A stretch of DNA of 46,350 nt from Gammaproteobacteria bacterium (GTDB taxonomy: Bacteria > Pseudomonadota > Gammaproteobacteria > SZUA-229). Of this stretch, positions 1 through 46,350 are shown one piece after another. The notes under the pieces were generated by a model that worked only from the letters and a program-made list of their open reading frames with translations, was not told the DNA's origin and made no database searches. Positions within the stretch are counted from its first letter, which is position 1, and every line of letters starts with the position of its first letter. The DNA lies in NCBI GenBank assembly GCA_029881035.1, contig JAOUNI010000018.1:1-46350 (forward strand). The letters run 5' to 3'. The translations under genes and the position numbers were made by a program.

Positions 1-60
1 GTGTTTGATTGATTGATAAGCAATATCGTGAAGTTGTTGCCGTTGTTCTTTGTTATGCAT
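1..60 (-). CDS. AMMECR1-family protein (AmmeMemoRadiSam system protein A), N-terminus only
   Basis: The minus strand opens with an ATG at 60 and reads 20 codons (MHNKEQRQQLHDIAYQSIKH) before leaving the window. The helical start fits the N-terminus of AMMECR1-domain proteins, but too little is visible for a family match on sequence alone. The call rests mainly on position: it follows the Memo gene by 6 bases, and a radical SAM partner lies across the divergent region. It is probably co-transcribed with Memo. No clear ribosome binding site precedes it, so translational coupling is possible. The biochemical role of AMMECR1 proteins in bacteria is not established. Confidence 0.6.
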   Translation of the reverse strand, partial: MHNKEQRQQLHDIAYQSIKH

Positions 61-66
61 AAGTTA

Positions 67-861
67 TCATTGCGTTTGTTCGAAGGCCCAGGCACCGTAG
101 CCCACTACTTTGTCTTTACTGCCGGCGGTGTCGCCAGAGTTACGTAGATCTAGAGTGGTGACTTTCAGGTGATGTTTACGTGCGGATAATAATAAACCAA
201 GCACAGGATTGCGGCCGCAGGCCTGATCATAATGAAGGTGAGCACCGTCAAGATTTTCTATGGTTTTGCAGGCAGCGGCATCCATTGATTGTGCGGTATG
301 ATAATCATGGTAGTGGCTCAGGTCGGATGAGATAACAATTAGGGTTTCGTCACCGCCCCAGATGGCTTCCAGTACTTCATGTACCTTGATACCGCTGGCA
401 TCGCCGACCACCAGTGGTAGCAGGGTAAATTTATCGAGTACTTGCTGTAAAAAAGGCAGCTGCACTTCCAGGCTGTGTTCCTGCGCATGCGTTAGGTCGA
501 ATTCCTCCACTTGCGGGAATTTCAGTATTAGGTTGCAGAGTTCGCGGTCAATGGGGATGGTGCCTAACGGCGTTTCGAAAAAATCAGCACTGCTGGTGGC
601 CAGACCCGATAAGGGTACGCGGTGACAGGGGCCCAGCAAAATAACACGATGAATTTTATTTCTGGCAGGAATGAGTTGCGCGTAGGCGCTGGCCGCAATC
701 GGGCCAGAGTAAATGTAGCCCGCGTGTGGCACGATGATGGCCTTGGGCGTTGTTGTGCTAATGCTAGCTTTGGCAAGCATGGATTGAACCTCTGCCCGAA
801 GTTGCGCCGGGTTACCCGGATAAAACATATCTGCGACGGCGGCAGGTCGAATGCTGGGCAT
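67..861 (-). CDS. Memo-family protein (AmmeMemoRadiSam system protein B)
   Basis: This 264-aa protein spans the whole MEMO1 fold. Family signatures are VPHAGYIYSG near residue 45, GPCHR near 78, HSLEVQLPFLQ near 129, SSDLSHYHD near 178 and ACGRNPV near 214. H46, H80 and C215 line up with the metal-binding His-His-Cys site described for human MEMO1, and D180 and H183 with its other pocket residues. The fold resembles extradiol dioxygenases, but the bacterial reaction is unknown. The start is supported by a near-perfect Shine-Dalgarno (AAGGAGGT) 6 bases upstream. It leads the minus-strand unit that continues into AMMECR1. Identity is confident; function is not. Confidence 0.93.
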   Translation of the reverse strand: MPSIRPAAVADMFYPGNPAQLRAEVQSMLAKASISTTTPKAIIVPHAGYIYSGPIAASAYAQLIPARNKIHRVILLGPCHRVPLSGLATSSADFFETPLGTIPIDRELCNLILKFPQVEEFDLTHAQEHSLEVQLPFLQQVLDKFTLLPLVVGDASGIKVHEVLEAIWGGDETLIVISSDLSHYHDYHTAQSMDAAACKTIENLDGAHLHYDQACGRNPVLGLLLSARKHHLKVTTLDLRNSGDTAGSKDKVVGYGAWAFEQTQ

Positions 862-924
862 AACACACCTCCTTTAAAGCTTCCTTAACTTTAATGGGTG
901 CGTCCGTCCGAGTTTCAAGAGTAC

Positions 925-939
925 CCTACCCAGGGTAGG
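925..939. promoter_or_regulatory. 15-bp perfect palindrome between the divergent Memo and radical SAM genes
   Basis: CCTACCC-A-GGGTAGG has 7-bp arms around one central base. It lies 64 bases upstream of the Memo start and about 150 bases upstream of the radical SAM start. This is a natural place for an operator controlling both transcripts. No poly-T follows, so it is not a rho-independent terminator. The regulator is unknown and the assignment is inference. Confidence 0.35.
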
Positions 940-1087
940 TTGATATTTCATTGATAAATCCGGTATGAAATTAATAACCTCATTTTATGTGATTATATGA
1001 CTGATGGCCTTTAAAAATATGCCTTCAGCCCACATGCTTACATAGACAGATGCTGGATGTGATCGGCGCAATAAGGGTAGCTCGATA

Positions 1088-2203
1088 ATGACAACAGTAA
1101 AAGAAACTATTTTGATGACCGACGCAGGTGTGGTGCCAACCAAATACTGGCACGCGCTGGACGATGAGCATGTACAGTGTGATTTATGTCCGCGCGAGTG
1201 TCGTATGCACGAGGGGCAGCGGGGTTTGTGTTTTGTCCGCGCCTGCGTCAACCATCAGGTAGTACTCACCACCTACGGGCGATCCAGCGGTTACTGTATC
1301 GATCCGATCGAAAAAAAGCCGCTCAATCACTTTTTGCCGGGAACGCCGGTGTTGTCATTTGGCACCGCGGGCTGCAATCTGGCCTGCAAGTTCTGCCAGA
1401 ACTGGGACATCAGCAAGTCGCGCGAACTGGATACGCTGATGGATAGCGCCAGTCCCGAGATGATTGCAAAGGCGGCCGAAGATCTGGGCTGCCGGAGCGT
1501 AGCCTACACCTATAATGACCCGGTGATTTTTCATGAGTATGCGATTGATGTCGCCAAAGCATGCAGGCAGCGTGGCATAAAATCGGTGGCAGTAACCGCC
1601 GGTTACGTCAGTGCCGAGCCGCGGGCCGAGTTCTACCAGTACATGGATGCCGCCAATGTCGATCTAAAAGGCTTCACCGAGGATTTTTACTGGAAAGTCA
1701 CCGGTGGCCACTTGCAGCCGGTGCTGGAAACGCTGGAGTATATACACCATGAAACCGACGTCTGGATGGAATTGACCACCCTGTTGATACCCGGATACAA
1801 CGACAGCGAAAAGGAGATCAGCGAAATGAGCCAGTGGGTGGTGGAGAAGTTGGGGCCGGATGTGCCCATGCATTTCACCGCGTTTCATCCGGACTATAAA
1901 ATGATGGATGTACCGCCCACATCATTACTTGCCCTGCAGAAGGCGCGTGAGATCGCGATTAAGAACGGTGTTCATCATGCGTATACTGGTAATGTGCATG
2001 ATACCAGGGGGGATAGCACGTACTGCTATTCATGTGGCTCAAGATTGATTGAACGAGATTGGTACGTACTGGGTGAGTGGAATCTTGATGACAAAGGCTG
2101 CTGTAAACAGTGCGGTGTCGAGTGTGCCGGGGTGTTTGAGTCATATCACGGTGATTGGGGGGCAAAACGCCAGCCTGTACATTTGGCCAACTATAATCGG
2201 TAA
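1088..2203 (+). CDS. amrS: AmmeMemoRadiSam system radical SAM enzyme
   Basis: This 371-aa radical SAM protein carries CNLACKFC at C96, C100 and C103, the CxxxCxxC set that binds the 4Fe-4S cluster cleaving S-adenosylmethionine. Four more cysteines (C31, C34, C38, C48) precede it, and a cysteine-rich tail follows (YCYSCG, then CCKQCGVEC), as in this pyruvate-formate-lyase-activating-like subfamily. The extra cysteines suggest further metal or cluster sites. The ATG at 1088 has AAGGG 10 bases upstream; a second in-frame ATG at about 1118 is possible. It is divergent from Memo/AMMECR1, which is the classical trio. The substrate is unknown. Confidence 0.93.
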   Translation: MTTVKETILMTDAGVVPTKYWHALDDEHVQCDLCPRECRMHEGQRGLCFVRACVNHQVVLTTYGRSSGYCIDPIEKKPLNHFLPGTPVLSFGTAGCNLACKFCQNWDISKSRELDTLMDSASPEMIAKAAEDLGCRSVAYTYNDPVIFHEYAIDVAKACRQRGIKSVAVTAGYVSAEPRAEFYQYMDAANVDLKGFTEDFYWKVTGGHLQPVLETLEYIHHETDVWMELTTLLIPGYNDSEKEISEMSQWVVEKLGPDVPMHFTAFHPDYKMMDVPPTSLLALQKAREIAIKNGVHHAYTGNVHDTRGDSTYCYSCGSRLIERDWYVLGEWNLDDKGCCKQCGVECAGVFESYHGDWGAKRQPVHLANYNR

Positions 2204-2280
2204 AGAATTACCTGTTGCGATAGATATTAGGCTAATAATTGCACGGGAGTTTGTTATTATCTTACGCTAAACCAAAAATT

Positions 2281-2346
2281 CTAGCGTTCTAACGCTAGCG
2301 AGAGTTCAAAATGATTTAAATACGTCTATATATATGTGACGTATTT
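2281..2346. promoter_or_regulatory. Two inverted repeats upstream of the ExeA-like ATPase
   Basis: The 187-base gap before the ATPase holds two dyads. The first is CTAGCGTT-CT-AACGCTAG at 2281-2298. The second is AAATACGTC at 2318-2326 paired with GACGTATTT at 2338-2346, around an 11-base AT core. The second ends 45 bases before the start codon, where an operator would sit. Neither is followed by a T tract. The first could be a weak hairpin after the radical SAM gene. Function is inferred from position only. Confidence 0.35.
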
Positions 2347-2390
2347 TAAAAATGTTATTAATGAAGTAAGACAATCGGTTACACACACCT

Positions 2391-4268
2391 ATGTATGAAT
2401 CATTTTACGGCCTGAAAGAAAAGCCGTTTTCAATGTTACCCGACCCCGGGTTTCTATATCTCAGCAAGAAGCACCAGAAGGCGCTGACTTTATTTGAGTA
2501 TGGTTTAATGAATCATGCTGATTTTTGCGTGATCAGTGGTGAAATTGGTTCGGGTAAAACAACCATACTGCGTAAATTGCTCGAAAATATGAGTAGTAAG
2601 GTTGCAGTGGGGATGATCACCAATACTCATAAAGGTTTTGGAGACTTAATGGATTGGGTGTTATCCGCTTTTGGTATTCACGAAAAAAATTTAAACGAAG
2701 TTGAAAAGCATCAGTGTTTTATAGACTTTTTAATCAAGCAGTATGCTGCTGGGAAGACCACTCTTCTCATTGTAGATGAGGCGCAGAATATGGCGGCTGG
2801 CAAGCTTGAAGAATTGCGCATGCTGTCGAATATTAATGCCGATAAGGATCAGATTTTACAGATTATTCTAGCGGGTCAGCCCGAGCTTAAAGATACTCTG
2901 GCGCTGCCCGAGCTGAAACAGTTCGTGCAGCGTATAGCAGTGGATTATCATCTTGATTCGTTGGATCAGGCGGACACTCGTGGTTATATTGCGCATCGTT
3001 TGGCGGTGGCCGGAGCAAACAAGGCTATTTTTACGGAAGAAGCCTGTGATCTTATATTTAAATATAGCGGTGGCACGCCGCGCCTGATCAATTTGTTGTG
3101 TGATACCGCGATGGTTTATGGTTTTGCCGATCAGCAGATGACTATCGATGAAGATATGGTTGCGGAAATGCTTCAGGAGCGAATGCAGAGTAGCCTGATT
3201 CCCCTGGCGAGTGTTGAGCCCCCCCAGAAAAAACAAAAGCCTCACATCGACGCAGAAGCAGAATCTGCTGCAAAACAGGCAGCAGTCCAATCGGTAGCAC
3301 AAGCAGCAGTACAGGCTGCTGCGGATGCAGATGCAGTTGCATTTGATATTATTCCGAGTGAAACAGCTGAATTGAATGTAACTCAGCCTGATTTTGATGA
3401 AAGAGAATTACAGGCCATCACTTCAGAGCAAGATGTTGAAGTTGATGATGACAGCGTGCCTAAAATAAAAATTAGTGAAGAGGCGCAAGATCATAATGCT
3501 TCGGATTCAGTATGGAAAAGTGTTAGCTCCAAGCCTGAAGAAATCGGCCATGTTTCCTCCCCAATTGAATTTTCTCATCCAGATAAATTAGAGCGTTCAC
3601 GTTTTTTGAAGCCAATGTTGCTGGGTTTGTCAGTTTTGGCTGTGGTGACATTGTTTTTTACTTTGAGTTTTGTAGGTGACAGGAAGGAGACGACTCTTTC
3701 TACGCCAGAAGTAAACAAGTATAAGAAAAAACCCGAGCCGATAAATAGAGAAGCAACTATTTCCGGTCAATCGACAGAGCAGGATGTTGTTCAAGCAATT
3801 CCTGATTTGATAAAACAACAATTAGACCAGTCACAAAAAATTCAGCAGGAAATGGTGCTTCGTCAACAGGAAGATCGAGCCAGGATGAAAGCTCTGGAAG
3901 AGAAAACAGCGTTATTGCAAAGCGAACGTGATAAGGCGATAGCTAATGCGCAAGCTGAAAAAGAGCGGCGTGCGGCTGATGCTAAAGCGGCAAAAATTGC
4001 GGCAGAACGCGAGAAGAAAGCGGAAGAAATAGCGCAAAAAGCCCTTGCTGAAGCAATGGCGGCGGCGCGTAAAGCGGAGCTTCTTGAGCAATTAAGAGCA
4101 AAGGAGAAGCAGGAAATTGCTGAAGCATTAGAGGCTCATCAGAAAAAACTGGAAGCAGCTGAAGCTGAAAGGATAAAGGCTGAAAATAAAAAAGCCGAAG
4201 CTGAAAAAGTTTCGGAAGATGTTCGTTGTCAGGGAGCGACAGCGCGATTCTTATCAACTTGCCGATGA
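2391..4268 (+). CDS. ExeA/MshM-like AAA ATPase with membrane segment and periplasmic coiled coil
   Basis: This 625-aa protein starts with the ExeA/GspA/MshM signature (MYESFYGLKEKPFSMLPDP). It has a Walker A GEIGSGKT at 50-57, a Walker B LLIVDEAQ at 125-132 and an AAA lid to about 265. A low-complexity acidic and Ala/Gln-rich linker follows, then one membrane segment at about 408-428. A long Lys/Glu/Ala coiled coil (about 480-610) ends in a tail with two cysteines (C613, C624). Relatives energise secretin or type IV/MSHA pilus assembly at the inner membrane. No pilin, secretin or other secretion gene is in the window, so the partner is unknown. The tail cysteines are the only ones outside the ATPase part. 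Confidence 0.85.
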   Translation: MYESFYGLKEKPFSMLPDPGFLYLSKKHQKALTLFEYGLMNHADFCVISGEIGSGKTTILRKLLENMSSKVAVGMITNTHKGFGDLMDWVLSAFGIHEKNLNEVEKHQCFIDFLIKQYAAGKTTLLIVDEAQNMAAGKLEELRMLSNINADKDQILQIILAGQPELKDTLALPELKQFVQRIAVDYHLDSLDQADTRGYIAHRLAVAGANKAIFTEEACDLIFKYSGGTPRLINLLCDTAMVYGFADQQMTIDEDMVAEMLQERMQSSLIPLASVEPPQKKQKPHIDAEAESAAKQAAVQSVAQAAVQAAADADAVAFDIIPSETAELNVTQPDFDERELQAITSEQDVEVDDDSVPKIKISEEAQDHNASDSVWKSVSSKPEEIGHVSSPIEFSHPDKLERSRFLKPMLLGLSVLAVVTLFFTLSFVGDRKETTLSTPEVNKYKKKPEPINREATISGQSTEQDVVQAIPDLIKQQLDQSQKIQQEMVLRQQEDRARMKALEEKTALLQSERDKAIANAQAEKERRAADAKAAKIAAEREKKAEEIAQKALAEAMAAARKAELLEQLRAKEKQEIAEALEAHQKKLEAAEAERIKAENKKAEAEKVSEDVRCQGATARFLSTCR

Positions 4269-4272
4269 GAGG

Positions 4273-4518
4273 TTATTTTTTGTCCCTGCATCGTTCAAAC
4301 GTATCGCCATTATCGATAGCAGCATTTTGTACTGTGGCTTCATCGGGAAATAGTTCTTTGAGATCGGCCATGCCGAGAGTGTCACCTTTTTCTTCATAGC
4401 GTTGCCAGATTTTATCCCAGCGTTCATCATTAAAATAAAAACCGGTAGGCAACAGGCAGACGGTTTTTTGATTGAAGTCAGAGATCACTTTGGGTTCGGT
4501 GAGTTTTCCTGCCGCCAT
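4273..4518 (-). CDS. Conserved-looking 81-aa protein of unknown function
   Basis: I do not recognise this protein. It is short, soluble and mixed-charge, with a compact motif rich in aromatics (GFYFNDERWDKIWQRYEEKG) and the phrase GMADLKELFPDEA. The ATG at 4518 has AAAGGTG 6 bases upstream, a good ribosome binding site. It runs tail to tail with the ATPase, 4 bases apart, and is divergent from the receiver-like gene at 4573. The well-formed start and non-random composition support a real gene. No function is proposed. Confidence 0.72.
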   Translation of the reverse strand: MAAGKLTEPKVISDFNQKTVCLLPTGFYFNDERWDKIWQRYEEKGDTLGMADLKELFPDEATVQNAAIDNGDTFERCRDKK

Positions 4519-4572
4519 GATTACACCTTTGGGTTTCTATTTATTTGCGATAGTGCCGGAATATAAAATTCA

Positions 4573-4959
4573 ATGCCAGATTCAAAAGCTATATTACTAG
4601 CCATTACAGAATTAGGTGGCTACCCCGATTTTACCAGTTTATATAAGCAACAGGGTTATGAAGTTGTAAAAACGGACAGTGTCCGCAAGGCAGTGAAATT
4701 GATACGTCAGTACAAACCTGCGGTTATTATTGCGGAATTTAATTTTCAGTCGGATTTTCGTGACCGCACCAGCAGTCTGGAAACAGTGCTGTCATCTGCT
4801 CAGGGTGTTAGCGATTCAAAGATGATTGTATTTTATGAGCCGGAATGCCAGCATCAATATGCTCGGTTTCTGGAAAGATTTTCCGTATTTTCATCTATAC
4901 CTTTTCCTGTTGATGAAAAAGATCTGCAGTGTGTGTTGCGTCAGGCACTGGTAGAATAG
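4573..4959 (+). CDS. Receiver-like (degenerate CheY fold) protein
   Basis: This is a 128-aa single-domain protein with alternating strands and helices as in response-regulator receivers: AILLAI as strand 1, YEVVKTDSVRKAVKLI as strand 2 and helix 2, PAVIIAEFNF as strand 3. The usual phospho-acceptor aspartate after strand 3 is not visible; Glu/Asn (EFNF) occupies the area. The acidic pair after strand 1 is also absent. If the fold is right, it is a pseudo-receiver working by protein contact. No histidine kinase is nearby. It is separated by 54 bases from the divergent 81-aa gene. The fold is inferred from the pattern, not from a close match. Confidence 0.7.
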   Translation: MPDSKAILLAITELGGYPDFTSLYKQQGYEVVKTDSVRKAVKLIRQYKPAVIIAEFNFQSDFRDRTSSLETVLSSAQGVSDSKMIVFYEPECQHQYARFLERFSVFSSIPFPVDEKDLQCVLRQALVE

Positions 4960-5075
4960 GAATTATCAGCTGATTCTTTTGAGTCAGATTTTGTTTAACC
5001 TGCCATTTTCTACTTGTATTTATCGGTCGATATCAAGTAAAAATCGGCTCTTGATTATGTGACAGGCGGTGAGCC

Positions 5076-5774
5076 ATGACTAGCAACAAGACTATAAACG
5101 ATATAATTCAAAGTACCGACTCGGAAGAATCTGTTGAGTATCTGAAGAGTTATCTTGCTAATAAGCAGAAGGCATTAGATGAGTTAGCCGATGATGCCAG
5201 CGAGCTAGACAGGGCGTATTTGAAACTGGATATTGCCGAAGCCCTGGTGGGTGTGGGCAGGGCGGAAGAATGCTGGGAAATGGCACGCGAGGCATTTGAT
5301 GTTTTCCTTGTCAATGAGCAATGGGAAGCAGCGGTTCAATGTTGCGACGTGCTCTATCAAAGTGGCCAGCCAGCTTCGTTGATTGCACTAGGTCAGGGCG
5401 TATGGCTAGCCGTGACCTATCCGATTGATCCGCAATTGTCGATCAATATGCTGGGTTATGTCGTAGATGAAACTCCGGCAAAAGCAGATGGTGCTGCGGT
5501 AGCTGCGGTTACTGCGCACTATATCGCGGATATGCGAACAGAAGGCGAAGTGCACAAGAGTATGACTTTTCTGACTAATCAGTTGCTGGCCAATGTAGCA
5601 CGGGGTCATTCGGATATTAAAGATCAGGATGCAATGAATGCATGGATGGAAAAATTGCAACTGCTTGATCCCGCTATTTTTCTGCCTCGTCTATCACTGG
5701 TCCTGGGTGCGATTGTGCCGCAGGATAAGTGGTGGTTTGATCGTGATGAATTACGTAACAGAATTCCCGATTAG
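5076..5774 (+). CDS. Helical-repeat protein of unknown function
   Basis: This 232-aa acidic protein is almost entirely predicted helix, with no signal peptide or membrane segment. The pattern LDRAYLKLDIAEALVGVGRAEECWEMAREAF (given here in part as AEALVGVGRAEECWEMA) looks TPR-like: paired helices with small residues at the packing positions. The C-terminus holds KWWFDRDELR. The ATG at 5076 follows GGTGAGCC. It converges with the repeat protein at 5797, 22 bases away. A scaffolding or adaptor role would fit the fold class, but none is shown by the sequence. Confidence 0.78.
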   Translation: MTSNKTINDIIQSTDSEESVEYLKSYLANKQKALDELADDASELDRAYLKLDIAEALVGVGRAEECWEMAREAFDVFLVNEQWEAAVQCCDVLYQSGQPASLIALGQGVWLAVTYPIDPQLSINMLGYVVDETPAKADGAAVAAVTAHYIADMRTEGEVHKSMTFLTNQLLANVARGHSDIKDQDAMNAWMEKLQLLDPAIFLPRLSLVLGAIVPQDKWWFDRDELRNRIPD

Positions 5775-5796
5775 CTCGACCGGATAAAAGAAAAGT

Positions 5797-6432
5797 TTAT
5801 TTTAGAGAAAGTCCACTGATATCGGGAATCGGGGCTTTCTCTTTTTCTTTGGGGTTGGCGATAATGTCGGCACCGGGTTCGGCCATGGAGATTTCGCTGA
5901 TATCACCGATTTTCTGAGGAGTCACTGGAATTGGATTTTCAAGCACATTAGCGCCTACTTCAGCCATGGAGATTTCGCTGATATCACCGATTTCCTGAGG
6001 TATGACTTCAACCGGATTCTCAATTACATTAGCGCCCACTTCGGCCATGGAAATAGAGCTAATATCGCCGATTTCCTGAGGTATGACTTCAACCGGGTTT
6101 TCTAAAACATTAGCACCGACCTCAGCCATAGTAATATTACCGGTGTCGGCATTAGTGGCAGGCTGTACTGCTGGTTTAGCTACCGGGGTTTCAGCAGGAG
6201 CTGCTGCTTCAATTTTGATGACCATACCGGCATTTTCTAAAGTGACGCGGTATTTTTCAGCGACCAGATCATCAACATTGGATTTGATGACTTTACGACC
6301 ACCAGCAAAAAAAGGGGCCAGCTTGGCCGGTTCTGTTTTAAACAGTTTAGCCATGTTCTGCATGACAGTAGCTTTGTCTTTGCCGGGCTGAAGGATGCCG
6401 AAAAAGACAATATTGAAGAGTGGTGTGCTCAT
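5797..6432 (-). CDS. Protein with compact N-terminal domain and four 27-residue C-terminal repeats
   Basis: This 211-aa protein has two parts. Residues 1-75 (FNIVFFGILQPGKDKATVMQ; a VTLENAGMVIKIE end) look like a small alpha/beta domain. After an Ala/Pro linker come four repeats built on SMAEVGANVLENP and a Pro-rich half (VEVIPQEIGD), the last degenerate, ending DISGLSLK. The repeat period is 81 bases. The start at 6432 has AGGA 7 bases upstream. No secretion signal is seen. The repeats look like linear docking motifs. I do not recognise the function. Confidence 0.82.
   Translation of the reverse strand: MSTPLFNIVFFGILQPGKDKATVMQNMAKLFKTEPAKLAPFFAGGRKVIKSNVDDLVAEKYRVTLENAGMVIKIEAAAPAETPVAKPAVQPATNADTGNITMAEVGANVLENPVEVIPQEIGDISSISMAEVGANVIENPVEVIPQEIGDISEISMAEVGANVLENPIPVTPQKIGDISEISMAEPGADIIANPKEKEKAPIPDISGLSLK
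5813..6140 (-). repeat. Four-copy 81-bp in-frame tandem repeat
   Basis: The hexamer ccatgg recurs at 5883, 5964 and 6045, exactly 81 bases apart, each time inside a block encoding SMAEVGA or SMAEPGA. A fourth, diverged copy lies at about 6124. Adjacent central copies are close to identical in DNA over most of their length, which points to recent duplication or gene conversion. Copy number may vary between strains. Confidence 0.85.
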
Positions 6433-6518
6433 ACCAGATTCCTGCTTAATTACCCTTGTATTCGCTATTCATAATTAAATTGTAGTCGAAAGGCCACAGT
6501 TTCCGTAGGTCTGTAATA

Positions 6519-6794
6519 TTATTTTTTTTCAGGCCGTGTGAATGGCACTACATGCGAGGTTTTGGGTTCATCGGCATAGCGCGGGCGTGCTGTGTTGGTA
6601 ATGCCGCTTTCTTCAGTTAATTCTTTTTCACGGGCTGAAATCAGTGCGAAGCAATGTTTGATATCTTCAATGGTCTGCACAGAAAGTGGGTGACGTAGCC
6701 CTGGTGGTGGTGTGGTTTCACGCACAACGCTAGATAATGTTTTGCGTAGAGCGATTAAAATGCGCTGATCTTTGGATAGTTCGTTATTGTTCAT
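6519..6794 (-). CDS. Small hypothetical protein, 91 aa
   Basis: I do not recognise this protein. The chosen ATG at 6794 gives MNNNELSKDQRIL; an ATG 16 codons upstream would add an AT-rich extension that looks non-coding. The protein has two likely helices (RILIALRKTLSSVVRE and TIEDIKHCFALISAREKEL), a TTPPPGLRHPLS turn between them, and a basic, Pro-containing tail. There is no membrane segment. It is divergent from the gene at 6937 across 142 bases and downstream of nothing obvious, so it may be monocistronic. Confidence 0.65.
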   Translation of the reverse strand: MNNNELSKDQRILIALRKTLSSVVRETTPPPGLRHPLSVQTIEDIKHCFALISAREKELTEESGITNTARPRYADEPKTSHVVPFTRPEKK

Positions 6795-6936
6795 AATTAA
6801 GTTTTTGGGCTTTGCGTTGTAGAATGTATAATAGTTTAGCAAATTACTTGGTTTTTATGTAAATGACCATAATAAGGATCTAGCTGTTTGTTGCCATATT
6901 TAAATATTGATAATACAAAGTTTAAGAGATAGTGAT

Positions 6937-7179
6937 ATGCCATATTACGTATACAAAATAACTGCACAAGCAGGTATGAGTCTGGTAAAAAACCTTGAGT
7001 TGCTGGGTGAGTCTGGCTCATTTAAAGAGGCTAAGACTTTAGCCAGAGAAATTCGTGAAAAACAGGATGGTGCAGAGGGTGTGACGGTAAAAGTAATGTT
7101 TGCTGAAAATCAGTTATTAGCAGAAGAACAGCTGCTGGAGTACCGTGAAAAACCTATAGTGATGGAACACGAAAAATAA
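6937..7179 (+). CDS. Small hypothetical protein, 80 aa
   Basis: The start at the ATG in 6937 is preferred over an upstream start at 6907 because the protein then begins MPYYVYKITA, a plausible beta-strand opening, and AGAGA lies about 6 bases upstream. The rest is a helix (FKEAKTLAREIREKQ), a strand (VTVKVMFAENQ) and a helical, acidic tail. This beta-alpha-beta-alpha outline suggests a small soluble domain. It is 15 bases from the cysteine-rich gene at 7195 and probably in the same operon. Function unknown. Confidence 0.78.
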   Translation: MPYYVYKITAQAGMSLVKNLELLGESGSFKEAKTLAREIREKQDGAEGVTVKVMFAENQLLAEEQLLEYREKPIVMEHEK

Positions 7180-7194
7180 TTCTGTGGGTATCTG

Positions 7195-7677
7195 ATGGAA
7201 GAGGATGAGTACAAAGCGACTTATCAGGAAATAGCGAAAAATCGCTGTGTTTTTGAGAAGGCGCTGACTAATAACCAGTGTAAATGTCGATTTTCAGAGC
7301 ATTTCTGGTTGGCTGATCGTGAAGGTTATGCCTGTAAGTCAAAAGAAATAGCGAATGATTGCCGCTATCTTCTTGAAAAACTACGTGAAAATTCAAGATT
7401 CGTACTGAAAGTGCATGTTGTTGGAGAGCAGTTACCTCACAATGCCGATATTCGAGTGCAAATCGGTGGGCTTAGAGGTCTGAGGGCGGTTTTAAACTCG
7501 GATGACCAGAAGTTACACGGTGACACTTTAATCGACGATATTCATGCTCTGATCGAAACAGCGCAAAAACAGTACGATAATATGAATACATTGCCCTACA
7601 GTGAAATAGTAAAATCTATTGCCAGTTATCAGGCCAGGAAACATGGCAAAGGTAAGCAGAGCCGTGATACCGATTAA
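7195..7677 (+). CDS. Cysteine-rich N-terminal protein of unknown function, 160 aa
   Basis: The first 56 residues hold five cysteines (C18, C29, C31, C47, C56) in the pattern C-x10-C-x-C-x15-C-x8-C, interspersed with FSEHFWLADREGYAC. That spacing could bind zinc or an Fe-S cluster, or form disulfides; no signal peptide is present, so metal binding is more likely than disulfides. The middle part (FVLKVHVVGEQLPHNADIRV) is beta-rich and the C-terminus is helical and basic. It lies between the genes at 6937 and 7694, in the same direction with short gaps. I do not know its function. Confidence 0.8.
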   Translation: MEEDEYKATYQEIAKNRCVFEKALTNNQCKCRFSEHFWLADREGYACKSKEIANDCRYLLEKLRENSRFVLKVHVVGEQLPHNADIRVQIGGLRGLRAVLNSDDQKLHGDTLIDDIHALIETAQKQYDNMNTLPYSEIVKSIASYQARKHGKGKQSRDTD

Positions 7678-7693
7678 GATTTGAGAGGTTATT

Positions 7694-8026
7694 ATGTTTA
7701 AAACAAAAATTGTTCGTGCGCGTTCCAGTAATGAATATGTCAGTTTAATTGAGCAGGCACTGGATGATATCTGGGATATCAGGCAATCAATTGAATTTGA
7801 TGGTGAAGGTATCGTTGAAATGGGTACTTTTATCAATGAACTTGAAATCACACTGAAAGAAATTTATCAGTCGATGAAAGATGGTACGTATGAGTTCGCT
7901 ACGGGCGATTTTCCGTTTATGGCAGCCCTCGATAATTACCACGCGTCTATGCTGCCATTCCGGTTTTTGTTAGTGCGTATTAATGAAACGCATATGAAAG
8001 GCCTGGAAATCAGTAAGGAAGACTAA
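7694..8026 (+). CDS. Hypothetical protein, 110 aa, last gene of the small-protein operon
   Basis: This small acidic protein is predicted to be mainly helical (YVSLIEQALDDIWDIRQSIE, then INELEITLKEIYQSMKDG). A conserved-looking GDFPFMAALDNYHASMLPF segment precedes the end. The ATG at 7694 has GAGAGG about 6 bases upstream. It is 16 bases after the cysteine-rich gene, so co-transcription is likely. No membrane segment or known motif is visible. Function unknown. Confidence 0.78.
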   Translation: MFKTKIVRARSSNEYVSLIEQALDDIWDIRQSIEFDGEGIVEMGTFINELEITLKEIYQSMKDGTYEFATGDFPFMAALDNYHASMLPFRFLLVRINETHMKGLEISKED

Positions 8027-8055
8027 TTTCTTCGTAGAAACTAATAATTTAGTCT
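8020..8055. terminator. Hairpin across two convergent stop codons
   Basis: AGACTAA at 8020-8026 pairs with TTAGTCT at 8049-8055. Inside, TTTCT-TCGT-AGAAA at 8027-8040 forms a second stem. The outer arms contain the stop codon of the gene ending at 8026 and that of the MBL hydrolase on the other strand. There is no strong T tract, so a role as a terminator or RNA stabiliser is tentative. Confidence 0.3.
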
Positions 8056-8771
8056 CTAATTGAAGCGAGTGCTTCCTCTTTACTCACCGCTGTGTAGGGT
8101 GTGTCCCTGATTTTGTCATGCACTTGCATGCGGTATTTCACGAAGTCCTTTTTTTGATCAAAGTGTAGAAACGGATTGCCTTCTGTCTGTGCTTGCATGG
8201 TGGAAATGGGATTGGTGGGTGCGTAATTATGCCCAGGATGCAGAACAGTGTGACTTGGTAGATCGGTACGCAGACGTTTGAGGGTGTTGAACATCTGTTC
8301 CGGATCACCACCCGCCAGATCACATCGGCCACAACCAAAAACAAACAGGGTGTCACCTGCAATCAGGTGATCGCCCATGTGGTAACAGGCTGAGCCCGGT
8401 GTGTGGCCAGGTGTATGTAGTACCCTGATTTCGCTTTTTCCTATTTTGATAATATCGCCGCCATGATGCAGGGTTGGTTTCTCCAACTTTGCCCCCCAGA
8501 ATTTAGCTTCATCCTTGAGCAGGTGAATCTGGGCATCATACTGATTTAAAACATGCTCAATACCATTAACGTGGTCATGATGGCTATGGGTGAGCAAGAT
8601 ATCGGTGATCTTGATATTTTTGGCTTTGGCCAGCTGAATGACTTCTTCTACGTCCCATGCTGGATCAACAATGGCGGCCTGATTACTGATTTCGTCGTGT
8701 AATAGATAGATGAAGTTTTCCATGGGGCCAAGTTCGAGGGCATGGATATGGTGTCGAGGCGGCTTTTTCAT
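8049..8771 (-). CDS. MBL-fold metallohydrolase, glyoxalase II-like
   Basis: This is a 240-aa metallo-beta-lactamase-fold protein. It shows the metal motif THSHHDHVNG near residue 61, a second ligand in HTPGHTPGS near 119, GDTLFVFGCGRCD near 140 and the later VLHPGHNYAPTNP. These are the features of the hydroxyacylglutathione hydrolase group, which hydrolyses thioesters such as S-lactoylglutathione using two metal ions. The length is near that of GloB (about 250 aa). The CGRCD phrase and C-terminus differ enough that substrate is uncertain. It converges with the small-protein operon and is divergent from the diguanylate cyclase. Confidence 0.87.
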   Translation of the reverse strand: MKKPPRHHIHALELGPMENFIYLLHDEISNQAAIVDPAWDVEEVIQLAKAKNIKITDILLTHSHHDHVNGIEHVLNQYDAQIHLLKDEAKFWGAKLEKPTLHHGGDIIKIGKSEIRVLHTPGHTPGSACYHMGDHLIAGDTLFVFGCGRCDLAGGDPEQMFNTLKRLRTDLPSHTVLHPGHNYAPTNPISTMQAQTEGNPFLHFDQKKDFVKYRMQVHDKIRDTPYTAVSKEEALASIRD

Positions 8772-8908
8772 AGATTCAAATATCCATTATTAACAATTAC
8801 TTATATACACTGTCGGGAAGTTGAGAGGCATGTACATTAGTATAAACAGGGTTATAATTCACCTCCAGAAAGATGGTAATAAACGATCTGGCGGAAAGGA
8901 TTTTCAAA

Positions 8909-9925
8909 ATGCAAAAAAAAGAATCCAGTATAAGTAAAAATAATGTTACATCAACAACACCCGTAGAACACGACAAACGAATTTTATCAAGATTACAGTT
9001 ATTCAGAAATGTTGATCTTGAGGATTCTGCAATTGATTATTTATTGAGTCAGTGTGTCTATCGTGAACTGGAAGATGGTGATTCTTTATTATCTATTGAT
9101 AAGACTAATCATCACTTATATGTAGTCATAAGAGGTCGTTGTGCTATTCAGCTTGGGTATTTTGATGAAATGCCTTTAGCCACAGTTGAGCCTGGTGAAT
9201 GTGTCGGCGAGATGTCAATTATCGATAGCCGGGTACCTTCTGCGACGGTGATAGCGACCGAATCTACAAGAGTGCTTGAAATCGAACAGGATATTCTCTG
9301 GCGCATGGTCAGCCATTCGCACGAAGTAGCGAGAAATTTACTCTATATAATGTCCGAGCGGGTGCGTTACAGTAATCTGGTGATTGCTGATAGTCTTGAG
9401 CAGCAGCGCAAGTTTCAGCACCATGCCACCATTGATGCACTGACGGGTTTGCATAATCGTGGCTGGATGAATGATGTATTTGCACGCGAGATACAGCGCT
9501 CAGAACGTGAAGATTTGTCTTTATGTCTGATGATGCTGGATGTTGATTTCTTCAAGCAATACAACGATAAATATGGCCACCTTGCCGGTGACCGTGTCTT
9601 GATGAGCGTGGGTGAAGCGGCTTATGCACCATTAAGAACCAATGATCTGCTTGCGCGTTATGGTGGCGAAGAATTTTCTGTGTTGTTGCCGGAAACAAAA
9701 ATGGAGCAGGCTTTGATTGTTGCAGAGCGCTTGCGGCAGCGTATCAGTGATACTGACCCCGGTATTCTTGACGGAGTGCAATTACCCAAAATAACCATAT
9801 CGATTGGTATTGCTGAGTATCGACCCGGTTATACGCTTGAAACATTAATCGCTGCTGCCGATGTGGCTATGTATCAGGCTAAAAATAACGGCCGGAACTG
9901 TGTAAGAATTGCCACTAATGCTTGA
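8909..9925 (+). CDS. Diguanylate cyclase with N-terminal cyclic-nucleotide-binding domain
   Basis: This 338-aa cytoplasmic protein combines a cNMP-binding (CRP-like) sensor at about 25-160 (LATVEPGECVGEMSIIDSR, then PSATVIA) and a GGDEF domain at about 175-335. The active site is GGEEF at 252-256, with DVDFFKQYNDKYGHLAGD ahead of it, so c-di-GMP synthesis is expected. RTND sits five residues before GGEEF as an RxxD inhibitory site, predicting product feedback. The ATG at 8909 is chosen because GGAAAGGA lies 8 bases upstream; the ATG at 8873 has its purine run directly against it. The sensor may bind a nucleotide or be degenerate. Confidence 0.9.
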   Translation: MQKKESSISKNNVTSTTPVEHDKRILSRLQLFRNVDLEDSAIDYLLSQCVYRELEDGDSLLSIDKTNHHLYVVIRGRCAIQLGYFDEMPLATVEPGECVGEMSIIDSRVPSATVIATESTRVLEIEQDILWRMVSHSHEVARNLLYIMSERVRYSNLVIADSLEQQRKFQHHATIDALTGLHNRGWMNDVFAREIQRSEREDLSLCLMMLDVDFFKQYNDKYGHLAGDRVLMSVGEAAYAPLRTNDLLARYGGEEFSVLLPETKMEQALIVAERLRQRISDTDPGILDGVQLPKITISIGIAEYRPGYTLETLIAAADVAMYQAKNNGRNCVRIATNA

Positions 9926-9980
9926 TTAGAGCAACAAAAGACTGAGAACATACGCGAATGTAAATTTTAGCGTGTGAGCC

Positions 9981-10463
9981 GTGAATTCTGAATCCCCACT
10001 AGAACAAAAGCCAACTGAGAATAATCGCCCATTTATCGGTGTGGGCGTGTTGCTATGGAAAGGTGATTGTCTATTACTGGGACAGCGCGTTGATGCTCAG
10101 GGTGCTCATACATGGCAATTTCCTGGTGGATGTCTCGAGACCGGTGAGAGTGTGCTGGAATGTGCAGCTAGAGAAGTGCGTGAGGAAACGAGTTTGAATG
10201 TGGGTATTGCCAAGCACGCAGCTTTTAGTAATGAGCTGTTTTCAGCTGGTGATCGTGAATATGTCACATTGTACGTCACCGCATGTTATGTATCCGGTGA
10301 GCCTGAGGTTATGGAACCTGACAAATGCCTCAGTTGGCAATGGTTTCATTACCGTCAGCTGCCCAATCCTCTATTTTTACCTATTACCTGTTTGTTGAAA
10401 CAAGCGCCAGATTTGAGTGTTTTTCGAGTTGGTTCGGAGACTCAAGCAAGCGAGCAAAAATAA
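9981..10463 (+). CDS. NUDIX hydrolase
   Basis: This is a 160-aa single NUDIX domain. The box GCLETGESVLECAAREVREE (starting near residue 50) has the GX5E, REVREE and downstream hydrophobic positions that bind Mg and cleave nucleoside diphosphate-linked substrates. The upstream GVLLWKGDCLLLGQR is typical of the MutT/ADP-ribose and dihydroneopterin-type families, which are hard to separate by eye. The start is a GTG at 9981; upstream frames are closed by stops and no in-frame ATG comes before the domain. Its 3' end overlaps the convergent gene at 10384 by 80 bases. Confidence 0.88.
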   Translation: MNSESPLEQKPTENNRPFIGVGVLLWKGDCLLLGQRVDAQGAHTWQFPGGCLETGESVLECAAREVREETSLNVGIAKHAAFSNELFSAGDREYVTLYVTACYVSGEPEVMEPDKCLSWQWFHYRQLPNPLFLPITCLLKQAPDLSVFRVGSETQASEQK

Positions 10464-10788
10464 AATCGGCCAGAGTTGCGTCGATGTCCTCACTGGCGCG
10501 CAGGAATTCACTGGCTGCGGAAGCGGTATCAAGCATACGTTCGGATGGATTAAATAAAGATATTCTGTATTTAATGTGGTGATATTCGGGTTTGATAAGG
10601 TTATGGCTGAGCCCCGTATTCATGTGCCAGTTAATTGAATATTCCTGCTGGCATTTGTTGTAACTTAGTTGAAAACATACGGGTATGTGATTTTTGAACC
10701 AGACAAAAAGCTCCATATTTGAATCAATGAATCGACGTTTAGATTTAGGTTGATGACTTTGGTGAGTTGAATAAATTTCACGTAACAT
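10384..10788 (-). CDS. Conserved-looking hypothetical protein, 134 aa
   Basis: I do not know the function. The ATG at 10788 is preceded by AGGAG at 9 bases, a good ribosome binding site. The protein reads KRRFIDSNMELFVWFKNHIP, then a CFQLSYNKC strand and EYSINWHMNTG. This looks like a small beta-rich domain, recalling gammaproteobacterial proteins beginning RRWF.D..FDLIVW; that resemblance is from memory. The C-terminal third is helical. Its last 80 bases overlap the end of the NUDIX gene on the other strand. The remaining 300 bases have no competing gene. Confidence 0.72.
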   Translation of the reverse strand: MLREIYSTHQSHQPKSKRRFIDSNMELFVWFKNHIPVCFQLSYNKCQQEYSINWHMNTGLSHNLIKPEYHHIKYRISLFNPSERMLDTASAASEFLRASEDIDATLADFIFARLLESPNQLEKHSNLALVSTNR

Positions 10789-10908
10789 AATAATGAGCTC
10801 CTGAAGAACAATCTTTTGTATATTTGTTGATTAATATAGGCTTAGTTTGATGCGCATTCTGTGATCGACTTCTACAATTGGAATAAAGACAAGAGGCATA
10901 AATTCAAA

Positions 10909-13797
10909 ATGGCGCAATCTTATGGGTTAAGCATGGAGGAACTGTGGAGTAGTTCACAGTTGAGCGGCGGCAGTGCGGCATGGTTAGAAGCGCTCTACGA
11001 AAATTACCTTATAGATCCCGCAGGCATAGATTCAGAGTGGCGTAAATTTTTTGATGCTTTGCCTGAAACTAAAGCAGGTAATGGCAATGGTTCAATGGAG
11101 CATGAAATACCACATAACGAAGTGCGTGAATATTTCAGGTCTCTTGCCAAAGAACATCAACACCCCTCATTTCGATCCAATGCCTATATTGTTGAACAGG
11201 AACAGAAACAGGTTCATGTACTGCAACTAATTAATGCTTACCGTTTTCACGGTCATCAGCAGGCTAGAATAAATCCACTGGAAAAAACACAAGCTAGTGA
11301 TATCCCAGAGCTGAGTCTGGAATATCATGGTCTAACCAGTAATGATCTAGATATAGATTTTGAAACAGGCTCATTAGTTGGGCCAGATAGTGCCAGTCTT
11401 GAGCAAATTTATGAAATTTTGGTGAGAAGTTATTGTGGCTCAATTGGCTCTGAATATATGCACATTCTTGCTACTGTAGAGAAACGCTGGATACAGCATC
11501 GCATTGAAGGTGAAAAGAGTAGTGCAGAGCTAAGCAATAAAGAGAAAAAAAATATTTTACTTCAGCTCACCAGTGCGGAAGGACTTGAAAGATTTTTGCA
11601 CACAAAATATGTCGGCCAGAAGAGGTTTTCGCTGGAAGGCGGTGAGTCGCTAATACCCATGCTCGATGAATTAGTTATGCATGCTGGTAAACAGGGAGTT
11701 AAGGAAGTGGTCATTGGTATGGCGCATCGTGGCCGACTTAATGTATTGGTCAATATTATGGGTAAGAGCCCAGTGGAATTATTTAGTGAGTTTGAAGGTA
11801 CAAAACATGTGAATGAGTTGACCGGTGACGTGAAATATCATCTTGGTTTTTCATCTGATATGAATACGCCGGGTGGCCCAGTACATCTTGCATTAGCATT
11901 TAATCCTTCACATCTAGAAATTGTTGCGCCTGTAGTTGAGGGATCGGTGCGTTGCCGACAATTCAGGCGTGGTGATGCCGAAGGTGTTGAAGTTATACCG
12001 GTGCAAATACACGGAGACGCCGCATTTTCAGGACAGGGAGTGGTTATGGAAACACTACAGATGTCCCAGTCTCGAGGCTATTCTACTAAGGGAACGATTC
12101 ATATTATTATTAATAACCAGATAGGTTTTACCACCAGTAATCAAAAGGATTCACGTTCTACTAATTACTGTACTGATATTGCAAAGATGGTGGACGCTCC
12201 CATTTTTCATGTCAATGGTGATGATCCTGAAGCGGTTATTCGGATTACACGTCTGGCCATAGATTATCGTATGAAGTTTAAAAAAGATGTGGTCATCGAT
12301 ATGATCTGTTATCGACGTCATGGTCACAATGAAGCAGATGAGCCGAAAGCAACACAGCCGATAATGTATAAAAAAATATCAGCACTGCCAACTACCAGAG
12401 AATTGTATGCACAGAAGATAGCCGCCGAAGGTTATTTAAAAACTGAACAAGTGGAGCAAATGGTTGACGATGTGCGTAACCTTCTCGAAGCTGGTGAATG
12501 CATGGTTGCGCATAAGTTGCCTGATGAAGAAGTAGATGCCTCTGATTTGATTGACTGGAAACCCTATACCAGCGCCTCAACACTGGATGATGTTGAGACA
12601 GGTGTAGCCATTGATGTAATGAGGAAACTAAGCGATATCATGCAACAATTGCCAGAAGGTTTTAGCCTCAATCCACGTGTTGAAAAAATCATAGCCGATC
12701 GACACAAAATGTCTGTTGGGGCGCTGCCTATTGACTGGGGCTATGCTGAAATTATGGCTTATGCAACATTGGTGCATGAAGGATTTTCGGTGCGATTATC
12801 AGGCCAGGATAGTGGTCGTGGCACTTTCTTTCATCGTCATGCAGTGTTACACAATCAAAACGAACGGCTCGCATTTGTGCCGCTACGAAGTATTGGCAAG
12901 GGTAAAAATAATTTTCTGGTTATTGATTCCCTGTTATCAGAACTGGCTGTACTGGCTTTTGAATATGGATTTTCAACGGCAGATCCGAACACGTTGGCAA
13001 TCTGGGAGGCACAGTTTGGTGATTTTGCTAATGGTGCTCAAGTGGTGATCGATCAATTTATATCTTCGGGTGAACATAAGTGGGGTAAAGCTTGTGGACT
13101 GGTGATGTTACTGCCACATGGATATGAAGGTCAGGGTGCTGAGCATTCATCGGCTCGACTTGAGCGTTTCCTGCAACTTTGCGCAGAGCAGAATATGCAG
13201 GTATGTGTGCCGTCTACGCCTGCGCAGATTTATCATTTATTGCGCAGGCAAATGGTTAGAAATTGTAGAAAGCCATTAATAGTAATGACGCCAAAGAGTT
13301 TGTTAAGGCATAAATTATGTGTCAGCACTTTGGAAGACCTGGCTAGCGGTTATTATCAAAGGGTCATACCAGAAATTGATGCGATTGATCCTGATAAAGT
13401 TGATCGTGTCATTTTGTGTAGTGGTAAAGTGTATTACGATTTACTTGAGAAGCGCAGGTCAGAGAAGCGTGAAAATGTAGTAATTATCCGGGTTGAGCAA
13501 CTGTATCCATTTCCAAAGGCTGAACTGGGCGCACTGTTGAAAATTTATACTAAAACAAATCAATTGATATGGTGCCAGGAAGAGCCCAGGAATCAGGGTG
13601 GCTGGGATTTTGTTGAACCACGAGTCAATGCGATGACAGATAAAGAATGGAAGCTTAATTATATTGGACGTGGATCTTCTTCTGCGCCAGCGGTGGGTTC
13701 TGCCAAGTTGCATGTGATACAGCAGGCTGAGCTGGTTGAGCGTGCAATTATGTTTAATGATCAGACATATAATGATGAGAGGCAAAGCAAGAAATGA
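10909..13797 (+). CDS. sucA: 2-oxoglutarate dehydrogenase E1 component
   Basis: This is the thiamine diphosphate-dependent decarboxylase of the 2-oxoglutarate dehydrogenase complex in the TCA cycle. The 962-aa form begins [20 protein letters not shown], matching the E1o N-terminus (SYLSG-like segment, [13 protein letters not shown]). Other landmarks are [53 protein letters not shown] of the cofactor site, and [13 protein letters not shown]. The ATG at 10909 is preferred over a GTG at 10861 because homologues begin there; AGAGG lies 12 bases upstream. It opens the sucA-sucB-lpd-sucCD cluster, and its stop overlaps the sucB start in ATGA. Confidence 0.96.
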
Positions 13798-15056
13798 GCA
13801 TTGAAATAAAAGTTCCTGAATTGCCGGAGTCTATTGCTGATGCGGTCATTGTAAGCTGGTATAAAAAACAGGGTGAGTTGATCAAGCAAGGCGAAAATCT
13901 GGTTGATCTGGAAACCGATAAAGTTGTGCTTGAAGTGCCGGCTGTCAAATCAGGTATGATTGAGAAAATATTTTTTTCCGAAGGTTCCATTGTTACGGCT
14001 GGACAGGTTCTTGCTTTGCTTGATGAAAATGCAGAAATGTCAGCTGAGATTGGTGTTGAGTCTTTATCAAGCTCAGTTGCTGAAAAACAAGCCAGTGCAG
14101 AAAATGCAGTTGAAGATACTGAAAGTGATGTAGCGATCAGCCCATCGGCAAGAAAAATGATGCATGAGCACGGTATTAGTGTGGCTATGGTAAAAGGGAG
14201 CGGGAAGCACGGTCGAATTTTGAAAGAAGACATACAGGCATTTGTAAATAATAAAAATAAACCCATAGAAACAAATAAATTTAAAGACGAAGATAAGGTA
14301 AATATCACGACGGATAAATCTCGTTTATTAAGTATTAAAACAACATCAGTCGGACAGAGAATTGAGAAGCGTGTGCCAATGACGCGATTACGCGCACGTA
14401 TAGCTGAACGTTTATTGCAGGCACAGCAAAATGCTGCGATATTAACTACTTTCAATGAAGTAAATATGAAGCCCGTCATGGATTTAAGGGCAAAGCATAA
14501 AGAAAAATTTGAAAAGGAATATGGCGCCAAACTGGGCTTCATGTCATTCTTTGTTAAAGCTTCGCTGGAAGCATTGAAGAAATACCCTGCGGTGAATGCA
14601 TCCATTGATGGTGGTGATATTGTTTATCACGGCTATTACGATATTGGTGTGGCTGTTTCAGGTGCTAGTGGTTTAGTGGTGCCAGTGATACGTAATGCAG
14701 AAGAAATGAACATGGCAGAAATTGAACTGAGTATTGTCGACTACGCTATTAAAGCGCGTGAAAATAAATTGAGTCTTGAAGAAATTACCGGGGGCACATT
14801 TACTATCTCCAACGGTGGTGTGTTTGGTTCCATGTTATCGACGCCCATTCTTAACCCACCACAAAGTGCAATACTCGGTATGCATACGATAAAAGAAAGA
14901 GCTATGGTGGTAGATGGTGAAATTGTTGTATTGCCGGTGATGTACCTGGCGTTATCCTATGACCACCGTATTATTGATGGTCGGGAAGCGGTACAGTTTC
15001 TGGTGACGATAAAAGATATGCTTGAAGATCCCTCAAGAATGTTATTAGGTATTTGA
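13794..15056 (+). CDS. sucB: Dihydrolipoamide succinyltransferase (E2 of 2-oxoglutarate dehydrogenase)
   Basis: This 420-aa E2 has an N-terminal lipoyl domain with the lipoylated lysine in ETDKVVLEV (near residue 43). An E3-binding domain follows near 115-150 ([16 protein letters not shown], then [13 protein letters not shown]), then a catalytic core to the end. The catalytic HxxxDG is present as [15 protein letters not shown]. It transfers the succinyl group to CoA and forms the core of the complex. The start overlaps sucA by 4 bases, which suggests translational coupling. The linker between the peripheral domain and the core is Lys-rich, lacking the usual Ala/Pro run. Confidence 0.96.
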
Positions 15057-15071
15057 TGTGCGAGGTGTGAA

Positions 15072-16502
15072 ATGAGTAAAAAATACAACGTTGTAGTTGT
15101 TGGTGCAGGTCCAGCTGGTTACGTAGCAGCGATACGATGTGCGCAGCTGGGCATGAGTGTGGCCTGTGTTGATGAGTGGCATAACGCTCAGGGTGAATCT
15201 TCACTGGGTGGTACCTGTCTAAATGTTGGTTGTATCCCATCTAAAGCCTTACTGGAATCTTCGCATTTATTTGCGATGGCACAAAACGAATTTAAAGATC
15301 ATGGTATCTCTGTTACTAAATTACGTATTGATGTGCCAATAATGATGGCGCGTAAAGATAAAGTGGTAACTGAATTAACTCAGGGCATAAAAGCTTTGTT
15401 TAAAGCTAACAAAGTTGAATTTTTTCATGGCCATGCTCGCCTGGCGCAGGGTAAAAAAGTGGAAGTGCGCGAACGCGGTGGTAAAAAGATTATCGATACA
15501 CTTGAAGCGGACAATATTATTCTCGCGGCAGGTTCTTCTTCAGTGCATCTGGATCAAGCTCCGCTGGATCAGCAATACATTGTTGACTCTACTGGTGCAC
15601 TTGAGTTTGATGCAGTACCAAAACGTCTGGGTATTATTGGAGCAGGTGCTATTGGATTAGAGCTTGCTAGTGTCTGGTCGCGTCTGGGTTCGGAAGTCGT
15701 GCTTATCGAAGCTATGGATGAATTTTTGTCGATCGCTGACCAGCAAATTTCACGTGCTGCTTTCCGCAGTTATAAGAAACAGGGTATGGATATTCGTATC
15801 AATGCACGTTTATTATCTGCCACAGTTAAAAATAAGCAGGTGCAGGTGACTTATGAAGACAATCGCGGCGCGCAGCAGGTGGTATTTGATAAATTAATTG
15901 TTGCGGTTGGCCGTAAGCCAAATAGCGACACTATGTTTGGTGATGAAATGGAACTGGTCATTGATGAGCGCTCATTTATTCATGTAAATAAATATTGTGA
16001 AACTAGCGTGCCTGGTATTTATGCGATTGGCGATATCGTGCGTGGTCCAATGCTGGCGCATAAGGGTTCTGAAGAAGGCATGATGGTGGCTGAACGTATA
16101 GCTGGTCAGGCATCGAGTGTAAACTACGATCTCATCCCTTCGGTAATTTACACTCAGCCAGAAATCGCCTGGGTGGGTAAAACAGAACAGGCTTGCGAAG
16201 CTGAAGGCGTGCCGGTGAATATTGGCATCTTCCCGATGACTGCCAGTGGTCGTGCACGTGCCATGGCGGCAAGCGAAGGCATGGTTAAAATTATCGCCCA
16301 CAAAGAAACTGATCGTGTTCTGGGTGTGCATATTTTCTCTGCACAGGCTTCCGAACTTATCGCACAGGCAGTTATGGCGATGGAAATGGGAGCTAGTGCA
16401 GAAGATATCGCGCTCACTGTGTTTGCACATCCCACTCTGGCTGAGGCTATCCATGAAGCCGCGCTAGCTGTGGATATGCGTGCTATTCATATCAAGAATT
16501 AG
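15072..16502 (+). CDS. lpd: Dihydrolipoyl dehydrogenase (E3)
   Basis: This is a 476-aa FAD enzyme that reoxidises the E2 lipoyl group with NAD. The FAD site is VVVGAGPAGYVAAIRCAQLG at the N-terminus and the redox disulfide lies in GGTCLNVGCIPSKALL. The NAD-binding motif is LGIIGAGAIGLELASVWSRLG. GIYAIGDIVRGPMLAHKG is the second FAD contact, and HPTLAEAIHEAAL holds the catalytic His-Glu pair. It starts 15 bases after sucB, so this copy belongs to the 2-oxoglutarate complex. No second lpd is in the window. Confidence 0.96.
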   Translation: MSKKYNVVVVGAGPAGYVAAIRCAQLGMSVACVDEWHNAQGESSLGGTCLNVGCIPSKALLESSHLFAMAQNEFKDHGISVTKLRIDVPIMMARKDKVVTELTQGIKALFKANKVEFFHGHARLAQGKKVEVRERGGKKIIDTLEADNIILAAGSSSVHLDQAPLDQQYIVDSTGALEFDAVPKRLGIIGAGAIGLELASVWSRLGSEVVLIEAMDEFLSIADQQISRAAFRSYKKQGMDIRINARLLSATVKNKQVQVTYEDNRGAQQVVFDKLIVAVGRKPNSDTMFGDEMELVIDERSFIHVNKYCETSVPGIYAIGDIVRGPMLAHKGSEEGMMVAERIAGQASSVNYDLIPSVIYTQPEIAWVGKTEQACEAEGVPVNIGIFPMTASGRARAMAASEGMVKIIAHKETDRVLGVHIFSAQASELIAQAVMAMEMGASAEDIALTVFAHPTLAEAIHEAALAVDMRAIHIKN

Positions 16503-16586
16503 CTAAAAGGCCTTATAATACGGCCAGATAATCAATAAATTTCATTTTGAGCCGATGTTCGAAGTGATAGAACGAGAAGAAACCTA

Positions 16587-17753
16587 ATGAATCTACACGA
16601 ATATCAGGCAAAAAAATTATTTGCTGATTATGGTCTACCCGTACCAAATAACCGGGTAGTGCAATCCCCTGCTGATGTTAGTGCCGCCATTAGCGCACTC
16701 GAAGGTGATCGCTGGGTGGTCAAAGCTCAGGTACACGCCGGTGGTCGCGGTAAGGCAGGTGGCGTTAGACTGGTGGATGATATCGGAACGTTGACGCATA
16801 CTGTGGCCGAGATGCTTGGTTCACGATTAGTCACAATACAAACCAGTGCCGAGGGGCAGCCCGTCAATCATATTTTGATCGAAGAAACCTGTAGCATTGC
16901 ACGTGAGCTCTATATCGGTGCGGTGATCGATCGTTCTACTCGTCGTGTTGTCCTGATGGCTTCCACTGAAGGCGGTGTAGAAATTGAAAAAGTGGCAGAA
17001 GAAACGCCGGAAAAAATTCTTAAAACCAGTATTAACCCGCTCACTGGTTTACAACCTTTCCAGGGGAGGCAGCTAGCCTTTGGTTTAGGGCTAGAGGGTG
17101 ACCAGATAAAACAATTCTCAAAAATGCTCGCGGGTCTGGCAAAAATGTTTATCGAAAAAGATCTGAGTCTGGTTGAAATAAATCCACTAGTGGTCACCAA
17201 CAGTGGTGATTTAATCTGTCTGGATGGAAAAATAAACGTCGATGATAATGCGCTCTACCGTCAGCCGGATTTACTGGCTATGCGTGATGTGGCGCAGGAA
17301 GATGAGCGTGAAAATCGCGCCAAGGAATGGGATCTGAATTACATTTCACTGGACGGTGATATCGGCTGTATGGTTAATGGCGCTGGTCTGGCCATGGCGA
17401 CCATGGATCTGATCAAGCTTTGTGGGGGCGAGCCAGCCAACTTCCTCGATGTTGGTGGTGGTGCGACCAAAGAGCGTGTAGCTGAGGCCTTTAAAATTAT
17501 TCTCTCTGATAAAAATGTTAAAGGCATATTGGTTAATATTTTTGGCGGTATTGTGCGTTGCGACCTTATCGCCGAAGGTATTATTGGTGCTGCTAAGGAG
17601 GTACATCTGAATGTGCCGGTAGTGGTGCGGTTAGAAGGTAACAATGCAGAAAAAGGTGCGCAATTATTAAATGAATCGAATTTAAATTTAATCACAGCCA
17701 CCGGCTTGACTGATGCTGCTGAGAAAATAGTCAGTGAGGTCAAAGCAGTATGA
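16587..17753 (+). CDS. sucC: Succinyl-CoA synthetase beta subunit (ADP-forming)
   Basis: This 388-aa protein has the family's standard length. It begins [20 protein letters not shown] and has an ATP-grasp domain ([20 protein letters not shown]). The C-terminal CoA-ligase half contains [30 protein letters not shown] and [14 protein letters not shown]. With SucD it makes ATP or GTP from succinyl-CoA. It is 84 bases from lpd, the largest gap in the cluster, so a secondary promoter could lie there. Its stop overlaps the sucD start (ATGA). Confidence 0.97.
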
Positions 17754-18622
17754 GCGTACTCATTAATAAACACACCAGAGTTATTTGTCAGGGCTTTACC
17801 GGTAAGCAGGGTACTTTTCACTCCGAACAAGCGATTGCTTATGGCACAAAAATGGTCGGTGGTGTGACACCGGGTAAAGGTGGGCAAACTCATCTTAATT
17901 TACCGGTCTTCAATACCATGCATGAAGCTGTGGATGAAACCGGAGCGACTGCATCAGTGATTTATGTACCAGCTCCATTCTGTAAAGATTCCATGCTTGA
18001 AGCAATTGATGCGGGTATTGATCTTATTGTCTGTATCACCGAAGGCGTGCCTACGCTGGATATGCTAGAAGTAAAAATGGTAGCTGATAGTGTAGGTGCC
18101 GTCATTATTGGTCCTAACTGTCCAGGTATTATTACGCCGGGTGAATGCAAAATCGGCATCATGCCTGGCTCGATCCATCTGCCCGGCAAAGTTGGTGTAG
18201 TCTCTCGCTCCGGCACATTAACTTATGAAGCGGTAAAGCAGACCACTGATCTAGGTTTTGGTCAGAGCACCTGCATTGGCATCGGCGGTGATCCAATTCC
18301 GGGTATGAGCTTTATTGATGCACTCAGGCTGTTCGAACACGATAAACAAACCGAAGCCATCCTGATGGTTGGTGAAATTGGTGGTAGTGCTGAAGAAGAG
18401 GCCGCTGAATTTATACAACTGGAAATTACTAAACCGGTCACGGCGTTCATCGCTGGTGGTACTGCGCCCAAAGGTAAACGTATGGGGCATGCCGGTGCCA
18501 TTATTGCCGGAGGTAAAGGCACGGCGGAAGAAAAATTTACCGCACTGAAGGAGGCGGGTGTACATATTGTGCGCTCCCCGGCTGAATTAGGTCAGGGCGT
18601 TAAGGAAGTGACGGGCTGGTAG
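17750..18622 (+). CDS. sucD: Succinyl-CoA synthetase alpha subunit
   Basis: This is a 290-aa alpha subunit of normal length. The CoA-binding N-terminal Rossmann part starts [20 protein letters not shown], with [20 protein letters not shown] in the middle. The phosphorylated active-site histidine sits in [12 protein letters not shown] near residue 246. It is the product partner of SucC and completes the 2-oxoglutarate to succinate step with the genes upstream. No clear terminator follows. Confidence 0.97.
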
Positions 18623-18850
18623 GTTATAATGCCTGAGTTGTTGATAAGGGGCTGGTCCTTTATCTGTGGTAAGAACGTGTTCGATCATCAAGAAGTCCTG
18701 GCTCTTTATATGTATCATCTCGTTGTAACTTACTAATTATCTTAAATAAATAATAGGTCCAGATGAGTTCTGGGCTGGCTTGCGATAGTGGCTGGACTGC
18801 TTATTCCTGAGCGTTATAAATTTAGGCTTATAAATTTAATCGAGGAAACT

Positions 18851-19663
18851 ATGCAGGCAACTATTGAAGCACAAAAAGGAACAAATATATTCAGGCATAA
18901 GGAAGACCGCTGGCCTGTTCTGATTGTGTTAATGCTGACTGCACTGGATTTTGCTATTTATTTTACTGTCAGCAGCTTAACTGTGCTGACAACCTATTAT
19001 CTGGTAATGCTTATTCCAAAAGGTATTATTTGTGCATGGAATCATCATCACCAACATATTTTTACCTTCCGAAATACTGCACTTAATCGAGGTCTGGAGT
19101 TCGCCTATGCCTTGCATACAGGTGTAACTACTCATCTCTGGCGTTTGCATCATGTGCTGGGCCATCATTTAAATTTTCTTGATCAGGAAAAAGATGAAAG
19201 TCGCTGGCAACGAAAAGACGGTTCGAAAATGGGTATGGTCGAGTACACGCTGAATGTTGCCATCACCGCTTACACGCGTGGTTATGCTGTGGGCAAAAGA
19301 TATCCGAAACAGTTAAGACCCTTTCTCATTTATACAGCAATTACTTTTATTATCGTTGCTTTATTAGTCTGGTATAAACCTGCCTCAGGTATCATGTTAT
19401 TCGTCTTGCCAATGATTACCAGTCTGCTTTTTACCGCGTATGCGACTTACGACCATCATTCGGGTCTTGATACGGATAATGAGTTTGAAGCTTCGCGCAA
19501 CAAGTTGAGCCCACTTTATAATTTTCTAACGGGCAACCTTGGATATCACACAGCGCATCATCATAAACAGGGTGTACACTGGTCAAAATTACCGGAGCTC
19601 CATGCAAAAATTGCAGACAGGATTCCTGAATATCTGTATCAGAAAACAGTAATTAATGTGTAA
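18851..19663 (+). CDS. Membrane fatty acid desaturase
   Basis: This 270-aa integral membrane di-iron protein has three His boxes: HHHQH at 65-69, HHVLGHH at 100-106 and TAHHH near 238. Hydrophobic spans lie at about 22-60 and 160-205. It would introduce a double bond into acyl chains or a related hydroxylation; lipid substrate and position are not readable. The ATG at 18851 is chosen for GAGG 5 bases upstream; a GTG at 18788 would add a 21-residue non-homologous extension. It stands alone after a 228-base gap that shows no gene, and is followed by a pseudogene on the other strand. Confidence 0.87.
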   Translation: MQATIEAQKGTNIFRHKEDRWPVLIVLMLTALDFAIYFTVSSLTVLTTYYLVMLIPKGIICAWNHHHQHIFTFRNTALNRGLEFAYALHTGVTTHLWRLHHVLGHHLNFLDQEKDESRWQRKDGSKMGMVEYTLNVAITAYTRGYAVGKRYPKQLRPFLIYTAITFIIVALLVWYKPASGIMLFVLPMITSLLFTAYATYDHHSGLDTDNEFEASRNKLSPLYNFLTGNLGYHTAHHHKQGVHWSKLPELHAKIADRIPEYLYQKTVINV

Positions 19664-19683
19664 TTGGCGGTATGAATAACTCG

Positions 19684-20300
19684 TTATTTTGTGCGAGTTA
19701 ACATGCTGAGTTGAAGATTATGTAATTTGCTGAGCGTGGTTAGCGCAGTAACTGTGCCTAGTAATGCCCAGCCCATATCCGATTGTGTATCCCATGCGTA
19801 ACCTTGTGTGCCTAAAAATGCTTCGGCGGCTTCTTCGCTGAGCAGGGCTATCCACCATTCAACAAGTTCATAAAAAGCACTAAGTGCCAGGCAGAAAGAT
19901 ATTATAAAAAATGATTACCAGATAGAACCCTGAATTATATTTTTTCTCAGGATTATTTCTCGGGCAATTAATGCGGGTACAAAACCCTGTGCAAAATGAC
20001 CGACTTTGTCATAGTTATTTCGACTAAAACCAAAGATGTCTTTTAACTGATCGAAAAAAGGTACTTCCGCATAGGTGTGGTGCCATCCAAGCATTAGAAT
20101 AATACAGTGTATTAATATCAGATTATAAACCAGTGGTGTTAATCTAAAGGAATTATAGGTTGTGGCTAAAACAGCAGCGCCAATAATGGCAGGTGCTACT
20201 TCTAAAAACCAGGTGAATTGATCTTTAGGGTTGATGCCTGACCAGATTAGAAAGACTAAATAAATTGTAATCCATAGATATTTAATGGTGCTATCCTCAT
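19684..20300 (-). pseudogene. YjdF/DUF2238 family membrane protein, disrupted
   Basis: Reading the minus strand reveals most of a YjdF-type integral membrane protein. Segments include GINPKDQFTWFLEVAPAIIG, GWHHTYAEVPFFDQLKDIFG, FSRNNYDKVGHFAQGFVPAL, then FYELVEWWIALLSEEAAEAF and LGTQGYAWDTQSDMGWALLG. A TAA at 19915-19917 interrupts it right after IIQGSIW, where relatives have Trp-Leu; one substitution (TTA to TAA) explains this. The conserved frame also lacks a normal start: the ATG at 20300 has AAGGGA 8 bases upstream but is in another frame, implying a second lesion. Two lesions favour a true pseudogene over a single sequencing error. It lies 37 bases after the alpha/beta hydrolase. Confidence 0.82.
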
Positions 20301-20336
20301 TCAGATATTCCCTTTTAACATGTTCGGATAAAATTT

Positions 20337-21104
20337 TTAAAGTTTTATAAACCAGTCAATAATGTCCTGAGTGACCTGATCGATGTCATCCTTTTTTGAT
20401 AATAGATGATCTGAGTTCTGCAGTGTAATTATTGTTGAGTTACCTTTTATCCATTTATTTAATTCAGTAGCATTTTTCTCACCGACCAGTGGATCATTTG
20501 CAATATTAAATATGAGCGTTGGTTTGTTGAAGTTTGCCAGTCTTTGGCGCATGTTAAAGCTGCGTAGATCTTTAACAAATTCTGGTTCTATTTCGTAATG
20601 TTCCCCGGCTACTTCAATGCTTGAGGGTATGCCCTGTTCTAGTAGGGTCAGAGCATGACCAAAGTGATGTAATACATGATCAGGTTGACTGGGTGAGGCG
20701 ATAGTAACCACGGCTCTGATTTTTTCTGCAATGTCTCCTTTGAGTTGCATTACCGCTTCGAGTACAGCAGTTCCACCGAGACTATGGCCAATGAGTAAAG
20801 CGGGTGTTTGATAATGAACGAGTAAATAATCGATAGCTGCTCTTATATCAGCGACATTGCTACTGAATCCAGTTTTTGAGAACACGCCGTCGCTGTTACC
20901 GAGACCGGTGAAGTCAAAGCGTAATGTAGCGTAACCTTTTGCAGCCAACGCTTTGCTGATACGGTAAGTCGTGAGTGTGTCTTTGCTGCAGGTAAAACAG
21001 TGACAACAAATCGCATATGCCTGAGGTGTGCCATCAGGTAATTCTAATCGGGCATCGAGAGTATGGCCGCTGCCACCAGTGAATGATATTTTGATACTTG
21101 GCAT
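20337..21104 (-). CDS. Alpha/beta hydrolase
   Basis: This is a 255-aa serine hydrolase-fold protein. The nucleophile elbow is GHSLGG (near residue 111), preceded by LRFDFTGLGNSDG, the usual strand-turn with the oxyanion region. The ending TLQNSDHLL carries the catalytic His, and FNIANDPLVG the likely Asp. It resembles the YqiA/OsmC-associated group of small esterases; the substrate is unknown. ATG 21104 is chosen over a TTG at 21122. It appears to have been the first gene of a unit with the YjdF-like pseudogene. Confidence 0.85.
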   Translation of the reverse strand: MPSIKISFTGGSGHTLDARLELPDGTPQAYAICCHCFTCSKDTLTTYRISKALAAKGYATLRFDFTGLGNSDGVFSKTGFSSNVADIRAAIDYLLVHYQTPALLIGHSLGGTAVLEAVMQLKGDIAEKIRAVVTIASPSQPDHVLHHFGHALTLLEQGIPSSIEVAGEHYEIEPEFVKDLRSFNMRQRLANFNKPTLIFNIANDPLVGEKNATELNKWIKGNSTIITLQNSDHLLSKKDDIDQVTQDIIDWFIKL

Positions 21105-21312
21105 GTTGGTGTATTGGTTCAAAGTGAAGATTGCACGTGTATTGTACTTTAGAGTGCCTCAAGGCTGAATGTTAATGGTATTGATATTTTTTGTTGAAAG
21201 TGTGGATGTGCATCAATATTAGGTTTGTTTGCCATGGTGTAATATTTGATCGGCAAGAGTATGATGTCTGGGTTGATGATTATCATGAGTCAGTATAATT
21301 TGGACGTTTTAT

Positions 21313-21708
21313 ATGACTGAAGTTCGTTTACCTGAAAATAGAATCCCCGTTATTCGCGTGCCTGCTAGCCCCGCCGATGCCAATCCTGGAGGTAGTATAT
21401 TTGGCGGCTGGATCATGTCCTATGTTGATGTTGCTGGCAGTATTCCGGCGCTGGACAGGGCGCAAGGCCCGGTAGTCACGCGAGCAGTAGAGTCGTTTGA
21501 ATTCAAGCAACCGGTCCTCATCGGTGACTTAATCAGCTGCTACGCGAAGATTATTTCTGAAGGCAGAACATCAATCAAGGTCGATGTTGAAGTTTATGCT
21601 GAGCGCCGAAAAGGTGCTGTAAAGCAATGTATTAAGGTGACAGAAGCAGTGCTGGTTTATGTGGCGATTGATGGCGACCACAAGCCCAGAGCTTTGCCAG
21701 CCAAATAG
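21313..21708 (+). CDS. Acyl-CoA thioesterase, YciA-like hotdog fold
   Basis: This is a 131-aa single hotdog domain. The catalytic and dimer region reads NPGGSIFGGWIMSYVDVAGS, with the conserved Asp in the helix, followed by VESFEFKQPVLIGDLISCYA. This is the YciA/acyl-CoA thioesterase pattern, hydrolysing acyl-CoA to free acid and CoA. Length matches YciA (about 130 aa). A TATAAT-like hexamer lies 14 bases before the ATG, so the transcript may have a very short leader. Neighbouring lipid genes (desaturase, FadL, SGNH lipase) are consistent with acyl-chain metabolism. Confidence 0.88.
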   Translation: MTEVRLPENRIPVIRVPASPADANPGGSIFGGWIMSYVDVAGSIPALDRAQGPVVTRAVESFEFKQPVLIGDLISCYAKIISEGRTSIKVDVEVYAERRKGAVKQCIKVTEAVLVYVAIDGDHKPRALPAK

Positions 21709-21900
21709 ATTTTAATGGCATTTCAAGTTATCTTTTAACCCTGTATGTGAAAAACGTTACTCAATAGTAATTAGTTAAGTTAAATGATGTTATTAAATTA
21801 GAACTCTTTAATATATAAATGATTAGACTCCTAATATTAGGTGTGCTAAAACTGGCGACACTTATTTACTTAAAACTATAAATACAACGAAATCCAACAT

Positions 21901-23148
21901 ATGAAAACAAGAATCCTGATAATAGCAAGTATGTGTATATCAACCAGTGCTTTAGCTGGAGGCTATCGTGTCGCGACCCAGGGACAAAAGGCATTGGGGA
22001 TGGCACATACCGGTGTGGCCATGACAGAAAGTTCTGAAGTAATCTTCTTTAACCCGGCGGCTATGACTTCGCTGAAAAATAATCTAGATATCACTGCTGG
22101 TACTACTCTGATTGATAGCGTTACCAAGTATCAGAATCAAACAGCAAATACTTCAGCTGAAACAGACAACCCACTTGGTACGCCCAGCAATTTTTATATT
22201 GCACAAAGGCATGACGAGAAACTTTCCTATGGCCTTGGTCTGTATACGCCGTATGGAAATGTTGTGGAGTGGGAAAAGGATTGGTCAGGTTCTCATCTGG
22301 TCAATAATATTGAGCTGAAAGCAATATATATTCAGCCGACAATTGCTTATAAGTTAAGTGATACCTATAGCGTTGGTTTTGGCCCAGCTATTGTTTATGG
22401 ATTAGTTGAGTTTAATCGAAATCTTAGTACATCACTCATTGATGGTAATGGTAATCGCTCTAATGTCACTCTTAAGGCATCCGGCGTGACGGCAATTGGG
22501 TATAACGTAGGTTTGTTAGTCAAATCATCTAATGATCTCTCGGTTGGTATTAGTTACCGTTCGAAAGTAGATTTAAAAGCAAGAGACGAAAGTGCTGATT
22601 TTGAAAATATCCCTACTTCATTGCAGGGCGAGTATTTTGATACAACATTTAATGCTGATCTGGTTCTGCCTGCGGAATTAACGCTGGGCCTTACTTACAA
22701 TATAAGTGCAGATACGGTACTGGCCTTTGATATTAATCGTACTTACTGGAGTGCTTATCACAATCTGGATGTACAGTTTAATAACGGTGCAGGTACATCA
22801 TTTAACCCAAGAAATTACAAAGACGCGAACATATTTCGTTTAGGTGTGCAGCATAAAATGAATGATGATCTGACATTGCGCGCTGGCGTTTATCTTGATA
22901 ATGCGCCCATCAACGACGGATACTTCACGCCTGAAACTGCGCGAGCAGATTCTACGGGCTTAACCGCAGGTGCCAGCTATAAAGTATCGAAACGTATGGA
23001 GCTCGATTTTTCATTCCTGCAATTGATATTCGATGAATTTAATGGATCTTATGATCACTATGACCAGTCTGGAACGATTATATCTTTCAGCGGCGATTAC
23101 AAATCATCTGTGACCGCTATTGGTTTTGGTCTTAACTACAAATACTGA
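21901..23148 (+). CDS. FadL/OmpP1/TodX-type outer membrane channel
   Basis: This 415-aa protein has a signal peptide (MKTRILIIASMCISTSALAG, cleaved near residue 19-20), then the FadL N-terminal plug region: GYRVATQGQKALGMAHTGVA and EVIFFNPAAMTSL. The remainder is alternating beta strands ending in GFGLNYKY, a terminal aromatic as required for barrel insertion. FadL family members take up long-chain fatty acids or other hydrophobic compounds. It is followed after 10 bases by an SGNH lipoprotein, suggesting coupled hydrolysis and uptake. Substrate unknown. Confidence 0.92.
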   Translation: MKTRILIIASMCISTSALAGGYRVATQGQKALGMAHTGVAMTESSEVIFFNPAAMTSLKNNLDITAGTTLIDSVTKYQNQTANTSAETDNPLGTPSNFYIAQRHDEKLSYGLGLYTPYGNVVEWEKDWSGSHLVNNIELKAIYIQPTIAYKLSDTYSVGFGPAIVYGLVEFNRNLSTSLIDGNGNRSNVTLKASGVTAIGYNVGLLVKSSNDLSVGISYRSKVDLKARDESADFENIPTSLQGEYFDTTFNADLVLPAELTLGLTYNISADTVLAFDINRTYWSAYHNLDVQFNNGAGTSFNPRNYKDANIFRLGVQHKMNDDLTLRAGVYLDNAPINDGYFTPETARADSTGLTAGASYKVSKRMELDFSFLQLIFDEFNGSYDHYDQSGTIISFSGDYKSSVTAIGFGLNYKY

Positions 23149-23158
23149 GAAATAAGAA

Positions 23159-24667
23159 ATGATGCTTATGAAAAATCAAATAATTAAATTAGCATGCATA
23201 ACCTTTGCTTGTGCCGTTGTTTCAGCCTGTGACACCGATTTTGATAACCCGGTTAGTGGGAGCTCGGGCCATAGTGGCGATGCCGATCTTAGTAAGTTTG
23301 TCACGATTGGCGATTCGCTCACTGCTGGCTATGCCGATGGCGCGCTTTATAAATCCGGTCAGGAAAATTCATACCCGGCAATACTGGCGCAGCAGTTTGC
23401 CAAAGTAGGTGGTGATAGCAATTTCACGCAGCCGTTGGTTAGTGACAACCTTGGTGGATTGCTTATTAATAATGTTCAATATTTTGACAACAGGTTGGTA
23501 CTGAATTTAACAGATCCAACATCGCCAAGCCCTGAACCTATTGCAGGTACACCGACAACTGAAGCCATTGGTTCAGGTTTGAATGGTTCTGTGTTTAGTA
23601 ACATGGGTGTACCGGGTGCAAAATCATTTCATCTGGGCGCGCCGGGTTATGGTAATCCACTTGGGTTACCTGCAGCGGCAAATCCATACTTTACAAGATT
23701 TGCATCAGACCCAGCTACGGCAGCGATGATTACTGATGCTGCAGCCCAGCAGCCATCATTCTTTGTCATGTGGATCGGTAATAATGACGTGCTTTCCTAT
23801 GCAACCACGGGTGGAGTTGGTGTAGATCAGTCAGGTAACCCTAATCCAGCAACCTATGGCTCTAACGATATTACTGATCCTACCGCTTTTGCCGGTGTTT
23901 ATGCGCAACTGGTTGGTGCATTTAAAGTTGCCAATCCAGCCGTTCAAGGGGTACTGGTGAATATTCCCGATGTAAAGACTATTCCTTACTTTACAACTGT
24001 GCCGTACAACCCGGTGCCATTGGATCAGGCGACAGCTGATTACTTAAATGGGCAATATGCAGCCTATAACGGCGGGGTTGCGGCCATTTTAGCGGCGAAT
24101 CCTGCTGAAGTAGCAAAAAGAACTATCAATTTTACAGCTGGACAAAATGCCGTTGTGATTATGGATGAGTATCTAACAGATTTAACCGGCTTTAATCCTG
24201 CACTTATTAATATGAGACAGGCTACGGCTGATGATTTATTAGTGCTTACAAGCAGTTCAAAAATCGGAACTCTTGCTAATCCTGCTGATCCTTCTACAGT
24301 CTGGGGTGTTGGTGTGCCTCTGCAAGATGGTGATGTTTTAATACCAGAAGAGATTGCTCTCATTGATGCGGCTAGAACCGCTTTCAATAACACTATTAAG
24401 GCGGCTGCGGATGCAGATACCAATCTGGTACTGGTTGATTCTGCAGCTGTTCTGGAAGAGATCAGCAACACAGGTATTGATTACGGCACAGGTGCTATAA
24501 ATGCCAATTATGCTACAGGCGGTGCTTTTTCTCTGGATGGTGTTCATCCGACAGCACGTGGTTACGCTGTTATGGCTAATGCTATCATCGATGAAATTAA
24601 CACTGGTTTTAGTGCAAGTATCCCAAGAGTAGATCCTGGCACGTACACCACCATCTTTGTTAAATAA
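23159..24667 (+). CDS. SGNH/GDSL-family lipoprotein hydrolase
   Basis: This is a 502-aa exported lipoprotein. The signal peptide ends in a lipobox VVSAC with C24 as lipid anchor. Block I is FVTIGDSLTAGYADG (Ser in GDSL near 53), block III is WIGNNDVL, and block V is LDGVHPTARGY (Asp and His near 460-463). These are the catalytic residues of SGNH esterases and lipases. It is likely outer-membrane-attached. It starts 10 bases after the FadL gene, so the two are probably one operon: ester cleavage then fatty acid uptake. M1, M2 or M4 could start it. Confidence 0.9.
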   Translation: MMLMKNQIIKLACITFACAVVSACDTDFDNPVSGSSGHSGDADLSKFVTIGDSLTAGYADGALYKSGQENSYPAILAQQFAKVGGDSNFTQPLVSDNLGGLLINNVQYFDNRLVLNLTDPTSPSPEPIAGTPTTEAIGSGLNGSVFSNMGVPGAKSFHLGAPGYGNPLGLPAAANPYFTRFASDPATAAMITDAAAQQPSFFVMWIGNNDVLSYATTGGVGVDQSGNPNPATYGSNDITDPTAFAGVYAQLVGAFKVANPAVQGVLVNIPDVKTIPYFTTVPYNPVPLDQATADYLNGQYAAYNGGVAAILAANPAEVAKRTINFTAGQNAVVIMDEYLTDLTGFNPALINMRQATADDLLVLTSSSKIGTLANPADPSTVWGVGVPLQDGDVLIPEEIALIDAARTAFNNTIKAAADADTNLVLVDSAAVLEEISNTGIDYGTGAINANYATGGAFSLDGVHPTARGYAVMANAIIDEINTGFSASIPRVDPGTYTTIFVK

Positions 24668-24713
24668 ACTACTTGGTTTCAAAATGTAGGTTAAAAGTTA
24701 TTTTATAAGTTAT

Positions 24714-24742
24714 AAAAAAGCCCTCTTACGAGGGCTTTTTTT
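24714..24742. terminator. Bidirectional rho-independent terminator between SGNH gene and rdgB
   Basis: AAAAAAGCCCTC-TTAC-GAGGGCTTTTTTT forms a strong stem with a T run on either strand. It sits between convergent genes (SGNH lipoprotein ending 24667, rdgB ending 24778), so it can stop transcription from both sides. Confidence 0.9.
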
Positions 24743-24747
24743 GTGCT

Positions 24748-24782
24748 TTTAAAACTCAACACCTCTGCGGTGAAGTTTTAAA
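24748..24782. other. Second hairpin overlapping the rdgB stop codon
   Basis: TTTAAAACT at 24748-24756 pairs with AGTTTTAAA at 24774-24782, and inside CACC pairs with GGTG. The right arm contains the rdgB stop codon. It follows the bidirectional terminator by 5 bases and may strengthen it or stabilise the rdgB transcript end. Confidence 0.4.
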
Positions 24783-25392
24783 TGAATTTATGTTTCTTAA
24801 ATTCTTCCAGCATGTCCTGCAAAGCCAGCGCACGGTGGCTGATTTTGTTTTTCTCTTCCATGGTCAGCTGTCCGCTGGAGCAATTGTGTGTCGGCACGTA
24901 GAAAATCGGGTCATAACCAAAACCGCCATCGCCTAATGGGGTTTCAAGGATTCGACCTTCCCAGCTGCCCTGGGTAATGATGGGCACAGGATCATTGTGG
25001 TGGCGCATGAAGGCGAGGACGCACCAGTAGCGTGCGGTGCGCTCTTCTTCGGGCACACTCTGTAATTCGCCCAGCATTTTATTGTTGTTGTCGAGATCGC
25101 TGGCTTTTTCACCGGCATAACGCGCGGAATAAACCCCGGGGCGGGCATCGAGCGCATCGACTTCGATACCGGAATCATCCGAGATCGCGGGCAGGCCGGT
25201 GCACTCGGCGGCATGCCTCGCCTTGATGATGGCATTCTCGACAAAGGTGGTACCGGTTTCCGGTACTTCGGGCACGCCGAAGTCTGATTGCGGCACTACT
25301 TCGATGCCGCAGCCGGCAAACAGTTTGTTGATTTCGCGGACCTTGCCTGCGTTGCCGCTGGCGAGCACGATTTTGGTAATTTTGTTGTGCAT
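24778..25392 (-). CDS. rdgB: XTP/dITP pyrophosphatase (Ham1/RdgB)
   Basis: This 204-aa Ham1-family enzyme removes non-canonical purine nucleotides (dITP, XTP) from the pool. Signatures are IVLASGNAGKVREINKLF at the start, PETGTTFVENAIIKARHAAE, AISDDSGIEVDALDARPGVY, GDGGFGYDPIF and the ending KNKISHRALAL. The length is near the normal 197-200. Its ATG has GGAG about 9 bases upstream. It follows rph by 13 bases, the common rph-rdgB pairing. Confidence 0.96.
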   Translation of the reverse strand: MHNKITKIVLASGNAGKVREINKLFAGCGIEVVPQSDFGVPEVPETGTTFVENAIIKARHAAECTGLPAISDDSGIEVDALDARPGVYSARYAGEKASDLDNNNKMLGELQSVPEEERTARYWCVLAFMRHHNDPVPIITQGSWEGRILETPLGDGGFGYDPIFYVPTHNCSSGQLTMEEKNKISHRALALQDMLEEFKKHKFI

Positions 25393-25405
25393 ATCAGGAC
25401 TCCAG

Positions 25406-26122
<717 letters not shown>

Positions 26123-26201
26123 GATTCGATCCAGTGTCTTTTGATAAATAATTGCCGCGAATTATACATGGCTTGAGTGCGACTTGCTGCGCGGGTGCCC
26201 G

Positions 26202-26210
26202 TGCTACAAT
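26202..26210 (+). promoter_or_regulatory. Candidate extended -10 promoter of yicC
   Basis: TGCTACAAT matches the extended -10 form TGnTATAAT with one mismatch, and lies 26 bases upstream of the yicC start codon. No good -35 sits at 17 bases (ACTTGC), which is acceptable for an extended -10. Pattern match only. Confidence 0.35.
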
Positions 26211-26235
26211 TTGCTTATCAAACGGGGAGAATCAA

Positions 26236-27102
26236 ATGATCAAAAGCATGACTGCCTTCGCGCGCTGTGAGCATAAAGCAGAGTTCGGCACTTTAATCTG
26301 GGAATTGCGCTCGGTGAATCACCGTTATCTGGACATAAGCATGCGGCTACCGGATGATCTGCGCGGCATGGAAGGGCGTTATCGTGAACTGGTCAATGCG
26401 GGCCTGAGCCGTGGCAAGCTGGAATGTAATCTGATGTTTAAAGCCGCTTCGGCAGAGGAAGGCGGCGTTGAAATCAACGAGGCTTATGCCAAATCAATGA
26501 TCCATGCCTGCGAACATCTGAATGCCACATTGCATCAGTCCTCGGTGATCAACGTGGTCGATATTCTGAAATGGCCGGGCGTGGTCAAACAGGCGACACT
26601 GGATATGAAGCCGGTGGCAGAGGCCGGCGAGGCACTGTTGCAGCAGGCACTGGCTGAACTGATCAACAACCGCGAACGCGAAGGCGAGCGCCTGAAAGAT
26701 TTGATAGCGCAACGCTGCGTCGCCGTGGCTGACATCGTCGAGCAGATGCTCGAGCTGATGCCGGAGATTCGTGACAATCACCGGCAGAAATTTTTATCAA
26801 AATTCGAAGAACTGAAGGTTGAGCTGGATAAGAATCGATTGGAGCAGGAGCTGGTTTATCTGGTACAGAAAATGGATATTGATGAAGAGCTGGATCGACT
26901 CGGGAGTCACGTAAAGGAGCTGAGTGATGTGCTTAATCGTGATGAAGCGGTGGGCCGGCGACTGGATTTTTTAATGCAGGAATTGAATCGGGAAGCGAAT
27001 ACTCTAGGCTCAAAATCAGCAGATATCAGGATGACACAGGCATCGGTAGAGCTGAAAGTTCTGATTGAGCAGATGCGCGAGCAGATTCAGAATATTGAAT
27101 AA
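26236..27102 (+). CDS. yicC: YicC/YloC-family endoribonuclease
   Basis: The 288-aa form starts MIKSMTAFARCEHKAEFGTL, exactly the family N-terminus, with GGGGAGA upstream. An earlier start at 26152 would add a non-homologous 28 residues. The family has an N-terminal domain (ELRSVNHRYLDISMRLPDDL) and a C-terminal DUF1732 region (RLGSHVKELSDVLNRDEAVG, DFLMQELNREANTLGSKSAD). Members have been reported to cleave RNA and affect growth and sporulation-related transcripts. It is divergent from rph and tail to tail with the PilZ gene (4 bases). Confidence 0.95.
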   Translation: MIKSMTAFARCEHKAEFGTLIWELRSVNHRYLDISMRLPDDLRGMEGRYRELVNAGLSRGKLECNLMFKAASAEEGGVEINEAYAKSMIHACEHLNATLHQSSVINVVDILKWPGVVKQATLDMKPVAEAGEALLQQALAELINNREREGERLKDLIAQRCVAVADIVEQMLELMPEIRDNHRQKFLSKFEELKVELDKNRLEQELVYLVQKMDIDEELDRLGSHVKELSDVLNRDEAVGRRLDFLMQELNREANTLGSKSADIRMTQASVELKVLIEQMREQIQNIE

Positions 27103-27106
27103 CTGG

Positions 27107-27385
27107 TTAAAAAGCATCCATGTCAATAAAGGCAATGCCGACACCGTTGTCAGACAGGCGAACAATAATCGCATCGACTTCAGTTTCAGTGTTGTTCTTC
27201 AGAGGATCGTTGTATTGAATATGGACCATTTCACCCAGAGGAAATAAATTAGAATTAGTGGCGAGAAACATGCCGCCTTCGCTGATATCATGGGTTCGAA
27301 TAGTTTGGGGTTTATTTTCCATTAGCGTGAGCACAACATCGATTTGAATATCATGTCTTTTGTACCTGCGATTGTTTTCACTCAT
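27107..27385 (-). CDS. PilZ-domain protein (c-di-GMP binding)
   Basis: This 92-aa protein is one PilZ domain. It has the RxxxR motif in RRYKRHDIQIDV near the start and DISEGGMFLATN as the D/NxSxxG motif, the residues that bind c-di-GMP. A start at 27385 (MSENNRRYKRHD) is preferred over a longer form that adds 35 residues without domain character. It is the natural kind of receptor for the diguanylate cyclase at 8909, but nothing links them directly. Output partner unknown; PilZ-only proteins act on pili, motility or polysaccharides. Confidence 0.88.
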   Translation of the reverse strand: MSENNRRYKRHDIQIDVVLTLMENKPQTIRTHDISEGGMFLATNSNLFPLGEMVHIQYNDPLKNNTETEVDAIIVRLSDNGVGIAFIDMDAF

Positions 27386-27493
27386 AGTCACTTGCTCTGT
27401 TTGTGCGCTGTTTCGTAATAATACCGTGCATTGAGGAAAAAAACAGTCTGTATTAGATAAAGTTTTTGGATTATATTGTTTAATAATCAATCA

Positions 27494-28279
27494 ATGATCA
27501 GGCGTAGTATGCGATTCATTATCATCATATTAATGTGGTTTATCCTTGTTGTGCAGTCTGCGCAGGCTTCTGATCTTGCACGGGAAAAGCGCCTAGCCGA
27601 GCAAATTGAAGAATTGATCTTTGATGGCACGGTTGTATACCTTAACAGTGGTGGTCATAAGTTTATGAATGTGTATATGGAAGCTGAAACTGAGCCAGTA
27701 AAAGGAGTGGCAATCATTCTGCATGGTCGAGGTTTTCATCCGGATTGGGAAAAAGTAGTGAAACCACTACGTATCGGCCTAACCGAGAAAGGCTGGAGTA
27801 CATTTTCTATGCAAATGCCAGTGCTGGATAAAGAGGCCAAATATTTCGATTATGTTGCTATTATGCCAGAGGCATTTCCACGCATCGAAGTGGGTATCGA
27901 TTATTTAAAAAAAGAAGGTTATAAAAAAATTGTATTGATTGCGCATAGCTGTAGTGTGCATATGGTTATGGCCTGGGTCGATGCAAAAAGATTTCGTGAT
28001 ATTGATGCTTTTGTAGGCGTAGGAATGGGAGCAACGGATTATCAACAACCGATGGCGAAACCAATGCCGTTAGACCAGTTATCAGTACCCGTCCTGGATA
28101 TCTATGGCGCAGAGGAATACCCTGCGGTAATGCATGGTGCAAAAGTTCGAATGGATTATATTCAGCGAGCTGGGAATAAAAAATCAAAACAGGTTGTCGT
28201 TATGGGCGCTGATCATTATTTTTCTGAAAAAGATGATGAATTACTGGAAGAGGTTAGTGAATGGATGCAGGGATTGTGA
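27494..28279 (+). CDS. DUF3530-like exported alpha/beta hydrolase
   Basis: This roughly 261-aa protein has an N-terminal export signal (MRFIIIILMWFILVVQSAQA, cleaved after QASD-like site). The core has AIILHGRGFHPDWEKVV, LIAHSCSVHMVMAW and a late VVMGADHYFSE. These fit the alpha/beta-hydrolase layout of DUF3530, with HSCS in place of the GxSxG elbow, so the nucleophile may be altered. The ATG at 27494 was taken; one at 27509 with AGG upstream is also good, and a TTG at 27476 is less likely. Its end overlaps the next gene by 19 bases. Confidence 0.8.
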   Translation: MIRRSMRFIIIILMWFILVVQSAQASDLAREKRLAEQIEELIFDGTVVYLNSGGHKFMNVYMEAETEPVKGVAIILHGRGFHPDWEKVVKPLRIGLTEKGWSTFSMQMPVLDKEAKYFDYVAIMPEAFPRIEVGIDYLKKEGYKKIVLIAHSCSVHMVMAWVDAKRFRDIDAFVGVGMGATDYQQPMAKPMPLDQLSVPVLDIYGAEEYPAVMHGAKVRMDYIQRAGNKKSKQVVVMGADHYFSEKDDELLEEVSEWMQGL

Positions 28280-30174
28280 CTGAAACAAAAAAAAACCAGA
28301 CAAATAATCAGTTTGACTTATTAAAACAACAGCGATTCCTGCCATTTTTTATAACGCAGTTTCTGGGTGCATTCAATGATAATGTGTTCAAAAATGCTTT
28401 AATTATCCTCATCGCTTTTAAAGGTATAGAACTCAGTGATGGTAAAACCAGCGTTGATTTTCTGACCAATCTCAGTGCAGGTTTATTTATCCTGCCTTTC
28501 TTTATATTTTCAGCCACGGCGGGTCAGTGGATAGATAAAAATGAAAAATCACAGTCGATTCGATTTATTAAGCTAATGGAAGTTGTGATTATGTTAGGTG
28601 CGGCTTATGCATTTTATATAGGTCATATTTATGTACTGATCGCGCTGCTGTTTTTAATGGGCTTGCAATCAACATTATTTGGACCGGCCAAGTACAGTTA
28701 TATTCCGCAGCATCTGGGTAGCACCGAACTGGTCGCAGGTAATGCGCTGGTGCAATCGGGGACATTTATTGCAATATTAATTGGCACCATGCTGGGTGGC
28801 ATACTGATCGCAGGCGATGAGGGCCGACAGTGGGTGGCCATCGTTATTGTGGTGCTCGCGCTGCTGGGTTATCTGGCGAGCCGGTTTATTCCGCAAACCC
28901 CATCGCTTGAACCTAATTTAAAAATAAACTGGAATCCGTTCACTGAAACCTGGCGTAATATTGCATTCATACACAGCGAGCGTGTGGTGTTTTTATCCGT
29001 ACTCGGCATATCGTGGTTCTGGTTTCTGGGTGCGACATATCTGGTGCAGTTGCCCAATTACACCAAAACAACTTTGGCTGGAAATGAACAGGTGGTGACC
29101 CTGCTGCTCACATTTTTTACCCTGGGCATCGGTGCGGGTTCGTTATTGTGTAACTGGCTGTCAGGACAGAAAGTGGAACCGGGTCTGGTGCCATTCGGTT
29201 CGATTGGCCTGAGCCTGTTCGGTATAGATTTATTTTTAGCCCAGCCAGAATTTGCTCCGCAGACATTAATGGGTGTGGTTGAGTTTATGCGTCAGGCTAA
29301 CAGTATTCGAATCATGCTGGATGTGTTTTTCATTGGCCTGTTTGGTGGTTTCTATATTGTGCCGCTGTTTTCATTAATACAGCAAAGAAGCGAGCCGCAG
29401 CATCTATCAAGAATCATTGCCGGCAATAATATATTCAATGCATTGTTAATGGTGATGTCAGCAGTCATGGCAATAGTGTTGTTGGGTGCAGGCGTTTCGA
29501 TTGCAGAATTATTTGTCATAGTAGCTGTGCTCAATGCAGCGGTGGCTATCTATATTTATACGCTCGTTCCCGAATTCTTCATGCGTTTTATTGTCTGGAT
29601 GTTGATCCATTCTATATATCATGTTCGTAAACAGGGGCTGGATAATATTCCGCAAGAAGGTGCGGCGGTGCTAGTGTGTAATCACGTGAGTTTTGTCGAT
29701 GCGTTGATTATTGCTGGCTGTGTACGTCGACCAATACGTTTTGTTATGTATTACAAAATATATAATTTACCTGTTCTAAATTTTGTTTTTAGAACGGCAG
29801 GTGCAATTTCCATTGCAGGCAAATATGAAAATCCTGAGTTGATGGAAAAAGCTTTTTTAGAAATAGAACAGGCATTAAAAAACGGAGATCTGGTTTGTGT
29901 ATTTCCTGAAGGCAAATTAACCAGCGATGGGAAAATGAGTAAATTTCGCCCTGGCATAGAGCGCATACTTGCAACTACACCTGTGCCGGTAATTCCCATG
30001 GCTTTAAATGGTTTGTGGGGTAGTGTCTTCAGTCGGCACCCATCTAATATTATTTTGAGGATTCTAAAAGGTATTCGCTCAAGCGTAGAATTGTGTGTCG
30101 CGCCGCTGGTAAAGATGGATGTCGTCACAGCAGAAGCGCTGCAGAGTCAAGTTGAAAAGATTGTTGTTGAATAA
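28261..30174 (+). CDS. MFS transporter fused to PlsC-type acyltransferase (lysophospholipid recycling type)
   Basis: The 637-aa protein joins about 12 membrane segments (residues about 30-425) with a PlsC acyltransferase from about 450. The transporter part opens RFLPFFITQFLGAFNDNVFK, as in LplT-type flippases. The acyltransferase shows NHVSFVDALIIAG (HxxxxD, near 474) and VFPEGKLTSDGKMSKFRPG (FPEG near 551). This resembles the transporter plus acyltransferase half of LplT/Aas systems, which import and reacylate lysophospholipids; the acyl-ACP synthetase domain of the three-part Aas is absent. GAGG lies 7 bases before the ATG. It converges with the SPOR gene, 5 bases away. Confidence 0.9.
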   Translation: MDAGIVTETKKNQTNNQFDLLKQQRFLPFFITQFLGAFNDNVFKNALIILIAFKGIELSDGKTSVDFLTNLSAGLFILPFFIFSATAGQWIDKNEKSQSIRFIKLMEVVIMLGAAYAFYIGHIYVLIALLFLMGLQSTLFGPAKYSYIPQHLGSTELVAGNALVQSGTFIAILIGTMLGGILIAGDEGRQWVAIVIVVLALLGYLASRFIPQTPSLEPNLKINWNPFTETWRNIAFIHSERVVFLSVLGISWFWFLGATYLVQLPNYTKTTLAGNEQVVTLLLTFFTLGIGAGSLLCNWLSGQKVEPGLVPFGSIGLSLFGIDLFLAQPEFAPQTLMGVVEFMRQANSIRIMLDVFFIGLFGGFYIVPLFSLIQQRSEPQHLSRIIAGNNIFNALLMVMSAVMAIVLLGAGVSIAELFVIVAVLNAAVAIYIYTLVPEFFMRFIVWMLIHSIYHVRKQGLDNIPQEGAAVLVCNHVSFVDALIIAGCVRRPIRFVMYYKIYNLPVLNFVFRTAGAISIAGKYENPELMEKAFLEIEQALKNGDLVCVFPEGKLTSDGKMSKFRPGIERILATTPVPVIPMALNGLWGSVFSRHPSNIILRILKGIRSSVELCVAPLVKMDVVTAEALQSQVEKIVVE

Positions 30175-30179
30175 TCGAT

Positions 30180-30767
30180 TTAATTATCTGATTTAAGCGC
30201 CATAGGAACAGCGTCAATGTTATTTTCCCTGAGCTGATCAATTTTTTCATAGAGCTCTTTGCTTTGACCATAAGGGCCAATGCGCACCCGATGCCATGCG
30301 GTGTTGTTAACAGTAACATTTTGAATGTGTGCTTCAAAACCAAGTAGAGCTAAGCTGGCCTTGAGTTTTTCTGCGTCGCTTTTGTTTTTGAAAGAACCCG
30401 CCTGCAGTACGTATTGCTTGTTGCTTTCGGGCACATTACCCGTAGGCCTGCTTTTTGGCGGCTGAGTTTCAGAATCAGGAATTAATACTTCAAGTTCTGG
30501 GAGAATCGTATAGAAGTTGAATTTAGGTTCAGCAGGTTTAGCAGATTTATCATTATTTTTTTCAGTAGCAGTGTTGGTGTGCTGTTTTATTTTGTCCAGT
30601 TCTTTTTGTATGGCTGCACCAAAATTAGCCGGCACCTCCGGCTGCTTGTCGAGATAAACCAGCAGCGCAACGAACAGGCCAATACTGAGGCCGGCTAACA
30701 GCCAGACAAAACCGGGCAGCGGGCGCTTTTCATGGCCGGGTCCTCTGGTTTTGTAATCGGTTGGCAT
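30180..30767 (-). CDS. SPOR-domain protein, FtsN-like
   Basis: This 195-aa bitopic protein has a short basic cytoplasmic head, one membrane segment at about 18-40 (PGFVWLLAGLSIGLFVALLV), a linker rich in Lys, Asn and Pro, and a C-terminal SPOR domain at about 118-190 (YVLQAGSFKNKSDAEKLKAS, then WHRVRIGPYGQSKELYEK). SPOR binds denuded peptidoglycan at the septum. FtsN-type proteins activate septal wall synthesis; other SPOR proteins have different roles. It directly follows argS (1-base overlap), matching the priA-argS-SPOR order, but hslV and hslU that follow in Pseudomonas are absent here. Confidence 0.9.
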   Translation of the reverse strand: MPTDYKTRGPGHEKRPLPGFVWLLAGLSIGLFVALLVYLDKQPEVPANFGAAIQKELDKIKQHTNTATEKNNDKSAKPAEPKFNFYTILPELEVLIPDSETQPPKSRPTGNVPESNKQYVLQAGSFKNKSDAEKLKASLALLGFEAHIQNVTVNNTAWHRVRIGPYGQSKELYEKIDQLRENNIDAVPMALKSDN

Positions 30768-32563
30768 TACATCGACTCCGGAGCGCCAACGCCGAGCAGG
30801 CTTAATCCATTACGAATAACCTGCTGAGTAGCGGTAATTAAATTCAGTCGCGCATCGCGCATGGCTTCATCTTCAACAATAAAATGATGCGCGTTGTAGT
30901 AAGTGTGAAACAGGTTAGCCAGATCGCGCAAATAATGTACCAGCGAATGTGGCTCTGCCTGGGTCGCCGCTTTTTCAAGAATGTCTGGATAGGCGGTCAG
31001 CTTGGTAATCAGCTCGGACTCATGTGACTCGGTGAGCTGTGCAAGATGGGCGTTGCCGTTTTCAACATTGTGCTGCAGATTTTTTTCTTTCAGCTGGTTT
31101 AGTACGCTGCAAACACGCGCGTGTGCGTACTGAATGTAGTAAACCGGGTTGTCGTTGCTCTGCGACTTGGCGAGGTCGAGATCGAAATCCATGTGCTGCT
31201 CGCATCTGCGCATCACGTAAAAGAAACGCGCAGCATCGTTGCCGACTTCTTCGCGCAGCTCGCGCAGGGTCACGAACGAGCCGGAGCGGGTCGACATCTG
31301 CACGCGCTCGCCACCGCGATAAAGAATGGCGAACTGCACTAAAAGAATATCCAGTTTATTTTCATCTTCGCCGAGCGCCTTGATCGCGGCTTTCACGCGC
31401 GGCACATAGCCGTGGTGATCAGCGCCCCAGATATTGATCACGCGCTCATAACCGCGCTGGAATTTATCCATATGGTAAGCGATGTCGGAAGCAAAATAAG
31501 TGGTCTGTCCGTTGTCGCGAACAACCACGCGATCTTTTTCATCACCGAAACTGGTTGATTTAAACCAGAGCGCGCCTTTTTCTTCGTAGATGTGTCCGGC
31601 GGCCTGCAGTTGCTCGATGGCGGTGCTGATCAGGTCGCGTTCCGACAGTGATTTTTCCGAGTACCAGTTTTCGTAGTGCACGCCGAAGCCTTCAAGGTCA
31701 TCGCGGATATCGGCCAGAATACTGTCGAGCCCGGCATTGAACACAATCAGGTATTCGGCTTCACCGAGCAAACCCTGTGCGCGCTCGATGAGTGCATCAA
31801 TGTGCAGTTCTTTATCGCCACCGGCGGGTTCATCGGGCGGAATATCTTTCATGACGACGTCAGCAGTGTATACAAAAGCGCCGTTATGTTCGGCCTTGAG
31901 CTGGCGCGCAATATCAAAAACGTAAGCATCGCTCTTGTAGCCATTGCTGGGGAACGGAATCTCGATACCATTTTCCTGCAGGTAACGTATCCAGATACTG
32001 GTGGCCAGGATATTCATCTGCCGGCCGGCATCATTGACGTAGTATTCGCAATCGACATCGAAGCCGACCGCGCGCATCAGCGAGGCGACCGAAGCGCCGT
32101 AAGCCGCGCCACGACCATGACCGACGTGCAATGGCCCGGTGGGGTTGGCGGAGACAAATTCAATTTGGATTTTCTTGCCGGCGCCGATGCTGGAGCGGCC
32201 ATAGTCTTCTTTCTGCGCCAGAATCATTTTGATCACGTTCTGCGACGTGTCGGCGGTAACAAAGAAATTGATAAAACCGGGGCCGGCAATTTCAGTTTTT
32301 TCCAGCTCTTTATCTTCCGGCAGCGCGTCACAGATCGCCTGCGCCAGATCGCGCGGCGGCTTGCCGGCTGCTTTCGCCAGCATCAGCGCAACGTTGCAGG
32401 CGAAATCGCCGTGCGTGGCATCTTTGGTACGGGTGACCTGAATGGCGGGCGAAACGGAAGCATCGAGCGTGCCGTTGTGAATCAGGGTGCTGACTGCCTG
32501 TCTGATCAGGTCTTCAATTTTATGTTTCAAGATAGTGCCGGTGTCGTACTTAGTGGTGGCCAA
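30767..32563 (-). CDS. argS: Arginyl-tRNA synthetase
   Basis: This class I synthetase of about 598 aa charges tRNA-Arg. The HIGH motif is [20 protein letters not shown] (HVGH), the N-terminal Add-1 domain precedes it, and the C-terminal anticodon-binding part holds [17 protein letters not shown]. The KMSK loop appears as [13 protein letters not shown], normal for ArgS. No in-frame ATG or GTG is available; the start must be TTG at 32563 or 32530. The frame is open only downstream of the priA stop 51 bases upstream. Rare start may reduce expression or couple it to priA. Confidence 0.96.
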
Positions 32564-32614
32564 TTTTACACGTAGATGACGTGTTGTGTGGGCAACAGGG
32601 CTGAAAAAGTCTGC

Positions 32615-34852
32615 TTAAAAAGTATCGTAAGGATCGACGTCAATCGACCAGCGAACCTGCTTGGCGCTTTTTAGCTGCTGTAGCTGTGGCAGCCACTGGC
32701 GTAGCAACTGGTGCAGGGCTTTGCGGTCGCTGGACTGCAGCATGGTCTGGGTACGGAAACGACCGGCGCGTTTTTCCATCGGCGCCGGCCAGGGGCCAAA
32801 GACATCGACGCCGTTGGCGTTGTACCGGTTCGCTAATTCGCGCGCCTCGGTCATGAACTGTATGCCCAGTTCTTTTCTGATCGCGCCGCAGCGCAGAATC
32901 ACCAGATGACGGTGCGGTGGGAAGCCGGCCTGCTGGCGTTCGAACAGCGCCGCTTCGGCGAATTTTTCGTAACCCTTGTGCAACAGCGTCTGCAGCAGCG
33001 GGTGATCGGGGTGGTGGGTCTGGATCAGCACCTCGCCGGGTTTATCGGCGCGTCCGGCTCGCCCGGAAACCTGGATGATGAGCTGGGCCAGGTGTTCGGC
33101 GGCGCGAAAATCGGCGCTATACAGAGCCTGATCGGTATCGAGCACACCGACCAGCGTGACATTGGGGAAGTCGTGACCCTTGGCCAGCATCTGCGTACCC
33201 ACCAGAATACTGGCGCCGCCGGCATGCGCCTGTTGCAGCTTGTCTTCGAGTGCGCCCTTGCGCCGGGTGGTGTCGCGGTCGATGCGGTTGATGTGCACAT
33301 CGGGAAATCGTTCGGTGAGAAAGTTTTCAATGCGCTCGGTGCCGGTACCGATGGCCAGCAGTTGTTCGCTGCCGCAGTCGCCGCATTTGGTCGGCGAGCG
33401 GGTTTCCGCGCCGCAGTGATGGCAATGCAGCTGATGCTTATGCTTGTGGTAGGTCATATTGGCATCGCAGCGTTTGCAGCGCGTCATCCAGCCGCAATCG
33501 TGGCACATCAATAAAGGAGAAAAACCGCGGCGGTTGAGGAACAGGATGACCTGGTTACCCTGTTGCAGATGCTCATCAATTTTGACCAGCAAGGCCGCTG
33601 ACATACCTTCCTGTATCGGCTGACTGCACATGTCGAGCAGCTGAATGCGGGTGACCGACTGGCTGCGGGCGCGTTGTTTCAGGGGGTGAATCTGGAAGCG
33701 CTGGCGATTCACATTGTGCAGGCTTTCCAGCGAAGGCGTGGCCGAGCCCAGCACCACCGGAATGTTTTCTTTCTGGCTGCGCACCAGCGCCAGGTCGCGC
33801 GCGTTATAGCGGAAACCTTCCTGCTGCTTGTAAGAGCCGTCGTGTTCCTCATCAATAATAATCAGGCCGAGGTCGGGCAGCGGCGTGAAAATCGCCGAGC
33901 GTGTGCCGATCACCAGCCGGGCGTGGCCGATGGCGGCGGCGTGCCAGGCGCTGAAGCGTTGCTGGTCATTCAGGCCGGAATGTAGCACCGCAATTGGGCA
34001 GCCCATGCGCTGCTCGAAGCGTTCGGTGAGCTGCGGAGTCAGGCTGATTTCCGGCACCAGCACCAGCACCTGCTTGCCGCTGGCAATCACCTGCTGGCTC
34101 AGCGCCAGATAGACCTCGGTTTTGCCGCTGCCGGTAATACCGTGTAATAAATGAATGTGGTGCTGATCCAGGTCGTGACCGATCGCCGCAATCGCCTGTT
34201 GCTGTTCCTCGTTTAACAAAGGCGCCTGTGATAAGACAGGCCGGGCGGCGGGCAAACTGGCCTGTTCGGCGCAGGTGACCAGTGCCTTTTCCAGCAAGGC
34301 TTTCATTGCGGGGCGCCAGTTCGGGTGGTTCTCGTTGAGGTAGGCCTCATCGAGCCCATCCGGGTTGTTCAGCAGTATTTGCAGGATGTGTTTCTGTTTG
34401 GCGGCCCGATTCAGACTTTCCAGGTCGCTGGTGGAAACACCGTCGCGGGCAGTCCAGACTTTGATGACCATGGCTGCATCGGTTTTGCCCTGACGCAGCA
34501 GGCCGGGCAGGGCCGCCTGTACGACTTCACCAATCGGGTGCAGATAATAAGCAGCCGCCCAGCGCAGCAGATCCAGAATGCGTGCATCCAGCATCGGCTC
34601 GGTGTCGATCAGCGCCCTGATCGGCTTGAGCTTGCTGAGCGCCAGATCGCTGTGATCGGTCTGTTCAAGAATAACGCCAATGGCAGTGCGGCGGCCAAAT
34701 GGCACTTCAACGCGGCAACCCGGAATGAAACTGTGCTGGCGCAAAGACTCAGGAACTAAATAATCAAAAGCGCCGAATAAAGGAATGGGCACCGCAATCT
34801 TGAGGATTCGTGGTTGAGCGGTGGCGGCTGAAGGTTGAGCTTTGGAATTCAT
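32615..34852 (-). CDS. priA: Primosomal protein N' (replication restart helicase PriA)
   Basis: This is a 745-aa superfamily 2 helicase that reloads the replisome at stalled forks. The Walker A is GITGSGKTEVYLALS, the DEEH box is LIIIDEEHDGSYKQQEGFRY, and the zinc-binding insertion holds eight or more cysteines (CHDCGWMTRCKRCD, CHHCG, KCGDCG). VGTQMLAKGHDFPNVTLVGV and QVSGRAGRADKPG are the later helicase motifs. The ATG at 34852 is preferred over a TTG at 34897. The 5' side is the DnaA-box region. argS and the SPOR gene follow in the same direction. Confidence 0.96.
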   Translation of the reverse strand: MNSKAQPSAATAQPRILKIAVPIPLFGAFDYLVPESLRQHSFIPGCRVEVPFGRRTAIGVILEQTDHSDLALSKLKPIRALIDTEPMLDARILDLLRWAAAYYLHPIGEVVQAALPGLLRQGKTDAAMVIKVWTARDGVSTSDLESLNRAAKQKHILQILLNNPDGLDEAYLNENHPNWRPAMKALLEKALVTCAEQASLPAARPVLSQAPLLNEEQQQAIAAIGHDLDQHHIHLLHGITGSGKTEVYLALSQQVIASGKQVLVLVPEISLTPQLTERFEQRMGCPIAVLHSGLNDQQRFSAWHAAAIGHARLVIGTRSAIFTPLPDLGLIIIDEEHDGSYKQQEGFRYNARDLALVRSQKENIPVVLGSATPSLESLHNVNRQRFQIHPLKQRARSQSVTRIQLLDMCSQPIQEGMSAALLVKIDEHLQQGNQVILFLNRRGFSPLLMCHDCGWMTRCKRCDANMTYHKHKHQLHCHHCGAETRSPTKCGDCGSEQLLAIGTGTERIENFLTERFPDVHINRIDRDTTRRKGALEDKLQQAHAGGASILVGTQMLAKGHDFPNVTLVGVLDTDQALYSADFRAAEHLAQLIIQVSGRAGRADKPGEVLIQTHHPDHPLLQTLLHKGYEKFAEAALFERQQAGFPPHRHLVILRCGAIRKELGIQFMTEARELANRYNANGVDVFGPWPAPMEKRAGRFRTQTMLQSSDRKALHQLLRQWLPQLQQLKSAKQVRWSIDVDPYDTF

Positions 34853-34986
34853 AATGAATATTTCAGCGCCATATAAAGGTAATCGAGAGCGTATCAAAGG
34901 TTTATTCGGGTTCCCGATTCTACTGGAAATTGATGGTAGTGACCGAATGCATTATGGATAAAATAATTGTAGACAGTATTGACAAG

Positions 34987-35020
34987 TGAGTTACCCACAA
35001 ATCCTGTGGATAAGTTTGTG
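34987..35020. repeat. DnaA-box pair module, copy A
   Basis: TGAGTTACCCACA, five bases, TGTGGATAA, then one base and TTTGTG. It is an inverted pair of boxes with 5-base spacing, one perfect. The same module recurs at 35291-35324, 304 bases downstream, in the same orientation. Confidence 0.75.
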
Positions 35021-35290
35021 CGTAAAATATTAGTAAATGCCGTTTGCATAGATTTTTCAAGCAATTGTGAGGTTTTGGTTAAAATTTATACAGGGAATAA
35101 ATAGTAGAATAAACAATTAGTTGCGATTACTGGATCTACTATTATAGTGTTAAATAACAGTGATTCTTAATAAAGCTCGACATGAATCTAGATTGTGTAT
35201 AACTGGATTTACAGTCATCTTGCTTAGCAAATTTTGTTAAGAGTTATTCGAGGAAACGTGCTCTAAGTTGCTAATAATGCCCAAAAAACC

Positions 35291-35324
35291 TGAGTTACCC
35301 ACATTTCTTGTGGATAACTTTGTG
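35291..35324. repeat. DnaA-box pair module, copy B
   Basis: It has the same layout as copy A: TGAGTTACCCACA, five bases, TGTGGATAA, one base, TTTGTG. A third box-like TGTGGATAG follows at once (35321-35329), making a three-box cluster. Apart from the five-base spacer and one base, the two copies are identical over this core. Confidence 0.75.
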
Positions 35325-35689
35325 GATAGGAAAGTTTTTTAGCGCAAAAACAAGTGAAAAAACACTAGTTTTGTTAGATTGGACAAAAAATAACCACTTT
35401 AGATATTGCGTTTAATATCAATTAGTTGCAACTATAAGTACGTTATTATTCGGTGGATAAGTGATTAGGTGGCGGACTATTTTGGGCAATATTAGAAGTT
35501 TATAATTTGATTGTGTACAACTCGTATAAAAGTTGCGAGTCAGAACAATAAGTTAGCTTGATACAGGCTAAGGTGAACGGTGTTAAATGAAGCAAAAAGT
35601 CTGTTATTCTTCGTAGCTGATGAACCAGTCCTGTGCAACTGTCACATTTCAGTCTGATCATTGTCCAGAGGAATAATCAGGATCACACC

Positions 35690-36568
35690 ATGCAGCTTTG
35701 GCGGCACATTGAAAATCATATCGAGCAGAGCACCGGCATGTCGTTTTGTATTGGCGAGAACCGCGGTGTCGGCGGTGGCTGCATCAACGCCAGCTTTCAG
35801 GTGACCGATGGCCAGCTCCGCTATTTCATTAAAACCAACCACCGTCACCATGCTGCCATGTTCGAGGCCGAGGCCGAAGGCCTGCTGGAGATGGCCAACA
35901 GCCGCACCATCAAAGTGCCGCGCCCCATCTGCTATGGCGAACACGGTGAGCAGTGCTATATCGTCATGGAATACCTTGATCTGGCTGGCAGGGGCGACAA
36001 TGCCCTGTTTGGCCGGCAACTCGCCGCCATGCACCAACACATCGCCGACCGCTTCGGCTGGCGCATGGACAACACCATCGGCTCCACGCCCCAGCCCAAT
36101 AACCCGCATCACGACTGGGTCGAATTCTGGCGCAGGGAGCGGCTGGGATTTCAGCTGGAACTGGCCGCCCGTAACGGTTATGGCGGCGAGCTGCAAACTT
36201 TGGGTGAACGCCTGCTGGCCGACTTCCCCGTGCTGTTCAAAAACTACCAGCCCAAAGCCTCTATGCTGCACGGTGATTTATGGATCGGCAACTACGGCGC
36301 GCTGGCCGACGGCACACCAGTGATCTTCGACCCAGCCTTCTATTACGGCGATCGTGAAGCCGAGCTGGCCATGACCACCTTATTCGGCAGCTTCAGCCGT
36401 GATTTCTACGTCGCTTACAACGAAGTCTGGCCACTCGATGATGGCTATCCAGTACGTCGCACTTTCTACAATATCTACCACATCATCAACCACACCAATC
36501 TGTTTGGGGGTGGTTACCACGGCCAGGCGATTGGCATGATCGAGCAGGTGCTGGCAGAGATAAAATAA
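35690..36568 (+). CDS. Fructosamine-3-kinase family protein
   Basis: This is a 292-aa aminoglycoside-phosphotransferase-fold kinase. Landmarks are GENRGVGGGCINASF, FIKTNHRH (Lys of the ATP site), FEAEAEGLLEM, the catalytic LHGDLWIGNYG and the metal-binding DPAFYYGDREAELAM. The family phosphorylates sugar adducts on proteins or related substrates, so their removal can follow; the bacterial substrate is often ribulosamine. The ATG at 35690 has AGGA at 7 bases; earlier in-frame sequence falls inside the DnaA-box region and looks non-coding. The gene is visibly richer in G and C than the genes after it. Confidence 0.92.
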   Translation: MQLWRHIENHIEQSTGMSFCIGENRGVGGGCINASFQVTDGQLRYFIKTNHRHHAAMFEAEAEGLLEMANSRTIKVPRPICYGEHGEQCYIVMEYLDLAGRGDNALFGRQLAAMHQHIADRFGWRMDNTIGSTPQPNNPHHDWVEFWRRERLGFQLELAARNGYGGELQTLGERLLADFPVLFKNYQPKASMLHGDLWIGNYGALADGTPVIFDPAFYYGDREAELAMTTLFGSFSRDFYVAYNEVWPLDDGYPVRRTFYNIYHIINHTNLFGGGYHGQAIGMIEQVLAEIK

Positions 36569-36696
36569 AAAATATAACAGTGCACTCGTACAGGATTCTC
36601 TGCAAAAAAATCTGCTCATTGAATTAGCACTATTTTAATGGATAGTCATTATATTTATAAAATAGATCAAGTCATGGGGAGGACTAAAAACAAATT

Positions 36697-37152
36697 ATGA
36701 TGAATGACAAGCGATTTCTGGAAATAATCGATTCTACGCCACTAGTTTCTCTTGATTTAATTCTTGAAGACCGTGATGGAAAAGTATTGCTTGGTAAACG
36801 AGTTAATCGCCCTGCTCAGGGATTTTGGTTTGTACCGGGTGGCAGAATTCGAAAAAATGAAAAGTTGGCTGATGCAATCAAAAGAATTTCTTTAGCTGAG
36901 TTGGGTACTGCAATACCAATTTCTGATGCCTCATTATTAGGTGCGTTTGATCACATATATAGTGACAATTATTTTGGAGAAGAAGGTATAAATACACATT
37001 ATGTTGTATTGGCTTATAAGGTTAATGTAAGAGGTGGTTTAGAAATGGTGCCTGATAGCCAACATTCTGAAATAAAATGGTGGTCGAAACAGGATCTGCT
37101 AGATAGTCACGATGTTCACAGGAATACAAAAGCATACTTTACGGGCGCATAA
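36697..37152 (+). CDS. gmm: GDP-mannose mannosyl hydrolase-like NUDIX protein
   Basis: This 151-aa NUDIX-family protein has the modified box of Gmm: FVPGGRIRKNEKLADAIKRI followed by SLAELG, where the usual REXXEE is reduced. The TPLVSLDLILEDRDGKVLLG start and FDHIYSDNYFG are also Gmm-like. Gmm hydrolyses GDP-mannose or GDP-glucose and usually sits in O-antigen or colanic acid loci; no such genes are near here. AGGA precedes the ATG at 36697 by about 14 bases. AT-rich codon use differs from the GC-richer gene upstream, which may reflect a separate origin. Confidence 0.82.
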   Translation: MMNDKRFLEIIDSTPLVSLDLILEDRDGKVLLGKRVNRPAQGFWFVPGGRIRKNEKLADAIKRISLAELGTAIPISDASLLGAFDHIYSDNYFGEEGINTHYVVLAYKVNVRGGLEMVPDSQHSEIKWWSKQDLLDSHDVHRNTKAYFTGA

Positions 37153-37610
37153 CTCGATTACTTGATACATATCAACAAAGTACTAATTCTTCGGATCTAG
37201 CATTTACGTAGTGTTGTAGATATTTGATGAGCTTAATGTTGAGAGTATCTGCTGTTTAAATGCAGGGATTAAGGTTTTGCAGAAATATAATTAATTTCAG
37301 GATGATCAGGCGTAAATATTACGTCAATGAAATATTAAAGAGCAAAACGTTTAGTTTGATGATGAATTTCAATCCCTGATGGAGGTAGTCGATAGAATGG
37401 GGGGTAATCATGAAAATTCGCCATCATAATAATTTTCATATATACACTTATTTTCTTTATTACGAATCCATTTTATGTCATTGCGTATTGCATCAATAAG
37501 TGTGCATCGGTTATTACAGTTTAATCTGAGAGGTGAATTAAATAATTTTATTATTATTTGAGTTTATATAACTGAAGATGAGATTTCAAAAAGTCATCAG
37601 GAGGAAACTT
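37153..37610. other. Intergenic stretch with one inverted repeat
   Basis: I see no gene in this 458-base AT-rich gap. An inverted repeat, ATGAAAATT at 37410-37418 and AATTTTCAT at 37431-37439, lies about 170 bases upstream of the lipoprotein start. It may be an operator or a leader hairpin; nothing identifies a regulator. A 29-codon frame inside it was rejected. Confidence 0.5.
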
Positions 37611-38444
37611 ATGAAAGTTAGAAATGGATTGCGCGATATCTGGTTATTTTCGTTTGCGATTGTAACTGGTAGTTTTATGCTGGTTAATTGTGGTGGTGGC
37701 GAAGACTCGGGCACGGTTAGCAATAATGTTACTTATGCTGTTGGAGGAACAGTGAGTGGTTTGATAGGCTCAACTCTTGTTATGCAAAATAATAATGGTG
37801 ATGATCTTGGGGTTACAAAAAACGGATCTTTCATATTTGTTAAACCCATTCCCGATGGCTTTGCATATGATGTAACCATTAAGAGTCAACCGACAGACCC
37901 TAATCAGGTGTGTTCAGTGAAAAATGGTAGTGGTGTTATCTCTGGCGCAAATGTCACAAATATTGAGGTCAATTGTGCGAACTGTACCGGTGGAAGTATT
38001 GAATATAATCATAATTTAAGTTCTGATGCTCCTGGGTTTTCCCAGCAGATGGTTGTTACAGGAAGTATTCCCTTTAGCTGTGGTGCTACAAATGAAATCT
38101 TTGGTTCCGGTATGGTTTCAATTGCTGTTACTGGGCTTGCTGTTACCGTATGCAGTGAATGCACCTGGTCCGGCGATGCAGACATGAACGTTACTCTGAG
38201 TGAAGGATCCTCAGGCTTTGGGGCTATTGATTTCACTGAAATATGGTATGCGGGTTCACCTCCTGTAACATGGGCTTGTACGGACACCTGTAATGGCGGT
38301 ACGAATTTATTCCAGTCTTTTTTGCCTGAGCAATATATTGAACATACATTAGAACTCCAGATGATAAATGGTTATAAACATGTAGGAGTGGCTCAGGGGC
38401 AGGGAACATCGGGTACTTATGAGTGGACTTTCTATATAAATTAA
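37611..38444 (+). CDS. Cysteine-rich exported lipoprotein
   Basis: This 277-aa protein starts at the ATG in 37611, which has AGGAGGA about 6 bases upstream; an upstream ATG at 37578 adds 11 residues and no signal. The signal peptide ends at LVNC, a lipobox, followed by a Gly/Asp-rich tether. Next comes an immunoglobulin-like repeat (AVGGTVSGLIGSTLVMQNNN, ending CSVKNGSGVISGANVTNIEV) common in surface proteins of gammaproteobacteria. The rest carries six further cysteines, often paired as CxxC (CANC, CSEC) or WACTDTC, so disulfides are likely in the periplasm. Function unknown. Confidence 0.82.
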   Translation: MKVRNGLRDIWLFSFAIVTGSFMLVNCGGGEDSGTVSNNVTYAVGGTVSGLIGSTLVMQNNNGDDLGVTKNGSFIFVKPIPDGFAYDVTIKSQPTDPNQVCSVKNGSGVISGANVTNIEVNCANCTGGSIEYNHNLSSDAPGFSQQMVVTGSIPFSCGATNEIFGSGMVSIAVTGLAVTVCSECTWSGDADMNVTLSEGSSGFGAIDFTEIWYAGSPPVTWACTDTCNGGTNLFQSFLPEQYIEHTLELQMINGYKHVGVAQGQGTSGTYEWTFYIN

Positions 38445-38463
38445 AGTGTAAATATTTTTAAAT

Positions 38464-38507
38464 CACGCACAAAAAAAGAGAGCTAACGCTCTCTTTTTTT
38501 GTGCGTG
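38464..38507. terminator. Bidirectional terminator with perfect 20-bp stem
   Basis: CACGCAC, A7, GAGAGC, TAAC loop, GCTCTC, T7, GTGCGTG is perfectly symmetrical. The A and T tracts serve as U-runs on either strand. It sits between the convergent lipoprotein and LbtU-like porin genes. Confidence 0.92.
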
Positions 38508-38523
38508 AAATTTTATTTTTAAA

Positions 38524-39555
38524 TTAAAATTCAACTGCTAACTGTGCGGTTAACATGCTACCTGACGTACCCTGACCGCCATCGGCCAGTTTATAATCAT
38601 TGGCATCGGTGTACTCAACAGTCAAGTTAACAGCTTCTGCTACGATGGTTGAGACTGAAAGCATGATGCGTGATTTGGGTAATGCACTACCATCTATGTC
38701 TGAGGTTGTCTGTCGTGCAATGGCAAAGGTCATTTCACGTCCGCCCACATCCATGCTGTAAGCGCCCTCAATATTGCTGGCACTGGGTTTTGCTTTGCCA
38801 CCATTAAAACCAAGGTCGAGAGTGTTAAAATTATTGGCAGCGGTTACGTATTCAAAAATGACATTGAGCTTATCGATATTGACGATTGCGTGTATGGCCA
38901 TACCTGCTGTGTGATCTTCAACGAATGGGGTGTTAGCACCAATCAATGCGCCTTCAAGGCCATCAGTTTCAGCCATGTTGTTGATGTAGTCGAAACCAAC
39001 GTCTAGATTCATTGAGCTACTTTCCATGACGTAGGACAGGCTGAAGCCGAAATCATCGACGACATCGCTGTCGACTTTGTTTTTATCGGATGCACCATTG
39101 AATGCATATACCGAAGCGCGCAAGCTGCCGTTTTCATAGCCAACTTCTAAGGCGGACTCATGTGCTTCGGCAATTTCCAGCGTGAGCGGGTCAGTAATCA
39201 TGTGGCTGGTAAAGTTACCAAAAGGAACGATGATGCGGCCTGCTTTTAAAAACAGTGCATTATTGGTGATGTTGATATAGCCTTCCTCGAATACGGGTGG
39301 ATCAGTGTCATCATCTTCGTGCAACATCAGAAGGTGGGCACTGACGTTGTTATTAATTTGTGCATCGAGACCCAGTTCAATTTTAGCCAGAACAATGTCG
39401 CTACCTTTGGCGGTGGTGTGGTCTTTGCCTGAGCTAAATTCTGCTTCAACCAGGCCACTGAATTCCAGTTTAGGTTCGGCAACAACGGACGTCGAGCTGA
39501 TGGCCAGTGCAGCCAGAGTGCTGGCGGTCAGGTATTTAAGTTTGTATGTATGCAT
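38524..39555 (-). CDS. LbtU-family siderophore porin-like outer membrane protein
   Basis: This 343-aa protein has a signal peptide (cleavage near VVAEPKLEFSG) and a barrel of short strands ending in LTAQLAVEF, with terminal Phe. The family signature is SDIVLAKIELGLDAQINNNV, LLMLHEDDDTDPPVFEEGYI, AGRIIVPFGNFTSHMITDPL and TLEIAEAHESALEVGYENG. LbtU takes up legiobactin in Legionella; other family members are of unverified specificity. AGGA lies about 10 bases before the ATG. No Fur-box was recognised upstream. No TonB-dependent receptor is adjacent. Confidence 0.9.
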   Translation of the reverse strand: MHTYKLKYLTASTLAALAISSTSVVAEPKLEFSGLVEAEFSSGKDHTTAKGSDIVLAKIELGLDAQINNNVSAHLLMLHEDDDTDPPVFEEGYINITNNALFLKAGRIIVPFGNFTSHMITDPLTLEIAEAHESALEVGYENGSLRASVYAFNGASDKNKVDSDVVDDFGFSLSYVMESSSMNLDVGFDYINNMAETDGLEGALIGANTPFVEDHTAGMAIHAIVNIDKLNVIFEYVTAANNFNTLDLGFNGGKAKPSASNIEGAYSMDVGGREMTFAIARQTTSDIDGSALPKSRIMLSVSTIVAEAVNLTVEYTDANDYKLADGGQGTSGSMLTAQLAVEF

Positions 39556-39696
39556 TAAAAATATTCCTGTATTAGTTTTTATTGGTCTTCACGACGATTG
39601 AATACGAGTTGATTTGTTTGCATTTGTGAGGAAAAACCTGTGTATAACTATAGTTTTTATTCTAAGGATGGCAAGTGATTGCTGTTTAATAAGTAT

Positions 39697-40203
39697 TCAG
39701 GAGCGACTGTGTGAAACAGCAGAGATGAAATATTTTAGAGCGGCGGGGGATTCCAGCTCGGTTTCTTCAATCAGGGGCAGATTCGGGTAGCTGATCTGTA
39801 ATGCACGGGCGAACACGCCACTGGAAGTTTCGCTGACACATTGGCCATTAATAAAAATCGGGGTGCTGTGCAGTCCGCAACTGGGCGAGCGGCTTTTTAA
39901 GATAAAGCCACTAAATTCAGCCAGGCACAGAATTTTGTTTTGGCAGTAGTCTCGCATCAACTGGGTGATATCAATGATAGGGTTATCGCGACCAGTGAGC
40001 CGGGGCTGCTCGATACTGCCGGTGAGTTGTACCGGCGGGCGGGGCACGGGCAGGCCAGCTTCGACTTCCGGACAGATGGCGATGAGTTGAAAGTGTTTGG
40101 CGAGCTGGTCGATGATCAGGGTGCAGGGTTTGGACTGACCATCGTAACGTACAGGGTCACCGAGCAGGCAACGGCTGACACCTATTTTGGGTTTATCGGC
40201 CAT
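39697..40203 (-). CDS. DUF523 family protein
   Basis: This 168-aa soluble protein matches DUF523. It starts IGVSRCLLGDPVRYDGQSKP with C12, then ICPEVEAGLPVPRPPVQLTG, SGFILKSRSPSCGL and SSGVFARALQ. The invariant cysteines (C12, C44 and the SCG cysteine) suggest a metal or Fe-S site. Function is unknown. It follows hemH by 18 bases in the same direction, so the two are likely co-transcribed, but a link to haem synthesis is not shown. Confidence 0.92.
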   Translation of the reverse strand: MADKPKIGVSRCLLGDPVRYDGQSKPCTLIIDQLAKHFQLIAICPEVEAGLPVPRPPVQLTGSIEQPRLTGRDNPIIDITQLMRDYCQNKILCLAEFSGFILKSRSPSCGLHSTPIFINGQCVSETSSGVFARALQISYPNLPLIEETELESPAALKYFISAVSHSRS

Positions 40204-40221
40204 AGAGAATGGTAGTCAGAT

Positions 40222-41328
40222 TTAATATTTGGCGCCCATGTTGATAGCACGTTCACGTGATTTGTTTTCTTCTACAGCGCGTTTGCCTGCATCCCAGTTG
40301 GGCATGGTTTCAGGCCAGCCGAAACTGTGGGCGGTTAAAATTTCGCTCAATGCGGCGATATGTTCTTCACTGGCATTGAGCGCGGGGATGTAGTGATAGT
40401 TTTCACCGCCGGCTTGAAGAAACAGGTGACGGTTTTCCATGTTGATTTCTTCCAGGGTCTCAAGGCAGTCGGCAGAAAATCCCGGGCAGATGATGTCAAC
40501 ACTTTTAATACCCTGTGATGGCAGTTGTTGCAGAGTTTTGTCGCAGTAAGGTTGTAGCCACGGCTCACGGCCAAAGCGGGACTGAAAAACTACCTGCCAT
40601 TGATCATCGTTGAGTTGTAGTGTTTCAGCGGTTAAGCGCGCGGTTTTTAGGCAATGGCAGTAATATGGGTCACCGCTGTCGACATAACGTTGTGGAATGC
40701 CATGGAATGAAAATAGTAATTTTCCAGCACGGCCATTTTTCTGCCAGTGTTGGCGTATGCTGTTGGCCAGCGCGGCTATATATTTTGGATGATCGTGGTA
40801 TTGATTAATAAAGCGTAAATCGGGTAGCCAGCGCCAGTCGCGTAGTACGTGGGTCACCTCGTCAAAAACCGAAGCGGTAGTGGTGGCTGAATATTGCGGG
40901 TACATCGGCAGTATGAGCAGACGTCGAGCGCCGGCTTTGCGTAGAGCATTTAGGCCTTCTCGGATAGAAGGTTTGCCATAACGCATGGCAAGGTCAACGA
41001 TGACGTTGCCACGGAATTTTTTTTGTAAGGTTTTTTCGATAGCCTGAGTTTGTAGCCGGGAGGTGGCGATCAGCGGTGAGCCCTGATCAGTCCAGACTTT
41101 TTGATAAGCCCTGGCAGAGCGGCGGGGTCGAAAGCGCAGAATAATGCCGTGTAATACCAGCCACCACAACCAGCGCGGTGCATCAACGACACGAGAATCC
41201 CAGAGAAACTCTGCAAGATAGCGCCTGACCGAAGCTGTCCTGGGTTTGTCGGGTGAACCCAGATTCACCAGCAGGATGCCGAGTTTTTCCTGAGTACCGT
41301 GTCGATAGTTGTAATCTGATTTTGCCAA
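40222..41328 (-). CDS. hemH: Ferrochelatase
   Basis: This 368-aa enzyme inserts ferrous iron into protoporphyrin IX, the last step of haem synthesis. Motifs are KLGILLVNLGSPDKP, ILPMYPQYSATTTASVFDEV, the catalytic LLFSFHGIPQRYVDSGDPYY and GFSADCLETLEEINMENRHL. The only good start is TTG at 41328 (MAKSDYNYRHG), which recovers a conserved-looking N-terminus; no ATG lies between it and the first motif. It leads the hemH-DUF523 unit and is divergent from the transhydrogenase operon. A lipid-anchor or membrane tail is not seen. Confidence 0.95.
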   Translation of the reverse strand: MAKSDYNYRHGTQEKLGILLVNLGSPDKPRTASVRRYLAEFLWDSRVVDAPRWLWWLVLHGIILRFRPRRSARAYQKVWTDQGSPLIATSRLQTQAIEKTLQKKFRGNVIVDLAMRYGKPSIREGLNALRKAGARRLLILPMYPQYSATTTASVFDEVTHVLRDWRWLPDLRFINQYHDHPKYIAALANSIRQHWQKNGRAGKLLFSFHGIPQRYVDSGDPYYCHCLKTARLTAETLQLNDDQWQVVFQSRFGREPWLQPYCDKTLQQLPSQGIKSVDIICPGFSADCLETLEEINMENRHLFLQAGGENYHYIPALNASEEHIAALSEILTAHSFGWPETMPNWDAGKRAVEENKSRERAINMGAKY

Positions 41329-41417
41329 TGAAGTGTCGCTACTGTAATTTTTTCCAGATCGAAGAGTGACAGATTCGAAAATAATCTACAAGAGCGACAA
41401 AGGTACTTGAATGCATA

Positions 41418-41441
41418 GAGTGTCATCAAGTCTATACACTC
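41418..41441. promoter_or_regulatory. Small inverted repeat upstream of pntA
   Basis: GAGTGT at 41418-41423 and ACACTC at 41436-41441 are inverted around 12 bases. The dyad lies between the hemH and transhydrogenase starts, 67 bases before the pntA ATG. It may bind a regulator; it is short and could be chance. Confidence 0.2.
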
Positions 41442-41507
41442 CTAAATCAACTTCCTGTAACATACGTTGTTTTTTTACCCATTATAAGAAGAGTCTGGAG
41501 CTGGATC

Positions 41508-42641
41508 ATGCCAATCTGCCTGGCAGTACCCAATGAAATTTTACCCGGAGAGCGCCGTATTGCGCTGGAGCCGGGTATTGCAAAACGTTTTATCGCCATG
41601 GGCGTCGAAGTTACCATGGAAAAAGGGGCGGCATTGTCGGCCCATTTTCCCGATTCAGCCTTTGAAGGCGTGAAAATCGTTGAGACACCACAGGAGCTGT
41701 ATAAAAATGCAGATCTGATTTTTAAGGTGCAGCCACCGACCATGGAAGAACTGGATATGATGGAACCGGGTACCGTGCTGGTTGGTTTCATGGCGCCGCA
41801 TAAAAATGAAGCGCTATTGCAAAAAATGTGCGAGAAAAACATCACCACGCTGGCGATGGAGCTGGTGCCACGTATTACTCGTGCCCAGTCTATGGATGCT
41901 CTGTCTTCGCAGGCATCGATTGCCGGTTATAAAGGTGTACTCATGGGCGCGGATATGGCCAGTGTTTTCTTTCCCATGCTAACCACGGCTGCGGGCACTA
42001 TTCGCCCTGCACGAGTGCTGATTATTGGTGTTGGTGTTGCTGGCTTGCAGGCCATTGCCACGGCCAGACGTCTGGGTGCCATTGTTGAAGCTTACGATGT
42101 GCGTAGTGCCACCCGCGAACAGGTTGAGTCTCTGGGTGGTAAGTTTGTCGATACTGGTGTGAGTGCGGATGGTGAGGGTGGTTATGCGCGTGAGCTGACC
42201 GCTGAAGAAAAACAGCAGCAGCAGGATGTTCTCGCCAAACATATTGCCATGGCCGATGTGGTGATTAGTACAGCAGCGATTCCGGGCAAACCTTCACCGA
42301 AAATTATCAGCAAGGAAATGGTTGCCAATATGAAAGTGGGCGCGGTGATTATCGACCTGGCTTCAGAAGGCGGTGGTAACTGTGAATTGACACAGCCAGG
42401 TGAGACCGTTGATTTTGAAAATCGTGTGACCATACACGGGCCTTTGAATGTCGCCAGCCAGACACCGGTACACGCCAGTGAAATGTACGCCAGAAACCTG
42501 TTTAATTTGGTCTCACCTTTCATTACTGAGGGCGGTGAGCTGGCGCTGGACTGGGATGATGAAGTGCTGGCGAAAACAGTATTGACCTGCAGCGGTGAGG
42601 TTAAAAGTGACCGTTATCGCAGAGAAGAGGTGACAAAATGA
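41508..42641 (+). CDS. pntA: NAD(P) transhydrogenase subunit alpha, part 1 (NAD(H)-binding)
   Basis: This is the 377-aa soluble dI domain. It begins MPICLAVPNEILPGERRIAL and has TLAMELVPRITRAQSMDALS plus the NAD-binding VLIIGVGVAGLQAIATARRL. The transhydrogenase-specific mobile loop is GVSADGEGGYARELTAEEKQ, with AIPGKPSPKIISKEMV next. With the two following genes it uses the proton gradient to make NADPH from NADH. Its end overlaps the next gene by 4 bases. Splitting of alpha into two polypeptides is known in several proteobacteria, unlike fused E. coli PntA. Confidence 0.95.
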   Translation: MPICLAVPNEILPGERRIALEPGIAKRFIAMGVEVTMEKGAALSAHFPDSAFEGVKIVETPQELYKNADLIFKVQPPTMEELDMMEPGTVLVGFMAPHKNEALLQKMCEKNITTLAMELVPRITRAQSMDALSSQASIAGYKGVLMGADMASVFFPMLTTAAGTIRPARVLIIGVGVAGLQAIATARRLGAIVEAYDVRSATREQVESLGGKFVDTGVSADGEGGYARELTAEEKQQQQDVLAKHIAMADVVISTAAIPGKPSPKIISKEMVANMKVGAVIIDLASEGGGNCELTQPGETVDFENRVTIHGPLNVASQTPVHASEMYARNLFNLVSPFITEGGELALDWDDEVLAKTVLTCSGEVKSDRYRREEVTK

Positions 42642-42928
42642 TCGAAGGGTTTACAGCCTTATATATTTTTATGCTCGCAGCCTTCACCGGTTACGAAGTG
42701 ATTAGCCGTGTGCCGGTGATTTTGCATACTCCGTTGATGTCCGGCTCCAACTTCGTGCACGGTATTGTGCTGGTGGGTGCCATGGTGGCCATGGGACATG
42801 CTGAAACTGGTCTGGAAACCCTGATCGGTTTTGTCGGTGTTATGTTGGCAGCGGGTAATGCAGTCGGTGGTTATGTTGCTACCGTGCGCATGCTTGAAAT
42901 GTTCCAGCCTAAAAAGAAGGAGGGCTAA
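42638..42928 (+). CDS. pntAB: NAD(P) transhydrogenase subunit alpha, part 2 (membrane)
   Basis: This is a 96-aa membrane protein with about three hydrophobic spans: FTALYIFMLAAFTGYEVISR, VHGIVLVGAMVAMGHAET and LIGFVGVMLAAGNAVGGYVA. It corresponds to the C-terminal membrane part of E. coli PntA, the first section of the proton channel. It overlaps the preceding gene by 4 bases and is followed after 3 bases by the beta subunit, so all three are tightly coupled. Confidence 0.94.
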   Translation: MIEGFTALYIFMLAAFTGYEVISRVPVILHTPLMSGSNFVHGIVLVGAMVAMGHAETGLETLIGFVGVMLAAGNAVGGYVATVRMLEMFQPKKKEG

Positions 42929-42931
42929 TTC

Positions 42932-44326
42932 GTGGAGATGCTAATCGAAATAGTTTACTTCCTTTCGGCCGTGGTCTTCATTTTTGGATTGAAGCAAATG
43001 AGTTCGCCGGTGACTGCTCGTCAGGGTATTGTCTGGGCCGGTATTGCCATGGTTATCGCTTCGTTGTTCACTTTTGGTGATCCTGCGGTATTACACAATA
43101 CCGGTAATCTTGGCTGGATAGTGCTGGCCATAGTTATGGGTTCGGCAATTGCCTATGTCACTGCTAAGCGCGTTGCCATGACCGATATGCCGCAGATGAT
43201 CGCCATCTATAACGGTATGGGTGGCGGTGCGGCGGCTGCAATTGCGGCGGTTGAGCTGGTTAAGGTTGCGGGTGGTGCCCCAGCACCAGCGACAACGGTA
43301 TTAGTGCTGGCGGTACTGGGCGCGGTTATCGGGGCAGTTTCTTTCTCGGGTTCAGCCATAGCTTTTGCCAAGCTGCAGGGTTTGATCAATAAAACCATTC
43401 GTCTGCCCATGCACATGATGATTAATCTGATGATGTTTGCCGTTGCACTAGCTATTGGTGGCATGATGGCTTTTACCGGTGAGATTGATCCAAACATGCT
43501 ATTGATCTTCTTCGTCGTGACGCTGGTGTTTGGCGTTATGTTTACCCTGCCTATCGGTGGTGCTGATATGCCGGTAGTGATTTCACTGTTCAACGCCCTG
43601 ACTGGTCTGGCGGTAGCTTTCGAAGGTTTTGTGCTGCAAAACGCGGCCATGATCATTGCTGGTACGGTAGTGGGTTCATCCGGTACGCTGCTCACCCAGC
43701 TGATGGCGAAGGCGATGAATCGCCCGATCTCGAATGTGCTGTTCTCCAGCTTCGGTAGCTCAACCGGTGAAGCGGCCGATGAAGAGATTGCCGGCAGTAT
43801 GAAAGAAATTCAGGGTTACGATGCGGCCATCATGATGGCTTATGCCAGCAAGGTTATTATCGTGCCGGGTTATGGCATGGCGGTAGCACAGGCTCAGCAC
43901 AAGCTGAAAGAGCTGGAAGCGCTGCTGGAAGAGCGTGGCGTCACTGTGAAATATGCGATTCATCCAGTGGCGGGTCGTATGCCGGGGCATATGAATGTAT
44001 TACTGGCTGAAGCCGGTGTCGATTACGACAAGATTCTGGATCTGGACGAGATTAACCCTGAGTTTCCGACTGCGGAAGTGGCGCTGGTAATTGGTGCCAA
44101 TGACGTGGTTAATCCGGTAGCTCGTAGCAACCCCGACAGTCCTATTTATGGCATGCCGATTCTGGATGCAGATAAAGCGCAGAATACCATCGTGATTAAA
44201 CGTGGTCGTGGTGCAGGCTTCTCGGGGATTGAGAACCACCTGTTCTATGCAGATAACACTCGTATGCTCTACGGCGATGGCCAGAAGGCCGTGGCCGAGC
44301 TGATCGCAGGTATTAAGCAGCTTTAG
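42932..44326 (+). CDS. pntB: NAD(P) transhydrogenase subunit beta
   Basis: This is a 464-aa subunit with about nine membrane segments (residues about 1-265) and a C-terminal NADP(H)-binding dIII domain. The latter shows IIVPGYGMAVAQAQHKLKEL, KYAIHPVAGRMPGHMNVLLA, LVIGANDVVNPVARSNPDSP and IVIKRGRGAGFSGIEN. It completes the proton-translocating transhydrogenase. The start is GTG at 42932, with AGGAGG 8 bases upstream; an ATG two codons later is too close to matter. A strong terminator follows. Confidence 0.96.
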   Translation: MEMLIEIVYFLSAVVFIFGLKQMSSPVTARQGIVWAGIAMVIASLFTFGDPAVLHNTGNLGWIVLAIVMGSAIAYVTAKRVAMTDMPQMIAIYNGMGGGAAAAIAAVELVKVAGGAPAPATTVLVLAVLGAVIGAVSFSGSAIAFAKLQGLINKTIRLPMHMMINLMMFAVALAIGGMMAFTGEIDPNMLLIFFVVTLVFGVMFTLPIGGADMPVVISLFNALTGLAVAFEGFVLQNAAMIIAGTVVGSSGTLLTQLMAKAMNRPISNVLFSSFGSSTGEAADEEIAGSMKEIQGYDAAIMMAYASKVIIVPGYGMAVAQAQHKLKELEALLEERGVTVKYAIHPVAGRMPGHMNVLLAEAGVDYDKILDLDEINPEFPTAEVALVIGANDVVNPVARSNPDSPIYGMPILDADKAQNTIVIKRGRGAGFSGIENHLFYADNTRMLYGDGQKAVAELIAGIKQL

Positions 44327-44347
44327 TTATATACTGATACAAATAAT

Positions 44348-44386
44348 AAAGCCGATGCAGGTTTATCTGACCTGCATCGGCTTTTT
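44348..44386 (+). terminator. Rho-independent terminator of the pnt operon
   Basis: AAAGCCGATGCAGG, a 9-base loop, CCTGCATCGGCTTTTT. The stem is 11 bp of mainly GC plus A-T extension and a T tract, 21 bases after the pntB stop. It also ends 41 bases past the minus-strand small gene and could serve it from the other side. Confidence 0.92.
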
Positions 44387-44427
44387 AATGATTACAGTTT
44401 TACCTGTTTTGGTTGAATTACTGTCGA

Positions 44428-44598
44428 CTACAGACGGGCAGTTAACCAGTGGTGTACTTCTGCGTAGTAGCTATCGGCTAAGCCTGTTGTCACTGCAATA
44501 GCATTTAGGGCTACGATGGCTGTTAAAACAGTCAATGCCAGGTATAGTTTTCTACTTTGTTTTTGATAGTCAGCGATTTGCTTTTTATATTTACTCAT
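44428..44598 (-). CDS. Small single-pass membrane protein, 56 aa
   Basis: A 56-aa frame begins MSKYKKQIADYQKQSRKLYL, passes through a hydrophobic segment at about 19-38 (LALTVLTAIVALNAIAVTTG) and ends DSYYAEVHHWLTARL. The ATG at 44598 has AGGAGA 6 bases upstream. The basic N-terminus and hydrophobic span predict a single-pass inner membrane protein with its N-terminus inside. It lies between the pnt terminator and the parA gene and is expressed divergently from parA. Unknown function. The ribosome binding site and topology argue for a real gene. Confidence 0.66.
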   Translation of the reverse strand: MSKYKKQIADYQKQSRKLYLALTVLTAIVALNAIAVTTGLADSYYAEVHHWLTARL

Positions 44599-44925
44599 TT
44601 AATTTCTCCTGTTGCCGTTGGCAAAAGCCGGGCAATTTGTGTGTCCGTTCCTCGCAGCAGTATTTGTTGCGGGGCGCGAATAATATATCAAAGGCGATTA
44701 CTGTGCCAGTGATAATGAGAATAATAATTGATAGCTGTGACGTAGGTATTAGCGGCAAGTTAAGATAATGTGACGTTTTTTGACCGAAATTAATGCTTCA
44801 AAATGGTGCAGCAGGCTCGTTCTGGATGCATTTTTACAAGAAAGGCCTTATCGGTATAAGATGCGTGTGTATTTAATTGGATTCACATAGAATCAGTTAC
44901 CAATAAGAACAAGCAGGAGAGCGGC
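44599..44925. other. Intergenic stretch between small membrane gene and parA
   Basis: I see no gene in this 327-base gap. It contains the promoter of the parA-like gene (see next entry) and probably that of the minus-strand small gene. No repeat or palindrome stands out. Confidence 0.5.
44833..44860 (+). promoter_or_regulatory. Candidate sigma-70 promoter for the parA-like gene
   Basis: TTTACA at 44833-44838, 16-base spacer, TATAAG at 44855-44860. Each hexamer differs from consensus by one base, and the start codon follows 65 bases on. Pattern match only. Confidence 0.4.
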
Positions 44926-45570
44926 ATGCGTACAATCATGGTTCTCAACGCCAAAGGCGGTTGTGGTAAGAGCACAATTTCGACCAATCTGGCCAGTTAT
45001 TATGCTTTCGAAGAAGAGAAGAAAGTGGTGCTGGCTGATTATGATCCGCAGGGCTCAAGCATGGCCTGGCTGGAAGTACGTGGTGAGGAATGGCCTGCGA
45101 TTGAAGGCATAGCGGCTTATAAAGATGCAGTACGGCCGGCAAAAGATACCGATATTCTGATTATTGATGCACCAGCGCGCGTACATGGTAAAGAACTGAC
45201 CGAACTGGTACGAAAGGCTGATACGATTATATTTCCGGTTTTGCCTTCACCCATTGATATGAGGGCTGCCACCAATTACATGCAGGAGCTGAAGGCGGTC
45301 GGTAAAGTAGTCCGCAATGAAGTCAAGATTGGTGTTGTTGCTAATCGTGTCCGTGAGAACACCATCATATTTTCCGAGCTATTTGATTTTATCAATAAAT
45401 TAAAAGTGCCTTATGTAGCAACATTGCGTGATACACAAAATTACATTCGTGCTGAAGAACGTGGCGTCGGTATTTTTGAAATGGCGCCATCCCAGGTTTA
45501 TCAGGATCTTGAGAGCTGGGAGACGTTGATCAAATGGCTGCGAAGCAAGCGTAGTATGCCGGACAAATAA
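44926..45570 (+). CDS. Orphan ParA-family ATPase
   Basis: This 214-aa protein has the deviant Walker A KGGCGKST near residue 10, DYDPQGSSMAWLEVRG and DILIIDAPARV as Walker B-like element. These mark ParA/MinD-type ATPases that move DNA or protein cargo by ATP-driven patterning. The length matches the small ParA (Soj-like or McdA/PpfA) group with no N-terminal DNA-binding domain. No parB, cargo or chemotaxis gene is next to it, so cargo is unknown. AGGAG precedes the ATG by about 7 bases. The stop codon lies within a palindromic element. Confidence 0.88.
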   Translation: MRTIMVLNAKGGCGKSTISTNLASYYAFEEEKKVVLADYDPQGSSMAWLEVRGEEWPAIEGIAAYKDAVRPAKDTDILIIDAPARVHGKELTELVRKADTIIFPVLPSPIDMRAATNYMQELKAVGKVVRNEVKIGVVANRVRENTIIFSELFDFINKLKVPYVATLRDTQNYIRAEERGVGIFEMAPSQVYQDLESWETLIKWLRSKRSMPDK

Positions 45571-45706
45571 CTTTGTATGAAGCATCTTTTTCGCTATAGC
45601 TGCGTTAAAAATTGTTTCAAAATGCTCATTTACTAAATGTAAATTCCGCTTTTCCAACAATTTTTCCTTGCTCTATCAAAAAATTTACATCATACAAAGC
45701 TATTTG
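45564..45706. repeat. 143-bp imperfect palindrome, MITE/REP-like
   Basis: The ends are inverted: CAAATAACTTTGTATGA on the left and TCATACAAAGCTATTTG on the right, 17 bases with one mismatch. Inner segments also pair: AAAAATTGTT with AACAATTTTT, and TTTAC with GTAAA around a 5-base centre (TAAAT). It encodes no protein. The left arm contains the last three codons of the parA-like gene. It looks like a non-autonomous mobile element or a large RNA-forming hairpin. No target duplication was clear. Confidence 0.7.
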
Positions 45707-45769
45707 TGGAATGTCGTAAGCTGTAGGTGCTGGTAAAATCCCTTCCTTTAAATCTTCATCGTTGTCTCT

Positions 45770-46350
45770 ATGTTTATTGCTCCAACTCTCACTGAATTTA
45801 AAACCCTGTTCGCGGAAAAACTTCGATCTATGTTATCGCCAGAAGAGCTTGGTGCATTTATTCTGGTGTTGTCAAACAGCCTGCAGGACAAACAGTTACA
45901 GGCCAGTTTGAAAAACGATTTAATGGATATGTTTGTTGAGATGAATAACGAACTTAAAGATAATGTTCTGCATGCCACCGAGGACGATCTGGATGTTTTT
46001 GAAAAAATAAGAAAAAAAGGTGTGGGTTCATTTAATGCATGGCAGAGGATTGAGCAGGGCGAGTGGGAGCTGTTATATAATCCCATGCGAGCCATGCGCC
46101 CGGAACGCGCCTCAGCAGAAAAAGTCGAAAATATATTTCGTAAATTTAATAGTACAAAATTTCATTTTAATAAACCATATTTACGGCCCGAGATTTTATG
46201 GGAAGGTGAATGGAACGGCATTTCATTAAGAGTGTTGTATAACAAATTTCCGTTTGCGCCCTATCATTTAATTATCGTGCCGCACCCTGAATTAGAGCTG
46301 CCGCAATATTTGAGCAAAGAATATCACCAGTTAATCTGGCGCTTAATTGA
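45770..46350 (+). CDS. HIT-like superfamily protein, 3' end beyond the window
   Basis: An open frame runs from the ATG at 45770 to the window edge (193 codons, no stop). It begins MFIAPTLTEFKTLFAEKLRS, has a helical N-terminal part, then MRAMRPERASAEK, and ends near KFPFAPYHLIIVPHPELELP. That last phrase recalls the GalT/HIT-like fold, where a Pro-x-His-Leu strand precedes the active site. The family is inferred from that single element, and the catalytic His triad is not yet visible. It starts 64 bases after the palindrome. Confidence 0.68.
   Translation, partial: MFIAPTLTEFKTLFAEKLRSMLSPEELGAFILVLSNSLQDKQLQASLKNDLMDMFVEMNNELKDNVLHATEDDLDVFEKIRKKGVGSFNAWQRIEQGEWELLYNPMRAMRPERASAEKVENIFRKFNSTKFHFNKPYLRPEILWEGEWNGISLRVLYNKFPFAPYHLIIVPHPELELPQYLSKEYHQLIWRLI

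Follow-up and report, generated by a model that had tools for sequence, protein, structure and literature searches.

On its sequence features, the gap between priA and a fructosamine kinase family gene is likely a tandem, priA-linked DARS-type locus that regenerates ATP-DnaA. This reading is preferred because the geometry of the box cores, the fixed Fis- and IHF-type sites, the profile search, the conservation in the family, the partner proteins and the flat GC skew agree with each other. Control of priA by DnaA, or titration of DnaA, may add to the DARS role. The window (the whole stretch of DNA analysed, 46,350 nucleotides) is contig C24 of a 2.69-Mb gammaproteobacterial draft genome consisting of 99 contigs. 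The gap (34853-35689) is about 838 bp long, is 66% AT and is flanked by divergent genes. All features are listed in Table 1.

Three perfect and seven one-mismatch DnaA boxes were found in the gap, while 1000 dinucleotide shuffles gave means of 0.065 perfect and 1.55 one-mismatch boxes and a maximum total of 6. The paired unit TTACCCACA-N5-TGTGGATAA occurs twice, 304 bp apart and preceded by GAG in both copies, and these two are the only zero-mismatch occurrences when the whole genome was searched. The AT-rich gap beside priA, the cluster of boxes and the duplicated pair had all been described in an earlier note made from the same DNA, and they are confirmed here. It had overlooked that the boxes at 35017 and 35321 are the third boxes of the two units, and that Fis- and IHF-type sites follow both units at the same distances.

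DARS is defined by three DnaA boxes with box I opposed to boxes II and III, and the spacings are equal in DARS1 and DARS2 (PMC5742627; PMC8682772). The DnaA molecules on boxes I and II meet head to head, and ADP is released (PMC5742627; PMC8682772). In MG1655, the DARS1 core reads TTATCCACT-ATTCC-TGTGGATAA-CCA-TGTGTATTA and the DARS2 core reads TTATTCACC-TTTTC-TGTGGATAG-AGT-TGTGAAGAA. Base-by-base comparison with them showed the same spacings of 5 and 3 bp in both window cores, as the third box lies 3 bp beyond each paired unit. Each module extends over about 135 bp, with a putative Fis site and then a putative IHF site following the core. When the cores are excluded, modules A and B resemble each other mainly at the +86 and +120/121 elements. 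Core A starts 139 bp from the priA ATG, on its upstream side.

Table 1. Features of the priA-fructosamine kinase gap and its neighbours (window coordinates; offsets are counted from the core).
Feature	Position	Strand	Remarks
priA	32615..34852	-	start 34852; left neighbour; TIGR00595, NF004067
Perfect DnaA boxes TTATNCACA	35005, 35194, 35309	-	same strand for all three
One-mismatch DnaA boxes	34953, 34991, 35017, 35295, 35321, 35452, 35512		
Single one-mismatch DnaA box TTATCCATA	34953..34961	-	
Core A, DARS-type	34991..35025	+	box I TTACCCACA 34991-34999 (+), N5, box II TGTGGATAA 35005-35013 (-), N3, box III TGTGCGTAA 35017-35025 (-); box I opposed to II and III; model match 34990-35124
Putative Fis site GGTTAAAATTTATAC	35077..35091	.	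consensus 15-mer; +86 from core A
Putative IHF site AAACAATTAGTTG	35111..35123	+	1 mismatch to consensus; +120 from core A
Single perfect DnaA box TTATACACA	35194..35202	-	between modules A and B
Core B, DARS-type	35295..35329	+	box I TTACCCACA 35295-35303 (+), N5, box II TGTGGATAA 35309-35317 (-), N3, box III TGTGGATAG 35321-35329 (-); box I opposed to II and III; model match 35294-35429
Putative Fis site GGACAAAAAATAACC	35381..35395	.	consensus 15-mer; +86 from core B
Putative IHF site TATCAATTAGTTG	35416..35428	+	exact consensus; +121 from core B; register retained by most members of the family
Single one-mismatch DnaA box TTATCCACC	35452..35460	-	past module B
Single one-mismatch DnaA box TTGTACACA	35512..35520	-	conserved in family
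Fructosamine kinase family gene	35690..36568	+	start 35690; right neighbour; PF03881; kept in family

A profile HMM (R1) was trained on 42 loci of other families, none of them from the family of the window, and was searched against the whole 2.7-Mb genome. Three modules were found, and no other independent match appeared below E 1. Module B scored 62.3 bits (E 9.7e-17) and module A scored 53.1 bits (E 6.5e-14); apart from the three modules there were only weak matches, on the complementary strand at these cores. The third module is a single one in the metH-uup gap of another contig (C37:44538-44673, L013:14538-14673) and has the best score of the genome (E 4.5e-18); the uup product is an ABC-F ATPase. 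With a flank model lacking the core, the two window modules came out at the top of all positions (28.6 and 18.8 bits versus 11.5).

Both modules are kept in all of the 15 family loci searched. Some family members have lost box I of module A, with the rest of the module retained, which counts against the DARS reading. An IHF-type site with at most one mismatch lies exactly at +121 of core B in 11 of 17 family loci (never more than 3 in shuffles), and an exact Fis consensus lies at +86 in 10 of 17 (never more than 2 in shuffles), although these loci are related and the counts are thus not independent. For this reason, the offsets in other families are the stronger evidence. Two further blocks of the gap were noticed in the family comparison. 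A short block, GATTCTACTGG, is conserved across the family upstream of the priA start (window 34900-34930), and a near-palindromic, family-specific block, CTACTATTATAGTG, lies between the modules (35136..35149) and contains a TATAAT on the minus strand, which is possibly a promoter element of priA.

The wider survey covered 80 genomes, one each from 80 other gammaproteobacterial families. The three-box core (with at most two mismatches) was present in 72 of them, while a reversed control pattern was present in none. Forty-two loci, near priA and elsewhere, were aligned; since they were selected by the core, conservation of the core is by construction, but that of the flanks is not. The G of the +86 element is invariant among them, and 90% conservation is reached by the C paired with it and by the CA and TT of the IHF site. 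Across these other families, as in both modules of the window's own family, a Fis-type site at +86 and an IHF-type site between +119 and +122 are seen again far more often than in shuffles. At E ≤1e-4, at least one module was detected by the HMM in 292 of 398 Pseudomonadota genomes, and modules are also present in Pseudomonadota outside Gammaproteobacteria. The usual number is one to three per genome; G181, G171, G122 and G094 have 7-9 DARS-type cores or modules each. One strong module match in another species adjoins a UvrB gene, the product of which is 82% identical to E. coli UvrB.

The recurrent neighbour raises the question of whether the gap serves as a DnaA operator of priA, with DnaA at core A repressing or timing PriA synthesis in the way of DARS1 and uvrB. 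In at least 25 of the 77 families in which priA was located, a core was found 16-195 bp upstream of the gene (distances running from the PriA match, not the start codon), with the same orientation in all 25; the minus-strand TATAAT between the modules fits such a function as well. However, in many loci a complete module with its +86 and +120 sites is found away from priA, as is the one in the metH-uup gap of this same genome, and 443 bp separate module B from priA. An opposed box I with fixed Fis and IHF sites would also be superfluous for a pure operator. We regard this explanation as unlikely, and it may coexist with the DARS role; that priA transcription is directly affected is plausible and would not contradict that role.

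A datA-like site or plain titration, in which the boxes and IHF sites would store DnaA or promote ATP hydrolysis and so lower initiation, is less probable again. E. coli datA likewise combines several DnaA boxes with an IHF site, in the order box 2, IHF site, box 3 and without an opposed box I, and the gap has ten boxes within about 570 bp, with boxes on both sides of the putative IHF site at 35416. However, datA is without the DARS core and has the opposite effect on DnaA, and what defines DARS and not datA is the opposed box I with spacings of 5 and 3, present in both modules. The model, run on selected MG1655 loci, gave a weak and partial match to the datA region (14.5 bits), which speaks somewhat for this reading, but it scored DARS1 far higher (33.9 bits, E 3e-9). 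The DARS2 core was found at E 4e-5. A second, degenerate module was also detected in the DARS2 region (L129:642-783, E 0.002). The E. coli priA gap was examined for the three-box core, and none was found there.

The earlier note had proposed the chromosomal origin as a candidate, and had named the minimum of the GC skew and the location of dnaA with its boxes as checks. A cluster of boxes in AT-rich DNA between divergent genes is indeed what suggests an oriC. However, the skew is +0.126 on the left of the gap and +0.126 on the right, without change of sign. In contrast, it turns from -0.052 to +0.139 at dnaA-dnaN on contig C96, where the cumulative minimum lies at 37,065 and the dnaA-dnaN gap holds four DnaA boxes of its own. 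This contig carries rpmH, dnaA, dnaN, recF and gyrB (named from their translations, with DnaA confirmed by a separate search). The same module also occurs at least twice in many genomes and is of the known DARS type. An origin at the priA gap was rejected and is given very little probability, because of the skew, which does not change there but does so at dnaA-dnaN, and because of the box cluster linked to dnaA. The gap is non-coding and intergenic, as a DARS would be, and the indicators of oriC are on another contig. The note had also mentioned a DnaA-controlled or titrating site, which comes closer; more exactly, the gap matches a DARS in two tandem copies. A relative assembled as one contig (G031) was considered for placing the locus relative to oriC and was set aside, since the scrambled GC skew of its contig makes it unsuitable for arguments on position; it is probably stitched from pieces. 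That the inverted repeat of boxes I and II is an intrinsic terminator or an RNA hairpin is hardly credible, since core B does score as terminator-like on the minus strand but core A does not, conservation extends to the third box and to the sites at distances of 86 and 120 bp, module A loses the box I arm alone in part of the family, and an RNA element was rejected with pair covariation almost nil and no match in Rfam.

The genome encodes DnaA, Hda, IhfA, IhfB and Fis, with the Fis match just above its cut-off (99.5 versus 99 bits). DnaA residues R227, L290, R399 and T435, which are reported as needed at DARS, are all kept, and the cognate DnaA residues expected with a DARS occur together with IHF and Fis. 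The +86 element fits Fis but may bind another protein, because modules occur outside Gammaproteobacteria, where Fis may be absent. By analogy with the biochemistry of E. coli DARS, ADP-DnaA on boxes I and II would meet head to head, IHF and Fis would bend the DNA and stabilise the complex, and ADP would leave, so that the freed DnaA could rebind ATP. The level of ATP-DnaA would then rise ahead of the next initiation at oriC, beside dnaA on the other contig. Two modules in one locus would probably provide more capacity or separate regulation, comparable to the long DARS2 and the short DARS1.

DARS-like sequences occur in many proteobacteria according to a review (PMC10380432), and a second review describes the core-IHF-Fis spacing of DARS2 as shared by species close to E. 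coli (PMC5742627). No priA-linked or tandem DARS was reported in the literature searched, the scope of which did not include the original DARS papers. Control by DARS has so far been worked out almost entirely in E. coli. A module found across the phylum (292 of 398 genomes positive with a model trained on 42 loci) provides a means to search for DARS in bacteria without known sites, and through it the flank of DARS1 and the long right-hand half of DARS2 become parts that can be tested. That priA recurs as a neighbour suggests that the control of initiation and replication restart are linked, which is directly testable. More tentatively, and with the balance rather against it, the ancestral DARS across much of Pseudomonadota might have consisted of the core, the +86 element and an IHF site at +120, placed in Gammaproteobacteria often upstream of priA. 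The tandem would then have been fixed in the present family and decayed in E. coli DARS2, and the placement would couple DnaA recharging to the expression of PriA for replication restart.

Compared with known systems, boxes II and III of the window match the double DnaA box, two boxes head to tail 3 bp apart, which ChIP-seq identified as the in vivo preference of DnaA in E. coli (PMC11317965); the double box is without an opposed box I. E. coli DARS1 (101 bp, upstream of uvrB) has the same core as the window modules with a nearly identical spacer (ATTCC versus AATCC), and the +86 element of the wider module can be aligned with the DARS1 flank. It differs in being a single module next to uvrB, and it is reported to be active in vitro without IHF or Fis. 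E. coli DARS2 (455 bp, upstream of mutH) also shares the three-box core and the spacings, uses IHF and Fis sites, and has a DnaA box between the core and a second module. This second module lies 316 bp past the core (L129:652); its box II is intact and an IHF site at +119 matches the consensus exactly, so that DARS2 may itself be a tandem pair of which one copy has decayed. In contrast, both cores are intact in the window, and the neighbours are priA and the fructosamine kinase gene instead of mutH. Putative IHF and Fis consensus sites do stand at defined distances from the window cores, as in DARS2. However, the E. coli order of IHF then Fis is not found, since the window has the Fis-type site at +86 and the IHF-type site at +120/121, while DARS2 has IHF-like sites at +93 and +109 and then a Fis-type site at +145. 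Because this order is opposite, the window locus, as far as sequence comparison goes, is DARS2-like in parts and is not an ortholog of DARS2.
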